Assembly: GCF_005780165.1 (NCBI RefSeq) | Contig: NZ_VAUV01000002.1 | Coordinates: forward strand, 186,001-250,000 | Source: Phragmitibacter flavus | Lineage (GTDB): Bacteria; Verrucomicrobiota; Verrucomicrobiia; Verrucomicrobiales; Verrucomicrobiaceae | DNA: 64,000 nucleotides | Direction of reading: 5' to 3' | Shown here: one piece after another, positions 1-64,000 of the stretch | Layout of the letters: every line of letters begins with the position of its first letter | How positions within the stretch are numbered: the first letter of the stretch is position 1 | The notes under the pieces: model-generated | Told to the model about the DNA's origin: nothing | Databases searched by the model: none | What the model saw: only the letters and a program-made list of their open reading frames with translations | Translations under genes and position numbers: made by a program

Positions 1-195
1 AATCTTCGGTTAGGTAATTGTCGAGAACCATGGTGTGATAAGGGAAGTGTGGAAGTTTTATGGCAAAGCAAAATCGAGGCCAAGGGGGCGATTGTTTGCA
101 GAGGTTGATGATGGTTGGGAAATGTTGACGCTGGATTGGACGAACGGACGATGGCAAAGCATTGCAAAGCTCTGCCAACGATTGCAAACTCCGGC

Positions 196-1365
196 ATGGA
201 ATTGAATCATGGGCTGCATCTGGGTTATTGCACGAACATTCATCGGGGCGAGGACTGGGCGTCGACGTGGCGCGGTCTGGAGGAGTATACTTTGCAGGTG
301 CGGCGGCGGGTGGCGAAGGGGCGGAAGTATGGGATTGGGCTGCGTTTGAGCGAGCGTGCGGCGCGGGAGTTGTCGGCGCCGTGTCAGATGGCGGAGTTTC
401 AGGAGTGGCTGGAGAAGCACGATTGTTATGTGTTCACGATCAACGGGTTTCCGTATGGGAACTTCCATGGGGAACGGGTCAAGGAGGAGGTGTTCAAGCC
501 GGACTGGACGTCGCCGAAGCGGTTGGAATACACGAAGCTGCTGTTTGATCTGCTGGCGCAGTTGCTGCCCGCTGGGATGAGCGGAAGTGTGAGCACTTTG
601 CCGGGTTCGCACAAGGAGTTCGGGGTGGGTAAAGAGGAGCTTGGTCTGATCTTTGATCATTTGCAGGTTTGCAGTCAACACATTGAATCGCTGCGTGAAA
701 AAACGGGCAAGGATTTGCATTTGGGACTGGAGCCGGAGCCGCTGGGTTTGGTGGAGACGAGCGGGGAAGTGCTGAAGTTTTTTGGGTTGTATCTGGATCG
801 GCATCCGCGTGATGGGCGGTTTTTGAGGAATGTGGGGGTGAATTATGATTGCTGTCATCTGGCGGTGGAGTTTGAGGAGGCGGATGAGGCGCTGTCGAGA
901 ATTGCGGATGCGGGGGTGAGGTTGAGCAAGCTGCATCTGAGTTCGGCGTTGAAGCTGAAGCCGACGGTGGAGAATTTGGAGAGGTTGAAGGAGTTTGATG
1001 AGCCGGTGTATTTTCATCAGGTGATTGCGTCGGATGGTGTGAATCCGTTGCGGAGGTTTAGGGATATTCCGGAGGCACTGGAGTTTGCGCGGTCGATGCC
1101 GGGTCAGGTGGGTGAGGAGTGGCGGGTGCATTTTCATATCCCGCTGCATGCGAGTCCGACGGGGGGATTCGGGGACACGCAGGATCACATTTTAGGATGT
1201 CTGGACTGGCTGGCGGCGCGGCCGAAGGCGTGTCAGCATCTGGAAATGGAGACTTACACTTGGGAGGTATTGCCGGTGGAGTTGCGGGCGGGGGATGTGG
1301 TGGATCAGTTGTGCGCGGAGTATGACTGGACGCTGGGGGAGATGAGGAAGCGGGGGCTGGCGTGA
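196..1365 (+). CDS. eboE: EboE-like metabolite traffic protein (TIM-barrel)
   Basis: The protein resembles EboE, a TIM-barrel protein of the xylose-isomerase-like fold encoded in ebo clusters. These clusters are linked in other bacteria to export or trafficking of prenylated or aromatic metabolites to the periplasm; the reaction is unknown. The N-terminus MELNHGLHLGYCTNIHRGE carries the family's 'YCTNIH.GE.W' opening, followed by the SVSTLPGSHKEF and GLEPEPLG blocks. I chose the ATG at 196 because that opening begins there. In-frame upstream ATGs at 115 and 151 would add residues that do not look like the family, and there is no clear ribosome binding site. EboC and EboD follow on the same strand, which strongly supports the call. 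EboA, EboB and EboF must lie upstream of the window if present. Confidence 0.82.
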   Translation: MELNHGLHLGYCTNIHRGEDWASTWRGLEEYTLQVRRRVAKGRKYGIGLRLSERAARELSAPCQMAEFQEWLEKHDCYVFTINGFPYGNFHGERVKEEVFKPDWTSPKRLEYTKLLFDLLAQLLPAGMSGSVSTLPGSHKEFGVGKEELGLIFDHLQVCSQHIESLREKTGKDLHLGLEPEPLGLVETSGEVLKFFGLYLDRHPRDGRFLRNVGVNYDCCHLAVEFEEADEALSRIADAGVRLSKLHLSSALKLKPTVENLERLKEFDEPVYFHQVIASDGVNPLRRFRDIPEALEFARSMPGQVGEEWRVHFHIPLHASPTGGFGDTQDHILGCLDWLAARPKACQHLEMETYTWEVLPVELRAGDVVDQLCAEYDWTLGEMRKRGLA

Positions 1366-1370
1366 AGGAG

Positions 1371-1398
1371 ATTTAGGATTGATGATTTAGGATTGATG
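1371..1398. repeat. Two perfect 14-bp tandem units
   Basis: The unit ATTTAGGATTGATG occurs twice head to tail between the eboE stop and the eboC start. It is short and AT-rich compared with its surroundings. No function can be read from it. Confidence 0.7.
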
Positions 1399-1420
1399 AA
1401 TCTTGATTGGTGAACGGGGG

Positions 1421-2497
1421 ATGACGATGCGTGTTTGGTTGGAGCTGGCTCGAATTTCGAATTTGCCGACGGTTTGGACGAATGTCCTGGCCGGGTGGGT
1501 GCTGGCGGGCGGGAAGTGGGAGGGGGAGTGGGTGACCCTGGCGTGGCTGCTGTTGGGTGGCTCGCTTTTATATACTGGCGGGATGTTTTTGAATGATGCG
1601 GCGGATGCGCGGTGGGATCGGGAACATCGGGCGGAGAGGCCGATTGCGATGGGGAGGGTTAAGGAGCGGATGGTGTGGCTGGTGGCGGTGATTTTTTTGG
1701 CGGTGGGATTGGGGATGGTGGTGATCGGGGGAGGGGCGAATGTTTGGGTGTCGCTGGCGTTAGTGGCGGCGATTGTGGGGTATGACCTTTATCACAAGCC
1801 GTGGAAAGGGTCGGTTTTGGTGATGGGGATGTGCCGGGTGTTGCTGTATTTGATGGCGGGTTCGGCGGTGGCGGGGGGATGGGAATGGGGGGGGAATGGG
1901 GGATTGATTTTTAAGGCGCTGGCGCTGGGGGGGGATGTGGGGGGGTTGAGTTTGGCGGCGCGGGGGGAGGGAGGAAAAGGAGATGGGGGGGGATGGTTGA
2001 TGCAGACGATGGGTGTTTTTGGACTGCTGTTGCCGTTGATATTTGTATTGTCACCGTTGGTGGTCGTGTGGTGGCATTGGTTCGTGGTGAGCTGTTTTGG
2101 TGTGCTTTTTTCGATCCGATTGGTGGCGACGACGAGCGAATTTTCCGAGGAGAAGAAATTTCGTATTCCCTGGGGGTTGCTGATCATTGGCCTGCCTCTT
2201 ATTATGATGGCGTTTTTTATTCCATTTAGAACAACTCCAGAGCAGCGTGCGGAGTCTCTGACCATGACTTTGGTCGTGGTGGTGGCGGTTGTTCTTTTCC
2301 TTGTAATCGATTTAGCTTTGCATTGGATGAAGACGCCACCGAAGTCGAACATTGGGCGAGCGGTGGGGTTGTTGTTGGCGGCGATTCCGGTGGTGGATGC
2401 GCTGGCGGTGGTGCGCATAAATCCTTGGCTGGCAGTGGGTTTTGTGGCTTCAATGCCTCTTCTGCGCTTGTGGCAGCGTAAGATAGCTGCAACGTGA
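1421..2497 (+). CDS. eboC: EboC-like UbiA-family prenyltransferase
   Basis: This is an integral membrane protein of the UbiA prenyltransferase superfamily, EboC type. Residues 58-66 read NDAADARWD, the first Asp-rich Mg-prenyl-diphosphate motif. The N-terminus (RVWLELARISNLPTVWTNVLAG) and the block ALALGGDVGGLSLAARGE are typical of the family. The C-terminal stretch IGRAVGLLLAAIPVVDALAV and the ending LWQRKIAAT resemble the EboC terminus, so the long reading frame appears genuine. At 358 aa it is longer than the roughly 290-300 aa I expect; the extra length lies around residues 145-265 and includes additional membrane segments. The ATG at 1421 follows a G-rich stretch. A TTG at 1403 is in frame but less likely. 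It lies 55 bp after eboE and 37 bp before eboD, so the three are probably co-transcribed. Confidence 0.8.
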   Translation: MTMRVWLELARISNLPTVWTNVLAGWVLAGGKWEGEWVTLAWLLLGGSLLYTGGMFLNDAADARWDREHRAERPIAMGRVKERMVWLVAVIFLAVGLGMVVIGGGANVWVSLALVAAIVGYDLYHKPWKGSVLVMGMCRVLLYLMAGSAVAGGWEWGGNGGLIFKALALGGDVGGLSLAARGEGGKGDGGGWLMQTMGVFGLLLPLIFVLSPLVVVWWHWFVVSCFGVLFSIRLVATTSEFSEEKKFRIPWGLLIIGLPLIMMAFFIPFRTTPEQRAESLTMTLVVVVAVVLFLVIDLALHWMKTPPKSNIGRAVGLLLAAIPVVDALAVVRINPWLAVGFVASMPLLRLWQRKIAAT

Positions 2498-2534
2498 ACG
2501 TTTGTTTGTTCCGCGTTTTCCAATTGAATATTAC

Positions 2535-3731
2535 ATGATCACCGAGAGAGAGTTTTCAGTGCCCTTTGCCCAGCGAGTGTTGTTTTCCCGGGAGGTGTTT
2601 GCTGTGGGGAATGGGTTGTTGAGCGATCTTTTGTCGGGGGCGAGTGAAAATGGCGGGGTGGCGAAGGTGCTGGTTTTTGTGGACAGTCACGTGGTGGAGG
2701 CGTTTCCGGAGTTGGAGGATCGGCTTTTGGCTTATGCGGAGTGTCATGCCGGGGTGCTGACGCTGGCGGGTGGACTGGTGAAGGTGCCGGGCGGGGAGGC
2801 TTGCAAGAACGATTTTTCGCAGGTGGAGAAGTGCTGGAAGGCGATGCATGAGGCAGGGTTGGATCGGCATTCGTTTGTTTTTGTGATTGGCGGAGGGGCG
2901 GTGCTGGATCTGGTTTGTTTTGCGGCCGCGACGGCGCATCGGGGGATTCGTCATGTGCGGTTTCCGACGACAACGTTGAGTCAGGGGGATGGCGGGGTCG
3001 GCGTGAAAAACGGGGTGAATTATTTTGGGAAGAAGAACTGGATCGGGACATTTGCGGTTCCGTTTGCCATTGTGAACGATTTTGCGTTTTTGGACTCGCT
3101 CCCAACGCGGGAACGGCGTTGCGGGCTGATTGAGGCGGTGAAGGTGGCCCTAATTCGGGATGCGGAGTTTTATCATTGGATTGAGGCGAATGTGGAGGCG
3201 CTGGCGGCGTTGGATTCGGAGGCGGTGGAGTATTTGGTCAAGCGCAGTGCGGAGTTGCACGTGGAGCACATTGTGACGAATGGGGATCCGTTTGAGCAGG
3301 GATCGGCACGACCGTTGGATTTTGGACATTGGGCGGCGCACAAGCTGGAGCAGGTGTCGGGATTTGCGATGGCGCACGGGGAGGCGGTGGCGATCGGGAT
3401 GGCGCTGGATTTGTTTTATTCCGTTCGGGCGGGGTTGCTTGATGGGGGAGTGGCGAATGAGATTGTGATGTTGATTGAGCAATTGGGCTTTGAGACGTTT
3501 TCCCCGTATTTGCAGTCGAGATCGAGGTCGGGTGAGGTGGTGGTGTTGGAAGGGCTGGAGGAGTTCCGCGAGCATTTGGGGGGAGAGTTGACGGTGACCC
3601 TGGTGCCGGAGATCGGAAAAAAGGTGGAGGTGCATGAGATGGATCGCGGCATGATTCTTGAGGCGGTGGAGGCTTTGGCGGAGCGCGCTGGTGTGCGGGT
3701 TGAAAGCGTGATGGAGCAGGCCGTGGTTTGA
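2535..3731 (+). CDS. eboD: EboD-like 3-dehydroquinate synthase homologue
   Basis: The protein has the dehydroquinate synthase fold: an NAD-binding region (VIGGGAVLDLVCFAAATAHRG), the phosphate and nucleotide region FPTTTLSQGDGGVGVKNGVN, and metal-ligand blocks GLIEAVKVALIRD, DFGHWAAHKLE and AMAHGEAVAIGM. Its position after EboE and EboC identifies it as EboD, a DHQ-synthase relative thought to act on another cyclic substrate, rather than the shikimate-pathway aroB. The ATG at 2535 gives the expected N-terminus; a TTG at 2502 is in frame but unsupported. All the metal-binding positions I can recognise are present, so it is probably an active enzyme. A role as housekeeping AroB cannot be excluded from one window. 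Confidence 0.8.
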   Translation: MITEREFSVPFAQRVLFSREVFAVGNGLLSDLLSGASENGGVAKVLVFVDSHVVEAFPELEDRLLAYAECHAGVLTLAGGLVKVPGGEACKNDFSQVEKCWKAMHEAGLDRHSFVFVIGGGAVLDLVCFAAATAHRGIRHVRFPTTTLSQGDGGVGVKNGVNYFGKKNWIGTFAVPFAIVNDFAFLDSLPTRERRCGLIEAVKVALIRDAEFYHWIEANVEALAALDSEAVEYLVKRSAELHVEHIVTNGDPFEQGSARPLDFGHWAAHKLEQVSGFAMAHGEAVAIGMALDLFYSVRAGLLDGGVANEIVMLIEQLGFETFSPYLQSRSRSGEVVVLEGLEEFREHLGGELTVTLVPEIGKKVEVHEMDRGMILEAVEALAERAGVRVESVMEQAVV

Positions 3732-3785
3732 TCGGGTGCGGCGGATTGGACTTTACGAATGCCATGGTTCTGGTTTGATCGGCGC

Positions 3786-4505
3786 ATGAAATTTTCTGTG
3801 ATCTGTTCAGTAATGATGTTGTCGCTGGGTGCTGCCTGCGCTGATAGTGGCGTCATGTTAAAACCGCAGTCGTTCGAAGCCGAGTTCGTGCAAAAGCTGG
3901 GGTATCATTATCTCCTGGCGATGCCGGAGGGATATGAGGCGGACGAAGCGAAAAAGTGGCCACTGCTGGTTTTTTTACACGGGGCCGGGGAGAGGGGAAG
4001 CGATCTGGAGCTTTTGAAGAAGCATGGTCCACCAAAATTATTGGCGGCGGGGAAAAAGCTGGAGGCGATTGTGGTCTGTCCTCAGGTGCCGGCGGGAGAG
4101 GCTTGGAATCCGCATGGCGTGAAGGCGTTGGTGGACAAATTGGTGAAGGAATTCCGGGTGGACGAATCGCGCGTGTATCTGACCGGGATCAGCATGGGCG
4201 GATTTGGGACCTGGGAGACGATTCTGGAATATCCCGAAACTTTTGCGGCGGCGGCTCCGGGTTGTGGAGGGGCCGGGATTGGAATCTTGAAGTTTGACCG
4301 GATCAAGGAACTGCCACTGTGGATTTTCCACGGGGAGGCGGATACCGTGGTGCCGGTGGCTTACACCACGAGTGCTCAGGTTCGATTGAAGGATTCGAAG
4401 GGGCTGAAGGTGACGATCTATCCGGGAGTGGGACATGATTCGTGGACACAGACCTATGACAATCCAGAGTTCTGGGCGTGGATTTTTGCGCAGAAGCGGG
4501 ATTAA
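3786..4505 (+). CDS. Secreted alpha/beta hydrolase (prolyl-oligopeptidase/phospholipase-like)
   Basis: This 239-aa serine hydrolase has an N-terminal signal peptide (about residues 1-19, ending AACADS). The oxyanion-hole region is LVFLHGAGERG, the nucleophile elbow GISMGG places Ser136, the acid is likely Asp186 in HGEAD, and the base is His217 in GVGHDSW. The fold and motifs match dienelactone-hydrolase and phospholipase/carboxylesterase-like proteins ('predicted peptidase'), common in Verrucomicrobiota and Planctomycetota. The substrate is probably an ester released outside the cytoplasm, but it cannot be specified. The ATG at 3786 directly precedes the signal peptide. The 3' end overlaps the convergent deaminase gene by 4 bp. 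Confidence 0.8.
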   Translation: MKFSVICSVMMLSLGAACADSGVMLKPQSFEAEFVQKLGYHYLLAMPEGYEADEAKKWPLLVFLHGAGERGSDLELLKKHGPPKLLAAGKKLEAIVVCPQVPAGEAWNPHGVKALVDKLVKEFRVDESRVYLTGISMGGFGTWETILEYPETFAAAAPGCGGAGIGILKFDRIKELPLWIFHGEADTVVPVAYTTSAQVRLKDSKGLKVTIYPGVGHDSWTQTYDNPEFWAWIFAQKRD

Positions 4506-4996
4506 GAGCTTGGGGAGGAGGCTTCCAAGGCGGAGATGATTTGCGGGTAGTCGGTGATCTGGATGAGGGGGATGCTGTAGAGCTGGCAAATGGCGTCGGC
4601 TTCGGAGGCGGGGTAGTCGTCGCGGTAATAGATCTCCTTCACTCCATAAGCGCAGAGCATCTGAGCGCAGGAGGTGCAGGGTTTGGTGGTGCAGGCGATG
4701 AGCTTCACATTGCCACGGGTGAACAGTGAACAAAGGTTCACCTCGGCATGCAGCATGTATTTTCGGCGGGTGTCGCGATCGAGCCAGAATTCGTGATCGG
4801 CGTTGAATCCGGGGGCCAATCCGTTGTAGGCGGTGCCAATGACGCGGTTGTCGAAATCGAAGGCGACGGCGCCTACCTTGCGGAATGGGTCCTCGGAGCG
4901 CAAGCTGGCGACATGGGCGAGGGCCATGGCATATTCTGGGATGCTGAGCCGGGTTTTGGTAACCAGGGGAAAAGGATCGGGATCGGGCATTGGCAT
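4502..4996 (-). CDS. Deoxycytidylate (dCMP) deaminase-like zinc enzyme
   Basis: This 164-aa cytidine/deoxycytidylate deaminase family protein has the zinc site MLHAEVN (His83, catalytic Glu85) and KPCTSC (Cys107, Cys110). The spacing, the SEDPFRKVGAVAFDFDNRVIG region and the AYNGLAPGFNADHEF segment match dCMP deaminases of the ComEB type, which convert dCMP to dUMP for thymidylate synthesis. The start is the ATG whose complement is at 4994-4996; a second in-frame ATG lies two codons later. It is transcribed towards the hydrolase gene and away from the exopolysaccharide genes, so the 205-bp gap upstream probably holds divergent promoters. Confidence 0.78.
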   Translation of the reverse strand: MPMPDPDPFPLVTKTRLSIPEYAMALAHVASLRSEDPFRKVGAVAFDFDNRVIGTAYNGLAPGFNADHEFWLDRDTRRKYMLHAEVNLCSLFTRGNVKLIACTTKPCTSCAQMLCAYGVKEIYYRDDYPASEADAICQLYSIPLIQITDYPQIISALEASSPSS

Positions 4997-5201
4997 TGCG
5001 ACTATTGTGGCATGGGTGGCAAGGGGTCGTCAACAAGGGCTCTTGGCACCAAAAATCGCGGAAAATTGCCCTGCCTTGTTTAGCGATCGGGGCAGAATGG
5101 CACGCGGAGGTGAAATTTATGGAAAATTGCGTTTAAACCTCTCGACAAGGGGGTGTCATTTTGCTTCCATAGGTGATTAGACCCATTATCCGAACTTGCA
5201 T

Positions 5202-7073
5202 ATGATTTTCAGCGTGAAGGCATTCTTTCGCAAATTCACTTCCACTGGCGCTTTGCTGGGCTTGGTTGTGGTTCCTGGTATGACGTTCGCTCAAACGGGG
5301 GTGGCACCGAGTCAAACGGGGCTCTTCTTCGACGATTTGCGCAACCGTGCATCCAGTTTTCGGACTCCTGCTCAGGGAAATTTGGACGGCACCCGCTCAT
5401 CGGGCGTGTATGATTTCAGTGAGAACGGTGAGTTTGAGGGAGTCTATGAAGATGAGCGGCCTTTGGGGCAGCGCTATGTGCCGGGGGATGAAGCGGGAAG
5501 ACGGATCGGGGCTTCCACCTACGGAACGACAAGCCGGACGGCGGGCGACTACACGGGGGCCACAGGGCCTTATCCAACCACTTCGACGTATTTTGCGCCA
5601 ACTTACATCACCGATCCCTTTCTGGCTGGCAAGCGCAACATCAAGATTGGTCCGGTGAACATTGGGCTGGGGATGAATGCAAACGTTGAATACAACGACA
5701 ACATCACCCGCCGCAACACGAACAAGCTCGATGACATCATCGCCGGTGTGCTTTTGAATACGGATTTGAACTGGCAGATCACCGAGAACAACCGGCTTTC
5801 GGTTTCGGTTGGCTTGGGGGTTGACCACTATTTCAACCATCCTGAGGCGAGTCCAAACGGCAACGAACTGGTGCTGAACGTGCTGCCTGGATCGACCATC
5901 GCGTTTGACGTGAAGGTCGGTGACATTGTTTTCGTGCTTTACGATCGCCTCTCGGTGCGGCCGGTGGCTCAAAACGACTTCGGTCTTGATCAGAATGATG
6001 TTTTCGGAACCGTGCAGAATGACGCCGGCGTGGCCATGAACTGGGCGTTGAATTCCAAAACCAACCTCTCGCTTAACTTCAATCGCTCCGATTCTTGGGC
6101 GCTTGAGGAAGCGTTTTCGGCATTTGACCGTGTGATTCATACCATTGCCGGTTCGCTCGCCTGGTCGCCTACCGGCACTTATACCGTGGGTGTGGAAGGC
6201 AGCTTTTCCTGGATCAATTATGACAACGAGTTCAACAACGACGGCACGACGGCCAGCGCGGGTGTGTTTGTGATTGTGCCAATTACGCAGCGGACGATTT
6301 TGAAGGCATCGGGTGGTTATCAGCAGTTTGATTTTGATTCACCGCCGGTGTTTAGCCGTCAGGTCAGCGAGGCCGACATCATCATGGCGCAGCAGCAGTT
6401 GGAAGGCATCAACCAGCTTTATGGTGAGTTGTTCAGGATCGAAGATCCGATTGAATTGGAGCGTCGCACCGCCGAACTTGACGCTGCGCGGTTGGAACTT
6501 GAGGAGCTGATCGCATTTCAGCGTCTGCAAAAGCAGCGTGATGACGAAACGGAAAACAGCCGCAGCTTCGACAATGAGGACTTGAGCGACTACTACTACA
6601 ACGTCACGTTGTTCAACCAGATCAATTCCCGCGTGAGCCATCAATTGAGCTTTGGTCATGAGTCTTCCATCAACACCACGTCCAACTTCATCACTGCAGA
6701 TTTCATCAGTTACGGAGTGGGCATTGTTGGATGGAGAGGTTCCCAAATTGCCCTCAGCACCTATTTGGAAAAGGCCGAGGAATCGGGAGGTCGACTCGCG
6801 GAAGACACCACCCAGTGGGGATTCGATTTGTTTTTCGGTCAGCGTTTGACGAAACGCATCATGCTGGGCCTCGGTTACCACTACGGCAACACCGATTCCA
6901 ATCTCGCGCTGCGTGACTACGATCAACATTCGTTCACGGTCGACTTGAATTATTCTCTGACTTCGAAGCTCAACATGGGTCTGGGCTATCGCTACTGGAC
7001 CACAGACGCCGAAAATCCCGATCTCAGCTTTGACCAAAACCGGGTGATCATGTCGTTGAACTACAATTTTTGA
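5202..7073 (+). CDS. Outer-membrane beta-barrel protein of an exopolysaccharide locus
   Basis: This 623-aa protein has a signal peptide (about residues 1-27, ending TFAQ), a low-complexity linker, and from about residue 140 many alternating-hydrophobic strands with aromatic girdles (NIGLGMNANVEYNDNITR and similar). It ends in SFDQNRVIMSLNYNF, a typical C-terminal beta-strand with terminal Phe. It precedes a Wza-like exporter and a Wzc-like kinase on the same strand, so a role in exopolysaccharide secretion is likely. Between strands, about residues 390-452, sits a highly charged helical segment (EADIIMAQQQLEGINQLYGE, then ERRTAELDAARLELEEL), which is unusual for a barrel and may be a coiled-coil plug or extracellular loop. 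The start is ATG 5202; an upstream TTG at 5196 is in frame. Confidence 0.72.
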   Translation: MIFSVKAFFRKFTSTGALLGLVVVPGMTFAQTGVAPSQTGLFFDDLRNRASSFRTPAQGNLDGTRSSGVYDFSENGEFEGVYEDERPLGQRYVPGDEAGRRIGASTYGTTSRTAGDYTGATGPYPTTSTYFAPTYITDPFLAGKRNIKIGPVNIGLGMNANVEYNDNITRRNTNKLDDIIAGVLLNTDLNWQITENNRLSVSVGLGVDHYFNHPEASPNGNELVLNVLPGSTIAFDVKVGDIVFVLYDRLSVRPVAQNDFGLDQNDVFGTVQNDAGVAMNWALNSKTNLSLNFNRSDSWALEEAFSAFDRVIHTIAGSLAWSPTGTYTVGVEGSFSWINYDNEFNNDGTTASAGVFVIVPITQRTILKASGGYQQFDFDSPPVFSRQVSEADIIMAQQQLEGINQLYGELFRIEDPIELERRTAELDAARLELEELIAFQRLQKQRDDETENSRSFDNEDLSDYYYNVTLFNQINSRVSHQLSFGHESSINTTSNFITADFISYGVGIVGWRGSQIALSTYLEKAEESGGRLAEDTTQWGFDLFFGQRLTKRIMLGLGYHYGNTDSNLALRDYDQHSFTVDLNYSLTSKLNMGLGYRYWTTDAENPDLSFDQNRVIMSLNYNF

Positions 7074-7136
7074 TTTCGAATACAACGGATGACCATGTGG
7101 AGTGTCAGAAACGGTGTTCATTTGAGACAGGTCTAT

Positions 7137-7880
7137 ATGAAAAAATTAGTTATTTTTACGGTTGGATGTTTGGCGGTCGCGGCGAGTGCGTTGCATGCGC
7201 AAGATCCGGGATTTCGTGAAGCGGAGCCTCGTCGTTTGGCGAGCAGAGAAGCTCCCGCAGCGCAAACTTCCAGTGCGTCGACCTCCGATGATACGGCTGG
7301 TTCGGTGGCCAACATCACCTCCATGGCGGCGTTGGATGACACCCGCCCTTTGCGGATTGGTGATCGGGTGAGTTTGCGGATTGTGGAAAACCGTGACGAA
7401 GTGAGAAGCCTCCTGGTGCAAGACTCCGGTGACATCAACACTCCGTTTTTGAACTTGGTGAAGGCGGCGGGCAAGACTTGTAAAGAAGTGGCCTTCGAGA
7501 TGAAGAAAGAGCTTGAGAAGCAATATTTTCAACAGGCCACCGTGATCATTGCCCTGGAGCAGGCGCGTCAGGAAAGAGGAGGCATGAGACCTGACGAGAT
7601 GGAGTATATCACCATCTACGGGCAGGTGATGCGGCAGGGGCGGTATGAGATGGCACCGGAAGAGGAATTGACCGTGAGTCAGGCGGTGTTGCGTGCCGGT
7701 GGACTGTCCCAGTTTGCGGACAAAAAGAAGGTGAAATTGATCCGCACATATCCTAGTGGTGCCCGCAAAACCTTCGTGGTGAATCTTGATGACATCATGA
7801 GAAAAGGCAAACTGCAGTTTGATGTGCCAATTCGCTCGAACGATGTGATCATCGTTGACGAAAACCTCATTAATTTTTGA
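7137..7880 (+). CDS. Wza-like polysaccharide export protein (PES/SLBB)
   Basis: This 247-aa secreted protein has a signal peptide (MKKLVIFTVGCLAVAASALHA). A polysaccharide-export domain follows (DTRPLRIGDRVSLRIVENRD to QQATVIIALEQA), then an SLBB-type domain (EYITIYGQVMRQGRYEMAPE through SNDVIIVDENLINF). It probably forms the periplasmic or outer-membrane conduit for exopolysaccharide. The signal peptide shows no obvious lipobox cysteine at the cleavage site, unlike classical Wza lipoproteins, and the protein is shorter than E. coli Wza, so the neighbouring barrel may supply the outer-membrane pore. The start at 7137 is the only one giving a signal peptide at the N-terminus. The gene lies between the barrel gene and the Wzc-like gene on the same strand. 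Confidence 0.82.
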   Translation: MKKLVIFTVGCLAVAASALHAQDPGFREAEPRRLASREAPAAQTSSASTSDDTAGSVANITSMAALDDTRPLRIGDRVSLRIVENRDEVRSLLVQDSGDINTPFLNLVKAAGKTCKEVAFEMKKELEKQYFQQATVIIALEQARQERGGMRPDEMEYITIYGQVMRQGRYEMAPEEELTVSQAVLRAGGLSQFADKKKVKLIRTYPSGARKTFVVNLDDIMRKGKLQFDVPIRSNDVIIVDENLINF

Positions 7881-7905
7881 TCACGCGGCGAAAGTGCCAG
7901 AGGGA

Positions 7906-7928
7906 ATTCGGCCTTTCAAGGGCCGAAT
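7906..7928. promoter_or_regulatory. Stem-loop between the Wza-like and Wzc-like genes
   Basis: Perfect 8-bp arms ATTCGGCC and GGCCGAAT are separated by 7 nt. No T-run follows on the plus strand, so a strong intrinsic terminator is unlikely. It could stabilise the upstream message or attenuate transcription into the kinase gene. Confidence 0.4.
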
Positions 7929-8021
7929 GGATCAAAACCTTCACGGGAGCGTTGGTGAAAAGCAGTTTCATCTTTCGGTAATGCGTCGCTCTGTGTATAA
8001 TCATCCCCCAACCTAAAATTG

Positions 8022-10223
8022 ATGGACGTCTTCGATAATCAACCAACCGGCGGAAACTCGCTGCATCGTTACCATGAAACTTCGGCCAAGCTCACCCGCT
8101 ACCGGGTGCTGCTGCGTCGCCGTTGGTGGTTTGTTCTATTGACCGCTTCGATTGCGGTTTGTGTCGTGACGCTGTGGATCACCAGCAAGGAGACAGAATA
8201 CATCGCCATTGGGCGGATCGCCACCGGGACTCGCATCAATCTTACTGAAGGCAGAGGCGGCGGCGTGGTGGAAAACGGCGTTTTACCGGCAGATTTTTAC
8301 GGAACCCAGATGGAAATTTTGATGGGTTCGACGCTGTATACGCGTGCGGTGGAACGTGTTCGGAGTTTGCATCCCGAGATCAAGCCGATTGAAGTGGACG
8401 TCAAAGTGGCGCAGCAGCGGGGATCATCCATTCTAAATGTTGGTGGCACTGGCAAGGAGCCTGAGTTTACCCGGCATCTGGTCGAGGCGCTGCTGGATGA
8501 ATACATGGCGTTTCGGAAAGAGATGATCGATTCTTCGATCACCAGTGCCCTGAACAAGGTGATTCAGGAGGTGCTTACTCGCGAGAAGGAAGTGAAACTG
8601 ACCAAAGAGAGGCTCGAAGAGTTTCTGAAGAACAACAACACCGTCATTTTTGAGGGGGAGCGCAATGAGGCAGCGCTTTATCTTTCCAAGCTGAAGAGCA
8701 CCCTGAATGATTATCAGACGGAGCGGAGCCTGATGGAAAAAATGGGTCTTGACGATTATCTCAAACAAAAAGATCAATCGGGAACGGCCGGGGCGGCTAC
8801 GGCACCCGCGCCTGCTCCAGGTGGAGCAGCGGGTCAGAGATCGGAAGGTGCAGGCATTCAGAACAGCAATTCTGCGCGCAGCAGTGATTTGATGGGCGGG
8901 CTTTCGAGGACCGAAGCGGAATACCTGAATTCAATGAGCGACCTCAAGCTCTTCGAGGCGGAGCGTCAGCAACTACTGCGGATCTACAAACCAGAGCACC
9001 CCCGGGTGCTTGAACTGGATGAAAAGATCGAAAAACAAATGGCGCTGATTGAGATTCATCGAGTTGCCAGCTCTGAAGAATGGCAGCGACGGTTGGAAAC
9101 CATCCGCCTGAAAATTGCCAATTTGAATGATGAGATCATCATTTGGGAGAACAAGGCGCGCGATGCCAACGACAAAATTGTGACCCACCTGTCTCTGAAG
9201 AGCGAGGCTGAGCGCGTTTTTGAGGATTACCAAGACTGGAAGAGAAAAATGGACAGTCTGAGCGACACGAATGCCACCACCACCGACATGGTGAACATCA
9301 TGGAGCGACCAAAAATCGCCCGGGAAGATGAGCAAAAGTTGTTGGTGCCATTACTGCTCGCATTCTTTGGTGGCTCCGCCGCCGGGATGGGGATTCTCCT
9401 GCTTTTCGACCGCTTGGACGACCGGATGAATTCCTACAGCGAGTTCCAGGCATTGTTTCCGAATGAGCCCGTGGTGGGCCAGATCCCCGAGCTCAAGTCG
9501 AGGGGGGATGTCGCATTGATTTCCCCAAACGATGACCGACATCTCTATGCGGAGGCGTTTCGAAATTTGCGATCTTCGATCCTCTTCAAAAACTGGGAAG
9601 GTGGAAAACCACCGAAAACCATTCTTATCACCAGTGCGGTGCCCAATGAAGGCAAAACCACCACGGTTTGCAACATGGCCATTACCATGGCCTTGGGGGG
9701 TTCCCGGGTGTTGCTTGCAGATGCGGACTTGCGTCGTGGTGGCGTGAACGAGATGTTTAATGCGCCCGCTTCGCCAGGCTTCAGCGAGGTGTTGACGGGT
9801 CAGATCAACTGGCGTGATGCAGTGCAGGAAACGGATACCCGGAATTTGCACATTTTGACCCGTGGCGAGGCCATTTCGCAGACATCGGAGTTGTTCCTTT
9901 CATCCCTTTCCGATCAAGTGTTGGGAGAACTGGCTGAAGAGTATGATTACATCATCTTCGATACGGCACCGGTTCTTGTCGCAGACGACACGGCCAGTTT
10001 CGCTCCGAAGATTGATGCCACCCTGTTCGTGGTGAGGATTTCCTCGACCACGGCGAGGCTTTCGGCCAAGGCGCTCGATCTGTTGTATGAACGTCAGGTC
10101 AATGTGGCGGGGGTGATTCTAAATCGTTCCAGCACCAGCTTGAAGGAATACACCTATTACAACTACGCCAGCTACTACTCAACGACATCGCCTCAGAAGG
10201 CCAAGCCGAAACCGGTGGGTTGA
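8022..10223 (+). CDS. Wzc-like bacterial tyrosine autokinase/chain-length regulator
   Basis: This 733-aa inner-membrane protein combines a Wzz domain with a bacterial tyrosine kinase (BY-kinase). The first membrane segment is around residues 37-54 (WWFVLLTASIAVCVVTLW), followed by a periplasmic region with coiled coils (about 165-235 and 305-430) and a second membrane segment near LVPLLLAFFGGSAAGMGILL. The cytoplasmic kinase has Walker A SAVPNEGKTTT (Lys545), Walker A' VLLADADLRRG and Walker B YDYIIFDTAPVL. It ends with a tyrosine cluster (EYTYYNYASYYSTT) for autophosphorylation. It should control polymerisation and export of the exopolysaccharide with the two genes upstream. An Ala/Pro/Gly-rich insert lies around residues 252-275. 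The start is ATG 8022; a TTG one codon earlier is less likely. Confidence 0.88.
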   Translation: MDVFDNQPTGGNSLHRYHETSAKLTRYRVLLRRRWWFVLLTASIAVCVVTLWITSKETEYIAIGRIATGTRINLTEGRGGGVVENGVLPADFYGTQMEILMGSTLYTRAVERVRSLHPEIKPIEVDVKVAQQRGSSILNVGGTGKEPEFTRHLVEALLDEYMAFRKEMIDSSITSALNKVIQEVLTREKEVKLTKERLEEFLKNNNTVIFEGERNEAALYLSKLKSTLNDYQTERSLMEKMGLDDYLKQKDQSGTAGAATAPAPAPGGAAGQRSEGAGIQNSNSARSSDLMGGLSRTEAEYLNSMSDLKLFEAERQQLLRIYKPEHPRVLELDEKIEKQMALIEIHRVASSEEWQRRLETIRLKIANLNDEIIIWENKARDANDKIVTHLSLKSEAERVFEDYQDWKRKMDSLSDTNATTTDMVNIMERPKIAREDEQKLLVPLLLAFFGGSAAGMGILLLFDRLDDRMNSYSEFQALFPNEPVVGQIPELKSRGDVALISPNDDRHLYAEAFRNLRSSILFKNWEGGKPPKTILITSAVPNEGKTTTVCNMAITMALGGSRVLLADADLRRGGVNEMFNAPASPGFSEVLTGQINWRDAVQETDTRNLHILTRGEAISQTSELFLSSLSDQVLGELAEEYDYIIFDTAPVLVADDTASFAPKIDATLFVVRISSTTARLSAKALDLLYERQVNVAGVILNRSSTSLKEYTYYNYASYYSTTSPQKAKPKPVG

Positions 10224-10628
10224 GAGGCGGTTGATGGCTGGGCGTTGATGCTTTTGAAGTGGCGGCTATCAAGTCGCCGAATGACAGAGTTGCGAGTGGC
10301 CGCGGAGAGGTTTTTCGTGGGGGCGTGTGGTGCTCCTTGATGAGCTGTTAGGCTTTCCTCAGGATGCTCACTCGAATGAGCCCGAACGTAGCAATACGGG
10401 CCGGGCCTTGGGGATTGTCCCGCTGAGACAATGAAAGCTGCCGGAGCGAAAATTGACCTGCTAGTTCGGCTGCCTGGAAGTGCCAAGCGAGTGGCTCACA
10501 AACTTTGAAAAATTTTGTGATACTGGAGTAACGCAGAAGGGAAAAAGACCTGCGCGACTAAGCACAGGCATCTTGGCCGTAATTCTTCCAATCTCAACAG
10601 GCCGGACGATCGAGCTCCTTTTTGTCGA
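10224..10628. other. 405-bp gap between two gene 3' ends, possible structured RNA
   Basis: No protein-coding gene is recognisable here, although both flanking genes point into it. Consecutive perfect hairpins occur: GCTCA-CTCGAA-TGAGC (about 10364-10379), CCCG-N12-CGGG (about 10381-10400) and ATTGTC-CCGCTGA-GACAAT (about 10416-10434). A weaker CACAAA/TTTGTG pair lies near 10498-10521. The segment does not match tmRNA, RNase P, SRP RNA or 6S RNA signatures that I can recall. A plus-strand open frame of 62 codons at 10480-10668 overlaps the lexA 3' end and shows no protein features. Confidence 0.35.
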
Positions 10629-11234
10629 TCAAATGGAAGTGCGAAGCAGGCCGACCATCACTCCTTGAATGCTCAGTTCTTGAGCGGGGATCAAGTCGGG
10701 ATAATTCGGATTCTCTGCGTGCAGGAACGGGCGGTTGTCGACAACCAGGTATCTTTTCAGGGTGCTTTCGCCATCAATGAGAGCGGCGACGACATCGCGT
10801 GGTTTGGGGGGGCGTTGATCAAGAATGACAAAATCGCCATGCTGGATGTGAGCCCCTGTCATTGAGTCGCCGCGAACGCGTAGAGCAAAAGGTTTGGCTC
10901 CAGGGTTGAGACCCATGCTGCGGGTGTCGATGGTCAATTTGCCATCGGCGATTTCGGGGTTGTCGGCGGCGAATCCGGCGGGGATGTCACCATAAATGGG
11001 GATGTCGACGGTTTCGCGATTGATGTCTTCAGGAAACACGACGGCGCGGGCTTTTCCCGCCAGACGGCGGATCACCCCTTTGCGCTCGAGGGCACGCAGG
11101 TGGCTCATGGCGGCGGTTTGACTGGCAAAGCCAAAGTGCTGCTGGATGTCCCTGGTTGAAGGCATCAATCCATTGCGACGCTGGTAACCTTTCAAAAAGA
11201 CCAGCAATTCCTGTTGGCGCGCCGTAAGTAACAT
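10629..11234 (-). CDS. lexA: LexA repressor, SOS regulator
   Basis: This 201-aa protein matches LexA in length and layout. The N-terminal winged helix (residues 1-70; MLLTARQQELLVFLKGYQRR, TRDIQQHFGFASQTAAMSHL) is followed by a S24 peptidase domain. The self-cleavage bond is Ala86-Gly87 in DIPAGFA, the nucleophile is Ser124 (RGDSMTGAHIQHGD) and the base is Lys160 (LIDGESTLKRYLV). When RecA filaments form, LexA should cleave itself and release SOS genes. The start is the ATG whose complement is at 11232-11234, because the family's N-terminal LT.RQ motif begins there. An upstream in-frame codon would add 12 unrelated residues. It is divergent from the TPR gene, and a small palindrome lies just upstream. 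Confidence 0.92.
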   Translation of the reverse strand: MLLTARQQELLVFLKGYQRRNGLMPSTRDIQQHFGFASQTAAMSHLRALERKGVIRRLAGKARAVVFPEDINRETVDIPIYGDIPAGFAADNPEIADGKLTIDTRSMGLNPGAKPFALRVRGDSMTGAHIQHGDFVILDQRPPKPRDVVAALIDGESTLKRYLVVDNRPFLHAENPNYPDLIPAQELSIQGVMVGLLRTSI

Positions 11235-11244
11235 AGGTTCTATT

Positions 11245-11257
11245 TGAATACCATTCA
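11245..11257. promoter_or_regulatory. Candidate LexA operator upstream of lexA
   Basis: TGAAT-ACC-ATTCA is a perfect 5-bp inverted repeat ten bases upstream of the lexA start codon, in the divergent lexA/TPR promoter region. The position suits an autoregulatory site. It differs from TGTTC-N4-GAACA, which I recall as the motif described for Verrucomicrobia, so the assignment is tentative. Confidence 0.3.
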
Positions 11258-11314
11258 GTTGTGCAGGCAAGAAAAATTTCGCTTGTGTGTAGCTTTTTGC
11301 AGCGATAGTGGCTG

Positions 11315-12031
11315 ATGAGAATCACTTTCTTGATTGCATTTGCCCTTGCGCCTGGGGTCTGGCTAATGGCTGCCAGTGAATCGATTAGTCAGGAAACTGC
11401 CCAACCTACGTCGGTTCAGGGAGATCCAGTGGAATTGGGAATTCCGAAACAAGAAAAAACCGGACAGCTTCCTGCGCTCACCACGGCACTATCGGAGCGG
11501 GCCACGCAGGCATTTGGCAAGAAAGACTGGAAAACGGCTCGGGAAGCTTACCTGGAGATGTTGAAAGAGGAGCCTCGAAATGCACTCACGCTGGCAAACC
11601 TTGGTGCAGTTGAACAGCAGGATGGCAAGCTGAAGGAGGCGCAAAGTTATTTTAGCCGGGCTCTACTGATCAATCCGGGATTGCAGCAGACCTGGACGGC
11701 GCTTGGGTTGGTGAGTTATGAGCTGGGGGATTCATACTACGCGGTTTCGGCTCTCACGCGGGCGATTCATGAGGATCCGACGGATGCGCGGGCGCACAAT
11801 TATCTCGCGGCGGCGGTGAAGCGATTGGGTTGGTTGGATGCGGCGGAGGCAGAGTTGCGCCGTGCCATTGAATTGTATCCGGAATATGCGAATGCGCATT
11901 TCAACCTGGCGTTGATGTATTTGGACCGTAAACCGCCCGCGATTGAACTGGCGCGACGCCACTACGAAACCGCGCTTTCCCTCGGGTCTGGCAGGGATGA
12001 ATTGGTGGATGAAAAACTGAAAAAACCCTAA
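11315..12031 (+). CDS. TPR-repeat protein, probably secreted or periplasmic
   Basis: This 238-aa protein has an N-terminal hydrophobic segment (MRITFLIAFALAPGVWLMAA) that looks like a signal peptide. From about residue 60 to 225 it has at least four tetratricopeptide repeats, for example ALTLANLGAVEQQDGKLKEA, YFSRALLINPGLQQTWTALG, DARAHNYLAAAVKRLGWLDA and YANAHFNLALMYLDRKPPAI. TPR repeats mediate protein-protein contacts, so the protein is likely a scaffold in the envelope; its partners are unknown. It is divergent from lexA (80 bp between start codons) and could share that promoter region. The bioF-like gene begins 41 bp downstream on the same strand. Confidence 0.7.
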   Translation: MRITFLIAFALAPGVWLMAASESISQETAQPTSVQGDPVELGIPKQEKTGQLPALTTALSERATQAFGKKDWKTAREAYLEMLKEEPRNALTLANLGAVEQQDGKLKEAQSYFSRALLINPGLQQTWTALGLVSYELGDSYYAVSALTRAIHEDPTDARAHNYLAAAVKRLGWLDAAEAELRRAIELYPEYANAHFNLALMYLDRKPPAIELARRHYETALSLGSGRDELVDEKLKKP

Positions 12032-12072
12032 CCTTCCGCAGGTTTTGAACGTGGTGGAAAGGGTAGGAGGAG

Positions 12073-13269
12073 ATGTTGAGGATGAGTGCTGATCATTTGG
12101 ATTGGGTTGAGGGAGGAGTTGCTGCGCAGTTGGGCGATCTTGATGCGGCAGGACTGCGGCGCCGCTTGCGATTGTTGCAGCGTGATTCAGTGGGCCTGGT
12201 GACACTGGACGGGGGAACAGTGGTCAATTTCTCCTCCAACGATTACCTCGGTCTTGCGGTGTCGGATCAGTTGAAACAGGCGATGGTCGAGGCGGTGTCG
12301 AGGCATGGCGTGGGGTCGGGTGCTTCGCGATTGGTGTGTGGCAACATGGAGTGCCACGAGGCATTGGAAGCGGCTTTGGCCGAGTTCAAGGGGACGGAGG
12401 CGGCGTTGTCGTTCAGCACGGGGCATGCGGTGGCGGTGGGAGTTCTGCCGGCTTTGTGTGGAGCGGGGGATACGATCGTTCTCGACAAATTGAGTCACGC
12501 TTCATTGATTGATGGGGCTCGTTTGAGCGGGGCGACATTGCGGATTTTTCCCCACAACAACCTGGAGAAACTTGAGCGCATGCTGGTGGCGATCCGTGCG
12601 AAGAATGCCAAGGGGCGGATTTTGGTGGTGACGGAATCGGTGTTCAGCATGGATGGAGATGCGGCACCTCTGGCGGCGCTGGTGGAGTTGAAAGACCGGC
12701 ATGGGGCGTGGCTGCTGGTGGACGAGGCACATGCTTTTGGGATTTTGGGTCCGCAAGGACGTGGATTGGTGGCCGGACTTCGATTGGAAAAACGGGTGGA
12801 ATTGCAGATGGGAACGTTGAGCAAGGCGGCGGGAGTGAGTGGCGGATATGTGGCGGCTTCGCGTGAGGTGATTGATTTACTGATCAATCGGGCACGCAGT
12901 TTGATCTACAGCACAGCGCCTCCTCCAGCGGTCGCGGCGACGGCAGCGGCGGCAGTGGCGATGATTGGAGGCGGTGAGGGAGATCGGCGGCGTGAACGAC
13001 TGTGGGCGAATCGCGCGCATCTGCTGAGCTTGTTGCCAGAGTTGGATGCGGATTTGGTGATGGCAGCGATTGTGCCGGTGATGATTGGCGGGGAACGGGA
13101 GGCCGTGGCTGCGGCAGAGCAACTGATGGAGGCAGGATTTTTCGCTCCTGCAATTCGTTACCCGACGGTGGCGCGGAGTCAGGCAAGGTTGCGGGTGACG
13201 TTAAGTGCCTTGCATGAACTGGTCGAGATTGAAGGTCTTGTCGGATGCCTTCGACGGCACATGGTATAG
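12073..13269 (+). CDS. bioF: 8-amino-7-oxononanoate synthase-like alpha-oxoamine synthase
   Basis: This 398-aa PLP enzyme belongs to the alpha-oxoamine synthase family (BioF, Kbl, serine palmitoyltransferase). Visible family motifs are FSSNDYLGLA near the N-terminus, GVGSGASRLVCGNMECHEALE, the PLP-ring stacking and Asp region LLVDEAHAFGILGPQGRG, and the Schiff-base lysine Lys251 in GTLSKAAGVSGGY. BioF condenses pimeloyl-ACP or pimeloyl-CoA with alanine in biotin synthesis. No other biotin gene is adjacent, so the exact substrate is inferred. The ATG at 12073 abuts an AGGAGG (12065-12070) and may be too close to it; the in-frame ATG at 12082 has better spacing. The 3' end overlaps the convergent glycosyltransferase gene by 69 bp. 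Confidence 0.78.
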   Translation: MLRMSADHLDWVEGGVAAQLGDLDAAGLRRRLRLLQRDSVGLVTLDGGTVVNFSSNDYLGLAVSDQLKQAMVEAVSRHGVGSGASRLVCGNMECHEALEAALAEFKGTEAALSFSTGHAVAVGVLPALCGAGDTIVLDKLSHASLIDGARLSGATLRIFPHNNLEKLERMLVAIRAKNAKGRILVVTESVFSMDGDAAPLAALVELKDRHGAWLLVDEAHAFGILGPQGRGLVAGLRLEKRVELQMGTLSKAAGVSGGYVAASREVIDLLINRARSLIYSTAPPPAVAATAAAAVAMIGGGEGDRRRERLWANRAHLLSLLPELDADLVMAAIVPVMIGGEREAVAAAEQLMEAGFFAPAIRYPTVARSQARLRVTLSALHELVEIEGLVGCLRRHMV

Positions 13270-14574
13270 ATGCGGCCCTTTTTGGCGCTGCCGGAAGTCG
13301 CTCCACAATCCGCGACGCAACGCCAGGCCGAGATCGAATCGCATGCTGGTGTGACGGGCGAAGGCTTTCATCAATGCCTGTGCGGTGATTTCCTTGGAGA
13401 AGTGTTGTCGTGCATGCGCGAGTCCTGCTTTTCCCATTTGTTCGCAGCGGGCGGGATCGGAGAGCAGTCCGGCGAGAAGTCCGGCAAGCGCTTCGGGCTG
13501 GCGTTCTTCACAAAGCAAACCAGTCTCTCCATTGATGACCATCTCAGGAACGCCAGCGACATGGGTGGAGACGCAGGGAAGTTCGGCGGCCATGGCCTCC
13601 ATCAACACGGTCGGGAGATTGTCCTTGCCGCCGTCTTTTTCGGTTTTGCAGGCAAGGGCGAAGATTTGGGTTTCCTCGGCGAGCAGACGAATGATTTCGT
13701 TCATCGGCAGGGGGCCGGTGAGGGAGACGAGATGGTTCAGGTTGAGGTCGGCAATCTGGAATCTCAGTTCGGCTTCGAGTGGTCCTTCGCCGACGATGCG
13801 GCAATGGAAATTCAAGCCGCGATCGCGCATCAGGGCACAGGCGGCGATGAGGTCATCGTAGCCTTTCTTCTCGATCAATCTTCCGACGCTGAGAATGCCG
13901 CCAGCTTGCTGTGGATTCTTGGAAGCCTTTTGTTTTTCTTTGGCGCGTTGGAATGGGCCGAGATCGAGTCCGTTGTAAACGCGCCGGACCCTTGCGGAGG
14001 CGGCGGGAAACCGGTGGTGAAGATCGCGCGCAGTGTAGTCGCTGACGGTGACGATCAGGCTGGCATCGCGCGCGAGCGTTTCGGGTTTTGGATGCACGTC
14101 ACCGGGGTTGCAGAAGATGTCGTTGGCATGGGCGGTGAAGCTGTAGCTGAGGCCGTGAAATTTGCGCAACCACCAGCAGGTGCGGGCTCCCACGCCAGCG
14201 AAGTGGGAGTGGGCGTGGTGGACACGGGCACGCAACTGGCGCATGCGATGGCCGATCCAGGCGGCTTCATAAACGCGCAGTTTGTCGGAGCGGTCGTTCC
14301 AGTGTCGGAGGGTGAGCACGACGCTTTGAGGAAGCCGGTTTTGTTTTTTGAGCTTGAGGACTTCTTTGACCAATTGATCTTCCGGCGGCAGAAAGTGAAC
14401 CTGGTCGAAGAGTTCCTTTGGGAAATGCTGGACCGATTCGGCGCGGGTATCGTGAATGGAAAAGATGATGGGACGCAGGCCGAGACGCACCAGTTCAAGC
14501 ACCTCGCGAACGCAAAACGTTTGGGTGAACGTTGGGAAGCGTTCGAAGACGTAGGCGAGGTGGTATTTCGGCAT
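13201..14574 (-). CDS. GT4-family glycosyltransferase (exopolysaccharide type)
   Basis: This 457-aa protein has the GT-B fold of family GT4. The N-terminal acceptor domain begins YHLAYVFERFPTFTQTFCVREV, as in colanic-acid and exopolysaccharide glycosyltransferases. The C-terminal donor domain carries LSVGRLIEKKGYDDLIAAC, CRIVGEGPLEAELR and the E-x7-E-like stretch EKDGGKDNLPTVLMEAMAAELPCVST. It likely transfers a nucleotide-sugar residue to a lipid-linked or polysaccharide acceptor at the inner face of the cytoplasmic membrane, perhaps for the exopolysaccharide exported by the genes at 5.2-10.2 kb. The last 23 codons lie antisense to the end of the bioF-like gene, an unusually long convergent overlap. 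Confidence 0.82.
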   Translation of the reverse strand: MPKYHLAYVFERFPTFTQTFCVREVLELVRLGLRPIIFSIHDTRAESVQHFPKELFDQVHFLPPEDQLVKEVLKLKKQNRLPQSVVLTLRHWNDRSDKLRVYEAAWIGHRMRQLRARVHHAHSHFAGVGARTCWWLRKFHGLSYSFTAHANDIFCNPGDVHPKPETLARDASLIVTVSDYTARDLHHRFPAASARVRRVYNGLDLGPFQRAKEKQKASKNPQQAGGILSVGRLIEKKGYDDLIAACALMRDRGLNFHCRIVGEGPLEAELRFQIADLNLNHLVSLTGPLPMNEIIRLLAEETQIFALACKTEKDGGKDNLPTVLMEAMAAELPCVSTHVAGVPEMVINGETGLLCEERQPEALAGLLAGLLSDPARCEQMGKAGLAHARQHFSKEITAQALMKAFARHTSMRFDLGLALRRGLWSDFRQRQKGPHLYHVPSKASDKTFNLDQFMQGT

Positions 14575-14648
14575 GGATGAAAAATCAGCGGCATGGTGAA
14601 ACGCAAATCACCTGACTGCAACCAGAACGCCTTGAGTCGTGCGAATTG

Positions 14649-15050
14649 TCACTTTTTGGTGCGAAAACTGGTGCCGCAATACATGCAGCGGAATTTGCCA
14701 CGAATCAGGGCATTGATGATGACGGCCCAGCCGTGCCCGATGACGGGAATGCGCATGGCGTGTTTGTGTTTGTGGGCGGCATTAGAGTGCAGGATGGTCC
14801 CATGGCAGAGGGGGCATCGGAGATGCCGGGCCTGGGTGAAGATGAAGACTCGCAGGGCACCGAACAGGATGATGAGTCCGAGGGCAATGGCAGCGCTGGT
14901 GCGGTCGCGCTGTTGGAAGACATCAATCACGAACCAGACACAGGCAAGGAGGGTCAGTGAAGCGACGATGCGAAGCACCGACAAGACAATGAGCAGACGA
15001 GAGCGACCGAAATACCGGGAACGGGTGCGTTTCTGTGGAGATTCGGTCAT
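14649..15050 (-). CDS. Small membrane protein with a C-terminal zinc ribbon
   Basis: I do not recognise this 133-aa protein as a named family. It has a basic N-terminus (residues 1-19), two predicted membrane helices (about 20-43 and 53-72), and a C-terminal soluble part with two Cys pairs, CPLC (Cys79, Cys82) and CMYC (Cys122, Cys125), that would form a zinc ribbon. A His-rich stretch (AAHKHKHAM) lies between the pairs. The layout suggests a membrane-tethered metal- or protein-binding module on the cytoplasmic side. It is divergent from the SET-domain gene across a 137-bp gap. Confidence 0.6.
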   Translation of the reverse strand: MTESPQKRTRSRYFGRSRLLIVLSVLRIVASLTLLACVWFVIDVFQQRDRTSAAIALGLIILFGALRVFIFTQARHLRCPLCHGTILHSNAAHKHKHAMRIPVIGHGWAVIINALIRGKFRCMYCGTSFRTKK

Positions 15051-15187
15051 GAAGAAGTGTTAACCAATGTTAAAATTGCGTCGGGCTCAAGCTTCTTGTG
15101 ACGATTGGTGAAAATAGTTGGTGAAGGTGAAGTTGAAGGTTTGGAAGAACGTGTCTGTGGCTTGCTTTCATCGATTCCTGCATCACC

Positions 15188-15754
15188 ATGGCGTTTGTCG
15201 AACTGCTTATGGCTGCAAAAAATCACGAAATTCTCTATCAGATTCGAAATTCCCGCATTCATGGTCGGGGTCTTTATGCCAGTCGCGACATTCCTAAAGA
15301 CACGTGGATTGTTCAGTATCTTGGGGAGAAAGTGGACAAGGAGGAGAGTGACCGCCGTGCCAATGCGCTGCTGGAAAAGGCGAAGTCAACCGGGGGTGCG
15401 AAGGTTTACATCTTCATCCTGAACGATAAATGGGACATTGATGGGGATGTCGAATACAACGATGCGCGGTTGATGAACCATTGTTGTGATCCCAACGTGG
15501 AGGCGCAGACCTGGCAGGACAAGGAGATCTGGTTTGTTTCGCTGAAAGACATCAAGAAAGGGGAGGAGTTGTTTTTCAACTATGGATTTGATCTCGAGAG
15601 TTGGGAGGATCATCCCTGCCGTTGTGGTGCGGAACGTTGTGCGGGTTACATCGCGGGTGAGGAATACTGGCCAGCTCTACGCCGCAAGCTCAGTGCGAAA
15701 AAGGCATGGGCGACTCGCCGGAAGAGTGCCGGGAAGAAGAAGCGCGTTTCTTAG
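15188..15754 (+). CDS. SET-domain protein lysine methyltransferase
   Basis: This 188-aa protein has a complete SET domain: NSRIHGRGLYASRDI (residues 21-35), the AdoMet-binding NHCCDPN (97-103) and the catalytic-tyrosine region EELFFNYGF (126-134). A post-SET zinc cluster CRCGAERCAGYI follows (Cys144, Cys146, Cys151). The C-terminal tail from about residue 165 is Lys/Arg-rich (RRKLSAKKAW, RRKSAGKKKRVS) and could bind nucleic acid or be a self-methylation target. In bacteria such proteins methylate lysines on ribosomal, nucleoid or, in pathogens, host proteins; the target here is unknown. The start is ATG 15188, with an alternative at 15209. The stop overlaps the convergent metalloprotease gene by 4 bp. 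Confidence 0.85.
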   Translation: MAFVELLMAAKNHEILYQIRNSRIHGRGLYASRDIPKDTWIVQYLGEKVDKEESDRRANALLEKAKSTGGAKVYIFILNDKWDIDGDVEYNDARLMNHCCDPNVEAQTWQDKEIWFVSLKDIKKGEELFFNYGFDLESWEDHPCRCGAERCAGYIAGEEYWPALRRKLSAKKAWATRRKSAGKKKRVS

Positions 15755-17565
15755 CGGGAAAGCTTTGGATCGAGCCAGAGGCCCCAGTCGCCATTTTTGC
15801 CATCGCCTCCGTCCTCGACCATGAGTTCGAGGGTGTCGATGTTGGTGAGGTCCACCTTGATGGATTGGAGGGGGGAGTCGGCTGAGGTTAGCTTGGATTT
15901 GAAGAGTTCACGACCGTCGCCTTTGATGAGGAAGATGACCTTGCCGTATTGACCGGTGGCAACGCCTGGCGTGATCAGGAGTTGTTTCCAAGCTTTGCCG
16001 AGCTGGAATTGATGACGGGCCGGGGCATGGGCATAATAGCCGCGTTCGAAGATCTGGCCGGAGGAGGAGAGCCAGGGTTGAGGGGAAGGGAGTTTGTCGG
16101 TGGAGGGTTTGCCATAGCCGACTTCCATCTTTTCGGGTTTGGTGTCGCAGAGACTGAGGGTGCGGATGTCTTCGGGGATGTTGGCGGGGGTGGTTTCGGG
16201 TGGAGGTGATGAACTCCAGATGCGCTGGGCGATGGCGTGCGTTTTGACGAGGATCGGGTCATTGCTGTTGGAAATTGAGTCCAAGGGATTGACTCCACCG
16301 GCAACAGCAAACCTGGCAGCCAGAGATTCCAGATGCAGTTGTATTTGGGCGTTGGAGACGTCGATCTGGCCGTCCGGGGTTGGTTGATAACCGAGACCAC
16401 GCAGGGAGGTGGTCATTCCATTGACATGACAGGCGACGAGGTTGATGACGCCGGGTTTGGCGATGGGAGGATCGGTGAACGTGATTTCAAATGAACCGTC
16501 GGCATTGGGAATGGTGGTCTGGGTGGTGGCATCGTAGTCGCCGCCGCCTTTGGGGTCGGTGTAGCCGACGATGGCGTAGGTGGGAATGGCCGAAGTGATT
16601 TGGCCGCTGACGGTGATGATTTTGCCATTGATGCTGATTTGCGTGACGGAAAGATTGGCGACGATGGGATCGGTGAGAGCTTTGTTTGATCCGGTGAAGA
16701 AGGGGTGGCTGGCGAGTCGCATGCCGTGGGCGAGAGTGAGGAAGGAGCCTTTGCTTTCGTCGCGTTTTTCTTCGCCAAAGGTGCGGTTGCCGCTGCCCAT
16801 AAGGGCGGTGCCGAAGGCGGCGGCTTCGTCGGAGCGTTCCCGATTGTGAGGAAGGCCGAGGGCATGGCCGATTTCATGGACGACGCCACCGACGAAGATG
16901 GAATTGTATTTGCCCAACGAGATGCGGCCGTATTGTCCGTCCTGGAGATGGTTGGCCTTGTCGGCGAGCAGGTCGGGATCGAGCAGGGCGGAGTCGACCT
17001 GCCACGCGGTGCCGCCTTTGGCATTGCCTCCGGCGTAGTAGGGACTGTTCTGGCGCATGGTGCGTTTGACGGGGTCCCAGACTGACATGTTGCAGAAGAT
17101 GACGAGGGTTTCGTCGCGTCCGTCGAGGGACTTGATGATGCCGGCCTGACGCAGGACGGGGAGGCATTCCTTGCGGATTTCATTGCCGCTTTCGCCGGAG
17201 TAATGGGCGTAGGGATGGGTGCCTTTGACGAGGTGGATGCTGAGCAGGCCGTCCGGTTGATGATCGAGGGGGAGCCGGCGAACGGGGAAACCCTGGCGGC
17301 GGAGTTCCTTGTCGTAGAAATCGGCAGTGGTTTCGAGGACGCGGGAAAGGCGTTCGCGCCATTGGGGCTGGGGTTCGCGGTCGGACGGGGTCCAGTAGAT
17401 GATATGGAGTTTGCGTTCGAGGTCGCCGGGAAGGGGACCGTGGAAGGCGGTGAGCGTGGCGGCGGCTTTGGGGACCTGGGTCGCGATGTCGGAGGCGGGA
17501 TCGAGTGCGTGACTGAGGCCGGGGATTGTCAGCGTGAGGAGCAGGGCAGCAATGAAAGGGTGCAT
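15751..17565 (-). CDS. Secreted metzincin-type zinc protease with C-terminal NPCBM-like domain
   Basis: This 604-aa protein has a signal peptide (MHPFIAALLLTLTIPGLSHA). The zinc-binding signature HEIGHALGLPH places His230, Glu231, His234 and His240 in the metzincin pattern HExxHxxGxxH. A beta-rich region follows (about 295-390), and the end (about residues 480-604; IRTLSLCDTKPEKMEVGYGK ... GQYGKVIFLIKGDGREL ... DTLELMVEDGGDGKNGDWGLW) resembles the NPCBM carbohydrate-binding module of family GH98. The likely role is extracellular proteolysis with attachment to glycans, fitting a polymer-degrading lifestyle; the substrate is unknown. The gene is convergent with the SET gene. Confidence 0.75.
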   Translation of the reverse strand: MHPFIAALLLTLTIPGLSHALDPASDIATQVPKAAATLTAFHGPLPGDLERKLHIIYWTPSDREPQPQWRERLSRVLETTADFYDKELRRQGFPVRRLPLDHQPDGLLSIHLVKGTHPYAHYSGESGNEIRKECLPVLRQAGIIKSLDGRDETLVIFCNMSVWDPVKRTMRQNSPYYAGGNAKGGTAWQVDSALLDPDLLADKANHLQDGQYGRISLGKYNSIFVGGVVHEIGHALGLPHNRERSDEAAAFGTALMGSGNRTFGEEKRDESKGSFLTLAHGMRLASHPFFTGSNKALTDPIVANLSVTQISINGKIITVSGQITSAIPTYAIVGYTDPKGGGDYDATTQTTIPNADGSFEITFTDPPIAKPGVINLVACHVNGMTTSLRGLGYQPTPDGQIDVSNAQIQLHLESLAARFAVAGGVNPLDSISNSNDPILVKTHAIAQRIWSSSPPPETTPANIPEDIRTLSLCDTKPEKMEVGYGKPSTDKLPSPQPWLSSSGQIFERGYYAHAPARHQFQLGKAWKQLLITPGVATGQYGKVIFLIKGDGRELFKSKLTSADSPLQSIKVDLTNIDTLELMVEDGGDGKNGDWGLWLDPKLSR

Positions 17566-17613
17566 CTTGGTAAGAGAGAACGCACCGGGAGAATCTTCGT
17601 TAGAGTTTTTAAT

Positions 17614-18186
17614 CTATTCGAGATCAAAGGGAGCGGGCAACTCGCTGGAAGGGAAGCGTTTGACGATGAGTTTGGGGGTGATGTAGCCGATGAGGCGCGC
17701 TTGTTTCCACGCGACGGCATCCCAGCGGATGACGGGAAGTTCGAGGATGGCGACGGCACAGGTGGGCATGTCGCCGATGCTGTTGCGCTGCAGGAGTTGG
17801 TTGGCGAAGTCGCTGATGCCGTTGTTGTGGGCGAAGAGCATGATGCTTTGCCAGCTGTTGTCAAAGGACTGGACGATTTGCAGGAGGCTGTTGGCTTCGG
17901 CCAGGTAGGCACGAGGTTCGGTGAGGATGATTTCGGGGGGGAGGTTCATTTCGGCCTGCATGAGTTCGGCCGTTTGCTGGGTGCGCGTCGCGCTGCTGGC
18001 GATGAGGTGGTCCGGCGCGGGGAGGATGGCGGGACTGGATTCGAGGCCGAAGTAGGTTTTGGCGAGGAAGCGGGCCATCTCAGGGGCGTTGCGTTCGCCA
18101 CGTTCGTTGAGGGTGCGGTCGTGATCGAGTTGACCGGGATTGTCCCAACTGGATTTGGCGTGGCGGACGAGGGTAAGGTATTTCAT
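17614..18186 (-). CDS. sixA: SixA-like phosphohistidine phosphatase
   Basis: This 190-aa member of the histidine phosphatase superfamily begins MKYLTLVRHAKSSWDNPGQL, the SixA-type RHxK-S-W motif with the catalytic His at residue 9. It also has DHDRTLNERGERNAPEMARF, a second Arg region SSATRTQQTAE and the C-terminal His in IMLFAHNNGISDFAN. SixA removes phosphate from phosphohistidine in His-containing phosphotransfer domains or PTS proteins. It lies 48 bp upstream of the metalloprotease gene on the same strand, though no functional link is obvious. The second phosphatase of this superfamily in the window, at 48881, is of the phosphoglycerate-mutase-like type. Confidence 0.82.
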   Translation of the reverse strand: MKYLTLVRHAKSSWDNPGQLDHDRTLNERGERNAPEMARFLAKTYFGLESSPAILPAPDHLIASSATRTQQTAELMQAEMNLPPEIILTEPRAYLAEANSLLQIVQSFDNSWQSIMLFAHNNGISDFANQLLQRNSIGDMPTCAVAILELPVIRWDAVAWKQARLIGYITPKLIVKRFPSSELPAPFDLE

Positions 18187-18287
18187 TGATTCAGAGCGGC
18201 GGCGTCGACGGTGGTGGTGAGTAGTTCGGAAAATGCGATAGCACAGTATGGGGGGATTTCAGCAAAGAGTTGGACAGGACGTGGGTG

Positions 18288-19283
18288 ATGGTAAAGATGG
18301 GGGTGGTGTCAGAGTTGTCAGATTCAATGGTGCGTCCGCGGGTGCCGTGGTGGATGTGGGGAAATGTGTTGAGTTTGGATGCGCCTCTGGTGGCGGCAGG
18401 GTGGCTGTGGATGCTGGCAGAGGTTTCGGGGGTGAAGCTGCCGTGGGCTTGCTTTGCGGTGTTGTGGATGACGGTGTGGTTCATTTATGTGCTGGACCGG
18501 ACGATGGATGGTTGGCGATCAGAAGGGGAGGGGGAGCAGACGGCAAGGCATAGGTTTTATCTTCGGCACCGCGCGTTCATGGTGAGGGAGGTGTTGCCGC
18601 TGATGGGGGTGGTGACGGGGTGGCTGGCGATGACGCAGATTCCGGTCGGGTTGATGGAGCGTGGGATGGGATTGGGATTGGTGGTGGGGTGGTATTTGTG
18701 GAATCACGCAGGAAGCTCGAGGCGTTGGATGGTGGGCATTGGAAATGCGCTGATGGCGATGGTGGTGGTGGGGTGCGTCTGGTGGAGCGGAGTTGAGCAA
18801 TGGTCCTGGGTCGGGCCGCTGTTGCTGGTGGTTTTGGTCCTGCGGTTGGTAGGAGGACGGCTTGGAATCTCGAAGGAGATCTGTTGCGGGGTGGTGTTTG
18901 CTTTGGGGTGCGGGCTGAGTGTGCATTTTTATTCGATGGATCAGGTTGCTGGATTTTTTTCGGTCGAGGTGATGGGGTTGGCGATGCTGGCGGTGTTGAA
19001 CTGTGTGGGAATTGCCGCTTTGGAGAGTGGAAAGGAGGATGCTTCGAGTGCTTCGATGTTGTCGGGAAAGAGGTTCACCGTGCTGGTGGCCGGGGTGGTG
19101 GGTGGGCTTGCGGGAGCGTGGTGGGTTGGAACTGGCGGGGTTTTGCTGGAGGCGGCATTTTTTGGAGTGGTGTCGATGGGTTTGGTGTATCACTGGGCAC
19201 CCAAAATGCCGGGAGAACTGCCGAGAGTGCTGATGGATGTCGCACTGCTGGTGCCGGTGGGCTGGGTTTGGTGGTGGCGTTAA
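18288..19283 (+). CDS. Polytopic membrane protein of unknown function
   Basis: This is an integral membrane protein of up to 331 aa with about eight predicted helices. The motif YVLDRTMDGWRSEGEGEQTA followed by RHRFYLRHRAFM recurs, as I recall, in uncharacterised Verrucomicrobiota and Planctomycetota membrane proteins with a UbiA-like helix pattern. The Asp and Arg residues after helix 2 could be a catalytic or metal site, but no UbiA NDxxD motif is present and I do not assign an enzyme. Start choice is uncertain: ATG 18288, ATG 18297 and ATG 18327 are all in frame. The cytosine deaminase gene follows immediately on the same strand. Confidence 0.6.
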   Translation: MVKMGVVSELSDSMVRPRVPWWMWGNVLSLDAPLVAAGWLWMLAEVSGVKLPWACFAVLWMTVWFIYVLDRTMDGWRSEGEGEQTARHRFYLRHRAFMVREVLPLMGVVTGWLAMTQIPVGLMERGMGLGLVVGWYLWNHAGSSRRWMVGIGNALMAMVVVGCVWWSGVEQWSWVGPLLLVVLVLRLVGGRLGISKEICCGVVFALGCGLSVHFYSMDQVAGFFSVEVMGLAMLAVLNCVGIAALESGKEDASSASMLSGKRFTVLVAGVVGGLAGAWWVGTGGVLLEAAFFGVVSMGLVYHWAPKMPGELPRVLMDVALLVPVGWVWWWR

Positions 19284-19328
19284 TTGTGCTGGGGCTTCGG
19301 CGCGGGGTTTGCTATGATTTTACTTACT

Positions 19329-19784
19329 ATGAGTGGAAGCGTTGATTTTGAGGCAATGTTGGCGGTGGCGATTGAGGAGGCCCGGGAGGGGATTTCCGAG
19401 GGGGGGATTCCGATTGGTGCGGCGTTGTTTGATATGGAGGGGAAGGTTTTGGGGAGGGGGCACAATCGCCGGGTGCAGGAGGGCGATCCATCCGTGCATG
19501 GGGAGACGGATGCGTTTCGCAAGGCGGGCCGGCAGCGGAGTTACCGGGACAAGATCATGGTAACGACTTTGGCACCGTGCTGGTATTGCAGTGGATTGGT
19601 GAGGCAGTTCAACATCGGCACGGTGGTGGTGGGGGAGTCGGTGACTTTTCAGGGGGGGATCGAATGGCTTCGTGGCTTGGGGGTAAAGGTGGTGGATCTG
19701 AATTCAAAGGAGTGCATCACGATGCTGACCGAGTTCATTGAATCGTATCCTGCGGTTTGGAATGAGGATATTGGCGAAGAGTGA
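19329..19784 (+). CDS. Cytosine deaminase-like nucleoside/base deaminase
   Basis: This 151-aa zinc deaminase of the CDA superfamily has the sites VHGETDAF (His57, catalytic Glu59) and LAPCWYCSG (Cys84, Cys87). The HGE-D-A pattern, the APCWYC ligand motif and the C-terminal VVVGESVTFQGGIEWL region match fungal-type cytosine deaminases (yeast Fcy1 type), which convert cytosine to uracil in pyrimidine salvage. Bacterial CodA belongs to a different fold, so this is a notable alternative. The start is ATG 19329; ATG 19314 is also possible. It follows the membrane-protein gene by 45 bp. Confidence 0.75.
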   Translation: MSGSVDFEAMLAVAIEEAREGISEGGIPIGAALFDMEGKVLGRGHNRRVQEGDPSVHGETDAFRKAGRQRSYRDKIMVTTLAPCWYCSGLVRQFNIGTVVVGESVTFQGGIEWLRGLGVKVVDLNSKECITMLTEFIESYPAVWNEDIGEE

Positions 19785-19838
19785 TGGTGGATGTTTAATT
19801 TGGTGGACTAGAGCAGGGGCACATGCTGTGGTGCGGGA

Positions 19839-20858
19839 ATGCAAGAAGTGACTGAATCAACAAAGGGACCGATCCTGGTGACGGGCGGTGCGGGGTATAT
19901 TGGGTCGCACACAGTGAAACATCTGCTGGCCCAGGGGGAGCAGTTGGTGGTATTGGACAATCTTTCGATGGGGCACGCGGAGGCGGTGCCGGAAGGCGTG
20001 ACGCTGGTGGAGGGCGAGCTGATGGATGCCGTGCTCGTCGACTGGCTGTTCACGGAATATAAACCGGAGGCGGTTTTGCACTTTGCGGCTTCGGCGTTTG
20101 TGGGCGAGTCAGTCGACGAACCTCTGAAGTATTATAAAAACAACGTGGTGGCACCGCTGACCTTGCTGGATGCGATGAAGAAGCATGGGACGTTGCGGAT
20201 CGTTTTTTCGTCGACATGTGCGACTTATGGGAATCCGCAATTCGTGCCGATGGATGAGTCGCACCCGCAGGTGCCGGTGAATCCTTATGGAGCCAGCAAG
20301 CTGATGTTGGAGCGGGTGATTCAGGACTGTGAAGTTGCCTGGGGCGTGAAGTCGGTGTTTTTGCGCTATTTCAACGCGAGTGGATGTGATTTTGAGGGGA
20401 TGATCGGGGAGGATCACGAGCCCGAGTCGCATTTGATTCCGCGAATTTTGATGGCGTTGAGAGGGGAGATTGAGTCGATGACCATTTTTGGGACGGATTA
20501 TCCGACGGCGGACGGGACGTGCATTCGGGATTACATCCATGTCAATGATCTGGCTTCGGCGCATGCGCTGGCGTTGAATTACCTGCGTGGTGGTGGCGAG
20601 TCGACCGCAGTGAATCTGGGGACGGGTCGCGGGTTTAGTGTGAAGGAGATCATTGCGACGGCGGAGTCGGTGACAGGTTTGAAGGTGCCGGTGACTTTTG
20701 GCCCGCGTCGTGCGGGTGATCCTCCGGAGTTGGTGGCGAATCCGGCGAAGGCGAAGTCAGTGCTGGGCTGGGAGGCGCAGATCAAAGATCCGAGGCAGCA
20801 TGTGGAGTCGGCCTGGAAGTGGATGACGGGTCCGAAAGGCGGGCGCTATAGCAAGTGA
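19839..20858 (+). CDS. galE: UDP-glucose 4-epimerase
   Basis: This 339-aa extended short-chain dehydrogenase of the GalE type has the NAD-binding TGGAGYIGSH (residues 15-24), VVLDNLSMGH, the catalytic triad in FSSTCATYG (Ser124-Thr126) and NPYGASK (Tyr150, Lys154). The substrate region is RYFNASGCDFEGMIGEDHEP, followed by DGTCIRDYIHVNDLASAH. GalE interconverts UDP-glucose and UDP-galactose, supplying galactosyl units for exopolysaccharide or lipopolysaccharide. The conserved GTGRGFSVKEII motif and full length indicate an intact enzyme. Confidence 0.9.
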   Translation: MQEVTESTKGPILVTGGAGYIGSHTVKHLLAQGEQLVVLDNLSMGHAEAVPEGVTLVEGELMDAVLVDWLFTEYKPEAVLHFAASAFVGESVDEPLKYYKNNVVAPLTLLDAMKKHGTLRIVFSSTCATYGNPQFVPMDESHPQVPVNPYGASKLMLERVIQDCEVAWGVKSVFLRYFNASGCDFEGMIGEDHEPESHLIPRILMALRGEIESMTIFGTDYPTADGTCIRDYIHVNDLASAHALALNYLRGGGESTAVNLGTGRGFSVKEIIATAESVTGLKVPVTFGPRRAGDPPELVANPAKAKSVLGWEAQIKDPRQHVESAWKWMTGPKGGRYSK

Positions 20859-20962
20859 ATGCGTAAATGCGCGGAGAAGTGCGTGGTTGGCAGGTTGCCA
20901 GTCCGGGTGGTGTGGGTAAACTGTGGGAACAGGCAAAGGATTGGCAGCATGGAATCACTAGC

Positions 20963-21823
20963 ATGAGCGCGACCCAACGCACGCAGCGCGAACGGGCCAG
21001 GAAGCGGCTTGAAGAGCAACGCCGAATTGCGGAGTTGCGCCAGCGGTCGCAAGGGCGTGATGCATTGCTGGCGAAGTTGCCGAAGGTTGACCGCGATCGA
21101 GATCGCGATCACAATCCGGACAGCGGACGCAAGCGCAAGTTTTTGCTGGGATTGCTGATGCTGCCGCTGTGTTTGCTGGCGTTGCTGACGTTTTTGGATT
21201 TGTTGTTTACGGAGACGGTGAAGGGGGAGTTTTGGAAGTCGGAAGGATTTTGGTTTTTTGGCAGCGGCTGTGTTTGCTGGCTTTGCATGGGCTGGTTGCG
21301 GCGTGAACCGGGGTTGATGTATGTGTTTGCCCATGAGATGACGCATGCGATAGCGGTGCGGTTGAGCGGGGGTCGGGTGCATGACATGCATGTGGGTCCG
21401 GATGGGGGGTTTGTGGACACGGACAAGACGAATACTTTGATCACCTTGTCGCCGTATCTGGTGCCGTTTTACACGGGGGTGGTTTTTGCGATTTTTGGAC
21501 TGCTGTCGTTGTTGATGGACATGGATCGCGAATGGATTTTGCCATGGTTTGGCGAAGGGTTGCGGTTGAAGGGGGTGTGGGTGTTTTATTTTATGGTGGG
21601 GCTGACGTGGTGTTTTCACCTGACCTTCACGATGCAGGTATTGCAGACGGAGCAGAGCGACTTGCTGCACAATGGGGAGTTCTTTTCGATGATGCTGATC
21701 ATTTTTATCAACATCGTGATCCTGGTGGTGCTGTTCATTGCGGCTTCACCCAAGGTGGGCTGGAGCGATGTTTATGAGGATCTGAGGGGTTTGTTTGGGT
21801 GGATGTGGCGGATGGTTTTTTGA
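20963..21823 (+). CDS. Membrane protein with an HExxH motif (M50-like)
   Basis: This 286-aa protein has a basic, coiled N-terminus (residues 1-60, rich in Arg, Glu and Gln) and five or six membrane helices. Inside the membrane region is FAHEMTHAIAVRLSGGRVHD, with His124-Glu125-xx-His128 forming a zinc-protease motif like that of intramembrane M50 metalloproteases. The following LSPYLVPFYTGVVFAIFGLL resembles the M50 region that contributes the third ligand, although no NPDG is visible. It may be a regulated intramembrane protease or a non-proteolytic relative. The start at ATG 20963 avoids a long upstream extension from 20867. It follows galE on the same strand. Confidence 0.6.
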   Translation: MSATQRTQRERARKRLEEQRRIAELRQRSQGRDALLAKLPKVDRDRDRDHNPDSGRKRKFLLGLLMLPLCLLALLTFLDLLFTETVKGEFWKSEGFWFFGSGCVCWLCMGWLRREPGLMYVFAHEMTHAIAVRLSGGRVHDMHVGPDGGFVDTDKTNTLITLSPYLVPFYTGVVFAIFGLLSLLMDMDREWILPWFGEGLRLKGVWVFYFMVGLTWCFHLTFTMQVLQTEQSDLLHNGEFFSMMLIIFINIVILVVLFIAASPKVGWSDVYEDLRGLFGWMWRMVF

Positions 21824-21865
21824 GAGTTGACCCTCCAGTTTCTTTGCCCCTTACATGGAGCGTCT

Positions 21866-22015
21866 TGTTGTGGAGTGCTGCGGCTTGCCGCAGCTTTTCA
21901 AGAACCGGCCTGCCGGTTTGTGCCCAACCCAGTAAATGCCGCCATATTGTCTCCTCTGAAGCGCAGCAGGCTGCGCCCCGCTACAGCGGCAGCAGGCTGC
22001 AGCAGTCCACGACAA
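21866..22015. repeat. GTGGAGTGC-type intergenic repeat element
   Basis: The 339-bp gap 21824-22162 has no recognisable gene. It holds an element of about 150 bp that begins TTGTTGTGGAGTGCTGCGGC and ends with an imperfect inverted copy (17 of 20 positions). Internal hairpins include GCTGCGG-CTTG-CCGCAGC and ACCGGCC-TG-CCGGT. A related sequence lies at 28706-28780. Beyond 22030 the gap contains only the terminator of the EF-hand gene. Confidence 0.6.
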
Positions 22016-22093
22016 CTGTGTCGTAGGCCAAGACATGCTGTCGATAATACTGCAGTGTCCCGTCCCAATAAAAGTTAGGGTTGATCCGAACAT

Positions 22094-22126
22094 GAAAAAC
22101 CACGGAGCGCGTGGCGGTCCGTGGTT
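22094..22126 (-). terminator. Intrinsic terminator of the EF-hand gene
   Basis: On the minus strand, perfect 9-bp arms (AACCACGGA and TCCGTGGTT) enclose an 11-nt loop and are followed by a run of T. It lies 37 bp past the stop codon of the EF-hand gene. Confidence 0.7.
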
Positions 22127-22162
22127 TGAAGGCGAATGATTTTTTTGTGAGGCCTAGGTCGG

Positions 22163-22609
22163 TCAAGGTTTGCCGCCATCGGGTGGACCTTTGGGTCCTT
22201 TGGCTCCATCGGGCGGGCCTTTTTTGCCTTTTTTGCCGCCATCGGGTGGTCCTTCACCGCGGGGTGGGCGGGGCATGGAAGCTCTTTCTTCTTCGCTCAA
22301 CTTGCCGTCGCCGTCTTTGTCGAATCGCTCAAGCATCTTCGCGCGTCCGGCTTCTTGCATGGCGGCTTTTTCCTCTTGATTGAGTTTGCCGTCGCCATCC
22401 TTGTCGAATTCTTTTTCGCGGGCTTCACGCGCGGCTTTGCGTTCTTCGGGGGAGAGTTTGCCGTCCTTGTCGGCATCAAATTTTTCGAGGACTTCAGGTG
22501 GGACAGGGCGATCACCGCCGGGGCCTTTGGGTTTGCCCTTGTCTTGGGCGGTGGCAAGGGTGACGGAGGAGGTGAGGACTCCAAAGAAGAGCAGGGTGGC
22601 GATTTTCAT
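22163..22609 (-). CDS. Secreted EF-hand calcium-binding protein
   Basis: This 148-aa protein has a signal peptide (about residues 1-21, ending LATAQ) and three canonical EF-hand loops: DADKDGKLSPEE (45-56), DKDGDGKLNQEE (69-80) and DKDGDGKLSEEE (97-108). The C-terminal 35 residues are Pro/Gly/Lys/Asp repeats (GPPDGGKKGK, GPPDGAKGPK) of low complexity. It should bind calcium in the periplasm or outside the cell. The spacing between loops is regular, so successive loops may pair. It is monocistronic, with its own terminator downstream. Confidence 0.8.
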   Translation of the reverse strand: MKIATLLFFGVLTSSVTLATAQDKGKPKGPGGDRPVPPEVLEKFDADKDGKLSPEERKAAREAREKEFDKDGDGKLNQEEKAAMQEAGRAKMLERFDKDGDGKLSEEERASMPRPPRGEGPPDGGKKGKKGPPDGAKGPKGPPDGGKP

Positions 22610-22782
22610 GTTAGTTGGTGTAGTTCAATTGGGTTTGTCGTGGAGGTGTAACCGACGGGTCGAATGGAAGTTGCGTTCGCTTGAAAAAATTGGTGAGTGG
22701 AAGGGTAAAGGCTCGATGATTTAAATCTGTGGGCGATTAGGATTGAAGTCACTGGAGGCACTTGTGTAGGGTAGTAGGGAAC

Positions 22783-24168
22783 ATGGCTGAACTGATTGAT
22801 GAACTGCGGGACTTGGACCGACGGGATACCCGACGAGCGTGGTGGTTCGGGTTGGGTATGGTCGGAGTGTTGTTAATGATTATAGGGTTTGTATGGGCAC
22901 GCGATGTCGCTCCTCCAGATGATTCGGCAATGCTGCCGGTGTTAACGGGAGGTAATGGGAAGGAGAATGGATTGCGAAAATTTATTGACGAGGTGAGGGC
23001 CATGCCGGATTCGGGCTTCGATGATCTATCGATGGAGGCCCGCTCAAGAGAGTGGGGGAACACGGAGGAGTTGCGAACGTTTTTGGGTAAGAACGAAGCG
23101 AGAATCGAGGCATGGAAACGGTTGATGATGTCGGATCGAAGTGGATGGAGGTGGGGGCTTCAAGATGTGGAGCCATTAGACATGAAGATCGACATGTCTT
23201 ATTTGTTGGCAGTTCAAGAGACGGCGAATGTCATACGGATGAAATCTTTGCTCTTGGCGCGGGACGGAAAGATCGGAGAGGGGGTGGATATGGCATTGGA
23301 CTTGTGGCGCATGGGTGGTGGACAAAGACGGGCGCAAGGTGCGTTGATACATTGGCTGGTATCGTTAACCATCGAATCCATTGGTCTCGCTGCGCTGGAG
23401 GATGCGGTGATGGCAGGTGATTGTGACGACCCGACGCTTGTGAGGATCCAAGAGGCTTTGGCGCAAGTGGAAGAGAGTCCCTGCAAAACCCTTAAATTCA
23501 CTTACCAAGTTGAGTATCTGATGATGAAAAACAGTCTAGAATTCATGCCTGACTATCTCGCTGAAAACGCGAATCTGAACTGGGCGAAACCAGTGATTCG
23601 GGCGGGATACAAACGAAACTACACTCTGTCGAGTTACATTTATTACCATGAGCCATTAGTTAACTCGGGCGGGGGTGATGCACTTGCGATGATGAGGAAG
23701 TCGAAGTGGAGAACAAAGCAACTTGAAGCATGGCGTGACCGTGGGTGGTGGAAGTATGTGCATCCCAATGGAATGGGTCAATGGATGGTCGCGTCGGTTG
23801 CGACGTTTGGACGAATCGATGAACGGGCTGCGATGATGGAGACACTACCGGGGTTGACGCAGTTGATGCTGGCGGTGCGACGGTATGAGGTGGAGCGTGG
23901 GACGATGCCTGATGCTCTTGATGAACTGGTGCCTGAATTTATTAACAGATTGCCGATCGATCCACTTAATGGAAAACCGTTCCGCTGGGATGCGGTGAGT
24001 CAGCGGGGTTACAGTGTGTTTCTGAATGAGGTGGATGATGGGGGGAGTTATACCAAGTCGCGTCGTCCAGATGAGCTGGATTGTGGGGTGTTTTACCCTT
24101 GGGGGGAGGAGGCTGTCGAGCAGCGCAAGGAGCAGTATGGGGTGAAGGGTGAGAAGCAGTCGGAATGA
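22783..24168 (+). CDS. Membrane-anchored protein of unknown function
   Basis: I do not recognise a named family. The protein has 461 aa, with a short acidic/basic N-terminus, one membrane helix (about residues 20-42, WWFGLGMVGVLLMIIGFVWA) and a mostly helical extracytoplasmic domain. The C-terminal part (RYEVERGTMPDALDELVPEF, then LPIDPLNGKPFRWDAVSQRG) matches a pattern I recall from many Verrucomicrobiota and Planctomycetota hypothetical proteins. Those proteins carry a Pro-Asp-xx-Leu-xx-Leu-Val-Pro and Asp-Pro-xx-Gly-Pro-(F/L)-Arg segment near the C-terminus. The start is ATG 22783. The glycosyltransferase gene begins 10 bp downstream, so the two are probably co-transcribed. Confidence 0.65.
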   Translation: MAELIDELRDLDRRDTRRAWWFGLGMVGVLLMIIGFVWARDVAPPDDSAMLPVLTGGNGKENGLRKFIDEVRAMPDSGFDDLSMEARSREWGNTEELRTFLGKNEARIEAWKRLMMSDRSGWRWGLQDVEPLDMKIDMSYLLAVQETANVIRMKSLLLARDGKIGEGVDMALDLWRMGGGQRRAQGALIHWLVSLTIESIGLAALEDAVMAGDCDDPTLVRIQEALAQVEESPCKTLKFTYQVEYLMMKNSLEFMPDYLAENANLNWAKPVIRAGYKRNYTLSSYIYYHEPLVNSGGGDALAMMRKSKWRTKQLEAWRDRGWWKYVHPNGMGQWMVASVATFGRIDERAAMMETLPGLTQLMLAVRRYEVERGTMPDALDELVPEFINRLPIDPLNGKPFRWDAVSQRGYSVFLNEVDDGGSYTKSRRPDELDCGVFYPWGEEAVEQRKEQYGVKGEKQSE

Positions 24169-24178
24169 TGAAGGGGTG

Positions 24179-25438
24179 ATGATTATGGCGCGATTTGTTT
24201 TATGTCCGTTTGGGAGTGGGGGGGATGTGAATCCATTCATCTGGCTTGGCAAGTTGCTGAGGGCGCGGGGGCATGAGGTGGTGGTGGTGACGGTGCCGAT
24301 GTTTGATGAGGTGGTGAAACGGGCGGGGTTGGAGTTTCATGGAGTGGGAGTCCGAGAGGAGTATGAAGCGTTGATCCGTGATCCGAGATTGTGGCAGCCG
24401 TTGATTGGAACGGGCCTGGTTTTTCAAGCGGCGGCGAAGGGGATGCGGCCGTTTTTTGAAGCGATCCGGGAAGAGGTGGCGAAGGGCAAGGCGGGCGAGG
24501 TGGTGGTGGCGGCTCCGTTTCAGAATGTGGCGGGGCGACTGGCGCGTGAGGTGTTGAAGGTGCCGTTGGTGACGGTGCATTTGCAGCCGATTGCGATGTT
24601 CAGCGTGCATGACAGGGCGGTGTTTGTGCAGGGGATGAAGTGGCTGGCGAAGCTGCCATGGTGGGTGAAGCGGGTGATGTTCAGTCTGCCCAATCCTGCC
24701 GATGTTTTTTTGGCACCGGAGATCAAGAAGTTGTGTGCGGAGCATGGGGTGAAGGCTCCGAAGCGGGTGTTGAGGGAATGGTTGCATTCGCCAGATGGGG
24801 ATTTGTGTTTGTGGCCGGAATGGTTTGCAGAGAAGCAGCGTGACTGGCCGGAGAAGGCGGTGGCGGTGGGGTTTCCCTTGGAGGATCTGAGTGGGCAGTT
24901 TGTTTGGCCTGAAGGTTTGCGGGAGTTTCTTGATGCGGGTGACAAACCGGTTTTGTTAACGGCAGGAACGGGCAATGCGCAGGCTCGGGAATTTTTTGAG
25001 GTCGGGTTGCGGGCGTGTGAGAAGTTGGGTCGGCGTGCGCTGGTGGGAACGCGGTATCGGGAGCAGATGCCGGAGGTGTTGCCGGATTGGGCGCGGTGGT
25101 TTGAGTATCTGCCGTTTGGTGAGTTGTTGCCGGAGGTGGCGGCGATGGTGCATCATGGAGGGATTGGCACAATGTCGCAGGCGTTTGCAGCGGGGGTGCC
25201 TCAGGTGGTGGTGCCGATGGCGCATGATCAGCCGGACAATGGAGCGCGGATGGAAAGGTTGAGTGCGGGCAGGGTGGCGGCGAGATTGGGAGCTTTAGAG
25301 AAGGTTTTGAGCGGTGTGTTGGAGAGCAAGGAGATAAGAAAGGGATGCGCGCAAGTGGCGGGATGGTGCACAGAAGATCGGTCGGCTGAGCGGGCAGTTG
25401 ACGTGATGGAGGGGGTCATCAACTACGGGGGAGATTGA
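24179..25438 (+). CDS. GT1-family (UGT-like) glycosyltransferase
   Basis: This 419-aa GT-B protein starts ARFVLCPFGSGGDVNPFIWL, the N-terminal glycine-rich loop of sterol and antibiotic glucosyltransferases. It carries the C-terminal donor-binding signature MVHHGGIGTMSQAFAAGVPQ followed by VVVPMAHDQPDNGARMERL. Family members glycosylate small lipophilic acceptors such as sterols, hopanoids, carotenoids or polyketides using UDP- or dTDP-sugars. The acceptor is unknown. The start is ATG 24179, preceded by a GAAGGGG stretch; the ATG at 24185 is also plausible. It follows the unknown membrane protein by 10 bp and overlaps nothing. Confidence 0.85.
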   Translation: MIMARFVLCPFGSGGDVNPFIWLGKLLRARGHEVVVVTVPMFDEVVKRAGLEFHGVGVREEYEALIRDPRLWQPLIGTGLVFQAAAKGMRPFFEAIREEVAKGKAGEVVVAAPFQNVAGRLAREVLKVPLVTVHLQPIAMFSVHDRAVFVQGMKWLAKLPWWVKRVMFSLPNPADVFLAPEIKKLCAEHGVKAPKRVLREWLHSPDGDLCLWPEWFAEKQRDWPEKAVAVGFPLEDLSGQFVWPEGLREFLDAGDKPVLLTAGTGNAQAREFFEVGLRACEKLGRRALVGTRYREQMPEVLPDWARWFEYLPFGELLPEVAAMVHHGGIGTMSQAFAAGVPQVVVPMAHDQPDNGARMERLSAGRVAARLGALEKVLSGVLESKEIRKGCAQVAGWCTEDRSAERAVDVMEGVINYGGD

Positions 25439-25485
25439 AGCTTGCAGTGCCGATTCAAGCGATCATGATAGGGTTGGGCAATTCA

Positions 25486-27108
25486 ATGAGCTTTCCGATG
25501 ATGCATGCAAATTTTTCCAGGGTGATCTCGGCCGGACGGGCCTGCGGTGCAGGACTGTTGATTGCCTGTTTTGGGTTGACTGCAACGAGGGCATCGGCGG
25601 CAGTTTTGTTGTGGGATTCCGACTCGGTGGGTGGGGTCGCCAATGATGGGACTGGAACTTGGGAGAACGGCGTGGGGACGGATTGGGTGAGTGGGGGAAG
25701 CAATGTTTTGTGGAACAACGCAAATGGCGATACAGCGGCCTTTGGAGATGGGGTGACGACTGGCGGGGTGACGTCGACGGTGACGGTGGCTGCAGGCGGG
25801 GTGACGGTGGGTGGCATCAATTTTAACGCGCAGGCGAACAATGGATCGCTTTCCTTGTTCAGGATCCAGGGCGGGATGGTGACTTTGAATGATGGGGCAG
25901 CGATCCACAATTTGGCGACGACGGATTCTGCCTTGCACAGCATTGATGGGGCGCTATTTACGACAGGGACGGTGACGTTGAAGGGGAGAAGGTTTTGGAT
26001 GAGCAATACTTCTTTTGGTGGGGGAGGGACTCTGAATATTGAGACGACAGGCCAGGCGCTGTTTAGAAATGGCGGGGCGTTTGATGGATTGAGTGTGATC
26101 AATCTGAACAGTGGGGGAATTGATATCCGAGGCGGTAGTGGCGGGTATAACTATGCGGCGGGGACGACCTTGAATGTGAATGAGAGCCTGTCGCTCAATT
26201 CCAATAGTTTGAATGCAGGGGTGATGGTGAACTGGTTGGGGCCGGTGGTGGTGAAGGGAACGAAAACACTAAGTTTGACGCCGGTGAACGCGGCTGCGAC
26301 GACGTTGCGGATGAGCGAGGTGATTTCTGAGAGCGGCGGGGTCGGCAACGTAACGGTTAATGGCAGTGCGGCCTCGACGACCATTTTCGCGAATGCGAAC
26401 ACTTACACCGGGAGAACGCGGGTGCTGGCGGGGAATTTGCAGGTGGGTGCAGCGGGGGTGGGCGCGACTGGATCGGGCTTGGTGACCGTGGAATCGGCAA
26501 CCGCGATGTTGTCAGGAACCGGGACGGTGCGTGGCGCGACGACGATATCTTCCGGCGCTTCTTTGAGACCGGGCGATGGCACGGGTTCAGGTGTGACCTT
26601 TTTGGCGGGTGGGGGCGTCGGAAAGCTGACGTTTTCGGATGTGACGGCGAACAGCTTGATTCTGGCAACGGGATCGACCACGTTTCTGACATTGGCCGGA
26701 GCGACGGGGAATGAGGCGAATCCTTTGGATGGAATCCAGACGGTGGGATTGCTCACAGGTGGTTTAGGGGCGCATGATCAGATCAGTGTGGCGGGATCGC
26801 TGACTTTGAATACGGGGAGCACGATCCAGGTGTCGTTGGGGACCGGTTATTCGCCGGTGTTTGGAGACGTGTTTAATCTGTTGGATTGGGCGACGACAAG
26901 CGGAGCTTTGTTGCCCAACGCATTCAATGTGAACACGGATCTGGTTTTGGAAACCAGTGCGGCGATGACACTTAATGGTTGGAGCTGGGATCGGAGTCAG
27001 TTTTTAAGCAGCGGGGTGGTGTATGTGGTGCCGGAACCGGGGAGGATGTTGCTGCTGACGGTGGGGCTGTTTGGATGGTTGATTCGTCGCGACAAAAAGC
27101 GGGTGTAA
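25486..27108 (+). CDS. PEP-CTERM protein with autotransporter-type beta repeats
   Basis: This is an extracellular protein of about 540 aa. After a signal peptide (RVISAGRACGAGLLIACFGL ... ASA) it has long Gly/Thr/Asn-rich beta-helix-like sequence with passenger repeats typical of autotransporter-associated strands (for example NANTYTGRTRVLAGNLQVGA and SGTGTVRGATTISSGASLRP). The C-terminus is a PEP-CTERM sorting signal: VVPEPGRMLLL, a hydrophobic stretch, then RRDKKRV. Such proteins are processed by exosortase and are associated with exopolysaccharide matrices, which fits the export genes at 5.2-10.2 kb; no exosortase gene is in the window. The start is uncertain between ATG 25486, 25498 and 25501, and a TTG at 25435 overlaps the upstream gene. 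Confidence 0.82.
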   Translation: MSFPMMHANFSRVISAGRACGAGLLIACFGLTATRASAAVLLWDSDSVGGVANDGTGTWENGVGTDWVSGGSNVLWNNANGDTAAFGDGVTTGGVTSTVTVAAGGVTVGGINFNAQANNGSLSLFRIQGGMVTLNDGAAIHNLATTDSALHSIDGALFTTGTVTLKGRRFWMSNTSFGGGGTLNIETTGQALFRNGGAFDGLSVINLNSGGIDIRGGSGGYNYAAGTTLNVNESLSLNSNSLNAGVMVNWLGPVVVKGTKTLSLTPVNAAATTLRMSEVISESGGVGNVTVNGSAASTTIFANANTYTGRTRVLAGNLQVGAAGVGATGSGLVTVESATAMLSGTGTVRGATTISSGASLRPGDGTGSGVTFLAGGGVGKLTFSDVTANSLILATGSTTFLTLAGATGNEANPLDGIQTVGLLTGGLGAHDQISVAGSLTLNTGSTIQVSLGTGYSPVFGDVFNLLDWATTSGALLPNAFNVNTDLVLETSAAMTLNGWSWDRSQFLSSGVVYVVPEPGRMLLLTVGLFGWLIRRDKKRV

Positions 27109-27172
27109 CCGTTTGTGTCGATGGGAAACCTGGATCGATGCAAGAGTGTCGGGCGGTTGGCGTTGATGTGAG

Positions 27173-28699
27173 ATGGTGAAGCGATTAATGCTATTTTTGG
27201 GATTGGGGTTGATGGGAGTTGGGGCGCAGGTGACGTCGGTGGAGAAAGCAGAGACAACGCCGGTGGTCGTGCAAGATTGTCCTTCGGTGGCTGAAGTGGA
27301 GGAGGCGTTGAAGAAGGCGGCAATGTTTTGTCGGACGAATCTGAGTTTTGCCGGGGGATATGCAACGGATTGGTCGCGGGATTTGAAGGAGTCGGGCACG
27401 TCGGACATAATGATGTCGACGGTGATCAGCATTGAGTCACCGGGGACGCCGAGTTTCGGACTGGCTTATCTGGCGGGGTGGAAGGCGACGGGGGATCCGC
27501 TCTATTTGCAGGGGATGAAGGAGGTGGTGCAGGCGTTGTTGTGGTCGCAGCTGGCGTCAGGAGGGTGGGATACGTTTCATGATTTTGCGTTGCCAGCGGC
27601 GCGTAAGTGGCATTATCGACGTGATCTGGATGCAGGGGATGTGGAACGGGGAGGGCGGAAGGCTCGTTCGACTTTGGATGATGGCAAAACACAGCTGGCG
27701 TTGATGTTTTTGCTGGAGGTGGCACAGCTGGCGGAGTTCAAGGAAGATGGGTCTCTGCAGAAGGCGTTGCGATTTGGGATGGAAGGGTTGCTTGCGGCAC
27801 AGGCACCCAATGGTGGATGGCCGCAGGGATATGAAGGGCCGGCGGATGGTTCGGCTCCGGTCGTGAAAGCGCGGTTCCCGGTGGAGTGGTCGAGGGTGTT
27901 TCCAAAGGTGGAATACACGTCGTTTTACACATTGAATGATGGCAATCTGGAGTCGTTATGCCGTTTGTTGCTGAGGGCACATGAACTTGATGCAGAGGGC
28001 GGGGAGAAGTATCTGGCGGCGGCGAAGCGGTTGGGAGATTTTCTGTTGCTGGCGCAGTGTCCTCAACCGCAGCCGGGTTGGGCGCAGCAGTATAATCTGG
28101 AGATGGAGCCAGTGTGGGCGCGGAAGTTTGAGCCGCCGAGTGTGAGTTCACTCGAGACTTTGGGGGCTTTGAAAACCTTGCATCAGGTTTGGCTGGCGAC
28201 GGGAGAGAAGAAATATCTTGAACCGGTGAAGGAGGCGCTGGCGTGGCTGGAGAAGTCGCGGTTGCCAGATGGACAGTATGCGCGGTTCTATGAATTGGGG
28301 AGCAACAAGCCGCTGTATTTCGTGAAGGACACTTATGAGCTGACTTATGAGGATGGTAACCTGCCAACTCATTACGGTTTTAAGTTGGATGAGTTGCAGG
28401 ATGATATTGAGCAGTTCAAGAAATTGATGCTGAGACCGCGCGAGGAGTTATTGGCGAAGCGGGTGCCGAAGGCGACGGAGCGCGAGTGGCTTTCGGCGTT
28501 GAAGGGACTGACAAAGAAAGCGGTGACGGCGTTGAAGGACAAGAACAAGGAGGGCCTTTGGACCGAGGAGAATCGATACGACGCCGGGGAGATTGTCGCT
28601 AACATGATGGTAATGGCGAAGTATGTCGAGGCGGCGAAGGGGGCGGGGAGTTTGTTTGAGGAGTATCGGGGTAAGGTGAATGTGAGCGGGGGTGGGTGA
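27173..28699 (+). CDS. Secreted pectate lyase, family PL10-like
   Basis: This 508-aa protein has a signal peptide (MVKRLMLFLGLGLMGVGAQV) and an alpha/alpha-toroid architecture. The motifs ANGGWPQGYEG (nucleotides near 27807), YTLNDGNLESLCRLLLRAHE and CPQPQPGWAQQYN are those of PL10 pectate lyases, which cleave polygalacturonate by beta-elimination. An N-terminal region with GGYATDWSRDLKESG precedes the catalytic part, and the C-terminal 100 residues are Lys/Glu-rich helices. The gene indicates plant or algal polysaccharide use. It begins 64 bp after the PEP-CTERM gene. The repeat-like sequence after the stop belongs to the GTGGAGTGC family. Confidence 0.82.
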   Translation: MVKRLMLFLGLGLMGVGAQVTSVEKAETTPVVVQDCPSVAEVEEALKKAAMFCRTNLSFAGGYATDWSRDLKESGTSDIMMSTVISIESPGTPSFGLAYLAGWKATGDPLYLQGMKEVVQALLWSQLASGGWDTFHDFALPAARKWHYRRDLDAGDVERGGRKARSTLDDGKTQLALMFLLEVAQLAEFKEDGSLQKALRFGMEGLLAAQAPNGGWPQGYEGPADGSAPVVKARFPVEWSRVFPKVEYTSFYTLNDGNLESLCRLLLRAHELDAEGGEKYLAAAKRLGDFLLLAQCPQPQPGWAQQYNLEMEPVWARKFEPPSVSSLETLGALKTLHQVWLATGEKKYLEPVKEALAWLEKSRLPDGQYARFYELGSNKPLYFVKDTYELTYEDGNLPTHYGFKLDELQDDIEQFKKLMLRPREELLAKRVPKATEREWLSALKGLTKKAVTALKDKNKEGLWTEENRYDAGEIVANMMVMAKYVEAAKGAGSLFEEYRGKVNVSGGG

Positions 28700-28705
28700 G
28701 TAGTT

Positions 28706-28780
28706 TTTGTGGAGTGCGGCGATGTTCGCCGCTTTGCTGGGCGCACGGCGTGCCAAAAGTGGCGCATCTCTCCACCTCTG
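28706..28780. repeat. GTGGAGTGC-type intergenic repeat, second copy
   Basis: The sequence begins TTTGTGGAGTGCGGCG, carries an internal hairpin GCGGCG-ATGTT-CGCCGC and ends near CTCTCCAC, an inverted echo of the beginning. It resembles the start of the 21866 element. It lies between the pectate lyase stop and the 3' end of the convergent Wzz-like gene. Confidence 0.5.
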
Positions 28781-28797
28781 CGCTTGGAGTTTATAGG

Positions 28798-29433
28798 TTA
28801 ACATGCTGGGGATGGTCGATGGGAACTTCTTTCAACGATGCGTTTCATGATCCAACCCAAGAGAGTGCCGATGATGGCTGCGATGATGAGGTTACGGCGG
28901 TAAGGCGGGGGATGGATGAGGTTAGGTTGGGGGCGTTGAAGAACAGTTAGTGCGAAGTCGGGTTCCATCTGAATCGATCCTTTTTTTGAGATGTCCATGA
29001 CGTTTTTGCGCCAGGAAAGATATTCGTCGATTACGGCATCAAGGTAGTGAGCGGGGTATTCTGACTGTGTCCCGAAAGCTCCGATGCTTAAAAAGGTAGA
29101 CCCTGGATGGTGCAGGACTTTCAGGGATACCTCGGCAGGTTGAAGGTTGGGATGAAGGGAGTTTAGGCGATGGAGGGCGCCAAGATGGACTTGATGGCTT
29201 TGAATGACTTCGATTTGTGTTTCAAAGAATTCGCGCACAAGTGTTTTTGGGAACGACTTGAGGGTGGGTTGATCTGGAGCCGATGATGATATCTTCAGCC
29301 TGGCAATGGCGATGTATTGGATGGGACGTGTTTTGAGGCGGATGGCTTCGAGGGAGATGGCGAGGAGACAGAGGAAGAGCGGAAGGTATTTGGCGAAGCG
29401 GTGGACTCGACTGTGGAGGGGTGGCGGGGGCAT
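28798..29433 (-). CDS. Stand-alone Wzz-like chain-length protein
   Basis: This 211-aa membrane protein has an N-terminal helix (YLPLFLCLLAISLEAIRL) and a C-terminal helix (NLIIAAIIGTLLGWIM). The periplasmic domain aligns by eye with the Wzc-like protein at 8022: here LHPNLQPAEVSLKVLHHPGS and YLDAVIDEYLSWRKNVMDIS, there LHPEIKPIEVDVKVAQQRGS and LVEALLDEYMAFRKEMIDSS. It lacks the long coiled coils and the kinase. It may regulate polysaccharide chain length or be a degenerate paralogue. The start is the ATG at 29433; the open frame continues upstream to 29748 but crosses an intergenic repeat and is unlikely to be coding. The monocistronic context gives no partner. Confidence 0.6.
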   Translation of the reverse strand: MPPPPLHSRVHRFAKYLPLFLCLLAISLEAIRLKTRPIQYIAIARLKISSSAPDQPTLKSFPKTLVREFFETQIEVIQSHQVHLGALHRLNSLHPNLQPAEVSLKVLHHPGSTFLSIGAFGTQSEYPAHYLDAVIDEYLSWRKNVMDISKKGSIQMEPDFALTVLQRPQPNLIHPPPYRRNLIIAAIIGTLLGWIMKRIVERSSHRPSPAC

Positions 29434-29580
29434 GCCGGAAATGGTTTCAGATTTCCTTCGTGGGCGCAATGGAGAAATTAGGCGACTTGGGGAAGTCGGA
29501 GTGGAGCGGGTTCCGAGGTGACGGAGCGGTTGGGTGGAAGGGTTTGGGGGCGTGAGGCGGAATTGATGCGCGGGGACGTT

Positions 29581-29669
29581 CGGGACAGACAAAATGCCTG
29601 TCCCGCCCACAGGCTTGAAGCCTGTGTCACTACGGAGGTGGTATGAAAGGCCCGGGACGAGCCTTCTAC
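29581..29669. repeat. Cluster of intergenic palindromes upstream of the Wzz-like gene
   Basis: Three elements lie together: CGGGACAG...CTGTCCCG (29581-29605), CACAGGCTTGAAGCCTGTG (29608-29626), and one arm of the GTAGAAGG family (29647-29669). The last ends CCTTCTAC and is followed by a T-run next to the prfB stop. No gene is recognised between 29434 and 29683. Confidence 0.7.
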
Positions 29670-29683
29670 TTTTTTCGTTCGAA

Positions 29684-30830
29684 TTAATCGATGTCGTCTT
29701 CGTCTTCGCCGGCTTTTTTGCCGCGGAGTTTGGCTTCGATGAAGTCATCGAGGTCGCCGTCCATGACGCCGCTGACGTTGCCGGTTTTTTCGCCGGTGCG
29801 GTGGTCTTTGACCATCTGATAAGGTTGGAAGACGTAGGAGCGGATCTGGTTGCCCCAGGCGACGTCGCCTTTTTCGCCGTATTGACGCTCCATCTCGGAC
29901 TTCTTTTTGTCTTCTTCGAGCTGGTAGAGTTTGGCGCGCAACATGTTCATGGCCATCTCGCGGTTTTTGCCTTGGGAACGCTGGACCTGACAGTTGACGA
30001 TGATGCCGGTGGGCTGGTGGATGAGGCGCACGGCGGTTTCCACCTTGTTGACGTTCTGTCCACCCTTGCCGCCGGAGCGGTAGGTTTCGAATTTGATGTC
30101 GGCTTCGTTGAGTTCGATGCCGACGTCTTCTTCGACTTCGGGGGTGACATCGACGCTGGCGAAGGAGGTGTGGCGCTTTTTGGCGGCGTCGAAGGGGCTG
30201 ATGCGCACGAGGCGATGAATGCCGCGTTCGCAGTTGAGCTTGCCATAAGCGTAATCGCCGCTGACGCGCAGGGTGGCGTTGCGCACGCCGACTTCTTCAC
30301 CGGGTTGGAAGTCGATCATTTCGAGTTTGTAGCCGGAACGTTCGGACCAGCGGGTGAACATGCGCAGGAGCATGTCGGCCCAGTCGCAGGATTCGGTGCC
30401 GCCGGCGCCGCAGTGAATGGTCAGGTAGGCACCGTTCTTATCGAAAGTGCCACTGAGCATGACGGTGAGTTCGAACTGGTCGAGCGCTTTCTCGATGGAT
30501 TCGAATTCGAGTTCGACTTCCTTCCATGAATCGAGGGTGTTCTCGGACTGGGCGATTTCGCCAAGCACGGCGAAGTCGTCGAGACGGGCGTCGATTTCAG
30601 CAAGGGGGCCAAGCTGGCCTTTGATGGTGTTGACGCGGTCGATGACCTTTTTGGCGGCCTCTTGACGGTCCCAGAAGGCTGGGGCGGTCATCTGGTCTTC
30701 GAGGGCGGCGAGTTCGGAGTTTAGTTTAGCGACGTCAAAGATACCTCCGGAGCGCCCCGAGGCGGCCCTTGAGAGCCTCGGTATCGAAGGCTTGGAGATC
30801 GGTGATGACGGATTTGGCTGGCTTTTCCAT
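29684..30830 (-). CDS. prfB: Peptide chain release factor 2 with programmed +1 frameshift
   Basis: Release factor RF2 recognises UGA and UAA and triggers peptide release. The 335-aa open frame from 30691 has the GGQ motif ([20 protein letters not shown]), and [20 protein letters not shown]. The true start is upstream, at the ATG whose complement is 30828-30830. Reading from it gives [20 protein letters not shown]... to codon 31 (CTT) followed by an in-frame TGA (30735-30737). The site reads CGGAGG-TAT-CTT-TGA-C, the classical RF2 autoregulatory +1 frameshift: an internal Shine-Dalgarno, then slippage on CTT-T. After the shift the frame reads [15 protein letters not shown] and joins the 335-aa frame, giving about 381 aa. 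The C-terminal tail is acidic (GEDEDDID). Confidence 0.93.
30731..30750 (-). promoter_or_regulatory. RF2 recoding site (internal SD plus CTT-TGA-C)
   Basis: On the minus strand the sequence CCGGAGGTATCTTTGACGTC places a Shine-Dalgarno-like GGAGG three nucleotides before CTT-TGA-C. Low RF2 would slow termination at the TGA and favour +1 slippage, so RF2 controls its own synthesis. Confidence 0.9.
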
Positions 30831-30847
30831 TTTACTAGGTAGACATA

Positions 30848-30956
30848 AGACGGAAGACTTCAAGACAAAAGACTTCTGGACGGACGTGAGGTTTGTTGAG
30901 TGGAGTTGTTTGAGGATATGGTTGTCTTTTGTCTTTTGTCTTCGAGTCTTCTGTCT
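30848..30956. repeat. Inverted repeat between prfB and recO
   Basis: A 26-nt arm at 30848-30873 (starting AGACGGAAGACTTC) matches the reverse complement of 30931-30956 at 23 of 26 positions; the arms are separated by 57 nt. It fills the space between the divergent prfB and recO starts. The composition (AAGAC/GTCTT runs) differs from the neighbouring genes. Confidence 0.75.
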
Positions 30957-30958
30957 GA

Positions 30959-31531
30959 TTGGAGAAGAATACGGCCATTTTGATCAATCGTTACCGACTG
31001 ACGGAGTCGTCGCTGATCGTGCACTGGTGCTCGGCGGAGGCGGGGTTGTTCAAGACGGTGGCGAAGGGGGCGTTGAGGCCGAAGTCGGCCTTTGCGGGGT
31101 TGGATTTGCTGGTGACCTGTGAGGTAGGCTGGGTTCCGGCGCGGGTTTCGGATTTGCATGCGCTGAAGGAGGTGCGCATGCTGACGGCACGCATGGGGTT
31201 GCGCGGCAGTTATTCGAGGGTGCTGGCGGCGACGTATTTTTGCAAGTTGCTGGAGCTGGTGGCGGAAACGCAGACGCCGTTGCCAGGGGTATTTCCGCTG
31301 CTCGAGTTGAGCTTGGACTATTTGGATTCGCATGAGCCAACGGTGAGATTGGTGGAAAGATTTGAGGATCGGTTGTGCCTGGAACTGGGGTTGGGCGAGG
31401 TGTTGCCGGGAAGCGGGGGGCGGATGCTGGGGGAGGTGTTTCATCGTCCGTTGCCGACACAGAGGGGGGATTTGATGAAGGAGTTGAGGCGGCAGGAATC
31501 GCGCGGAACCGATGAAATGAAAAATTCCTAA
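30959..31531 (+). CDS. recO: RecO-like DNA recombination/repair protein
   Basis: This 190-aa protein has the RecO N-terminal OB-fold (TAILINRYRLTESSLIVHWCSAEAGLFKTVAKGALRPKSAFA) and the helical C-terminal domain. RecO helps RecR load RecA onto SSB-coated single-stranded DNA. It is shorter than most RecO (about 240 aa) and lacks the C-terminal CxxC zinc finger that some members have. The only start I can find in frame after the stop at 30956 is TTG at 30959, which lies at the edge of the inverted repeat; an alternative would be TTG 30977. The divergent neighbour is prfB. Confidence 0.8.
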   Translation: MEKNTAILINRYRLTESSLIVHWCSAEAGLFKTVAKGALRPKSAFAGLDLLVTCEVGWVPARVSDLHALKEVRMLTARMGLRGSYSRVLAATYFCKLLELVAETQTPLPGVFPLLELSLDYLDSHEPTVRLVERFEDRLCLELGLGEVLPGSGGRMLGEVFHRPLPTQRGDLMKELRRQESRGTDEMKNS

Positions 31532-31613
31532 CCAATCGTTGAACTCAGGGCTTGTTAATTTGTCGCGTTCGTCCTAATGTCCCAGAACCCCCAACAAGTG
31601 TTCCATAGTCACG

Positions 31614-32501
31614 ATGTCGTCAGAATCGATTAATTCCCTCTTAGAAGGTCATGCCGACAACCTGTATGATGCAGGCAAATTTGATGAGGCGATGCGTGTC
31701 GCGGGCACGGCGCTGAGGAATGCGCGACAGGCGGCGGAAGAGGACGAGGCTGAGTTGCCACTATTGGTAAATGCCTTGGAAAAACTGGCGGGGCTGCATC
31801 AGGAAGTAGGGGATTTTGACAAGGCGGAGTCGATGTATCTTGAGGCGTTGGAGCATGCGGAGCAGGCGGGCTTGTCGAAGGATCGGTTTGCGCGGTTGCG
31901 CAGCAGTCTGGCGATGCTGTATGATTTTAATCAGCGTGAGGAACAGGCGATTCCCCATTATGAGCAGGCGATTTCGGAGTATGAAAAGCTGACTCCACCT
32001 CGCGGGCAGGATGCGGCGCAGTTGCGCAACAACCTGGCGATGATTTACAAAAGCCTGGGGCGTTATGCGCTCGCAGAGCAGCATTATTTGATGGCGCTGG
32101 AAACGTTGGAGGAGATCTACGGACGGAACAACGAGCGGGTGGCGGCGGTTTTTAACAACCTGGGTGGGTTGTATTATGCGGCGGGGTTTCCGGAGCAATC
32201 GAAGGAGATGCATCTGGAGGCGCTGGACATCCGGATTCAGGTTTTCGGGGCGGATCACCCCGAGGTGGCGCAGAGCTACAACAATTTGGCGACGTCATGT
32301 TACGAGCTTCAGGACGATGCCGGGGCGCAGCAGAATTACGAGAAAAGTCTGGCAATCCTTGAGCAGCATCTGGAGACCACGGGCACGGATGCTTATGCGG
32401 AGACGGGGGCGGATTATCTGACCGTTTTGGAGTCAGCGGGCGAGGAAAAAAAGGCGGCGGTGTTTAGGAAGCGGATGGAGAAGCTGATATCGAAAGGCTA
32501 A
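31614..32501 (+). CDS. TPR-repeat protein (kinesin-light-chain-like repeats)
   Basis: This 295-aa protein consists almost entirely of tetratricopeptide repeats of about 42 residues, as in kinesin light chain. Clear units are NALEKLAGLHQEVGDFDKAE, RSSLAMLYDFNQREEQAIPH, RNNLAMIYKSLGRYALAEQH, FNNLGGLYYAAGFPEQSKEM and YNNLATSCYELQDDAGAQQN. No signal peptide is visible, so it is likely cytoplasmic and acts as a binding scaffold; the partner is unknown. The stop codon TAA lies inside the first unit of the GGCTAAAGG tandem repeat. Confidence 0.75.
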   Translation: MSSESINSLLEGHADNLYDAGKFDEAMRVAGTALRNARQAAEEDEAELPLLVNALEKLAGLHQEVGDFDKAESMYLEALEHAEQAGLSKDRFARLRSSLAMLYDFNQREEQAIPHYEQAISEYEKLTPPRGQDAAQLRNNLAMIYKSLGRYALAEQHYLMALETLEEIYGRNNERVAAVFNNLGGLYYAAGFPEQSKEMHLEALDIRIQVFGADHPEVAQSYNNLATSCYELQDDAGAQQNYEKSLAILEQHLETTGTDAYAETGADYLTVLESAGEEKKAAVFRKRMEKLISKG

Positions 32502-32535
32502 AGGCTAAAGGCTAAGGGATAAAGGCCTGAGAATG
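32495..32535. repeat. GGCTAAAGG tandem repeat, copy 1
   Basis: The unit GGCTAAA(GG) is repeated three times and followed by GGATAAAGGCCTGAGA. The TPR gene's stop codon is the TAA of the first unit. The tail GATAAAGGCCTGAGA recurs at 49567-49608, and the unit recurs at 57770-57817. Confidence 0.8.
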
Positions 32536-32563
32536 AGCCTGTCCTTTGAACAACACCTCCGAA

Positions 32564-33610
32564 TTATTTTTTGAGGCCGTGGTCTTGTTCGAGGTGCTGG
32601 CGGAGGAGGTCGTCGCCAAAGTCGCCGTTGAAGTCGCGCCAGACGGTGTGGATGTGATTGGCGTTGTTTTGGGTGTTGTCGTATTCGAGAAGGAAGCTTT
32701 TGCCCTGGACGCGATAGTAGTGGGGTTCGTTGGGTTTGCGGCTGCCGGCCCAGGCGAAATGGAGGGGGCCTTCGGTGAGGATTTCCTTCCAGCGGTCTTC
32801 GGCAACTTCAGGTCGCATGCGGAACAGGTGGGTGCGGACGAGTTGCTGGAGATAGGTGGTTTGCGATTCGCTGAAGTCGGCGGTGGAGAGACCGAGGGGC
32901 TCCAGAGTTTTGGCTTTACGACTGTTGCCGGTGAGGATGTCGGGATAAGCTTTCTCGCTGACGAGGGCTTGTTTCCATTGTTGGTCGTTGAGGGAGGCGG
33001 CGAGGGTGCGGCCGTGGTCTTCTTCTTCGGCGAGGACGCGGAGTCCGGCGCGGGGGCCTTGACGAATTTCGGCGGGATTGGAGCCGAAGAAGTGGGGGGC
33101 GGTGCGCAGGAGGTGACCGTTTTTGATGGTGTAATTCAGGGAGAGGTGATGGCCTTCGAAGCGCCAGCCCCAAATGCTTTTCATGGAGGGTTCGCCGAAG
33201 ATGCTGAGGTGGTATTTGGCGGGGTTGCGACGTTCGCGGACGGAGGCTTTATCTTTGGGGTCGGTGCGGGTGGCGGATTCGATTTCGAAGAGGAGATCTT
33301 CGAGGGAGATGATGTCGTTGACACGACGGTAGCCCTGGGCGCTGAGGCCGGTGTTGATGAGGGTGTGAGCGAGTTTTTGCTGGGCCTCGGTCATGTCGCG
33401 GAAGGAGAGGCCTTTGCGTTCGCGGGGGACGAAGTGCCAGTTGACGCGTTCTTCGGATTCGAAGGGAAAAAGGGTTTTGGTTTTTTGTTCGGCGTTGAGG
33501 CTGGCGGTGAAGGTGTTGGCGGCCCTAGCCATATCGTCGGCGACTTTTTCGTGGGCGAAGACCGTGGTGGTGAGGGAAGCTAGAAACAGGAGAAGGGCGA
33601 AGCGCGGCAT
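32564..33610 (-). CDS. Secreted DUF3500-family protein
   Basis: This 348-aa protein has a signal peptide (MPRFALLLFLASLTTTVFA) and the DUF3500 pattern: LFPFESEERVNWHFVPRERK, the GLSFRDMTEAQQKLAHTLIN stretch, FGEPSMKSIWGWRFEGHHLS with LNYTIKNG, and near the end HYYRVQGKSFLLEYDNTQNN with HIHTVWRDFNGDFG. The conserved His, Asp and Trp residues suggest an enzyme or metal-binding protein, but the family's role is not known to me. It is a stand-alone gene. Its upstream region is shared with the blaI-like operon. Confidence 0.82.
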   Translation of the reverse strand: MPRFALLLFLASLTTTVFAHEKVADDMARAANTFTASLNAEQKTKTLFPFESEERVNWHFVPRERKGLSFRDMTEAQQKLAHTLINTGLSAQGYRRVNDIISLEDLLFEIESATRTDPKDKASVRERRNPAKYHLSIFGEPSMKSIWGWRFEGHHLSLNYTIKNGHLLRTAPHFFGSNPAEIRQGPRAGLRVLAEEEDHGRTLAASLNDQQWKQALVSEKAYPDILTGNSRKAKTLEPLGLSTADFSESQTTYLQQLVRTHLFRMRPEVAEDRWKEILTEGPLHFAWAGSRKPNEPHYYRVQGKSFLLEYDNTQNNANHIHTVWRDFNGDFGDDLLRQHLEQDHGLKK

Positions 33611-33666
33611 GGGATAGGTTTACGGGGGAGGAACCTGGTTTTTTTCGAGTGAATGAAAAATCGACG

Positions 33667-33710
33667 ATCTACGAAAGAATTCGTTTGATAGAACGAAGGG
33701 CTTCGTAGAT
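33667..33710. promoter_or_regulatory. Candidate BlaI operator upstream of the blaI-like gene
   Basis: Perfect 9-bp arms ATCTACGAA (33667-33675) and TTCGTAGAT (33702-33710) flank an inner inverted repeat TCGTT...AACGA (33681-33696). The element ends 9 bp before the blaI-like start codon. BlaI/MecI proteins bind dyads of TACA/TGTA type, and TACGAA/TTCGTA resembles these, so autoregulation is plausible. Confidence 0.5.
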
Positions 33711-33719
33711 GATGGCGAC

Positions 33720-34115
33720 ATGGCGGATTTAATGAATCAAAAACCGACGGCGGCGGAGTTGGCTCTGTTAAGGGTGTTGTGGGAGCGGGGGCCGAGCACG
33801 GTGCGGGAGGTGATGGAGCATCTGGCGGGTGAGAAGGAGATGGGGTATACGACGGTGCTGAAGTTTTTGCAGATCATGTTGGGCAAGGGGCTGGTGAAAC
33901 GGGATGAGGCGGGCAAAACCCATGTGTATGAGGCGGGGATTCCGGCGGAAAGGATGCAGCGGAGGTTGGTGGGGGATTTGATGGAAAAAGTTTTTGCGGG
34001 ATCGGTGAGTCAGTTGGTGATGCATGCGCTGGGGGCGAAGAAAGCGAGCAAGAAGGAGATTTTGGCGATTCGGGGATTGTTGGATGAACTTGAGAAGGGA
34101 GGGAACAAGTCATGA
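33720..34115 (+). CDS. BlaI/MecI/CopY-family repressor
   Basis: This 131-aa winged-helix repressor of the BlaI family has recognition-helix and wing motifs LRVLWERGPSTVREVMEHLA, MGYTTVLKFLQIMLGKGLVK and RDEAGKTHVYEAGIPAERMQ. The C-terminal dimerisation segment ends KKEILAIRGLLDELEKGGNKS. The classical role is to repress an operon until a membrane protease triggered by a cell-wall signal inactivates it. The stop overlaps the following M56 gene by 4 nt (ATGA), so the two are translationally coupled. Alternative identities (CopY) are unlikely because of the M56 partner. Confidence 0.88.
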   Translation: MADLMNQKPTAAELALLRVLWERGPSTVREVMEHLAGEKEMGYTTVLKFLQIMLGKGLVKRDEAGKTHVYEAGIPAERMQRRLVGDLMEKVFAGSVSQLVMHALGAKKASKKEILAIRGLLDELEKGGNKS

Positions 34116-36895
34116 GTGGATGGATGATGGAGTGGTTATCGCATCCACTGATGCAAGAGGTGGCAGTGACGTTGGGGCATTCGCTTTGGCAGGGGACGGT
34201 GGTGGCCGTGGGGCTGGCGGTGGTGTTGAAGATGATGCGGAGTGCGGGGGCGGGAATGAGATATGGGGTGTGCTGTTTGGCGTTGGTCGGTTTGGTTTTG
34301 TGGCCGGTGTGGACGTGGTGGCAGATGGGGCGAGGGACGGGTTTGGAGGTGGTGGAGATGCCATGGGATCAAGTGATGGGAAGTGGAGACATGACGGCGA
34401 TGACGCAGGTTGGGGGCAATGGGAGTGAGGAGGTCGATATGGTGGCGAGCGGAGGAGCGAAGGTGGAGAAAGGTCGAAGGTTGCCGATTTGGGGATGGCT
34501 GATGGTTGGTTGGCTGAGTGGGATGATGCTGCTGACGGTGTGGCGGACGATGGGATGGTGCGCCTTGAGGCGATTGAAGGTGGGGGCGGTGCCGTTGAGT
34601 GGCGAATTTGAAACGCTGGCGAGGCGTTTGGCGCGGAAGATGAGAGTGGGACGGCGGGTGGTGGTTTACTGGTCGGACAAGGTGGGTGGACCGCTGGTTT
34701 TTGGATGGTGGAGGCCGGTAGTATTGCTGCCGGTGTCGTTGATGACGGGGTTTACGGCGGCGCAGGTGGAGATGATCCTGGCGCATGAGTTTGCGCATGT
34801 GCGGCGTCAGGATTATTTGGTGAACCTGTTGCAGATGGTGACCGAGACAGTGTTGTTTTTTCACCCGGCGGTGTGGTGGATCAACCGGCAGATTCGTCGT
34901 GAGCGCGAGCATGCCTGTGATGAAGCGGTGGTGGCGGTGATGGGAGATGCCGATGGTTATGCGCGGACATTGACACAGTTGGCGGAGCGGGAGTTGGACG
35001 GGGTTCCATCGATGGCACTGGCGATGGCGGCTTCGGGTGAACGTGGGGATTTGTGGGTGCGGGTAACGCGGTTGGTGCGGATGACGGAGGGGCGTGAGGA
35101 GTTGAGGTTGTTCCCGGGGTTGGCTTGGGTGGGGGTGTTGTTGGTGGGAGTTGGCGTGTGGTTAATGCCGGCGGGCGGGGAGGTTTTGGCGGTTGAGGTC
35201 GAGCGTGAGTTGGTGCGCGGGGCGATTCGGGATCGGAATGGGGTGGCGTTGGCGGTTTCGGATAAAGTGGATCGGCAGGTCGTGTTTGATTTATCCAAAG
35301 TGATGGAGGCATTTGCGGCGAAACATGATGGAATTTTACCAATGCATGATCTCAAAGAGAAGGGGGCTGATGGTGAGTTCGCGGTGGTGGGGGAGGAACC
35401 GGACATCAAGGCGATGTTTGATGAGGTGGTGATCGCTGCCCTCAATAATCGGGGGATTGCCAAAGAGTATAACGCGAACGCTATGCGGATGCATTTTCGC
35501 GAGATGGCTGCAGGTGATCCTTGGATGTATCGTTCGGGTCTTACGATGGAAGAGGTAAAGGCATTGACGGAGATGGCGGTCGAATTGCCAGGAATCGCAA
35601 CGCGGGTGGTGAAGTTGAGGCGGTATCCGTTCGGGGAGCTGGCGAGCCACGTGACGGGTTACGTTAGTCAGCCCGATGATCAGAGAGGAGGGAATGAATT
35701 GTTTGGGGTGGCCGGTGTGGAGAAGTCGATGGATGAGGTGCTGAAAACGGTGATTCATGGAAAACGCAGGCGGGGGGAGGATGTGTTTTTGACGTTGGAT
35801 ATGCGGGTTCAGCTGGTGATTGAACGGGCGTTGCGGGAGTTTGATTCAATTCCGAAGTTGGATCGAGGTGCGGCGGTGTTGATGGATGTGGAGACGGGGG
35901 ATGTTCTGGGCATGGTGTCGTGGCCGAGTTATGATCCGAATTGGTTTGTGCCATCGATCTCGCGGGATGACTTTCGGAAGTTGGTGAACGACTGGAGGAA
36001 TCCGATGTTTAACCGTGCCGTGAATACCTTTGGGCCTGGAGGTGCTTATTTGCCGGTGACTTGTCTGGCGGGGATTGCTGGGGGACAAAAGGATACGGTG
36101 TTTAACTGCACGGGGTCGGTGACTTTTGGGAGCAAGAGCATGAAGTGCTGGATCGCCACTAAAGGGGAGACTCATGGACCGCTGGGGATGCGGGAGGGGA
36201 TGGGACGTTCGTGCAACACGTATTTTTATCAGATGGGGAATGCGGCGGGGATCGACAACATCGTGAGCATCGGGAAGGCTTTGGGATTGGGGCAGAAGTC
36301 GGGGATTGAGTTGGAAGAAGAGGATCAGGGAATTCTTCCAAGTCCGGATTGGCTGGCGAAAAATCGGCCAAAGGAAAAATGGTCGGCGGGCTACACGGCG
36401 AATACCGCGATTGGTGCGGGGCAGGTGCTGGCGAGTCCATTGCAGATGACGACAGTGTATGCGGCGATTGCGAATGGGGGGACGGTGTGGAAGCCGAGGT
36501 TGGTGGATCGGTTGGGGAACAAGAAACGCCCGGCGCTGAGAGCGGGGTTTTTAGCGGAATATGGAGTGACTGCGGAGGGGATGAAGGAGATGCGTCTGGG
36601 GATGGAGGATGTGGTGCAGAAGTATTCGGCGCAGCAGGCGAAGAGTGAGAAGATCAGCATCGCGGGAAGGACGGGAACGGCGCAGAATTGGAGGCCGGAT
36701 GGGCGAAAGGACAATCATGTGTGGTTTTGTGGGTATGCTCCTGCGGAGAAGCCCAAGTGGGCATTGACGGTTTTTGTGCAGGGAGCGCATTCGGGTGGGT
36801 CGGTGGCGGCTCCGATCGCGAAACGGATCTTTGAGGATGTGGCGGCAATTGAGTCGGGGGAGTTGGAGGTGGATCTGGATTTGGAGAGAAAGTAG
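34112..36895 (+). CDS. BlaR1-like M56 metalloprotease fused to a degenerate penicillin-binding domain
   Basis: This 927-aa protein begins with an M56 membrane protease: N-terminal helices, then LAHEFAHVRRQDYLVNLLQ (His225, Glu226, His229) and RREREHACDEAVVA providing the third ligand. From about residue 369 it continues as a PBP2-type protein. The dimerisation domain starts RGAIRDRNGVALAVSDKVDR, and the transpeptidase domain has AVLMDVETGDVLGMVSWPSY. The SxxK position reads GPGGAYLPVTC, with Ser to Gly at 644 and Lys to Leu at 647, so acylation by beta-lactams is not expected. SxN is intact (Ser700, Asn702), and KTG is R853-T-G. The likely role is sensing wall precursors, muropeptides or drugs, and cleaving the coupled BlaI. 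Classical BlaR1 instead uses a class D beta-lactamase-like sensor. Confidence 0.85.
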   Translation: MSGWMMEWLSHPLMQEVAVTLGHSLWQGTVVAVGLAVVLKMMRSAGAGMRYGVCCLALVGLVLWPVWTWWQMGRGTGLEVVEMPWDQVMGSGDMTAMTQVGGNGSEEVDMVASGGAKVEKGRRLPIWGWLMVGWLSGMMLLTVWRTMGWCALRRLKVGAVPLSGEFETLARRLARKMRVGRRVVVYWSDKVGGPLVFGWWRPVVLLPVSLMTGFTAAQVEMILAHEFAHVRRQDYLVNLLQMVTETVLFFHPAVWWINRQIRREREHACDEAVVAVMGDADGYARTLTQLAERELDGVPSMALAMAASGERGDLWVRVTRLVRMTEGREELRLFPGLAWVGVLLVGVGVWLMPAGGEVLAVEVERELVRGAIRDRNGVALAVSDKVDRQVVFDLSKVMEAFAAKHDGILPMHDLKEKGADGEFAVVGEEPDIKAMFDEVVIAALNNRGIAKEYNANAMRMHFREMAAGDPWMYRSGLTMEEVKALTEMAVELPGIATRVVKLRRYPFGELASHVTGYVSQPDDQRGGNELFGVAGVEKSMDEVLKTVIHGKRRRGEDVFLTLDMRVQLVIERALREFDSIPKLDRGAAVLMDVETGDVLGMVSWPSYDPNWFVPSISRDDFRKLVNDWRNPMFNRAVNTFGPGGAYLPVTCLAGIAGGQKDTVFNCTGSVTFGSKSMKCWIATKGETHGPLGMREGMGRSCNTYFYQMGNAAGIDNIVSIGKALGLGQKSGIELEEEDQGILPSPDWLAKNRPKEKWSAGYTANTAIGAGQVLASPLQMTTVYAAIANGGTVWKPRLVDRLGNKKRPALRAGFLAEYGVTAEGMKEMRLGMEDVVQKYSAQQAKSEKISIAGRTGTAQNWRPDGRKDNHVWFCGYAPAEKPKWALTVFVQGAHSGGSVAAPIAKRIFEDVAAIESGELEVDLDLERK

Positions 36896-36950
36896 AAGGC
36901 TCGTCCCGAACCTTGGAGTTGAGATGAAAGGCCCGGGACGGACCTTCTAC
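36892..36950. repeat. GTAGAAGG palindromic repeat, full copy
   Basis: The arms GTAGAAGG-N2-CGTCCCG (36892-36914) and its inverted partner ending CCTTCTAC (36928-36950) match at 19 of 23 positions. The first arm includes the TAG stop codon of the M56 fusion gene. Related copies are at 29647-29669 and 40234-40291. Confidence 0.8.
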
Positions 36951-37008
36951 ATTTGAGCTTCACATCTGGCTTGGTTTCTGCTTTTTTGAGGTTCACGAAT
37001 TGAATCTC

Positions 37009-37614
37009 ATGATGCGTTTTTGGTTTCCTCTTTTGATGTTGGGTTGGGTGGTTTGCGTGGCTCCGGTGGAAGCGCATCCGGGGCATTATCATCCGCCGGA
37101 GGAGGTGGATGAGTTTGCGGATGCAGAGGCGTTTATGATGGGGGTGAAACATCCATTCACGGGCTTGGATCATTTGCTGGCGGCGCTGGCGGTGGGGGCT
37201 TTGGCTTTGGGGATGGGGAGGCAACAGGGGGCGGCGACGATGGGCGTGTTTTTTGCCGCGATGGCTTTTGGGTATGCGGCGGGTCATGTGGGGTTTGCGT
37301 TGCCGATGCTGGAGTCGGGCATGGCGCTGGCGGTGCTGGCGGCGGGGGTGTTGTTGATGTTGCAGCCGGGTTCAGGGGTTTGGCTGAAGTGGGGGGTGTT
37401 GGGATTGATTGGTTTTTGGAATGGGGGGGCTCACGGGATGGAGGCGGCGAATGCGGTTTATGGCTTGGGATTGCTGGCAGGGATGCTGTCAATTGCGGTG
37501 GTGGGAATTTTGGCGGCGGTGGCGGCGGGCAGATGGTCTCCTCAGGTGCCACGGTTGGCGGGGGCGGCGGTGGCGGTGGCGGGAGTGGTGCTGATTGTGA
37601 GCCGCCTGGGTTGA
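37009..37614 (+). CDS. HupE/UreJ-family nickel permease or accessory protein
   Basis: This membrane protein of about 201 aa has a leader (MMRFWFPLLMLGWVVCVAPVEA), a His-rich segment HPGHYHPPEE and the family signature HPFTGLDHLLAALAVGALALG. About six membrane helices follow, including AFGYAAGHVGFALPMLESGM and FWNGGAHGMEAANAVYG. HupE/UreJ proteins import nickel or assist nickel insertion for hydrogenases and ureases. Its position 24 bp before ureA assigns it to urease. The start is uncertain between ATG 37009 and 37012; a TTG at 37000 is also in frame. Confidence 0.85.
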   Translation: MMRFWFPLLMLGWVVCVAPVEAHPGHYHPPEEVDEFADAEAFMMGVKHPFTGLDHLLAALAVGALALGMGRQQGAATMGVFFAAMAFGYAAGHVGFALPMLESGMALAVLAAGVLLMLQPGSGVWLKWGVLGLIGFWNGGAHGMEAANAVYGLGLLAGMLSIAVVGILAAVAAGRWSPQVPRLAGAAVAVAGVVLIVSRLG

Positions 37615-37638
37615 TGAAATTATTCCGCACGCTTTGTT

Positions 37639-37941
37639 ATGCATTTATCTCCTCGCGAAACGGAAAAGCTTTTGATTGTGGTGGCGGCTGATTTGGCGCG
37701 TCGACGTCGGGATCGGGGGGTAAAGTTGAATCACCCAGAGACGGTGGCGTTGATCACGGCGGAGATCATGGAGGGGGCGCGGGATGGGAGGTCGGTTTCG
37801 GATTTGATGAGTTATGGGACGACGCTCGTCAAACGCGATGAGGTGATGGAGGGGGTGCCGGAGATGATCCATGACGTGCAGGTGGAAGCGACTTTTCCCG
37901 ACGGGACGAAGCTGGTGACGGTGCACAATCCGGTGAGATGA
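37639..37941 (+). CDS. ureA: Urease subunit gamma
   Basis: This 100-aa subunit has the family sequence [20 protein letters not shown], the [20 protein letters not shown] block and the C-terminal [20 protein letters not shown]. It forms part of the (alpha-beta-gamma)3 urease, which hydrolyses urea to ammonia and carbamate. Full length and conserved residues indicate an intact subunit. It is separated from ureB by 161 bp, much of it occupied by a palindromic repeat, which is unusual for a urease operon. Confidence 0.95.
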
Positions 37942-37964
37942 AGCTCGAGCAGGCTGAGTTTTTT

Positions 37965-38049
37965 AACCACAGATGGACACAGATGAACGCAGATAAATGC
38001 CTTTGGTTCTGAACTCAGGATCTGTGTTTATCTGTGTCCATCTGTGGTT
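37965..38049. repeat. AACCACAGATG-type palindromic repeat between ureA and ureB
   Basis: The 20-nt arm at 37965-37984 and its reverse complement at 38030-38049 match perfectly, and the match extends inward at 8 of the next 10 positions. A related copy lies at 60195-60267 with 19 of 20 matches. Between 38068 and 38102 a pyrimidine-rich run of CTTCTGA/CTTCTAA-like words follows. Confidence 0.9.
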
Positions 38050-38102
38050 CTGAATTTGTATTTTTAACTTCTGATTTTCGACTTCTAACTTCCGACTTTC
38101 TT

Positions 38103-38414
38103 ATGATTCCTGGTGAATATGTCCATCCTGTGGGGGCTCCGATGTTGGAGGCGAATGTGGGGTTGGCGACTTGTCTGGTGCAGGTGGCCAATACGGGGGA
38201 CCGGCCGGTGCAGGTGGGAAGTCACTTTCATTTTTTTGAGGTGAATACCGGGCTGGTGTTTGATAGAGCGGCGGCGCGGGGGTTTCGATTGAATATCCCG
38301 GCGGGCACTGCCGTTCGGTTTGAGCCGGGGGACACGAGGGAGGGGGAGTTGGTGGCGTTTGCGGGGAAACGCGAGGGTTATGGCTTGAATGGGTTGGTGG
38401 GTGGGCCGTTGTAG
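38103..38414 (+). CDS. ureB: Urease subunit beta
   Basis: This subunit has 103 aa with the family sequence [40 protein letters not shown] and [20 protein letters not shown], ending NGLVGGPL. It is the structural partner of UreA and UreC. The start is ATG 38103, which gives the family's MIPGE N-terminus; the open frame extends upstream to 38034 through the repeat region and is not coding there. ureC begins 53 bp downstream after a perfect hairpin. Confidence 0.95.
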
Positions 38415-38429
38415 AATTAGCTGAATGAC

Positions 38430-38449
38430 GGACGCGACGCAGCGCGTCC
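38430..38449. repeat. Short perfect hairpin between ureB and ureC
   Basis: GGACGCG and CGCGTCC form perfect 7-bp arms around a 6-nt loop, between the ureB stop and the ureC start. It may be a remnant of a dispersed repeat or a processing or attenuation structure. No T-run follows. Confidence 0.5.
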
Positions 38450-38467
38450 CTACCGATTTTTTTGATT

Positions 38468-40192
38468 ATGGGATTACAGATTTCACGCAAGCAACACGCC
38501 AGCATGTTTGGTCCGACGGTGGGGGATCAGGTGCGGTTGGCGGACACGGAACTTTTTGTCGAGGTGGAACGGGACTTGATCGCGGAGATGGGGGGGTATG
38601 GCAATGAGGTGAAGTTTGGCGGAGGGAAAGTGATTCGTGATGGGATGGCGCAGTCGCCACTGGCTTTGGATGTGGACGCGCTGGATTTGGTGATCACGAA
38701 TGCATTGATCATTGACGCGATTCAGGGGGTGATTAAGGCGGACATTGGGATCAAGGGCGGGCGGATTGTTGGGATCGGGCATGCAGGGAATCCGCTTTTG
38801 CAGGATGGGGTGGACATGATCGTGGGGGCGGCGACGGAGGTGATCGCGGGAGAAGGGTGCATCATCACGGCGGGGGGGATCGACACGCACATTCATTTTA
38901 TTTGTCCGCAGCAGATTGAGCATGCCCTGGCGAGTGGGATTACCACGATGTTTGGCGGCGGAACGGGTCCGGCGCATGGCACTTATGCGACGACTTGCAC
39001 GCCGGGTAAGTGGAACATTGAGCGGATGCTGGAGGCGGCGGAGGAATATCCGATGAATTTGGGATTCATGGGCAAGGGGAACTGCTCAACGCCGGAGCCG
39101 TTGCGTGAGCAGGTGCGGGCGGGGGCGATTGGGCTGAAGTTGCATGAGGACTGGGGGACGACTCCTGCGGCGATTGATACGTGTCTGGGCGTGGCGGATG
39201 AGATGGACATTCAGGTGGCGATTCACACAGACACGCTGAACGAGGCGGGGTTTGTGGAGAGTTCGATTGGGGCGTTTAAGGGAAGGACGATTCATACGTT
39301 CCACTCGGAAGGCGCGGGCGGAGGACATGCGCCGGATATCATTCGGGTTTGCGGCGAGCCGAATGTGCTGCCGGCTTCGACAAATCCGACGCGGCCGTTC
39401 ACGGTGAACACGATTGATGAGCACCTGGACATGCTGATGGTGTGTCATCACTTGGACTCGAAGATCCCGGAGGATGTGGCATTTGCGGAATCGAGGATTC
39501 GGCCGGAGACGATTGCGGCGGAGGATTTGCTGCATGACTTGGGGGCGATGTCGATCATGTCGAGTGACAGTCAGGCGATGGGACGGATTGGGGAGGTGAT
39601 CACGCGGACCTGGCAGACGGCGCACAAGATGAAGACGCAGTTTGGCAAGCTGGAGAGCGATGTGCATCAGGCAGGGGACAATTTCCGGGCGCTGCGTTAT
39701 GTGGCGAAATACACGATCAACCCAGCGATTGCGCAGGGGATTGCGCATGAAGTGGGATCGATTGAGGTGGGCAAGCTGGCGGACTTGGTGGTGTGGAAAC
39801 CGGCGTTTTTTGGGGTGAAGCCCGAGGTGATTTTGAAGGGAGGATTGATTGCGATGGCGAACATGGGGGATCCGAATGCGAGCATTCCGACGCCGCAGCC
39901 GATGTTTTATCGTCCTCAGTTTGCGGCGCATGGTCGGGCAAAGTATAAGACGTCGCTGACGTTTGTGAGTCAGGCAGGGTTGGAGGCGGGGGTGAAGGAG
40001 CTGGGGTTGCAGAAGACGCTGGCGGTGGTGAAGAAGTGCCGGGGGATTGGGAAGAAGGATCTGATTTGGAATGATTATCTGCCGAAGATTGAGGTGGATC
40101 CCGATACTTACATTGTGAAGGCGGATGGACGGGAGTTGCGGTGTGAACCGGCATCGGTGCTGCCGATGGCGCAGCGGTATTTTTTGTTTTGA
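38468..40192 (+). CDS. ureC: Urease subunit alpha, catalytic
   Basis: This 574-aa subunit carries the dinuclear nickel site. The metal-binding [11 protein letters not shown] is present, as are the carbamylated Lys224 in [15 protein letters not shown], the [12 protein letters not shown] and [15 protein letters not shown] ligand regions, and the mobile flap [20 protein letters not shown] with its catalytic histidine. All appear intact. The start is ATG 38468. Urease accessory genes ureD, ureE, ureF and ureG, needed for nickel insertion, are not found nearby: after ureC come only repeats and a ferredoxin gene. The operon is HupE-ureABC. Confidence 0.96.
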
Positions 40193-40233
40193 GGTTGTTT
40201 GCCACGAAAGATCACAGAAAACACAAAAGGAAA

Positions 40234-40291
40234 GTAGAAGGGCCGTCCCGGCCCTTGGGTGGAAAGGCAAGGCTCGGGACGAACCTTCTAC
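40234..40291. repeat. GTAGAAGG palindromic repeat, full copy
   Basis: The arms GTAGAAGG-N2-CGTCCCG (40234-40256) and the inverted partner ending CCTTCTAC (40269-40291) are close copies of those at 36892-36950. The element lies 41 bp downstream of ureC and may form a stem-loop at the end of the urease message. Confidence 0.8.
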
Positions 40292-40300
40292 TTTGTTGCA

Positions 40301-40336
40301 TAAAAAAAGCCGTGACCCCGGGTGGAGGCACGGCTT
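40301..40336 (-). terminator. Intrinsic terminator of the ferredoxin gene
   Basis: On the minus strand, arms AAGCCGTG and CACGGCTT (8 bp) enclose a GC-rich loop and are followed directly by TTTTTTT. The hairpin lies 24 bp beyond the ferredoxin stop codon. Confidence 0.85.
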
Positions 40337-40360
40337 GAAAATGAGGACTAAAGTGACGGT

Positions 40361-40594
40361 TTATTCGCCGTCTTCGCCGATGGCTTCAACCGGGCAACCG
40401 GCGAGGGCTTCTTCACAGAGCTGGATTTCTTCGGCGCTCTCGGGTTGCTTGAAGACGTAGCTGTGACCGCCGTCGTCATCGCGGGTGAAATTGGAGGGGG
40501 CGGTTTCGCGGCAGAGGTCGCAGTCAATGCACTGATCGTCCACGTAGAATTTGCCTGTGGTGTTTTGAGGATATTTGTTTTCGACGTCGGCCAT
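40361..40594 (-). CDS. Single [4Fe-4S] ferredoxin
   Basis: This 77-aa acidic protein has the cluster motif CIDCDLC (Cys22, Cys25, Cys28) with the fourth ligand Cys67 in AGCPVEAIG. An extra Cys60 is present. It matches small monocluster ferredoxins that serve as low-potential electron carriers. The start is the ATG whose complement is at 40592-40594; an upstream in-frame start would add 19 residues not resembling the family. The gene has its own terminator and is convergent with the urease operon. A 219-bp region separates it from the divergent hemQ gene. Confidence 0.85.
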   Translation of the reverse strand: MADVENKYPQNTTGKFYVDDQCIDCDLCRETAPSNFTRDDDGGHSYVFKQPESAEEIQLCEEALAGCPVEAIGEDGE

Positions 40595-40813
40595 GGAAGG
40601 TGGGTGGGAAGTATTGTCGTTGGAGGGTAATCCCAGATGCAGGGGCTGCAACTGGATTTTGGCGAACGGACTTTTTGATTTTGAGTAAAGGAAAAGGCGT
40701 TCGATTAAGGTCGCTGAAGCATTGGGCGGGCCAATTGGATTTTTTGTTTCGTGTGGGTTGCTTCAAGGGCCGGGGAGTGGCAGGGTGCTGGCCTGCTGAG
40801 TTTTTTTATTTTT

Positions 40814-41710
40814 ATGTCCACGACTCCCTTCCCTACGTCTGCGAATGTTGAGGCTTTGAAGCCGTTGATCCCTGTGGAGGGGTTGCATGTGCTGCATCTG
40901 TTTTACACGATCGAGCATGGGGCGTGGGCGATGTTGACGGGCGAAGAGCAGCGGGCGGCGAAGGTGCGGTTTGCGGAGCTGGTGCAGATGATTCGTTCGC
41001 ATCCGAAAACGCAGCTGCTGACTTTTAGTGTGGTGACGCCAAAAGCGGATTTGGGGTTCATGTTGCTGACCCCCGATTTGCACGATGCGAACCGGTTTGA
41101 GAAGGAACTCACGTTGTCGTTGGGGGCTGATGTGTTGCAGCCGGTGTATAGCTATTATTCGATGACGGAATTGAGTGAATATTCGACATCGGAGGAGGAG
41201 TATAAAAAGACGCTGGCGGCGGAGATGAAGGAGCAGGCGGCGCACGGCACCGAGTTGGTGTTGAATCCGAATGATCTGGATGGCAGCGAGACCTTTGAGC
41301 TGCGCGTGGTGGAGTGGCGCAAGCGGATGGAGAAGTATAATCAGGACCGCTTGTATCCGAATCTGGCCGACTGGCCGGTGCTGTGTTTTTATCCGATGAG
41401 CAAGCGTCGCAGCGATGGCAACAACTGGTATGCGACGGATTTTGAGGCGCGTCGTGAGTTGATGCAGGGTCACGCGCGGGTGGGCCGGCAGTGGGCGGGC
41501 AAGGTGCGGCAGTTGATCACGGGATCAACGGGACTGGACTCAATGGAGTGGGGGGTGAGTTTGCTGGCGCATGACACGTTCAACATCAAGGGGATCGTTT
41601 ATCAAATGCGTTTTGATGAGGTGAGCTCGAAGTATGCGGAGTTTGGAGATTTTTACATCTGCCTGCAACTGCCGTTGAATGAGCTGCTGAGCCGCGTGCA
41701 GTTGGGTTGA
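40814..41710 (+). CDS. hemQ: HemQ, coproheme decarboxylase (chlorite dismutase family)
   Basis: This 298-aa member of the chlorite dismutase-like family is of the HemQ subtype. HemQ decarboxylates coproheme to protoheme in the coproporphyrin-dependent haem pathway, using peroxide. Family blocks include VLHLFYTIEHGAWAMLTGEE, LLTFSVVTPKADLGFMLLTP, the ADWPVLCFYPMSKRRSDGNN turn, GHARVGRQWAGKVRQLITGS and MEWGVSLLAHDTFNIKGIVYQMRFDE. The start is ATG 40814. It has no haem-synthesis neighbours; a ferredoxin gene is divergent upstream. Confidence 0.88.
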   Translation: MSTTPFPTSANVEALKPLIPVEGLHVLHLFYTIEHGAWAMLTGEEQRAAKVRFAELVQMIRSHPKTQLLTFSVVTPKADLGFMLLTPDLHDANRFEKELTLSLGADVLQPVYSYYSMTELSEYSTSEEEYKKTLAAEMKEQAAHGTELVLNPNDLDGSETFELRVVEWRKRMEKYNQDRLYPNLADWPVLCFYPMSKRRSDGNNWYATDFEARRELMQGHARVGRQWAGKVRQLITGSTGLDSMEWGVSLLAHDTFNIKGIVYQMRFDEVSSKYAEFGDFYICLQLPLNELLSRVQLG

Positions 41711-41740
41711 CGTGATGTGGGTTTGGGTGGATGATGGGGG

Positions 41741-41992
41741 ATGTTGGTGAAGTCCCCTTTATCCCCCGAAGAGGTTGATGCGCTGAGTGTTGAGCAGAAG
41801 CTGGCGCTTTTTGATGTGCTGGCGGAATCGATGCAACCGGCGATCTTGCAGGATTTTTGGCCGATGGAGGAGCTGGAAGAGCGCTGCCGCTTGGTGGATG
41901 AGGGCAAGATGAAGGTGATTCCGCTGGAGCAGGCGTTTGATGAGTTACGGGCGGAGTTCAAAGAGTGGAAGGAGACGAAAGGGAACCAGTGA
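41741..41992 (+). CDS. Antitoxin of a type II addiction module
   Basis: This 83-aa protein resembles the 'addiction module component' antitoxin family (TIGR02574 type): PEEVDALSVEQKLALFDVLA near the N-terminus and an extended, charged C-terminal tail. Such antitoxins bind and neutralise a RelE/ParE toxin and autorepress the operon. The stop TGA overlaps the toxin start in GTGA, so the genes are translationally coupled. The operon begins 30 bp after hemQ. Confidence 0.8.
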   Translation: MLVKSPLSPEEVDALSVEQKLALFDVLAESMQPAILQDFWPMEELEERCRLVDEGKMKVIPLEQAFDELRAEFKEWKETKGNQ

Positions 41993-42303
41993 AAAGGGTG
42001 GAGCTTGGCAATGGTGCCAAGCGGGATTTGTTTGAAGCTTCTACTTTTTGGGAGCTTCAAGAGTCTGGCTTGGGGGACCGCTTTTATGATGAAATGAGTC
42101 TTGAGATTCTTTCTCTGGAGATCCTTTCTGGTTTGCACCCTGAAAGAAACGGGGTGTTTAGAATGCGGGTGGGTGGCAAGTTCCCTTATTATGCGGTTTT
42201 TTATCGGATCGAGGTGGAGAATGTGCTTGTGTTGGCGGTGATTGATCAAAGGCGTGATCCGGCATGGGTGCGGGCTTTTCTTTCCCGACGATTGAGGGAG
42301 TGA
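41989..42303 (+). CDS. RelE/ParE-family toxin
   Basis: This 104-aa toxin of the RelE/ParE superfamily has a helical hairpin ([20 protein letters not shown]), and the core sheet [40 protein letters not shown]. The family either cleaves mRNA on the ribosome or poisons gyrase. The GTG start at 41989 is favoured because it overlaps the antitoxin stop by 4 nt; an in-frame GTG at 41965 is less likely. The adjacent thiG begins 47 bp later. Confidence 0.78.
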
Positions 42304-42350
42304 TGGATTCGTGCTTTCCTGAAGCGGCGTTTGCAGTAGGTTTCGGGTCC

Positions 42351-43166
42351 ATGTCACTTTCTTCATCCTCGACACCTTTGATCATTGCCGGCCGTGAAAT
42401 TCGTTCGCGGTTGATGCTTGGAACGGGCAAATTTTCTTCGGGTCCATTGATGCACGATGCGCTGGAGGCGAGTGGGGCGGAGATCGTGACGGTGGCGCTG
42501 CGCCGGGCGGATTTGAGTGGGAAGAAGGATCCGTTTGCGAATATTTTGGAGTTCATTCCTGCGGACAAGTATCTGCTTTTGCCGAATACCAGCGGAGCGA
42601 TGAACGCGCAGGAAGCGGTTCGGTTGGCGAGGCTGGCGGTGGCGGCGGGTTTGCCGAATTGGGTGAAACTGGAGATTCATCCTGATCCCCGTTATTTGCT
42701 GCCTGATCCGATCGAGACGTTGGCGGCGGCGGAGATTTTGGTGAAGGAGGGGTTTGTGGTGCTGCCTTATATCAATGCGGATCCGGTGTTGGCGAAGCGG
42801 TTGCAGGATGTGGGGGTGGCGACGGTGATGCCTTTGGGATCGCCAATTGGATCTCATCAAGGGATCACGACGAGACGGCAGATTGAGATCATCATTGAGC
42901 AGGCCACGGTGCCGGTGGTGGTGGATGCGGGGATTGGGGTGCCGAGTCACGCGGCGGAGGCTTTCGAGATGGGGGCGGATGCGGTGCTTGTAAATACGGC
43001 GATTGCCATCGCGAGTGATCCGGTGCGCATGGCACTGGCGTTTAAGGCGGCGGTGGAGGCGGGTCGGGCGGCTTATGAAATTGGTGTGGCCGGTGCCAGT
43101 GCGCTGGCGAGTGCCACGAGTCCGCTGGCGGGGATTTTTGCGGGAGCGCAGGACTTTGAGGGGTAG
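42351..43166 (+). CDS. thiG: Thiazole synthase ThiG
   Basis: This 271-aa TIM-barrel enzyme forms the thiazole phosphate of thiamine from 1-deoxyxylulose 5-phosphate, dehydroglycine and ThiS thiocarboxylate. The Schiff-base lysine is Lys106 in [17 protein letters not shown]. Other family blocks are [45 protein letters not shown] and [16 protein letters not shown]. The ATG at 42351 begins just before the family start; an in-frame ATG at 42303 would add 16 residues. No ThiS, ThiF or ThiO gene is adjacent, and I found no TPP riboswitch in the short upstream space. Confidence 0.93.
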
Positions 43167-43253
43167 ATCCACCGTGGGCCTTGTCCTGATCGGGCAGGGA
43201 ATTTTCATGGAAGGAAACTTGCTGTGAGAGGGAAGTCCGTTCACAATCGGTGC

Positions 43254-44129
43254 ATGAATCGCCGCTATTTTGTTCGTTCTGTTGTTGCCAGTGTTCTTGC
43301 TTCTGTTCCTGCGAGTCGTTTGCTGGCGCTGGAGGCAGGGAAGCAGTATGTGGGAGACATTGGGCTGCAGCTTTATACCTTGCGGGATCCGTTGAAGGCG
43401 GATTTGATGGGGACCTTGAAAGCGGTGGCGGAGGCGGGTTACAAGCAGGTGGAGTTGTTTGGATTTCCTGATGCGGAGGCGCTGTTAAAGGGCGCGAAGG
43501 ACGTGGGGTTGAAGGTGAACTCTTCGCATTTTCAGTGGGACTCGGCGGTTAGTCCGAAAGATGATTCGTTCTCGGATTTCTTGAAGATTGTGGAGAAGGC
43601 GAAAGAGGCGGGATTGACGCATTTGGTGGTGCCGTATTTGCAGGATCAGTATCGGGACTCGCTGGATGCTTATAAAAAAGTGGCGGAGAATCTGAACAAG
43701 GCGGCGGTGAAGGCGAAGGAGGCGGGGGTTGTGTTGTCGTATCACAATCATGCGTTTGAGTTCAAGCCGTTTGAAGGCGGGAAGACGGGGTTTGATGTGT
43801 TTGTCGAGGAGTTCGATGCCGCGCAGTTTGAGCTGGATTTGTTTTGGGTGAAGGTCGGGGGATTGGAGCCTGCGGAGTTGATTGGGAAGCTGGCGGGACG
43901 GGTGTCGCAGGTTCACCTGAAGGATTTGAAAGAGGGAATTGAGGTGCCGAATTTTGGCAGTCTGCCGAAGGATGCGTTCAAGGAGTTGGGCAATGGGGTG
44001 ATCGCCACGGAACCCCTGCTGGCGGCGGCGGAGAAGGCCGGGGTGAAGCATGCGCACGTGGAGCAGGATCAGTCGCCTGATCCGGTGGCGAGCGTGAAGG
44101 AGAGCATCAAGTATCTGAAGACACTGTAA
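43254..44129 (+). CDS. Secreted sugar phosphate isomerase/epimerase-like TIM barrel
   Basis: This 291-aa protein has an N-terminal export signal with an Arg pair (MNRRYFVRSVVASVLASVPASRLLALEA), which may use the Tat pathway. The xylose-isomerase-like TIM barrel follows: DIGLQLYTLRDPLKADLMGT, GYKQVELFGFPDAEALLKGA, VVLSYHNHAFEFKP, FELDLFWVKVGG and GRVSQVHLKDLKEG, with metal-binding His, Glu and Asp residues. Many Verrucomicrobiota carry such exported isomerases of unknown substrate, often with oxidoreductases. The ATG at 43254 is preceded by no other convincing start. It is convergent with the FAD oxidoreductase gene. Confidence 0.8.
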   Translation: MNRRYFVRSVVASVLASVPASRLLALEAGKQYVGDIGLQLYTLRDPLKADLMGTLKAVAEAGYKQVELFGFPDAEALLKGAKDVGLKVNSSHFQWDSAVSPKDDSFSDFLKIVEKAKEAGLTHLVVPYLQDQYRDSLDAYKKVAENLNKAAVKAKEAGVVLSYHNHAFEFKPFEGGKTGFDVFVEEFDAAQFELDLFWVKVGGLEPAELIGKLAGRVSQVHLKDLKEGIEVPNFGSLPKDAFKELGNGVIATEPLLAAAEKAGVKHAHVEQDQSPDPVASVKESIKYLKTL

Positions 44130-44149
44130 GTTTTCGGTGGGCCAAAAGC

Positions 44150-45778
44150 TTACTGGGACTTTTTCCATTCGAGCACCTGGCCGCGTTGCAGAAGTCGTTT
44201 CTGCAACGTGGCGATGTCGATGGACTGGACGGGTTTGGATTCTTTGACGGATTGGGCGGCGGCGACGCCGGCGGATTCACCGAGGACGGCGAAGACGGGC
44301 TCCATACGGGCGGATGCATAGGCAATGTGGGTGGCGCTGAAACAGACGGGGACAAGGAGGTTGGTGCATTGCTCGGGTTTGGGGGTGATGGATCGATAAG
44401 GAACCGGATAGGGGGTGCCGGTGCCTTTGGCGCCGCCGATGAACATGTTGCCTTCGGTGGCGACTCCGATCTGGCCGGTTTCGGGGTGTTTGGCGACATA
44501 ACGTCGGGCGGGATAGGTGTCGACTCCGTAGAGGGCGAGGCCGACGCTGTCAGGTTCGTTGGTTTGATTGAGAACGTCGGCGTGGGTGAGTTGATAGGGG
44601 GCGTGCATGCGGCGGGTGATGCGCACGTAGAGCTGGTGGGGCCAGCCGTTGGTATCGGGATGGGTGTCGCGTTTGAGACCGAGCTGGGCGGTTTGATTAC
44701 GGAAGGTTTCGGGGACGCGGGGGTCGGTGGACATGAAGTGGTGGAGGCCGGCGAGGTAGTCGCGATGGGCACGCCAGATTTCCGATTTTTTCGCGTAATC
44801 GCCGTCCTGATAATAACGGCTGAGGCCGAGAGGGGCCATGGTGATGAGGGAATTGCGCTGGTAGTTGTATTCACCGGAGTTCATCCAGCCGGGGAAAATG
44901 GCACGGAGGCGTTCGGTGAGTTTTTTAGGGTCGTCGGCGTGTTGTTTTTTGAGGTGCTCGATGAAACGACCGACGAGTTCGAATTGGGCGCGGGTGTAGT
45001 TTGTTGGGACGCCGAATTCGGCGCGATTGGCGGGGTCGTTGGTGGTGTAGAAGCGGAAGTTGTAGGCCTGGGTGTAGTCGTCGCCGGAGCCGAGAGGTTT
45101 GCCGTGATCGGGATCGACGAGCGGAACGAGGCCGCTGGTGGGATCGCCGGGGCTGAGGTAGGGATCGATGGGGGTCCAGTTGGTGGGGGGACCGACACCG
45201 GCGGGTTGCTCGTTGAACTCGGAGGAAGCTTCACGGCCAGTGGAGTAGGTAACGCCGGATTTGGCCATGAGGTCGCCTTCATACGAGGCGTCGATGAAGA
45301 TGGTGGCGGTGATAGTTTTTTCTTCTGAGCCGGGGAGGGCTTGCGGGATGGGGATACCTTCGTGGTCGGGCGGGGCGTGTTCGAGGGTGATGGAGGTGAT
45401 TTTGGTGCCGTCTTTGGTGGCGGATTGGATGCGGTGTTCGCGGATCAGATCGATTTTTTCGTCGGTGAGCCATTGTTCGAAGTCGCGTCGGAGCAGGCTG
45501 GGGAAGTTGGCGAAGGTGAAGATTTTGGATTGGGTGAGGCCGCCGACGGCGCGGGGTTCGGGGCAGTCTTGTTTAGTTTTGATGCCGGCTCCGAGGATGC
45601 CGCCGACCCAGCGGGAGGGTTCGATGAGGATGACGGAGGCGCCTTCCTGTTTGGCGGCGATGGCGGCGGTGATGCCAGCGGGAGTGGCGCCGTAGACGCA
45701 GACATCGACGACGACGGGAGTGGCCGCCGTGAGGGAATAGGCGGTGAGGAAGGGGAGGAGGAGAAGGAAGCGGCGCAT
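44150..45778 (-). CDS. Secreted FAD-dependent oxidoreductase
   Basis: This 542-aa protein has a signal peptide (MRRFLLLLPFLTAYSLTAATP). The dinucleotide-binding fold follows: VDVCVYGATPAGITAAIAAK with EGASVILIEP, then SRWVGGILGAGIKTKQDCPE with PRAVGGL. It belongs to the PF12831-type FAD oxidoreductases that are common with glycan-degrading genes in Verrucomicrobiota. The C-terminal VCFSATHIAYASARMEPVFAV and LGESAGVAAAQSVKESKPVQ regions complete the family pattern. A substrate cannot be assigned. It is convergent with the TIM-barrel gene and follows the allophanate hydrolase genes on the same strand. Confidence 0.82.
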   Translation of the reverse strand: MRRFLLLLPFLTAYSLTAATPVVVDVCVYGATPAGITAAIAAKQEGASVILIEPSRWVGGILGAGIKTKQDCPEPRAVGGLTQSKIFTFANFPSLLRRDFEQWLTDEKIDLIREHRIQSATKDGTKITSITLEHAPPDHEGIPIPQALPGSEEKTITATIFIDASYEGDLMAKSGVTYSTGREASSEFNEQPAGVGPPTNWTPIDPYLSPGDPTSGLVPLVDPDHGKPLGSGDDYTQAYNFRFYTTNDPANRAEFGVPTNYTRAQFELVGRFIEHLKKQHADDPKKLTERLRAIFPGWMNSGEYNYQRNSLITMAPLGLSRYYQDGDYAKKSEIWRAHRDYLAGLHHFMSTDPRVPETFRNQTAQLGLKRDTHPDTNGWPHQLYVRITRRMHAPYQLTHADVLNQTNEPDSVGLALYGVDTYPARRYVAKHPETGQIGVATEGNMFIGGAKGTGTPYPVPYRSITPKPEQCTNLLVPVCFSATHIAYASARMEPVFAVLGESAGVAAAQSVKESKPVQSIDIATLQKRLLQRGQVLEWKKSQ

Positions 45779-45817
45779 GACGTGGGAGGTAACTACGTCA
45801 TGGGCGATGGGGTTTGT

Positions 45818-46222
45818 TCAAGGAGTGCGGTCGGATGCCAGCCAGTTGCGCCAGCCGCCGAAGGAGGTGATGTCTTGGGCGGTTTCGGCGGCGATGGCTT
45901 CACAGATGAATCCGCAGACGGTGGTGCCGTCGGGAAGTGACACGCGGCCGAGTCCGAGGGGGGCGGCGATGGCTTCGAGAAAGTTGCCGAAGTTTTCGGC
46001 GGGCATTTGCCAGATTTCCATGGCGATGGCGGCACCTCCGGCGGAGACGCGGATCATGCCGGGGCGCGGTGGGATGCCGGGTTTGAGAGGCGGGAGATGG
46101 TAGAGCCGGTAGACGGAGGCGGAGAGGGTTTCTTCGACGAATTCGGCGTTGCGTTCAAGAAGTTGATGATTGAGGGCGAGGCCGCGCATGTGGGCTCCGC
46201 AGACGGCGAGTTTGATCATCAT
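45818..46222 (-). CDS. Allophanate hydrolase, C-terminal domain as a separate protein
   Basis: This 134-aa protein corresponds to the C-terminal domain of allophanate hydrolase (AtzF/DUR1 type): KLAVCGAHMRGLALNHQLLE, RLYHLPPLKPGIPPRPGMIR with VSAGGAAIAMEIWQM, and GLGRVSLPDGTTVCGFICEA with FGGWRNWL. In single-chain enzymes this domain completes the conversion of the amidase product to ammonia and CO2. Here it is a separate gene whose start ATGA overlaps the stop of the amidase gene by 4 nt. A frameshift could create such a split, but the reading frames are clean and the overlap is a typical coupling motif. Confidence 0.8.
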   Translation of the reverse strand: MMIKLAVCGAHMRGLALNHQLLERNAEFVEETLSASVYRLYHLPPLKPGIPPRPGMIRVSAGGAAIAMEIWQMPAENFGNFLEAIAAPLGLGRVSLPDGTTVCGFICEAIAAETAQDITSFGGWRNWLASDRTP

Positions 46223-47565
46223 TGGAGAGGAGTTTGGGCGTGGAAGGCGCTCGCTAGGACGGCGAGTTTGCGGTCGGTAAAGGCGGGGGCGAAGAAGGTG
46301 ACGCCCCAGGGCATGCCGCTGTCTTCGAGAAATCCTGCGGGCACGGCCCAGGCGGCCAGATCAAGGAGGTTCATGTAGTTGGTGTAGCGACCGAGGTTGG
46401 AGTTGAGTTCCACGGGGTTGTTGAGGACTTCTTCGACGGTGTAGTGGGTGCCGGCGGTGGGGGTGATGATGGCGTCAACTTCAGTCCAGGCGACTTCGCT
46501 GGCGCGGCGCAGTTCGGCGAGTTTGTATTGGGCGCGGAAGGCGTCGACGGCGGTGCCTTTGATGCCACCGCTGATGATTTTATAGGTGGTGGGATGCAGG
46601 GCTTCGGGTTGGGTGGTGATGAGGTCCTCGATCCCGGCGTAACGTTCCGCAACCCAGGGGCCTTCGTAAAGGAGCAGGGCGGCGTCGAGGAAGGGCTGCA
46701 GGTCCACTTCCTTGGTGGCGATGCCCATCGTTTTGAGGCGCTCGATGCTTTGGTCGAAGAGGGCGGCGGCGGCGCTGTTGCCGAAGAATTCGAGCTGGTC
46801 GGCGCGGGGGATGCCGACGATTAAATCGGTGACCGATTTGCTGGCGATGGGGATATCGGGGCGGGCGTAGGCGTCGGCGGGATCGAAGGTTGAAGCAACT
46901 TCGTAGACTTTGAGGGCGTCGTCGGTGGTGAGGGCGAAGATGGAGATGCAGTCGAGGGTTTTGCAGGCGGGGACGAGGCCGGTGTTGCTGAGCACGCCGC
47001 GGGTGGGTTTCATGCCAACGAGGTTGTTGAGAGATGCGGGGATGCGGCCGGAGCCGGCGGTGTCGGTGCCGAGGGCGAAGCTGCACAGGCCATTGGCCAG
47101 GGCGACGGCGGAACCGGAGCTGGAGCCACCGGGGACGTATTTTCCGTCGTAGGCATTTTTGGGAATGCCGTAGGGAGAGCGCACGCCGACGAGGCCGGTG
47201 GCGAATTGATCGAGGTTGGTTTTGCCCAGCGGTATGGCTCCAGCGGCGATCAGTTGTTCGACGACAAAAGCGGACTTCTCGGCAGTGTATTCAAAAGCGG
47301 GACAGGCGCAGGTGGTGGGTTCACCGGCTTGGTCGATATTGTCTTTGATGACGAAGGGGATGCCGTATAGGGGAAGGGCGGCAGGGGTCAGGTGTTCCAA
47401 GTGTCGCAGAAAGGCATCGACTTTGTCCCAAGTGGGACGGCTGATGAAGATGGCGGGATCAGAGGATTCGATTTCCTGCCATAGTTTTTCGATGATTTCT
47501 CGCGGAGTGGTGCTGCCGGATTTATAGGCCTGGAGCAGGGAATCGATGCGAAGGGAGGTGGACAT
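46219..47565 (-). CDS. atzF: Allophanate hydrolase, amidase domain
   Basis: This 448-aa amidase-signature enzyme has the Ser-cisSer-Lys triad: Lys74 in GIPFVIKDNIDQ, Ser148-Ser150 in PGGSSSGSAVAL and Ser172 in GTDTAGSGRIPA. The GTDTAGSGR block and the matching C-terminal partner at 45818 identify allophanate hydrolase. This enzyme degrades allophanate (urea-1-carboxylate) from urea carboxylase, pyrimidine or triazine breakdown. No urea carboxylase lies next to it, although urease genes are 6 kb away. The protein ends QTPLQ and its TGA overlaps the next ATG by 4 nt. Confidence 0.85.
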   Translation of the reverse strand: MSTSLRIDSLLQAYKSGSTTPREIIEKLWQEIESSDPAIFISRPTWDKVDAFLRHLEHLTPAALPLYGIPFVIKDNIDQAGEPTTCACPAFEYTAEKSAFVVEQLIAAGAIPLGKTNLDQFATGLVGVRSPYGIPKNAYDGKYVPGGSSSGSAVALANGLCSFALGTDTAGSGRIPASLNNLVGMKPTRGVLSNTGLVPACKTLDCISIFALTTDDALKVYEVASTFDPADAYARPDIPIASKSVTDLIVGIPRADQLEFFGNSAAAALFDQSIERLKTMGIATKEVDLQPFLDAALLLYEGPWVAERYAGIEDLITTQPEALHPTTYKIISGGIKGTAVDAFRAQYKLAELRRASEVAWTEVDAIITPTAGTHYTVEEVLNNPVELNSNLGRYTNYMNLLDLAAWAVPAGFLEDSGMPWGVTFFAPAFTDRKLAVLASAFHAQTPLQ

Positions 47566-47772
47566 GAAGTTTGGAGTTGAGCAGATGTCGTGCTAAGTGA
47601 CGGCATCGTGGCGAGATGTTCGGATGGTGCGAGGATTTTTTGGCGGATACCGGGGAGGAGTAAGAAGGAGGGAGGGTGAGTGTCACAAGGGGGGTGAATT
47701 CAATGTTGCTTGTCACAAGGATCGACTCGTCCTACAACCAATGAGCGAAGAAAGTGTGCTTCATTTAATTCT

Positions 47773-48804
47773 ATGAAAATCTCGTGGTGCTTGGTGATGG
47801 GTCCGTTGCTTGCAATGGCGTTGGTGGGCGGCTCTAAAGGGGCTGAGGATGTGCCGGGTTCGGCGGATCATGCGTTGCTTAAGCGGGTGACGGGGTCGCA
47901 CATCATGTGGTTCAACAAGGAGAAGTTTGACGAGTTGACGGTGGCTTTGCAGCGGGTGGAGTTTGACTACGACAAGCAGGTGATGAAGCCGACGAAGAGG
48001 GAAAAGCACGAGGGGGCTTTGACGACAGCCTATTACAAATTGCCGGGAGATACCTCGACTTTGGAGGTGGTGAGACAGTATGAGGCGGAGTTGAAGCCGG
48101 CGGGTTTTGAGGTGTTGTGGACGGCTTCGAATGACGAGTTGGATGACGGATATGGCCGGTTCATTGAAAGTATTTATCCGGTGATCGGCAAGACGGATGG
48201 ATTGAACATGATGCATGAGTTTAACAAGGAAGAGCGTCGTTATTCGGTGCTGAAGGGAGCGGACAAGGCGGGCAATACCGTGTTTGTGGCGTTGTATGCT
48301 TTTGTGATCAATGATGACAGCGGCACCGGGTTTGCGAAGTTGCAGGAGGACAACCATTTGAAGAAGGGCGACACGATTGTGCGTGTGGACGTGCTGGAGA
48401 CCAAAGCCATGGAGGCGCGAATGACGGTGGTGAAGGCGGCGGAGATTACGGATTCGATGGCGACCACGGGTCGGATCGCGATTTACGGGGTGTATTTTGA
48501 CACGGACAAGGCGGTGGTGAAGTCCGAGTCGGCTCCGTCACTGGTGGAAATGGCCAAGGCGATCAAGTCGGCGAAAGGCAAGGTCTTGATTGTGGGTCAC
48601 ACCGACAATGAAGGGGGCATGGAATACAACCAGGAGTTGTCGCAGCGTCGTGCGGCGGCGGTGATGAAGGCGCTGGTGTTGGAGCACGGGGTGGGCGCTG
48701 AGAAGATGATGTCGGTGGGGGTGGGGCTGGCGGCACCGGTGGCTCCGAATACGGATGAGGCCGGGCGGGCGAAGAACCGTCGGGTGGAAATGGTGGCGCT
48801 CTGA
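47773..48804 (+). CDS. OmpA-family outer membrane protein
   Basis: This 343-aa protein has a signal peptide (MKISWCLVMGPLLAMALVGG). The N-terminal domain of about 200 residues (GSHIMWFNKEKFDELTVALQ, then KHEGALTTAYYKLPGDTSTL) has the look of a DUF4892-type region. The C-terminal OmpA-like peptidoglycan-binding domain reads GVYFDTDKAVVKSESAPSLV, VLIVGHTDNEGGMEYNQELS and NRRVEMVAL. It likely links the outer membrane to peptidoglycan. The start is ATG 47773; the 207-bp upstream region is shared with the divergent allophanate hydrolase operon. Confidence 0.85.
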   Translation: MKISWCLVMGPLLAMALVGGSKGAEDVPGSADHALLKRVTGSHIMWFNKEKFDELTVALQRVEFDYDKQVMKPTKREKHEGALTTAYYKLPGDTSTLEVVRQYEAELKPAGFEVLWTASNDELDDGYGRFIESIYPVIGKTDGLNMMHEFNKEERRYSVLKGADKAGNTVFVALYAFVINDDSGTGFAKLQEDNHLKKGDTIVRVDVLETKAMEARMTVVKAAEITDSMATTGRIAIYGVYFDTDKAVVKSESAPSLVEMAKAIKSAKGKVLIVGHTDNEGGMEYNQELSQRRAAAVMKALVLEHGVGAEKMMSVGVGLAAPVAPNTDEAGRAKNRRVEMVAL

Positions 48805-48849
48805 GTGGTGAATTGTGGGTAGTGGTTGATGCGGGGGTGACATGGAGTT

Positions 48850-48877
48850 ATTAAAGTGATGGTTTTACTTCTTTAAT
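48850..48877. promoter_or_regulatory. Inverted repeat immediately upstream of the phosphatase start
   Basis: ATTAAAG and CTTTAAT (7-bp perfect arms) enclose 14 nt and are followed by TTT and the ATG at 48881. It may be the ompA terminator or a structure that controls the phosphatase start. Confidence 0.4.
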
Positions 48878-48880
48878 TTT

Positions 48881-49573
48881 ATGTCGCTGACCCGCATTTA
48901 TTTGATTCGCCATGGAGCCACGGTTTTAACCGCGGAGGACCGCTTTGCCGGGGCGACGGATGTGGAGTTGTCCGATGAGGGCAGGCATCAGGTGGGGACT
49001 TTGTCGGAGCGGCTGGCGGGACTGAAGGTGGCCGCAGTGTATGCTTCGCCGTTGGGGAGGACGATGGAGTCAGCTTCGATTTTGGCGAAGCCGCATGGAC
49101 TGGAGGTTCAGGCGCGTGAGGGGTTGAAGGAGATCTCCCATGGGCGCTGGGAGAGGATGACGCGGCATGAGGTGGAGGAGGCGTTTCCGGATGAGGCGGC
49201 GGCTTGGGATGAAGATCCGTTTACCTTCGCGCCAGAGGGTGGCGAGAGCGGGCTGGCGGTGACGGCGCGAGCCTTGCCGGCGTTGATCGAGATTGTGCGG
49301 GATCACGAAGGCGAGGCGGTGATCGTAGTGTCGCACAAGGCGACGATCCGGTTGTTGTTGAGCTCGTTGCTGGGGTTTGATCCGAGGAGGTATCGGGACA
49401 ATCTTGATCAGGATCCGGCGGGATTGAACATCGTGGATTTTAAAGATCCGGTGCGGGCGCGGTTAATTCTTTTCAATGACACGGCGCATTACTCAGATGC
49501 GTGCCTGATGAAGCCGGAGACGGCGGAATTGCGATTGTCCAAGTGGTGGAACAACCCTATCAAGAAAGGCTAA
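48881..49573 (+). CDS. Histidine phosphatase (phosphoglycerate mutase-like)
   Basis: This 230-aa protein has the RHG motif in TRIYLIRHGATVLTAEDRFA (catalytic His at residue 11), DVELSDEGRHQVGTLSERLA, VYASPLGRTMESASI and the second His in EAVIVVSHKATIRLLLSSLL. It is a cofactor-independent-type phosphatase of the GpmB/PhoE group. Possible substrates are sugar phosphates, adenosylcobalamin precursors or others. The stop codon TAA lies within the GGCTAAAGG repeat. Confidence 0.8.
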   Translation: MSLTRIYLIRHGATVLTAEDRFAGATDVELSDEGRHQVGTLSERLAGLKVAAVYASPLGRTMESASILAKPHGLEVQAREGLKEISHGRWERMTRHEVEEAFPDEAAAWDEDPFTFAPEGGESGLAVTARALPALIEIVRDHEGEAVIVVSHKATIRLLLSSLLGFDPRRYRDNLDQDPAGLNIVDFKDPVRARLILFNDTAHYSDACLMKPETAELRLSKWWNNPIKKG

Positions 49574-49608
49574 AGGATAAGGGCTAAAGGATAAAGGCCT
49601 GAGACTGA
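49567..49608. repeat. GGCTAAAGG tandem repeat, copy 2
   Basis: GGCTAAAGGATAA and related units occur in tandem, ending GATAAAGGCCTGAGA as in the copy at 32495. The phosphatase stop TAA is inside the first unit. Confidence 0.8.
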
Positions 49609-49634
49609 ATGGAGAATTGTTAGGTCGCGTTGAG

Positions 49635-50120
49635 TCACTCTTGAGTGGCTTCGGCGAGGAGGGCGCGGAGGTCGAGGGGATGGGTAAACATGGTGAGGCT
49701 TCCGTCGGGATTTTGTGGCCACTTCTCTTGAGGGAGATCCCAGTAGAGTTCGATGCCATTTTGATCGGGATCGGCCAGATAGATGGCGTGGCTGACACCG
49801 TGGTCGGAGGCACCTTGAAGGGGGATGCCGGCTTTGATGACGCGCTGGACGGCGTTGGCGAGGTCGGCGCGGGTGGGATAGAGGATGGCGACGTGGAAGA
49901 GGCCAGTGCTGTTGGGTGGGGGTGGCTGGCCTCCGGCGCTTTCCCAGGTGTTGATGACGATGTGATGATGATAACCACCGGCAGAGAGGAAGACGGCGCT
50001 GTTGCCGTAGCGGGTGGTGATGTCGAAGCCTAGCACGCCTTGGTAGAATTTTAGGGAGCGGTCGATGTCGGCCACTTTAAGGTGGACGTGGCCGATGCGA
50101 GTCTTTGCAGGAATGGACAT
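49635..50120 (-). CDS. VOC-family protein (glyoxalase/ring-cleaving dioxygenase-like)
   Basis: This 161-aa vicinal-oxygen-chelate protein begins GHVHLKVADIDRSLKFYQGV with LGFDITTRYGN, and continues VFLSAGGYHHHIVINTWESA, the GLFHVAILYPTRADLANAVQ block and GVSHAIYLADPDQNGIELYW. The His and Glu metal ligands of the CatE-like pattern are visible. The metal and substrate are unknown. It follows the MOSC gene by 4 bp on the same strand, so the two are co-transcribed. Confidence 0.82.
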   Translation of the reverse strand: MSIPAKTRIGHVHLKVADIDRSLKFYQGVLGFDITTRYGNSAVFLSAGGYHHHIVINTWESAGGQPPPPNSTGLFHVAILYPTRADLANAVQRVIKAGIPLQGASDHGVSHAIYLADPDQNGIELYWDLPQEKWPQNPDGSLTMFTHPLDLRALLAEATQE

Positions 50121-50124
50121 GTGA

Positions 50125-50766
50125 TTAGGGCTTTTGAAGGCGGGCTTCGATGGCTTTGCGGAAGAGGGGGGAGAGGGCTTCGATTTGAAGGGATTTTTCG
50201 AGGTCGTCGCGGGTGCCTTCGTGGAATTTGTAGAGTCCGAGGACGGTGCGAACGGTCATGGCGTTCGGATCGCGCTGGATGATTTCGATGGGGTCGCCGA
50301 CGGTGATGGTGCCAGGTTGGAGGACTTGATAATAGAGTCCGCTGTGGCCGCTTTCGAGAAAGGGTTTGAGTATTTCGGTGCTGCCGATTTTGTGCGCGAA
50401 CTTGGAGCAGGGGAGCCGGCAGCTGGTGACCTGGAGGACAACGCTGCCCATGCGGTGGATGTCGCCGACGAAGACCTCGGTTTCGAGGAGGCCGGAGGTG
50501 GTGAGATTTTCGCCGAAGGTGCCATGATGAAGGTGATCGCGATGCAGGAATTGTTGCCAGTGGGGGTAGTGTTCGATGGCGTAGCTGTAGACGGCTTGAT
50601 GGGGCCCGCCGTGAACGGTGAGGTCGGCCTGGGCGTCACCTTCGAGGCCGAGAGTATGGACGGCAACGGGATCGAAGACGGGTTCTTTGTAGATGCCGGT
50701 GGGGGCGTCTTTGCCGTTGATGTTGACGGTCTTGACGAGGGATCGGTTGATGGAGAGAACTTGCAT
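50125..50766 (-). CDS. MOSC-domain protein (YiiM-like)
   Basis: This 213-aa protein has the MOSC fold (molybdenum cofactor sulfurase C-terminal-like). It contains DGKxAPTGIYKEPV, HTLGLEGDAQADLTVHGGPH with QAVYSYA, the HGTFGENLTTSGLLETEVF block, and VTSCRLPCSKFAHKIGSTEI with its conserved Cys. The YiiM type reduces N-hydroxylated bases and may detoxify base analogues. It is divergent from the nuclease-translocase operon with 63 bp between the starts. Confidence 0.85.
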   Translation of the reverse strand: MQVLSINRSLVKTVNINGKDAPTGIYKEPVFDPVAVHTLGLEGDAQADLTVHGGPHQAVYSYAIEHYPHWQQFLHRDHLHHGTFGENLTTSGLLETEVFVGDIHRMGSVVLQVTSCRLPCSKFAHKIGSTEILKPFLESGHSGLYYQVLQPGTITVGDPIEIIQRDPNAMTVRTVLGLYKFHEGTRDDLEKSLQIEALSPLFRKAIEARLQKP

Positions 50767-50829
50767 GGCCGGGCGGGGTGGCGGGGATTGGTCCTTGACG
50801 GGATTAGTTCATCCGCCCACCAATGTGGC

Positions 50830-51519
50830 ATGAATGTGGATGGCAAACAACGGGAACGGTTGCTCGCGAAGTTTCGTGGCAAGGTGTCTTTGACGAAGAG
50901 TGGGGTTGGCACGTCGAAAGGGGTGCTTGAGACGTTGAGGGAGCTGATGGAGAAAGGCGAGGTGGTGAAGTTGGGAACGCATTATTTTTTGGCGGGATCG
51001 GCCCCGACGATGGAACGCGAAAAGTTGCGGCTGGACAGGATGTTGCGGGGGACGCACAAGTTGTTCAAGGGGGGCGCTTTGCGATTGTTGCCGAAGGTGA
51101 ATCTGCCAAGCACGCGGGCGGCGCTGGATGCGTTGGTGGACGAGCGGGTGGTGTTGAGGTTGGAGATTTTGAAGGACAAAAAGGCGGGGTTTCTTTATCT
51201 GCATAGTTGCCATGCATCGGCTGGAGTTGCGGGAGATATGGGGGAAGATTTGGGCGGAAGGATTCGGAGGGCCTATGGGTCACTGGTGAAGCAGTCGGCC
51301 AATCTTTCGGTCTTTATTGCAGATCTTGCGGTGGAGGCAGGATTGGAGACAAAAGTGTTGCAGGAATGGTTGCAAACGATGGTGGTTGAGCGAGGGCTTG
51401 GCACGCTTGATGAGGGGGATTGGTCGTATGCCTCCGAAGCGCAGCGAGCGGCGGCGATGGTGTTTCGTGACCGTCGCCGGCTCTATGTGCGGCTGCATGA
51501 GGAAGACCGTTTATCATGA
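50830..51519 (+). CDS. Unknown protein with winged-helix-like segments; first gene of the translocase operon
   Basis: This 229-aa protein has no recognisable named domain but looks like a string of DNA-binding helical units. Residues 1-55 (KFRGKVSLTKSGVGTSKGVL, ELMEKGEVVKLGTHYFLAGS) suggest a winged helix. Residues 85-130 (NLPSTRAALDALVDERVVLR) a second, and residues 158-225 (SVFIADLAVEAGLETKVLQE with GDWSYASEAQRAAAMVFRDR) a third. It is probably cytoplasmic and may bind DNA or recruit the downstream ATPase. The ATG at 50830 is the only start that fits; the long open frame upstream is antisense to the MOSC gene. Its stop overlaps the next gene by 4 nt (ATGA). Confidence 0.6.
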   Translation: MNVDGKQRERLLAKFRGKVSLTKSGVGTSKGVLETLRELMEKGEVVKLGTHYFLAGSAPTMEREKLRLDRMLRGTHKLFKGGALRLLPKVNLPSTRAALDALVDERVVLRLEILKDKKAGFLYLHSCHASAGVAGDMGEDLGGRIRRAYGSLVKQSANLSVFIADLAVEAGLETKVLQEWLQTMVVERGLGTLDEGDWSYASEAQRAAAMVFRDRRRLYVRLHEEDRLS

Positions 51520-53648
51520 ATCCTTTTGGTCGAGATATTGTCAAAAATCCCCGAGATCATCCGGTGACGGTGCGCACGTTGAACCTGGAGGTTTTGGACG
51601 GACTGGTGGCGGCGTTTGCACCGTTGGTGAGTGCGCCGTTGCCGCGTGAACCGCTGGCGGCGGGAAAGGCGCAATTGGTGTTGTCGCCCGCACCTGGGTA
51701 TGGGAAGAGTCACTTGATTGCGCGTTTGTATGAGTCGCTGGGCAAAGAGGTGAATGTGGTGGGGTTTAGTCCATTTCAGTCGGTGAGCTTGTGCTGGCAG
51801 TCGCTGTTGTTGCAGATGGTGAAGGAGATGAATGGTCCGGTGGAGGGCGAGGATTTTGGCAGGACGAGGCTGACGATGTGGGCGGAGAGTTTGGTGCGGT
51901 TGCTGGTCGCGGAGGCGTTGCGCGAGGGGTTGTTGCCGCATCCAGAGGCACCGATCGCGGAGCGTTGGGTGATGGAGCATTTGACGATTGGTCTAGAGGG
52001 GGATGAGGGGGGATGGAATCCGTGGTTGCATGAGTCTTTTTTTAAAGTGTGCCGTCCGGTGTGGCGGCGACTGCTGGCGCGGCGCGGGGTGTCGATGGAA
52101 GATGATGCGTGGTTGCTGGTGTTGTTTCATTATGCGTCCAGTGCGCCGTTTTCGGACAAACAGCAGCATTGTCTGGCGTGGTTGCGGGGGCAGAGTTTGG
52201 AGGAGGACGCACTGGCGGAGCTAGGGCTGGGTGCGTCACATGGTCGGGAGGCGGGGAGTGTGGATGCGTTGAACGAGTTGTGTCGTCGGAAGGTTCATGA
52301 GTGGTGTGGACTGGCGGCGTTTTATCGTCCGTTCTTGTTTTGTTTTGATCAGACGGAGGTTTATGCGCAGGACGACCGTCTGGCGAAAACGTTCGGTCGC
52401 GTGATCGCGGAACTGGTGGGAGAAGTGCCGCATCACTTGACGGTGGTGACGGCGAACCAGGCGGTGTGGGAGTCGAAGTTGCGTCCGGCGATGGATGTGG
52501 CGGATCAGCACCGGTTTCAGTTGTCGCAGGTGTTGCGCGGATTGGATCGTCGTGAGGGGGAGGAGTTAATTCGTTTACTGATCGTGGAACAGGCAGATCA
52601 ACGTGAGGCGTGTGGGCGGGTGACGGATGGGGAGTGGTTGTCGGGGTTGTTTCCAATGCCGGGGAGCAACATTCCTGCGCGTGAGTTTTTGCATCTTTGT
52701 CAGCGACGTTGGGAGGGAGGTGAGGTGAAGGGTCCGCAAAAGCTGGTGGTCTCGGTGAAGGTGGATCTGTCGGAGCGTTTCAACAGTTTGCGTGTGGAGT
52801 TTGCCGCGAATCCGCGTTTGCAGGAGTATGATCCGGACGTGTTTCGCTGGCTGGCGGAGGTGGGGTTGGTGCGTGGTCAGGATTTGGGATGCGTGCGGGT
52901 GGATCATCCGCATGGTTATGTGGAAATGAAGTGGCATGTGCCGGGGGAGGCGGTGGTGCGTTTCGGGTTTGCGCATGCGGTGTCGGATGATCACCGGGTG
53001 TGGAAGTCGCTGGCGATGTTTGCGCGGCAGATGAAGGAGCAGGACGGGGAGCCGGTGTCGAAGCTGGTGTTGTTTCGTCCGCCGCCACAGCAGCGTTGTG
53101 CGATCCCGAAGTCAACCTGGGTGGTGAATGGTCAGTTGATTGCTGAAGCGCGTCGTGATTGTTTGCAGTTGTTCGATCTGACGGCGGATGAGACGGCGGA
53201 GTTGTATGCGGCGCGCAAGCTGTATCTCGATGCGGAGGCCGGGGATCTGGAAGGCATGGGCGGTGCGGAGGTGATGGAGTTTTTGACCAAGCAACTGGCG
53301 TATTGGCGCACGCGATTGCTGGAAGTGGCGAAGGTTGATGTTGGAGACGTTAAGCAGGAGGCTCCGAGGCTGGTCGAAGTGGTGAAGGTGCAGCCGGAGG
53401 TGAAAACAGACAGGGCGGCGAAGGGGCGGTTGCCATTTGGTCGTAGGAATGCGGGTCAGCCGATGCCGCAGTTGGAGCAGCGGGTGCGGAGTTTTGTGAG
53501 GGACGAGCGGTTTGTCAGCCTCGAAGCACTGGTGGGTCATCTTGGTGCGGAGGTATCGACGGAGCAGGCGCTTGCGTGTTGTGAGGGACTCGGCGAGGTG
53601 CAGACGGAACGGTTGGAAAATTGCACGATTTTGATATGGCAAGGATAA
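51516..53648 (+). CDS. P-loop ATPase with possible C-terminal winged helix
   Basis: I do not recognise a named family for this 710-aa protein. It has an AAA/STAND-like nucleotide site: Walker A SPAPGYGKSH (Lys64, Ser65), a Walker B LFCFDQTE (residues 274-281) and a sensor-like TVVTANQAVW (309-318). Residues 390-560 form an uncharacterised region, and the last 60 residues (RVRSFVRDERFVSLEALVGH, then EGLGEVQTERLENCTILIWQ) look like a winged helix. It probably uses ATP to load, regulate or position the nuclease-motor protein of the next gene. Start ATGA overlaps the previous stop; the stop overlaps the following start by 13 nt. Confidence 0.65.
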   Translation: MNPFGRDIVKNPRDHPVTVRTLNLEVLDGLVAAFAPLVSAPLPREPLAAGKAQLVLSPAPGYGKSHLIARLYESLGKEVNVVGFSPFQSVSLCWQSLLLQMVKEMNGPVEGEDFGRTRLTMWAESLVRLLVAEALREGLLPHPEAPIAERWVMEHLTIGLEGDEGGWNPWLHESFFKVCRPVWRRLLARRGVSMEDDAWLLVLFHYASSAPFSDKQQHCLAWLRGQSLEEDALAELGLGASHGREAGSVDALNELCRRKVHEWCGLAAFYRPFLFCFDQTEVYAQDDRLAKTFGRVIAELVGEVPHHLTVVTANQAVWESKLRPAMDVADQHRFQLSQVLRGLDRREGEELIRLLIVEQADQREACGRVTDGEWLSGLFPMPGSNIPAREFLHLCQRRWEGGEVKGPQKLVVSVKVDLSERFNSLRVEFAANPRLQEYDPDVFRWLAEVGLVRGQDLGCVRVDHPHGYVEMKWHVPGEAVVRFGFAHAVSDDHRVWKSLAMFARQMKEQDGEPVSKLVLFRPPPQQRCAIPKSTWVVNGQLIAEARRDCLQLFDLTADETAELYAARKLYLDAEAGDLEGMGGAEVMEFLTKQLAYWRTRLLEVAKVDVGDVKQEAPRLVEVVKVQPEVKTDRAAKGRLPFGRRNAGQPMPQLEQRVRSFVRDERFVSLEALVGHLGAEVSTEQALACCEGLGEVQTERLENCTILIWQG

Positions 53649-55492
53649 ACGTGAGTCAGCTCAAGCAGGCGTGTGTGGATCGCGGATGGTTGGACCGCTG
53701 GTTGGATGATCCGGCCACGCCGGTTCCGATGCCCATGACTCCTGCGGGTGGGATACCGGTGAACGGACGTTTGTTTCATCAATTGGTGGCGGGATTGGTG
53801 CAGAAGCTGTGTGTGCCTGATGCGTCGGCGCCATTGTTGGCGTTGCGCAGTCGGGAGCAGATTTGGGCGCTGCTTTGGGATGAACTGGCGGCGGCGAAGG
53901 TTCAGGCGTTGGTGCGGAGTCAGTCAGCGGAGGCGGCCTTGCATCTGGCAGAGGCGTTGAAGGCGTGGTGTCAGCGGCTCGCGGAATTGCGGGCGAACTG
54001 TCCCAATTTTAAGAGCTGGCGGAGTGCGTTGTTGACGCATGAGTTTGACTTGAAACGGGTGGCGATTCAGGTGTCGGATGGCGGGGTGGTGGAGGTGAGC
54101 GGTCGGCCTGATTCCGTGCAGGTGGACCCGGTGCATGGGATTGTGGTGGTGGACTACAAACTTTCCCGTGGCAGCAATGGCACGTTGGATCTGCTGCAAC
54201 TGGCGATCTATGCGAGGATGTTGCGATTGGCGAAGCCGGGACTCAATTTTGCGGGTCTGCTGGAGTATTATGAACCTGGGTTGCATCTGGTGCCGAAGAC
54301 GGAGGCGCAGTTGAATGCGATCTTTGAGCATGAGGTGCAACCGGTGTTGGACCGAATTGCGGGACATGAAAAATTGATGTCGAAGTTGAAATCGGTGCAG
54401 GTCGGTCACGAGGCGGTGCGGCTGTCCTGGCAGCCGAAGGCGGAGCCGGATCTCGGTCGGGATATTGAGAAGGCTTATAATTCCTTTAAAGTGCCGGTGC
54501 AGGTGATGGGACGTGTGGAGGCGCCGCAACTGGTGCGGTATTTGATTAGGCCGGGACTGGGGATCAGCTTTGCCAAATTGCGTAGCAATGCGGTGAATTT
54601 GAAGATCCAACTGGGCCTGCACGCGGAGCCGCTGGTGATGCCCGGGTCGGGACATGTCATCTTTGATGTGGTGAAGGAGAAGCCTGACACCGTTTGGTGG
54701 CAGGATGAGGTGCAACGGGCGGAACTGACGGCTCATGCAAGCCCGCTTGCGCTGGCGCTAGGGGTTGACATCAACAACCGGCTGATTCTCGCGGACCTAT
54801 GTGATTCGAACACGGCGCATGCGTTGATTGGTGGTTCGAGCGGCAGTGGAAAGAGCGAGTTGTTGAAGTCATTGGTGGCGACACTGGTGAAGCGCAACCG
54901 GCCGGAGACGTTGCAGTTAACGTTGATTGATCCGAAACTGCTGACCTTTGGTGGCATTGTGGAAAATGCCTATCTCACGGGTCCGATTTTGCGGGACATT
55001 GAGGAGTCGTTGGCCTGTCTGCATCTGGCGGTGGAAGATATGGAGCGGCGATATGAAATCCTGTTGGCGGAAAATCATACCCGACTTGGTGATCGCATTG
55101 CTCAGGGGAAGACCGACCTTCCGTTCAGGGTGATCATTTTTGATGAGTTTGCGGATTTGATCAATAGTGGTCGTGAAGAGAAGAAGGAGTTTGAGCGGCT
55201 GACGAAGCGGCTGTCGGCGAAGGGTCGCGCGGCCGGGGTGCATCTGATCATTGCCACGCAGCGGCCGGACAAGGATGTGGTGACCGGGCAGTTGAAGGCG
55301 AATCTTCCAATGAAGATTTGTCTGCGGGTGACCAATGCGGTGAACTCACAAATTTTGTTGGATGAACCGGGGGCGGAACATCTGTTGGGTCGGGGGGATT
55401 TCTTAAGTCAGACAGGTTCAACGCCGGTGCGTGGCCAGTCGTTGTTCATCCCGCAGAAGGAATTTTTGGAGTTGTTTGCCGACAAGATTTGA
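53636..55492 (+). CDS. PD-(D/E)XK nuclease fused to an FtsK/SpoIIIE DNA translocase
   Basis: This 618-aa protein has two parts. The N-terminal RecB-type nuclease shows VNGRLFHQLVAG (His48), VSGRPDSVQVDP (Asp159), IVVVDYKLSRG (Asp173, Lys175) and LLQLAIYARML (188-193), the D...DxK...QxxxY layout. The C-terminal part, from about 297, is an FtsK motor: beta-domain APQLVRYLIRPGLGISFAKL, Walker A IGGSSGSGKSELL (Lys406), Walker B RVIIFDEFADLI (Asp503, Glu504), then IIATQRPDKDVVTGQLKANL and LDEPGAEHLLGRGDFL. The gamma DNA-recognition domain of cell-division FtsK and its N-terminal membrane helices are absent. It probably translocates along DNA and cuts it. The start is ATG 53636. A TTG at 53621 is in frame but lies deeper inside the upstream gene. 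Confidence 0.8.
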   Translation: MARINVSQLKQACVDRGWLDRWLDDPATPVPMPMTPAGGIPVNGRLFHQLVAGLVQKLCVPDASAPLLALRSREQIWALLWDELAAAKVQALVRSQSAEAALHLAEALKAWCQRLAELRANCPNFKSWRSALLTHEFDLKRVAIQVSDGGVVEVSGRPDSVQVDPVHGIVVVDYKLSRGSNGTLDLLQLAIYARMLRLAKPGLNFAGLLEYYEPGLHLVPKTEAQLNAIFEHEVQPVLDRIAGHEKLMSKLKSVQVGHEAVRLSWQPKAEPDLGRDIEKAYNSFKVPVQVMGRVEAPQLVRYLIRPGLGISFAKLRSNAVNLKIQLGLHAEPLVMPGSGHVIFDVVKEKPDTVWWQDEVQRAELTAHASPLALALGVDINNRLILADLCDSNTAHALIGGSSGSGKSELLKSLVATLVKRNRPETLQLTLIDPKLLTFGGIVENAYLTGPILRDIEESLACLHLAVEDMERRYEILLAENHTRLGDRIAQGKTDLPFRVIIFDEFADLINSGREEKKEFERLTKRLSAKGRAAGVHLIIATQRPDKDVVTGQLKANLPMKICLRVTNAVNSQILLDEPGAEHLLGRGDFLSQTGSTPVRGQSLFIPQKEFLELFADKI

Positions 55493-55506
55493 GGAGAGTG
55501 GTTGCG

Positions 55507-56115
55507 ATGAGCGGAGATCTGTTTGGTGCGGCGGATTACAGTGTGAATCTTTTACCTTCTGATGGAGAGGTGAACTATCATGGGCCAATTTTTGGAGTGG
55601 ATGAATGTGGACGGTTGTTTGAAAAGCTATTGGCCGAAGTTGCATGGCGGCATGATGAAGCGGTGATGTTTGGCAAACGGATTGTGACGGCGCGCAAGGT
55701 GGCTTGGTATGGCAATGAGGGGTTCAAATATACTTATTCGGGAACGACAAAGGAGGCGCTGCCGTGGTCGGACACGTTGAGGGAGATAAAGGCGAAGGTG
55801 GAGACGTTGAGCGGGGCGAAGTTCAACTCGTGTCTGTTGAATTTGTATCATCATGGCGAGGAGGGAATGGGCTGGCACAGTGATGATGAGAAGGAGCTGG
55901 CGCGGGATGCTGCCATTGCATCGGTAAGTTTGGGGGCGGCGCGGAAGTTTTGTTTCAAGCACAAGCAGAGTGGCGAGCGTGTGGACGTGGGGTTGGAGAA
56001 TGGGAGTTTGCTGGTGATGCTCGGGGCGACGCAGCGGTATTGGTTGCATCGGTTGCCACCGTCGAAGCGGGTGAAGGGGGCGCGTATCAACCTGACGTTT
56101 CGGTTGATGGCATAG
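55507..56115 (+). CDS. alkB: AlkB-like 2-oxoglutarate/Fe(II) dioxygenase
   Basis: This 202-aa AlkB-family enzyme has the iron site HSD (His124, Asp126) and distal His181 in YWLHRLP. The 2-oxoglutarate Arg is Arg193 or Arg199 in GARINLTFRL. It has the family block FNSCLLNLYHHGEEGMGWHS and the upstream RKVAWYGNEGFKYTYSGTTK. AlkB oxidatively removes alkyl lesions (1-methyladenine, 3-methylcytosine) from DNA or RNA. The ATG at 55507 is preceded by GAGGAGAG with good spacing. It starts 14 nt after the stop of the nuclease-motor gene, indicating the same transcript. Confidence 0.9.
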   Translation: MSGDLFGAADYSVNLLPSDGEVNYHGPIFGVDECGRLFEKLLAEVAWRHDEAVMFGKRIVTARKVAWYGNEGFKYTYSGTTKEALPWSDTLREIKAKVETLSGAKFNSCLLNLYHHGEEGMGWHSDDEKELARDAAIASVSLGAARKFCFKHKQSGERVDVGLENGSLLVMLGATQRYWLHRLPPSKRVKGARINLTFRLMA

Positions 56116-56192
56116 TTTGAAGCAAGCCAAATGGGAGGTTGATGAAGCCCCCTGTGCGGAGATCCGGCAGGCTGCGCGGCCCGGTTTTTGAG

Positions 56193-57764
56193 CTACTTCC
56201 CAGGGAAGAAGCGGGCGACGGTTGCCTTGGTGGGGGGGCGGGTGAGCAGGGAGACGATGACGAGGGAGAGGGCGGACAAACCGGTGATGATGGCGACGGG
56301 CATCATGCCGAAGATGAGGAGCTCGTCGGCACCAGGGGGTTTGGTGGCGATCATGTCGCGGTAGAACAGGATGCACCAGGTGATGGCGGTGACGAGGACG
56401 GCGGCGATGGCTCCTGCGGCGGTGGTGCGTTTCCAGTAAACGGCTCCAAAGACGATGGGGAAGAGGGCGGAGAAGCCGGTGAAGCACCAGACGCCGAGGT
56501 CGAAGACGTGGGCGCTGTCCTTGAGCCACATGGCGAGGGCATAAGTGACGGCGACGATGAGGAGGATGAAGGCGCGGCCGATGAAGATCTTTTGGGCATC
56601 CGTGTAGGGGCGTTTGGAGACGCGCAGGACGATGTCGGTGGTGAACATGGTGCCGAGACAGACGAATTGGGAGTCGAGACTGGACATGATGGCAGCGAGC
56701 ACGCCGGCGGCGACAAGGCCGGAGAGGACGGGGGAATGAACGAGTTCATTGACCATGCGTCCGAGCACCATGTTGGGGTTTTGGCCGGGGCCGAGGGGGC
56801 CGAGGAAGCCGGCGGCCCACATGCCGATGAGGATGCAGGGGACCCAGACGATCATGATGAAGATCGGGTGGGCGACGACGGTGAGGCGGAAGCTTTTGGC
56901 GGAGCGGGCGGTGAGCCAGTGCTGAAAAAGGTGGGGGAACATGCCTACGGAAAGGGGGATCATGCAGTAGGTGAAAAACTGCAGGTGGCCCATGTTGCCT
57001 TCGCGGGCGAGGCGGGGGCTGGCGAAGTCGCTGTCGACGACCATCTGGGTGGCGGCGGAGAGTCCGCCGAGGCGCTGGCTGATGAGGTAGAAGGCGATGA
57101 TGCCGCTGCCCATGAAGACGACGGTTTGAAAAGCGTTGGCCCAGACGGCACCGCGCAGGCCGCCGAGAAAGACGTAGAAGAGGACGACGAGGCAGATGAG
57201 GAGGCCGCCCCACTCAGCGGGGAAACTGCCATTGAGGGGGTGGGGTTTGCTGCTGCCGTCGGGCAGGATGAGGTCGGCGATGGGAAACATTTCCGGAAAC
57301 ATGCCGGCGGTGGCACCTTGAAGAAATTTACCCGCGGAGATGACGCCAACAAGAAGGTAGGGGATGACGAGAAGGACGAGGATGGGGAAGAGGAGATAGG
57401 CGAGGCGTGGAGATTCGAAACGTTCGCGGAAATATTCGCATTGGGTGAGGTAGCCGTATTTTTTGCCGACGGCCCAGAGTCGGATGCCGATGAGAAAGAA
57501 GACGGCGCTGTGGACAAGGCCGGACCAGGAGGCCATCATGCCATACACGCCAATGCCGGTGGAATAGGCTTTGCCGGTGGAGCCAACAAGGGCGAAGCCG
57601 GTCATGGTGGTGCCGAAGATGGAGAGGAGCAGGAGGATGGGGCCGACATTGCGGCTGACGACGAAGAAGTCGGCGCTGGTGCCTTTGGAGAAGCTGCGGC
57701 TGATAAGGCCGAGGGCGATGAGGAGTCCGAAATAACCGAGGATGATCCAGAAGGTGATGGGCAT
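56193..57764 (-). CDS. SSS-family sodium:solute symporter
   Basis: This 523-aa protein has about 13 membrane helices in the sodium:solute symporter pattern, with FGTTMTGFALVGSTGKAYST near the N-terminus, FYVFLGGLRGAVWANAFQTV in the core and LAAIMSSLDSQFVCLGTMFT towards the end. The substrate may be an organic acid, sugar, amino acid or other solute. The DUF3311-like gene upstream (57831) on the same strand is the usual small partner of such transporters. The gene is convergent with alkB, with 77 bp between them. Confidence 0.88.
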   Translation of the reverse strand: MPITFWIILGYFGLLIALGLISRSFSKGTSADFFVVSRNVGPILLLLSIFGTTMTGFALVGSTGKAYSTGIGVYGMMASWSGLVHSAVFFLIGIRLWAVGKKYGYLTQCEYFRERFESPRLAYLLFPILVLLVIPYLLVGVISAGKFLQGATAGMFPEMFPIADLILPDGSSKPHPLNGSFPAEWGGLLICLVVLFYVFLGGLRGAVWANAFQTVVFMGSGIIAFYLISQRLGGLSAATQMVVDSDFASPRLAREGNMGHLQFFTYCMIPLSVGMFPHLFQHWLTARSAKSFRLTVVAHPIFIMIVWVPCILIGMWAAGFLGPLGPGQNPNMVLGRMVNELVHSPVLSGLVAAGVLAAIMSSLDSQFVCLGTMFTTDIVLRVSKRPYTDAQKIFIGRAFILLIVAVTYALAMWLKDSAHVFDLGVWCFTGFSALFPIVFGAVYWKRTTAAGAIAAVLVTAITWCILFYRDMIATKPPGADELLIFGMMPVAIITGLSALSLVIVSLLTRPPTKATVARFFPGK

Positions 57765-57769
57765 GACGG

Positions 57770-57817
57770 AAAGGATAAAGGCTAAAGGATAAGGGCTAAA
57801 GGATAAGGGCTAAAGGA
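57770..57817. repeat. GGCTAAAGG tandem repeat, copy 3
   Basis: Units GGATAAAGGCTAAA and GGATAAGGGCTAAA are repeated in tandem in the space between the DUF3311-like gene and the symporter start. The repeats related to it lie at 32495 and 49567. Confidence 0.8.
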
Positions 57818-57830
57818 ATGCGGAAATTAA

Positions 57831-58064
57831 TCAGGACTTTTTGTCGCTGGCTGGGACAGGCTCATCGGCCCAGGCTTCGATTTCGCTGGGCCAGGCATGG
57901 CGGATGGCGAAGAGCCAGAGCGAACCGGCGGCGATGGAGAAGCCAATGTGCCAGGCGAGGCTGATGGGAAGAAATCCGAGGACGATGCTGCCGTCATTCC
58001 ACCACCAGAAGTCGTGGTGAAGAGCGAAAAGAAGCCAGAAGATGATCCAGGTGAGCTTGCGCAT
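57831..58064 (-). CDS. DUF3311-like small membrane protein, symporter partner
   Basis: This 77-aa protein has two predicted helices (KLTWIIFWLLFALHHDFWWW and LAWHIGFSIAAGSLWLFAIR) and a polar C-terminal tail. The HxDFWWW motif and its place next to an SSS transporter match DUF3311-type companions. It is thought to assist transporter function; the mechanism is unknown. It is separated from the symporter gene by the tandem repeat at 57770. Confidence 0.75.
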   Translation of the reverse strand: MRKLTWIIFWLLFALHHDFWWWNDGSIVLGFLPISLAWHIGFSIAAGSLWLFAIRHAWPSEIEAWADEPVPASDKKS

Positions 58065-58211
58065 GAGGAGGAATAGATTGGGAGGGAGGGAAGGTTACGC
58101 GGCGGGACGGGGCTTTCTTGACAAGATTGAACATTACTGCCACTGGATGGGGTCAATTGGACAGGTTTTTTTGGTAAGTTGCGGGTCACTGGCTTCGTTG
58201 AAGGACAGTTT

Positions 58212-59507
58212 ATGGTGAGAATGTTACGAAATTTTTTGATGGCGTTGGTGGGCGGTCTTGGGTGGGTTCTGTCTGCCGGGGCTGAGTCTCCGCCGAATGT
58301 GGTGCTGATTGTATCGGATGACCATCATTGGGGGGACTATGGATTCATGGGGCACGAGGTGGTGAAGACGCCGCATCTGGACAGGCTGGCCGCGCAGAGT
58401 GTGACGTATCCGCGTGGGTATGTGCCATCCAGTTTGTGCTGTCCGAGTCTGGCAACGATCATCTCGGGGTTGTATCCGCATCAAAACTTTATCACCAGCA
58501 ATGATCCGCCGGTGGTGGGGGGGAAGAAGCGCAGGGATTTGAAGGATCCGGCGTTTGTGGCGGGGCGGGAGCGGTTCAATGAGCACATGGACAAGCTGGC
58601 GACTTTGCCGAGGTTGCTCGGGGCGAAAGGGTATTTGAGTTTCCAGACGGGCAAGTGGTGGCAGGGGGATTTTACGCGCGGGGGTTTTACGCATGGGATG
58701 ACGAAGGGGTCGCGCCATGGGGACGAGGGATTAAAAATTGGTCGCGAGGGGATGCAGCCGGTGGTGGATTTCGTGGATCATGCGATGGCGGAGAAGAAGC
58801 CGTTCTTGGTGTGGTATGCGCCGTTGTTGCCGCATGATCCGCACACGCCGCCAGAGCGCTTGCTGGAGAAGTATCGGGACAAAACGCCGTCGATTCATGT
58901 GGCGCGTTATTGGGCGATGGTGGAGTGGTTTGATGAGACCTGCGGGGAGCTGATGCAGTTGTTGGAGGATCGCAAGGTGGCGGAGAATACGCTGGTGATT
59001 TATGTGTGCGACAACGGCTGGATCCAGAGTGAGGACAAGAAGGTTTTTGCGCCGAGATCGAAGCAGAGTCAGTATGACGGAGGATTGCGGACGCCGATCA
59101 TGGTGCGTTGGTTGGGCAAGGTGGAGCCGCGCAAAAGTGAGGCGGTGGTGAGTTCGATTGACATTGCCCCGACCGTGTTGAAGGCGCTGGGGATCCCGGT
59201 GGTCGAAGGGATGCAGGGGGTGGATTTGCTGGATGAAGCGGCGGTGGCGTCGCGCAAGACGGTGTTTGGGGAGATCTTTACGCATGACTCGCAGGATTTG
59301 GAGGTGCCTGGGGCGAGCTTGCGGTGGCGGTGGGTGATTGATGGTGATGACAAATTGATTGTGCCCGATGCGAGGAATGAGCCGGATGCGGTGGTCGAAC
59401 TCTACGATCTGGTGAAGGACGTGGATGAACGCAACAATTTGGAGGGGGAGAGACCTGAGAGGGTGAAGGAATTGACGGCGAAGCTGGATGCATGGTGGAA
59501 GCCATGA
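58212..59507 (+). CDS. Secreted sulfatase with non-canonical CCPSL motif
   Basis: This 431-aa protein has a signal peptide (FLMALVGGLGWVLSAGAES). The sulfatase fold follows: NVVLIVSDDHHWGDYGFMGH (metal Asp-Asp), KTPHLDRLAAQSVTYPRGYV and the active-site loop VPSSLCCPSLATIISGLYPH. The formylglycine motif C-x-P-S-R reads Cys76-Cys-Pro-Ser-Leu80, with Arg to Leu, as in a subgroup with CRPSL sequences that I recall from related bacteria. Later blocks VWYAPLLPHDPHTPPERLLE and LVIYVCDNGW are intact. It probably desulfates glycans, with uncertain efficiency. The start is ATG 58212. Confidence 0.82.
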   Translation: MVRMLRNFLMALVGGLGWVLSAGAESPPNVVLIVSDDHHWGDYGFMGHEVVKTPHLDRLAAQSVTYPRGYVPSSLCCPSLATIISGLYPHQNFITSNDPPVVGGKKRRDLKDPAFVAGRERFNEHMDKLATLPRLLGAKGYLSFQTGKWWQGDFTRGGFTHGMTKGSRHGDEGLKIGREGMQPVVDFVDHAMAEKKPFLVWYAPLLPHDPHTPPERLLEKYRDKTPSIHVARYWAMVEWFDETCGELMQLLEDRKVAENTLVIYVCDNGWIQSEDKKVFAPRSKQSQYDGGLRTPIMVRWLGKVEPRKSEAVVSSIDIAPTVLKALGIPVVEGMQGVDLLDEAAVASRKTVFGEIFTHDSQDLEVPGASLRWRWVIDGDDKLIVPDARNEPDAVVELYDLVKDVDERNNLEGERPERVKELTAKLDAWWKP

Positions 59508-59516
59508 GGGGGGAGA

Positions 59517-59586
59517 CCGACGGAACGTCGGTGGACCGAAGAGCTTGGACTGACGGGCTCTTTGCCGACGACAAGTCGGCGGTCCA
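59517..59586. repeat. Palindrome cluster downstream of the sulfatase
   Basis: The hairpins CCGACG-GAA-CGTCGG (59517-59531) and GCCGAC-GACAA-GTCGGC (59564-59580) are paired by inverted sequence with GGACCG...GAGC and GCTC...GGTCC. The element is a compact repeat, possibly also a terminator, between the sulfatase and FMN-reductase genes. Confidence 0.55.
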
Positions 59587-59633
59587 TGGGTCGGTGGTCG
59601 AAAGCTTGTGTCGGGAGCGTGGGTGAGGTATGG

Positions 59634-60179
59634 ATGGGGATGATCAAGATCCTCGGTATCTCGGGCAGTTTGCGTAGGGGCTCCATCAACACGGCATTGT
59701 TGCAGGCGATGGTGGAGGCGGGTGGAGATGAAGTTTCGGTGGAGGTGAAGACGTTGCATGGCATCCCGCTTTATGATGGGGATGTCGAGGAGGCGGAGGG
59801 CATTCCTGCGGCGGTGAGTAAGCTGGCGGAAGCGATGCGTGCGGTGGATGGGGTGATCTTTTCGACGCCGGAATACAACAACTCGATTCCCGGGGTGATG
59901 AAGAATGCGGTGGACTGGTTGTCGCGATTGGATGACGACGTTTTTGCGGGCAAGCCGGTGGCTTTGGTGGGAGCTTCACCGGGGGGATTTGGGACGATTC
60001 TTGCACAGGATGCGTGGCTGCCGGTGTTCAGGACTTTGGGAGTGAAGTTCTGGGCAGAGGGCAGGTTGCTGGTGTCGAAGGCGGGTGGGGTGTTTGATGA
60101 AAATGGCAAGATGGTGGATGAGCGGATGAAGAAGAAGGTGGGGGAGTTTGTGGAGGGGTTTGCGAAGTTTTTGGTCTGA
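59634..60179 (+). CDS. NAD(P)H-dependent FMN reductase
   Basis: This 181-aa flavodoxin-like protein starts MGMIKILGISGSLRRGSINT, the phosphate-binding P-loop of NADPH-dependent FMN reductases. It carries GVIFSTPEYNNSIPGVMKNA, the flavin-contact motif, and LVGASPGGFGT. Such enzymes reduce FMN, azo dyes, quinones or chromate. The start is ATG 59634 or 59640. The gene lies upstream of the MhqO/MhqD-like pair, which would fit quinone or aromatic stress, but a palindromic repeat separates them. Confidence 0.82.
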   Translation: MGMIKILGISGSLRRGSINTALLQAMVEAGGDEVSVEVKTLHGIPLYDGDVEEAEGIPAAVSKLAEAMRAVDGVIFSTPEYNNSIPGVMKNAVDWLSRLDDDVFAGKPVALVGASPGGFGTILAQDAWLPVFRTLGVKFWAEGRLLVSKAGGVFDENGKMVDERMKKKVGEFVEGFAKFLV

Positions 60180-60194
60180 GGGGTTTTGGGGCTT

Positions 60195-60267
60195 AACCAC
60201 AGATAAACACAGATGGGAATGCTAATTGGGAAGGCTGTATTGAGACTATCTGTGTTCATCTGTGGTT
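60195..60267. repeat. AACCACAGAT-type palindromic repeat, second copy
   Basis: The 20-nt arm (60195-60214) and its inverted partner (60248-60267) match at 19 of 20 positions. It has the same sequence family as the copy between ureA and ureB. Confidence 0.85.
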
Positions 60268-60358
60268 TTCAAAAATGACAGGCAACTAAAGGTTTGAGGC
60301 ATGCTCAGGTTGATTACAAAGCATTATTCATGGGGATGGTTGATGGCATGATGAGCAC

Positions 60359-61336
60359 ATGAAAACAGACACCCAACCGACACTTAATGGATTGCATCAC
60401 GTCACGGCGGTGACGGCGAAGGCCAAAGAAAATGTGGGTTTTTACACCCGTGTGCTGGGCATGCGCATGGTGAAGAAAACGGTGAACCAAGACGATGTCT
60501 CGGCTTATCATTTGTTTTATGCGGATGCGCTTGGCAGTGCGGGCACTGACTTGACGTTCTTTGATTGGGCGGGCATTCGCACGGCTCAGAATGGCGCTGG
60601 CACGGTGAGCGAAACGGCTTTGCGCGTGCTCGGTGGTGAGGAGTCACTTAATCGCTGGACGAAGTGGTTTGAGGAACAAAAAGTATCGTATGGTCGCATT
60701 GAAGAGCGGTCGGGTTTGCCGACGCTTTCGTTCCGCGATGGTGAGGGTCAACGTTTGCGTTTGATTGCGGAATCGCGTGAAGCGACAGAGGGAGAGTTTC
60801 ATCCTTGGGTTGGAAGTCCTGTGCCTATCGAGTCGGCGATTGTCGGCCTTGGGGCGGTGAATTTGACGGTGCGTGATGCGGATGAGACGATTGCGTTTTT
60901 GACGGACGTTTTGGGATTCCGTGAACGGGCAGGCGATGCTGGTGTTTTTGAAACCGGTAGCGGCGGGGTGGGCTCTTTGGTTCGTGTTGAAGGATCCACT
61001 TATCATGGATCACAGGGCGCGGGCGGGGTTCACCATGTGGCGTGGAGGGTGGAAAATGTGGAGCAGTTGCTCGACTGGCAGCGGCATCTGCAAAACCATG
61101 GACTTGGCACCTCAGGCAAAGTGGACCGTCACTATTTCCAATCGCTGTATTTTAGAATTCCTGGCGGGATCTTGTTTGAGATCGCCACGGATGGACCTGG
61201 GTTTGCGGCGGATGGCGAAGATCCAGAACACCTTGGTGAGAAGCTGGCATTGCCGCCGTTTCTTGAGCCAAGTCGGACGCGCATTGAGGCGGGGCTTGCG
61301 CCTTTGGATTATCAACCTGCGAACCGGCAACCTTAA
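60359..61336 (+). CDS. Ring-cleaving dioxygenase of the VOC superfamily (MhqO-like)
   Basis: This 325-aa protein has two VOC domains. The first reads LNGLHHVTAVTAKAKENVGF with TRVLGMRMVKKTVNQDD, and the second AIVGLGAVNLTVRDADETIA, GGVHHVAWRVENVEQLLDWQ and LYFRIPGGILFEIATDGPGF. The His and Glu metal ligands of an extradiol-type dioxygenase are in place. MhqO acts in quinone and catechol detoxification. A serine hydrolase begins 20 bp downstream (MhqD-like), the pairing known from the Firmicutes mhqNOP operon. Confidence 0.85.
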   Translation: MKTDTQPTLNGLHHVTAVTAKAKENVGFYTRVLGMRMVKKTVNQDDVSAYHLFYADALGSAGTDLTFFDWAGIRTAQNGAGTVSETALRVLGGEESLNRWTKWFEEQKVSYGRIEERSGLPTLSFRDGEGQRLRLIAESREATEGEFHPWVGSPVPIESAIVGLGAVNLTVRDADETIAFLTDVLGFRERAGDAGVFETGSGGVGSLVRVEGSTYHGSQGAGGVHHVAWRVENVEQLLDWQRHLQNHGLGTSGKVDRHYFQSLYFRIPGGILFEIATDGPGFAADGEDPEHLGEKLALPPFLEPSRTRIEAGLAPLDYQPANRQP

Positions 61337-61356
61337 CTTTAATTTCTGATTGGTGT

Positions 61357-62010
61357 ATGAACACGACCACTGACACTTCGAATTTGGATTTTATCCATCG
61401 GTATGTGCCCGCAACGGATGCGGCGAACCCAACCACGCTGCTGCTGTTGCATGGCACGGGCGGGAATGAGCATGACCTGATTGAATTGGGCAAATCCCTG
61501 GCTCCAGGGGTTGGCTTGTTGAGCCCACGAGGGAAGGTTTCGGAGCATGGCATGCCGAGGTTTTTTCGTCGACTGGCGGAAGGGGTGTTTGATGAAGAGG
61601 ATTTGATCAAACGCACGCATGAGCTAGCAGACTTTGTGGGTGCGGCGGCGAAAGTTTATGGGTTTGATCCCGACAAGGTCATCGCGCTGGGTTATTCGAA
61701 CGGAGCGAATGTGGCGGCGAGCACGCTGCTGCTGAGACCCGGAGTGTTGAGCGGGGCGGTGCTGTTGAGGGGGATGGTGCCTTTGAAACCGGAGACGAAA
61801 CCGGATTTGAAGAACGTGCCGGTGTTTCTCGCAGCGGGCGATCATGATCCGCTGATTCCTGCCGCGAATGTGGCGGAGTTGGGGCGGATGTTGACCGATG
61901 CGGGGGCGGAGGTGGAGTTGTGTCGGAGTGCCGCCGGGCATCAGTTGACGCAGGGGGATTTGCAGGCGGCCGCGCAGTGGTTGGGCAAAAAGGCGAAGAG
62001 CGGGGTTTGA
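61357..62010 (+). CDS. Alpha/beta hydrolase (phospholipase/carboxylesterase, MhqD-like)
   Basis: This 217-aa cytoplasmic serine hydrolase has TLLLLHGTGGNEHDLIELGK, the nucleophile elbow ALGYSNGANVAAS, an acid in VFLAAGDHDPLIPAA and a base in SAAGHQLTQGDLQ. The motif order and length match the phospholipase/carboxylesterase (YpfH/MhqD) family. It follows the ring-cleaving dioxygenase by 20 bp, so it probably hydrolyses the ring-opened product or a related ester. A terminator-like hairpin lies 24 bp past the stop. Confidence 0.85.
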   Translation: MNTTTDTSNLDFIHRYVPATDAANPTTLLLLHGTGGNEHDLIELGKSLAPGVGLLSPRGKVSEHGMPRFFRRLAEGVFDEEDLIKRTHELADFVGAAAKVYGFDPDKVIALGYSNGANVAASTLLLRPGVLSGAVLLRGMVPLKPETKPDLKNVPVFLAAGDHDPLIPAANVAELGRMLTDAGAEVELCRSAAGHQLTQGDLQAAAQWLGKKAKSGV

Positions 62011-62034
62011 CTCACAGACCTCGACGCAATGGGG

Positions 62035-62060
62035 CAACCACGATGTGGTTGTCTCATTTT
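62035..62060 (+). terminator. Intrinsic terminator after the MhqD-like gene
   Basis: CAACCAC-GAT-GTGGTTG forms a perfect 7-bp stem (62035-62051), followed by TCTCATTTTTCTG. It also serves as a possible boundary to the convergent kinase-HEAT gene. Confidence 0.55.
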
Positions 62061-62107
62061 TCTGATGAGGAATGGGTTCAGCCGTTCCGGCACGATCCCG
62101 ATCACAA

Positions 62108-64000
62108 TCAATCCCCCGTCCGGGTTATGGCTGCTCCTTTGAGGTGCATGAGGATCTGGCCTTTAGGGATTTGTTGGGGGCGAATCCACAGGCGGTAGTA
62201 GCCGGGTTTGTCGAACTTGGCGCTGCCGACGGTGACGGTTTTGAAGGCAGATCCGCTGCCGGTCATTTCGACGGTTTTGCTGAAGCGCTCGGTGCCGAAG
62301 GTGAGCAGGTAACGTCCGGGCTGTCGGGAGTCGGAGGCCTGGCTGAGCTGGACTTCGTAGGTGCCGGGGCTTTCGAGTTTGATGAGCCAGTTGACGAGAT
62401 CGCTGTTGCCGAACCAGTTGATGATGACGCCGGTTTTGAGGATGAGTGGTCCGGGGGTAAGTTCGGCCTTGTCGGGCGGAAGGATGGTAGCGGTGGAGGC
62501 GGGCGCGATGACGGTGGCTTTGGCCTGGGCGGCGGCGAGGAGTTTTAGGGCGCGATCAGCAACTCCGCGTCGGCGTGGAGCTTCGACGGCAAGTTTTCTG
62601 AAAAACTCCTGGCTGCTGGGACTGACAACGCGGCTGAGGGCATCCAGGATGGAGGTTTGTTCGCGGTTGTCCTTGGTGGCTGCGTGAGCGGTAATGAGGG
62701 CCTGGGCGATTTCTTCCTGGGGAAGGTTGCCGGAGAGGGGGGCGAGATTGCCGATGCTGGAGAAGGCGTTGCCGCGGATGAAAGGGTTTTTCTCTTCGCG
62801 GATGAAGTCGAGGAGGTTGAGGATGGGGACAGAGGTGGGCCAGTTGCCGAGGCCGATGGCGGCAGCGGTGCGAAGTTTGGGGTCGGCGGCTTTGAGGGCG
62901 TTGAGCAGGTCGGGAAGCGCGTCGTTGCTGCCGAGTTGACCGAGGGCGCGAATCACCGCGGACTGCTGGTCAGGTTTCAGCGTGTTGGCACGAAGAGTTT
63001 GAAGGAGCGGTTGGGAACGCTGGCCGAGTTCGGTCTGGGTGCGTGCGGCGCGAACGATGGCGTTTTCGGCGGCGCGCAGTTCTTCAGGTTCTTCACTGGT
63101 GAGCTGGTTGAGAAGATCGGGGAGTTGTTCGAAGGTGGCGAAGCGGGCAAGGGCGCTCCAAGTGGCGAGTCGGGTGGCAGGATGGGTGCTGGTTTTGAGC
63201 TGGTTGATCAGGGCGGGAACAGCATCACGGAGGTCGCGTTGGGCAATGGCCGAGGTGAGATGGAGTGAGGCTTCGGGAGATTGGGTTTTGCCGAGCTGGT
63301 CAATGATTTGGGGGTTGGATGCGTCGACGTTTTGGAGTTTGCCGAGCACCTTGCCGGCGGTTTCGCTAGTGGCGGGGTCTTCGAGCAAGCGGAAAAGAAG
63401 GGGGAGGTCCTTGGCGGTGCCGATGGGTTGATCCATGCTGGCGAGGGTGTCGAATCGGGAGCGGGCCTGGGAGGAAAGGATGAACTTGGTGGCGAAGAAC
63501 AGAATGAGGATGGCTGCGAGTCCGGCGGGAACGCCGTGGGTGAGCCATTTTGGCAGGGACTTTTTGTTTTGCTGAAGGTGTTTGGGCGCGGAAGCGGCGG
63601 CGATGTTGACCGGCTTGGCGACGGGTTTCGGCATTTTTTTGCTGCCGAGTGCCTGGGTGGCGGTGGGTTTGGGGCGACGTGGTGCGCCGGGACGAAGCAT
63701 CTGACTGGTGCTGCCACCGCTGGGAGTCGGGAAAATGCTGGGGACGGAGTCGGTGGCGACGAAGTTGGGTGCGGGGATGAAATCGGGCAGGGGAGCAGCG
63801 CTGATCGCGGGGGGGAACTTGCCTTCGGAAAAGATTTCAAAGGCATGGCTGACGTTGGCAGGACGATGGTCGGGGTCGCGGCTCATCAGCCACTCGACCC
63901 ATTGCGGAATGAATTTCGGGAGGTCGGGGCGGAGTTGGGCGAGGGGAATGAAGCTGTGATAGAGGTGACTGGACATCACCTCGGGCGCGGTTTCTCCTTG
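62108..64000 (-). CDS. C-terminal part of a Ser/Thr kinase with HEAT repeats (truncated at the window edge)
   Basis: The open frame runs to the window edge, so the N-terminus lies beyond 64000. The visible protein begins in the last part of a kinase C-lobe (GETAPEVMSSHLYHSF, LPKFIPQWVEWLMSRDPDHR with PANVSHAFEIF). A Pro/Ala-rich linker and one membrane helix (VPAGLAAILILFFATKFIL) follow. Next are HEAT-like repeats (about 260-540: AVPALINQLKTSTHPATRLA, ALPDLLNALKAADPKLRTAA with AIGLGNW). A C-terminal beta-sandwich with GTYEVQLSQASDSRQPGRYL and YYRLWIRPQQIPKGQ resembles DUF5077-type modules. It is probably a membrane kinase signalling between cytoplasm and periplasm. Confidence 0.75.
   Translation of the reverse strand, partial: QGETAPEVMSSHLYHSFIPLAQLRPDLPKFIPQWVEWLMSRDPDHRPANVSHAFEIFSEGKFPPAISAAPLPDFIPAPNFVATDSVPSIFPTPSGGSTSQMLRPGAPRRPKPTATQALGSKKMPKPVAKPVNIAAASAPKHLQQNKKSLPKWLTHGVPAGLAAILILFFATKFILSSQARSRFDTLASMDQPIGTAKDLPLLFRLLEDPATSETAGKVLGKLQNVDASNPQIIDQLGKTQSPEASLHLTSAIAQRDLRDAVPALINQLKTSTHPATRLATWSALARFATFEQLPDLLNQLTSEEPEELRAAENAIVRAARTQTELGQRSQPLLQTLRANTLKPDQQSAVIRALGQLGSNDALPDLLNALKAADPKLRTAAAIGLGNWPTSVPILNLLDFIREEKNPFIRGNAFSSIGNLAPLSGNLPQEEIAQALITAHAATKDNREQTSILDALSRVVSPSSQEFFRKLAVEAPRRRGVADRALKLLAAAQAKATVIAPASTATILPPDKAELTPGPLILKTGVIINWFGNSDLVNWLIKLESPGTYEVQLSQASDSRQPGRYLLTFGTERFSKTVEMTGSGSAFKTVTVGSAKFDKPGYYRLWIRPQQIPKGQILMHLKGAAITRTGD

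Follow-up and report, generated by a model that had tools for sequence, protein, structure and literature searches.

Genes A, B and C of the window (the whole 64,000-nucleotide stretch of Phragmitibacter flavus DNA that was analysed) belong to a real module that is conserved across two phyla and is predicted to encode a DNA motor, a nuclease, a loader-type ATPase and, less surely, a DNA-binding protein. On balance we think it probable that the three proteins make up a three-part motor-nuclease of the Orc/CDC6-coupled capture type that would intercept foreign DNA, be it of phage, plasmid or conjugative origin. The first-pass annotation had read four genes, alkB included, as a possibly undescribed defence, plasmid-restriction or repair machine; the conserved operon has stood up to analysis, most plausibly as a defence or anti-plasmid machine, whereas AlkB as a component and the novelty have not. 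The features are as follows:

50830-51519, forward strand: gene A, 229 aa, probably tandem winged helices (three by reading of the sequence)
51516-53648, forward strand: gene B, 710 aa, putative Orc/Cdc6-like P-loop ATPase with a conserved middle domain and a C-terminal wHTH-like segment
53636-55492, forward strand: gene C, 618 aa, predicted nuclease and FtsK motor in one chain
53636-54415, forward strand: N-terminal part of C, residues 1-260, predicted PD-(D/E)XK domain of the RecB/AdnAB/Cas4 type
54416-55492, forward strand: C-terminal part of C, residues 261-618, predicted FtsK-alpha and FtsK/SpoIIIE motor domain
55507-56115, forward strand: alkB, 202 aa, 2OG-Fe(II) dioxygenase, a co-directional neighbour outside the conserved module

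The open reading frames agree with the gene layout first described for 50830-56115: A and B share an ATGA overlap, B runs 13 nt into C and alkB follows C after a gap of 14 nt. The frame of gene A is open far upstream, over a divergent MOSC gene (50134-51519), and its likely start is the ATG at 50830. This MOSC-type gene is the upstream neighbour and a convergent sodium/solute symporter gene lies downstream (names read from sequence). With a GC content of 0.56-0.59, A, B and C hardly differ from the window as a whole (0.567), so composition gives no hint that they arrived recently. Neither a tRNA nor an Rfam element was found near this copy of the module, and around it promoter and terminator patterns did not rise above chance.

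Protein B served as the query against 241 Verrucomicrobiota genomes and afterwards, in profile form, against 388, seven of which carry the module (the window genome, G008, G042, G069, G149, G263 and G004); a search with C in close relatives added one more, G408. ORF maps place A directly upstream of B in every module genome. In the cyanobacterium Pseudanabaena sp. PCC 7367 a conjugative plasmid encodes in succession a hypothetical protein (266 aa), a P-loop NTPase (680 aa) and an FtsK protein (688 aa), the latter two of which align with B and C of G004 along the greater part of their length (E 5e-20 and 2e-67, respectively); A is assigned in G004 and Pseudanabaena by position and size only, because its sequence similarity is not significant. 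The order A-B-C is constant at all nine loci (the window, seven other Verrucomicrobiota and the Pseudanabaena plasmid), and since it recurs at eight loci besides the window the grouping is not due to chance; the co-occurrence elsewhere that the first-pass annotation had made a test of its proposal holds for the first three genes. In six genomes (G008, G042, G069, G149, G263 and G408) B and C form one polypeptide of about 990-1190 aa, the fused gene of G149 being broken by a frameshift within FtsK, and it is therefore very likely that B and C act together. Searches elsewhere returned little: viral contigs scanned with a B alignment held no B relative, plasmids searched with B gave only Pseudanabaena and distant AAA ATPases, phages searched with the fused B-C protein gave general FtsK motors only, and genome contigs scanned with the whole motor protein produced a single match, an irrelevant FtsK.

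Several Verrucomicrobiota families, among them the window family (L113:5819-7984, L060, L063, L064, L115 and L117) and another family (L116:7257-9203, L118:6479-8425 and L119:6746-8815), conserve orphan relatives of B (650-930 aa) that have neither A nor C beside them; in L116 and L118 the orphan adjoins a gene of 374 aa whose sequence reads as citrate-synthase-like. The orphan copy of the window genome gives no match in Pfam.

Judged by its motifs and profile matches, protein C is a PD-(D/E)XK nuclease of the RecB/AdnAB/Cas4 type joined to FtsK-alpha and an FtsK motor. In the window protein the nuclease domain yields no more than weak Cas4 matches (E 2e-4 to 7e-4), and the relatives exceed the Pfam cut-off for PDDEXK_1 (E 3e-11 to 1e-14). 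The motifs GxxFH, GxxD, (D/E)xK and QxAxY constitute the full RecB-family set, and the active-site residues are invariant in seven homologues, the window copy included, down to 18% identity. Profile matches in the PDB comprise AdnAB (E 8e-8), Cas4 (4ic1, E 2e-5) and, weakly, exonuclease V (E 0.06); the Pseudanabaena protein carries Cas4-like cysteines of the iron-sulphur type (CPICPQFNKC). The motor matches FtsK (PF01580, E 7e-30) and FtsK-alpha (PF17854, E 0.0012) in Pfam as well as the FtsK structures 2iuu/6t8b (E 7e-48), and carries a Walker A motif (GSSGSGKS at 400), a Walker B motif (DEFAD) and the sensor TQRP.

Protein B appears to be an Orc/Cdc6-like P-loop ATPase in which the ATPase (residues about 1-400) is followed by a conserved domain (about 430-610) and a wHTH-like segment (about 640-710, read from sequence). 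Its Walker A (GYGKS, 61-65) and Walker B (CFDQTE, 276-281) motifs are kept in nine members as the cores GxGK[ST] and CFDQxE. Pfam reports a weak AAA_22 match for the window protein alone (E 0.016) and AAA_16 above the curated cut-off for the relatives P0009 and P0030, and the best PDB profile match is CDC6 (E 0.012). Protein A is probably a tandem winged-helix protein; it diverges fast, and its winged-helix matches lie only near E 0.003-0.1. Among its homologues, TBPIP/Hop2 wHTH signals occur in three of six members (best E 0.0033), the PDB yields Hop2 at a weak E of 0.086 and HTH_65 is weakly matched at 165-208 (E 0.08), while the last of the three winged helices read by eye closes with a GDWS-type motif that is conserved. 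AlphaFold models built from the single sequences of A and B were uninformative (pLDDT 34 and 36, respectively).

Trees of B and of the FtsK part recover the same well-supported groups (window and G408; G008 and G263; G042 and G149 with G069; G004 and Pseudanabaena), showing that the two travel together. Seven of the nine members still carry the nuclease motifs, and the domain is absent from the fused proteins of G408 (L136:8557-11607) and G042 (L056:7051-10020); as their sisters, the window copy and G149, retain it, the nuclease has been lost at least twice independently. Between G042 and G149 the dN/dS ratios of A and B (about 0.23 and 0.35) indicate purifying selection. G408 is the closest relative of the window copy, with 67% identity in the FtsK part, which changes more slowly between the two than A and B (dN 0.26 versus 0.43 and 0.45), synonymous sites being saturated in this comparison.

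This domain set was published in 2024 as a computational prediction of anti-invader systems of the Orc/CDC6-coupled 'HerA/FtsK capture' type (Rakesh, Aravind and Krishnan 2024; PMC10853773), an idea since extended to BREX-related capture systems (PMC12839542), so the module is not undescribed as had been supposed. The main text of the 2024 paper portrays capture systems that combine an Orc/CDC6-clade AAA+ protein, with an extra domain ahead of a C-terminal wHTH, with an active REase and a HerA/FtsK motor that in one set bears FtsK-alpha; a subset has a separate protein of two to four wHTH domains, to which A, with its weak winged-helix matches, may correspond by its position, and the domains are variously joined on one or several polypeptides, as they are in the module. 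Three of the five features that we tested against this account were found: the Orc/CDC6-clade AAA+ protein as B, the active REase as the intact predicted catalytic motifs of C, and the motor with FtsK-alpha as the remainder of C. For this reason we file the module as a probable member of the predicted capture kind. The conserved domain at about 430-610 of B occupies the position of the published inactive REase; it matched neither REase models nor the PDB. Set against the systems described in that main text, the module differs in its RecB/AdnAB/Cas4-type nuclease, where an AbiJ-type and a second, unnamed family are reported, and in having members that lack the nuclease. We found no experiments in the literature on any module member or Orc/CDC6 capture system; so far as our search showed, such systems exist as computational predictions only. 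The first-pass annotation could place neither A nor B; indeed no PADLOC model matched them, those of DndFGH, SspFGH and herA operons included.

Systems such as HerA-NurA, SIR2-HerA and DUF4297-HerA likewise couple a hexameric DNA pump to an effector. The module motor, however, reads as FtsK/SpoIIIE with FtsK-alpha and yields only weak HerA matches, and its nuclease lies within the motor chain instead of being a separate NurA, which argues against membership of HerA-NurA. The nuclease domain resembles those of AdnAB and Cas4 by sequence profile, with the iron-sulphur type cysteines of the Pseudanabaena copy, but its partner is an FtsK motor and not a UvrD-type helicase or Cas1. Loci inspected in Rhizobium (dndC-dndD-FtsK) and Halobaculum (FtsK) belong to other HerA/FtsK systems. 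The locus on the Halobaculum plasmid (L069:2515-11758), likely another capture-type locus, comprises a DruA gene, several unknowns, a true Cdc6/Orc gene and an FtsK gene whose N-terminus may be a PD-(D/E)XK domain. In several Verrucomicrobiota (L082-L086) an FtsK of 600-730 aa adjoins a conserved repeat-like protein of about 480-525 aa.

As a capture machine, A (through its winged helices) and B would attach to foreign DNA at a site or structure and would load C by ATP-driven assembly, whereupon its FtsK motor would pump the double-stranded DNA while the tethered RecB/Cas4-type nuclease would cut it or degrade ends exposed in replication, segregation or transfer. The sequences themselves show the domains, the intact catalytic motifs, the constant gene order, the fusion of B with C and their co-evolution; complex formation, loading, the direction of pumping, the trigger, the sparing of self DNA and any protective effect are all parts of the model that we infer. 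That the three proteins form one machine is strongly suggested by the B-C fusion and by co-evolution; that its target would be foreign DNA follows from the patchy distribution, the copy on a conjugative plasmid and the published associations. A spread over seven of 388 Verrucomicrobiota genomes and a conjugative plasmid is what would be expected of an accessory conflict system, and the module may hence act against phages or plasmids. Counting against defence, the window neighbourhood resembles housekeeping genes and not a defence island, and the defence-island setting that the first-pass annotation had suggested looking for was not borne out either, as no recognised defence system was seen beside the eight Verrucomicrobiota loci except for an FRG-domain gene at one. 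At that locus (G069, L057:3227-6333), genes for the FRG-domain protein, Ku and an ATP-dependent ligase follow immediately after the fused module. On the Pseudanabaena plasmid (L066:272-4409), an SNF2 helicase gene with DUF3670 and a SWIM zinc-finger gene adjoin it.

What was least expected about the module is that the nuclease has been lost repeatedly. Cutting by C can therefore not be indispensable in all lineages, and pumping or blocking alone may have value. A conceivable though less favoured reading is therefore that of a family of Orc/Cdc6-loaded FtsK motors whose core act would be the gripping and pumping of foreign DNA, with cutting by a RecB/Cas4-type domain as a lineage-specific extra that has repeatedly been lost; pumping could then block the replication, segregation or packaging of foreign DNA. 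The two losses, the B-C fusion and the lack of a general link to phosphorothioation are details added here to the published prediction. With three genes, often two by fusion, and natural nuclease-less members, the compact module would offer an easy test object for capture systems and could reveal whether protection against foreign DNA takes pumping alone or cutting as well.

We regard as unlikely a function in housekeeping or stress DNA repair, in which the FtsK motor and the AdnAB/RecB-type nuclease would resect or clear chromosomal DNA that is broken or stalled, while AlkB would mend alkylated bases as part of the same response. The nearest solved relatives of the nuclease (AdnAB, Cas4 and exonuclease V) do process DNA ends and orphan relatives of B are conserved in several families, but a module as rare and patchy as this one, which has twice lost its nuclease while retaining A, B and FtsK, speaks against such a role. 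The adjoining Ku and ligase genes of G069 would also suit repair, yet they occur at a single locus, and the proximity of alkB to C is likewise confined to the window. The alkB product (2OG-FeII_Oxy_2, PF13532, E 2e-36) has close homologues in 12 of 37 other relatives, all without the motor gene of the module, and three of their neighbourhoods that were mapped contain no A, B or C; G408, where the module is present, has no close AlkB. Counted among the working parts by the first-pass annotation, AlkB lies beside the module only in the window, is absent from the eight other loci and was rejected as a component; it is an unrelated neighbour.

FtsK and Orc-like ATPases also serve in the maintenance of plasmids and transposons. 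A role of the module in transferring, segregating or stabilising a plasmid or an integrated element, in place of defence, would agree with this, with the copy on the conjugative plasmid and with the nuclease-less versions that retain motor and ATPase. We consider it improbable, given that the surroundings of the window copy revealed no relaxase, integrase, par locus or tRNA, that the GC content of this copy is near the window average and that most members retain the nuclease motifs.

SspFGH (PMC8092258) is similar in outline, with three genes, a Walker A ATPase and a C-terminal FtsK-type motor, and SspH is the best PADLOC match of C (E 8e-52). This match is confined to the FtsK part, SspH measures about 1760 aa against the 618 aa of C, the true SspF of G029 and B have common ground only over about 30 columns round Walker A, and the module has a different gene order with neither an SspG-like protein nor an sspBCD partner. 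DndFGH/DptFGH, described in PMC10853773 as an ATP-binding protein, a triple-wHTH protein and a REase-HerA/FtsK protein, is similarly arranged, but DndH (about 1700 aa and eight domains in that description) is far longer than C and the PADLOC models of DndF, DndG and DndH gave no match to A, B or C at E up to 1; membership of either system was rejected. That the module is a phosphorothioate-reading restriction arm working in trans with host dnd genes, in the manner of these trios, is highly improbable: the window genome does possess dndC (over the curated cut-off), dndD-like, dndB and cysteine desulfurase genes, but none is adjacent to the module, and dndC occurs in one of seven module genomes against 11 of 388 overall, so that the family as a whole does not depend on phosphorothioation. 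The phosphorothioation locus of the window genome (L153, G000:C8:194000-213900) carries dndC, the dndD-like ATPase, dndB and the cysteine desulfurase gene at 10328-18497, and in addition encodes a 557-aa P-loop protein that reads like the HerA/FtsK type. A genuine SspFGH is present in Verrucomicrobiota in G029 (L081:7261-16715), where likely sulfur-modification genes adjoin it.

Follow-up and report, generated by a model that had tools for sequence, protein, structure and literature searches.

A RecB/Cas4-type nuclease fused to an FtsK motor and encoded with an Orc/Cdc6-type ATPase in Phragmitibacter flavus, a probable variant of the predicted HerA/FtsK capture systems

The operon and its products

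The window, a stretch of 64,000 nucleotides from the bacterium Phragmitibacter flavus, contains an overlapping operon whose third gene joins a nuclease to an FtsK motor and follows genes for a winged-helix protein and an Orc/Cdc6-type ATPase. The first two genes overlap by 4 bases and the last two by 13 bases. These two partners, which are absent from the initial annotation of the locus, identify the system. The features are:

50830..51519, + strand: winged-helix-type protein, 229 aa (start codon predicted; homologous to the upstream gene in 12 of 17 other loci)
51516..53648, + strand: Orc/Cdc6-type AAA+ ATPase, 710 aa (model, Cdc6 match, conserved motifs)
52758..53324, + strand: putative middle alpha/beta domain of the ATPase, residues 415-603 (secondary structure of the model, alignment A8)
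53466..53639, + strand: putative C-terminal winged-helix-like unit of the ATPase, residues 651-708 (model)
53636..55492, + strand: complete nuclease-FtsK gene, 618 aa (open reading frame)
53636..54301, + strand: N-terminal RecB/Cas4-type PD-(D/E)XK nuclease domain, residues 1-222 (motif set, family profile)
54419..55489, + strand: FtsK alpha plus beta motor, residues 262-618 (Pfam, structure comparison of the model)

An AlkB-like repair gene (55489-56115) abuts the operon. The eight neighbouring genes scanned in the window are all ordinary.

The nuclease-FtsK protein is a single polypeptide, as the initial annotation had claimed, encoded by one unbroken frame from the ATG at 53636 to a stop that ends at 55492. 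The annotated motifs also lie where they had been placed: D159, D173, K175 and Q188-A193 (QLAIYA) in the N-terminal region, then K406, D503-E504, ATQRP (540-544) and the block LDEPGAEHLLGRGD (575-588) within the FtsK alpha plus beta part. Domain profiles and structure comparison support the union of a RecB-type nuclease and an FtsK motor in this chain. Pfam assigns FtsK_SpoIIIE at 7.1e-30; FtsK_alpha, at 0.0012, fails the Pfam cut-off in the window protein and reaches 4.2e-8 and 2.3e-9 in two relatives. The predicted model aligns with the Pseudomonas aeruginosa FtsK motor over 351 residues (Z 43.4, rmsd 2.4). The membrane segments and gamma domain of cell-division FtsK were not found in the 618-aa protein, in agreement with the initial annotation; the nuclease occupies the N-terminus and Pfam reports neither FtsK gamma nor an extra domain. 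A separate FtsK is encoded elsewhere in the same genome (contig C14, open frame of 912 aa).

The N-terminal domain is a RecB/Cas4/AdnAB-type nuclease with intact catalytic residues, for which cleavage activity is predicted from sequence. Motifs and family profile reveal the H, D, D/E-x-K and Q-x3-Y set of RecB-family PD-(D/E)XK nucleases, represented here by H48, E136, D159, D173, K175, Q188 and Y192. Matches of the window protein to Cas4 models (1.9e-4 and 7e-4) are weak single-sequence evidence, and a Pfam search with its nuclease domain alone gave no match. The family profile matches AdnAB (3.9e-8), Cas4 4ic1 (3e-5) and EXO5 (4.5e-4), and Pfam finds PDDEXK_1 in 11 of 13 family members. The strand and helix order of the model agrees with a PD-(D/E)XK fold; the fold comparison sampled only the region beyond residue 260, and its VIA list is neutral as to the nuclease part. 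In alignment A3 all seven motif positions are kept in 10 of 12 rows, the exceptions being L163, which lacks the domain, and L167, in which it is eroded. The chance figure for this conservation, 3e-6 from alignment A7, is partly circular because that alignment omitted three loci with eroded motifs. It is a fair inference that cutting is linked to translocation in this chain.

The ATPase carries a P-loop, GYGKS (61-65), and an invariant CFDQ.E motif (276-281) in the alignment of relatives. Its AlphaFold model (mean pLDDT 83.3) ranks Cdc6/Orc chains at the top in VIA-align, where the match list covers residues 1-415 only and is neutral as to the middle domain; the best is Cdc6 1fnn (Z 15.0, 231 residues, rmsd 3.9), followed at lower ranks by TnsC (13.1), BrxC (12.7) and NSF/p97 (about 12). 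Foldseek returned no match to the model at E<=0.001. Residues 415-603 show an REase-like order of strands and helices with no conserved acid/Lys motif (model and alignment A8), so this middle domain may possibly correspond to the 'inactive REase' of a published class discussed below; a profile search of the PDB with it gave no match. Residues 651-708 are modelled at high pLDDT as H-E-H-H-E-E, which suggests a winged-helix-like unit. The protein encoded upstream appears by eye to hold three tandem wHTH-like blocks, and among PDB profiles it weakly matches the tandem winged helices of SelB (E 0.01). No PADLOC model matches the ATPase or the winged-helix protein of the window.

Relatives and distribution

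Eighteen related loci were counted. This number leaves out L169 (G484), whose ATPase is broken by an in-frame stop and has no module parts adjoining, and G483:C117 (471 aa). Also set aside were ATPases of 674-697 aa in G437, G420, G426 and G429, a second one in G262, and partial, shorter matches found elsewhere, f1 and f2 genomes among them. In 10 of the 18, one chain unites the ATPase with the nuclease, the motor or both. The catalytic set of the nuclease is intact in 13 and eroded in three, and the domain is absent from L039 and from L163, the closest relative of the window; the outcome is mixed for the expectation that close homologues keep the motif. Since the nuclease is missing or eroded in these five loci, its cleavage is not essential to every version of the module. 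The motor is also exchanged, for HerA in L168 and for a RuvB-like AAA protein in L170.

The spread of the module is patchy. Near-full ATPase matches (E<=1e-78), read from the match table, occur in 15 of 384 genomes of the class, and matches at E<=1e-30 in 7 of 387 genomes of the phylum. The same gene order recurs outside the phylum, in Pseudanabaena, where it lies on a plasmid typed as conjugative. Within the host's own family no other genome has a strong match to the ATPase, and strong AlkB homologues are found in 12 of the 39 others; AlkB was thus rejected as a fourth component, as family relatives carry it without a strong module match. A conserved empty site was not shown in these relatives, where the MOSC and AlkB homologues lie on different contigs or far apart. 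A viral origin was likewise rejected, as the ATPase profile has no relative in viral contigs. Among ten scanned neighbour genes of relatives, two hint at defence (a Cas3-like helicase by L168 and an FRG protein by L037).

In L171-L173 no nuclease or FtsK of the module family adjoins the ATPase. None of 80 loci retrieved with the nuclease-FtsK profile has an ATPase at E<=0.01 (one reaches 0.041), and three marginal nuclease-profile matches among them (5e-5 to 3e-4) lie outside the matched FtsK frame. The single-protein search of genome contigs yielded one FtsK of Macrococcus. In the ATPase tree L170, L044, L038 and L167 have long branches and the deep forks are unsure; the very long branch of L167 in the motor tree makes its place there unsure as well.

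Proposed role and rival explanations

The module is probably (at roughly 0.7) a stand-alone anti-invader system of three genes that belongs with the Orc/CDC6-coupled 'HerA/FtsK capture' systems. In this reading, foreign double-stranded DNA would be located and gripped by the winged-helix protein and the ATPase, which would also assist in loading the FtsK ring onto it. Judging by its motor residues, the ring would then pump DNA with ATP. The nuclease domains, which keep their catalytic residues and are tethered to every motor subunit on its alpha-domain side, may cut or resect the incoming DNA, with a predicted activity and polarity. Since no self-marking gene was found among the eight scanned neighbours of the operon, the cue for recognition is probably a state of the DNA, be it ends, replication, transfer or packaging, and not a modification mark. 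The reading draws on the overlapping gene order and its recurrence on the Pseudanabaena plasmid, the fusions of the ATPase, the patchy spread, the Orc/Cdc6 fold, the alpha-domain motor, the RecB-family nuclease and the exchange of motors; the loci with a lost or eroded nuclease, the scarcity of defence-like genes among the scanned neighbours and the lack of PADLOC matches for the ATPase and the winged-helix protein count against it. A different emphasis, to which we give a minority share of belief, treats the ATPase and winged-helix protein as a general loading platform for FtsK, HerA or RuvB-like AAA rings, with the RecB/Cas4-type nuclease optional and the motor, not the cut, as the core of defence. 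If so, the nuclease-free versions (L039, L163) would still work, their motors stripping, blocking or moving invader DNA.

Readings other than defence fare less well. The operon might encode a machine that processes DNA ends in repair and plays in bacteria the part of HerA-NurA or AdnAB, with an FtsK motor taking the place of the helicase in driving a RecB-type nuclease at double-strand ends. The nearest solved nuclease relatives (AdnAB, Cas4 and EXO5), the abutting AlkB-like gene, the genes next to L037 that read by eye as Ku and an ATP-dependent ligase, and the RuvB-like motor of L170 all suit such a role, which is nevertheless unlikely given the very patchy presence of the module and the loss or erosion of the nuclease in 5 of 18 loci. 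AlkB, moreover, occurs in the family without a strong module ATPase match and was not seen among the ten scanned neighbour genes of relatives. A segregation or transfer module of a plasmid or mobile element, with the nuclease as its resolution or processing activity, is quite improbable. FtsK/TcpA-type motors do serve DNA transfer and one relative sits on the plasmid typed as conjugative, but no relaxase or recombinase was found among the scanned neighbours (eight in the window, ten for relatives), viral contigs gave no relative of the ATPase, and no plasmid or phage match covers 80% of the nuclease-FtsK protein. Among plasmids, the Pseudanabaena ATPase has four records, counting its own, and the ATPase of the window has two very weak ones.

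The best PADLOC label, SspH (E 7.7e-52), would assign the operon to SspFGH, the restriction part of a phosphorothioate system. SspFGH likewise consists of three genes, includes a Walker A ATPase and a C-terminal FtsK, and works with phosphorothioate genes (PMC8092258). This is very improbable: the match is confined to the FtsK part (model positions 1469-1752 of 1766), the true SspH proteins of L176 and L177 have open frames of 1763 and 1817 aa and different partner genes, SspH falls outside the module group in the FtsK tree, and no SspBCD-like gene lies among the eight scanned window neighbours. The SspH identity was rejected after comparison with these two true sspFGH loci and the motor tree; neither an SspH-type protein nor its partners SspF and SspG were found. 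The preferred reading remains an anti-invader system of the capture kind.

Comparison with known systems

AdnAB, AddAB and RecB, as well as HerA-NurA, resemble the window's protein in tying a nuclease to an ATP-driven DNA motor, and among solved structures the AdnAB nuclease stands nearest to its nuclease domain. The AdnAB motor is an SF1 helicase and HerA works with a separate NurA; none of these systems is known to have an Orc/Cdc6 partner. In RecB, AddA and AdnAB nuclease and motor are fused. The earlier statement that the two are usually separate proteins is therefore only partly right, as DndH also unites an REase and HerA/FtsK in one chain (PMC10853773, in its passages on DndFGH).

DndFGH is further like the window in having a wHTH partner and a nucleotide-binding partner, and the window motor model aligns with the DndH motor domain 7es4 over 214 residues (Z 20.6, rmsd 3.1). 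Unlike the window's protein, DndH runs to some 1,700 aa and includes inactive SWI2/SNF2 and methylase domains, and DndF is a P-loop kinase whereas the partner here is of Orc/Cdc6 type (same passages). SspFGH shares the three genes and the pairing of an ATPase with an FtsK-tailed protein, but its proteins are different and its FtsK forms a separate clade.

The closest likeness is to the Orc/CDC6-coupled 'HerA/FtsK capture' systems, a predicted class with a predicted anti-invader role (Rakesh, Aravind and Krishnan, 2024; PMC10853773). As outlined in the passages of that paper on this class, its parts are an Orc/CDC6 ATPase in which an inactive REase separates the AAA+ core from a C-terminal wHTH, an active REase drawn from either of two families, and HerA/FtsK, with FtsK-alpha in one subset; a subset also has an extra gene for a protein of 2-4 wHTH. 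The window operon has the Orc/CDC6-family AAA+ ATPase and the FtsK-alpha motor. Its nuclease, with an intact PD-(D/E)XK set, is a candidate for the active REase, and its small upstream gene is a putative counterpart of the wHTH gene. As in the published class, the operon and its relatives distribute their domains freely over one chain or more and exchange motor types. The swaps to HerA and to a RuvB-like motor are in line with the 'capture' idea. As nucleases, the main text of PMC10853773 names the two REase families, of which one is AbiJ-type, and also a 3'-5' exonuclease in fusion with HerA/FtsK; neither the RecB/Cas4 nuclease of the window nor the RuvB-like motor of L170 is named there. The operon and its relatives fit the class, apparently as a variant, and the kind of system is not new. 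The passages of the paper on this class contain no tested Orc/CDC6-type member. The version described here is compact, with three genes, or two when fused as in L035, and a nuclease of known type. With its natural nuclease-free and motor-swapped relatives, it would allow protection by the motor alone to be told directly from protection by motor-coupled cutting.

An operon ending in a nuclease-FtsK gene

The fusion gene is the third of three genes on a common strand, which form an operon with overlaps of 4 and 13 bases:

50830-51519 (+), winged-helix type gene
51516-53648 (+), gene for a 710-aa ATPase
53636-55492 (+), nuclease-FtsK gene, 618 aa
first ~220 residues of the 618-aa protein, RecB-family nuclease (family profile, Pfam of relatives)
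C-terminal 350 residues, soluble FtsK motor with alpha and beta domains (Pfam, structural model)

The ATPase carries a P-loop and an invariant CFDQ.E motif. In its model (pLDDT 83.3) an AAA+ core is followed by an alpha/beta domain (residues 415-603), and the chain finishes in a winged-helix-like unit; its VIA list is headed by Cdc6/Orc structures (1fnn, Z 15.0 over 231 residues, 3.9 Å), which identifies an Orc/Cdc6 fold. The eight genes scanned on both sides of the operon encode an amidase, an OmpA-like protein, a phosphatase, a glyoxalase, a MOSC protein, an AlkB-like protein, a symporter and a sulfatase; no modification or CRISPR gene is among them. The AlkB-like 2OG-Fe(II) oxygenase gene (55489-56115) lies directly 3' of the nuclease-FtsK gene, starting either at a TTG that overlaps the FtsK stop or at an ATG at 55507, and has a strong homologue (E<=1e-60) in 12 of 39 other family genomes. 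Across 46000-60000 the GC skew stays strongly positive (about +0.26 to +0.40 per kb), regardless of gene strand.

The nuclease and motor domains

The initial annotation described a RecB-type nuclease and an FtsK motor on one polypeptide, and this observation is confirmed: a single open frame contains every residue it named, with family-profile matches in the N-terminal part and Pfam and model matches in the C-terminal part. The motor matches FtsK_SpoIIIE at 7.1e-30, and Pseudomonas aeruginosa FtsK aligns to the model with Z 43.4 over 351 residues (2.4 Å). The placement of nuclease against motor in this model is unreliable, given a pLDDT of 86.9 and a pTM of 0.57. By itself the nuclease sequence gives just a hint, matching Cas4 models at 1.9e-4 and 7e-4. 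A profile from 13 relatives searched against the PDB matches AdnAB (entry 6ppu, 3.9e-8), Cas4 (entry 4ic1, 3e-5) and EXO5 (4.5e-4), and Pfam PDDEXK_1 is matched by 11 of the 13 family members. In the Pseudanabaena homologue, one cysteine lies early and three lie late in the sequence, a Cas4/AddB-like arrangement that may indicate an FeS cluster. Both the nuclease motif and the FtsK ATPase motif are intact in the P. flavus protein.

Distribution and architecture of relatives

Matches to the ATPase profile occur in 47 of 384 class genomes (E<=1e-6), 15 of them strong by table reading (E<=1e-78), and in 7 of 387 genomes of a phylum sample (E<=1e-30). The identical three-gene order is found on a Pseudanabaena plasmid. 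Eighteen loci were compared (the window and the relatives L035-L039, L044, L159-L168 and L170; the broken L169 was left out), and their variation is summarized below.

Variation among the 18 loci
ATPase fused to nuclease and/or motor: 10
Winged-helix-family gene upstream: 13; not seen in L038 and L044 (a small gene without match stands there), in L161, where the contig ends, or in L167 and L170
Nuclease motif: intact in 13; eroded in 3 (L164, L165 and L167, the last altered at all seven positions); domain absent 2 (L039, L163)
Motor: FtsK 14 (split across two frames in L159); HerA 1 (L168); RuvB-like AAA 1 (L170); none 2 (L164, L165)

L170 (4510-7926) encodes a module-family ATPase, a RecB-type nuclease and a RuvB-like AAA motor as one 1138-aa chain, and L168 (8260-15492) a module-family ATPase, a nuclease-HerA fusion and then a Cas3-like helicase/HD protein. 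The fused module of L037 (4227-7333) adjoins genes for an FRG-domain protein and, by eye, for proteins resembling Ku and ATP-dependent DNA ligase. A distant ATPase relative on a Synechococcus elongatus plasmid (L047, 7458-11424) sits beside TIR-domain and macro-domain genes.

The ATPase tree joins the window to the nuclease-less L163 (100/100) and places the nuclease-less L039 with L159 (100/99) within the fused forms of family f4. As these two loci sit apart, at least two nuclease losses are indicated, gains being less likely; cutting by the nuclease domain therefore cannot be the sole useful output. In the motor tree, whose deep support is modest, the module FtsKs form a group (81/69 for 14 rows, 99/97 for 12), separate from SspH (100/100), the FtsK-tailed protein of SspFGH, and from the FtsKs of dnd cassettes (99/99). 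The latter, a clade of their own, belong to cassettes with the order dndC, a small protein, dndD and an FtsK of about 510 aa, borne on Rhizobium and Burkholderia plasmids (L040, 6104-11062; L046, 4103-9059). In the SspH loci L176 (5761-11052) and L177 (8740-14193), an E-x-K motif seen by eye upstream of the FtsK part (SEAKY / TEAKF) may mark a candidate nuclease.

Proposed mechanism and comparison with known systems

As a whole, the interpretation in the initial annotation is partly supported; the link it suggested between cutting and translocation is plausible. The genes are coupled here and fused among relatives, and these fusions make a joint complex likely. The FtsK motor would form a hexamer, loaded by the ATPase and the winged-helix protein, and would pump DNA that the nuclease cuts; the target may be invader DNA.

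No paper dedicated to this nuclease-FtsK fusion was found in the open-licence PMC literature, as judged by titles and abstract starts. Rakesh, Aravind and Krishnan describe neighbourhoods in which HerA/FtsK is linked to an Orc/CDC6 ATPase that carries an inactive REase insert; these also contain an active REase and wHTH units, and some include a gene of 2-4 wHTHs. One set has FtsK-alpha, and interception of invader DNA is proposed (PMC10853773). The capture idea is restated in passages of a later BREX paper (PMC12839542). None of the terms RecB, Cas4 or RuvB appears in the main text of PMC10853773. The P. flavus operon shares with this class an Orc/CDC6-type ATPase and a motor with an alpha domain, and is probably a variant, itself new, of the published predicted HerA/FtsK capture class.
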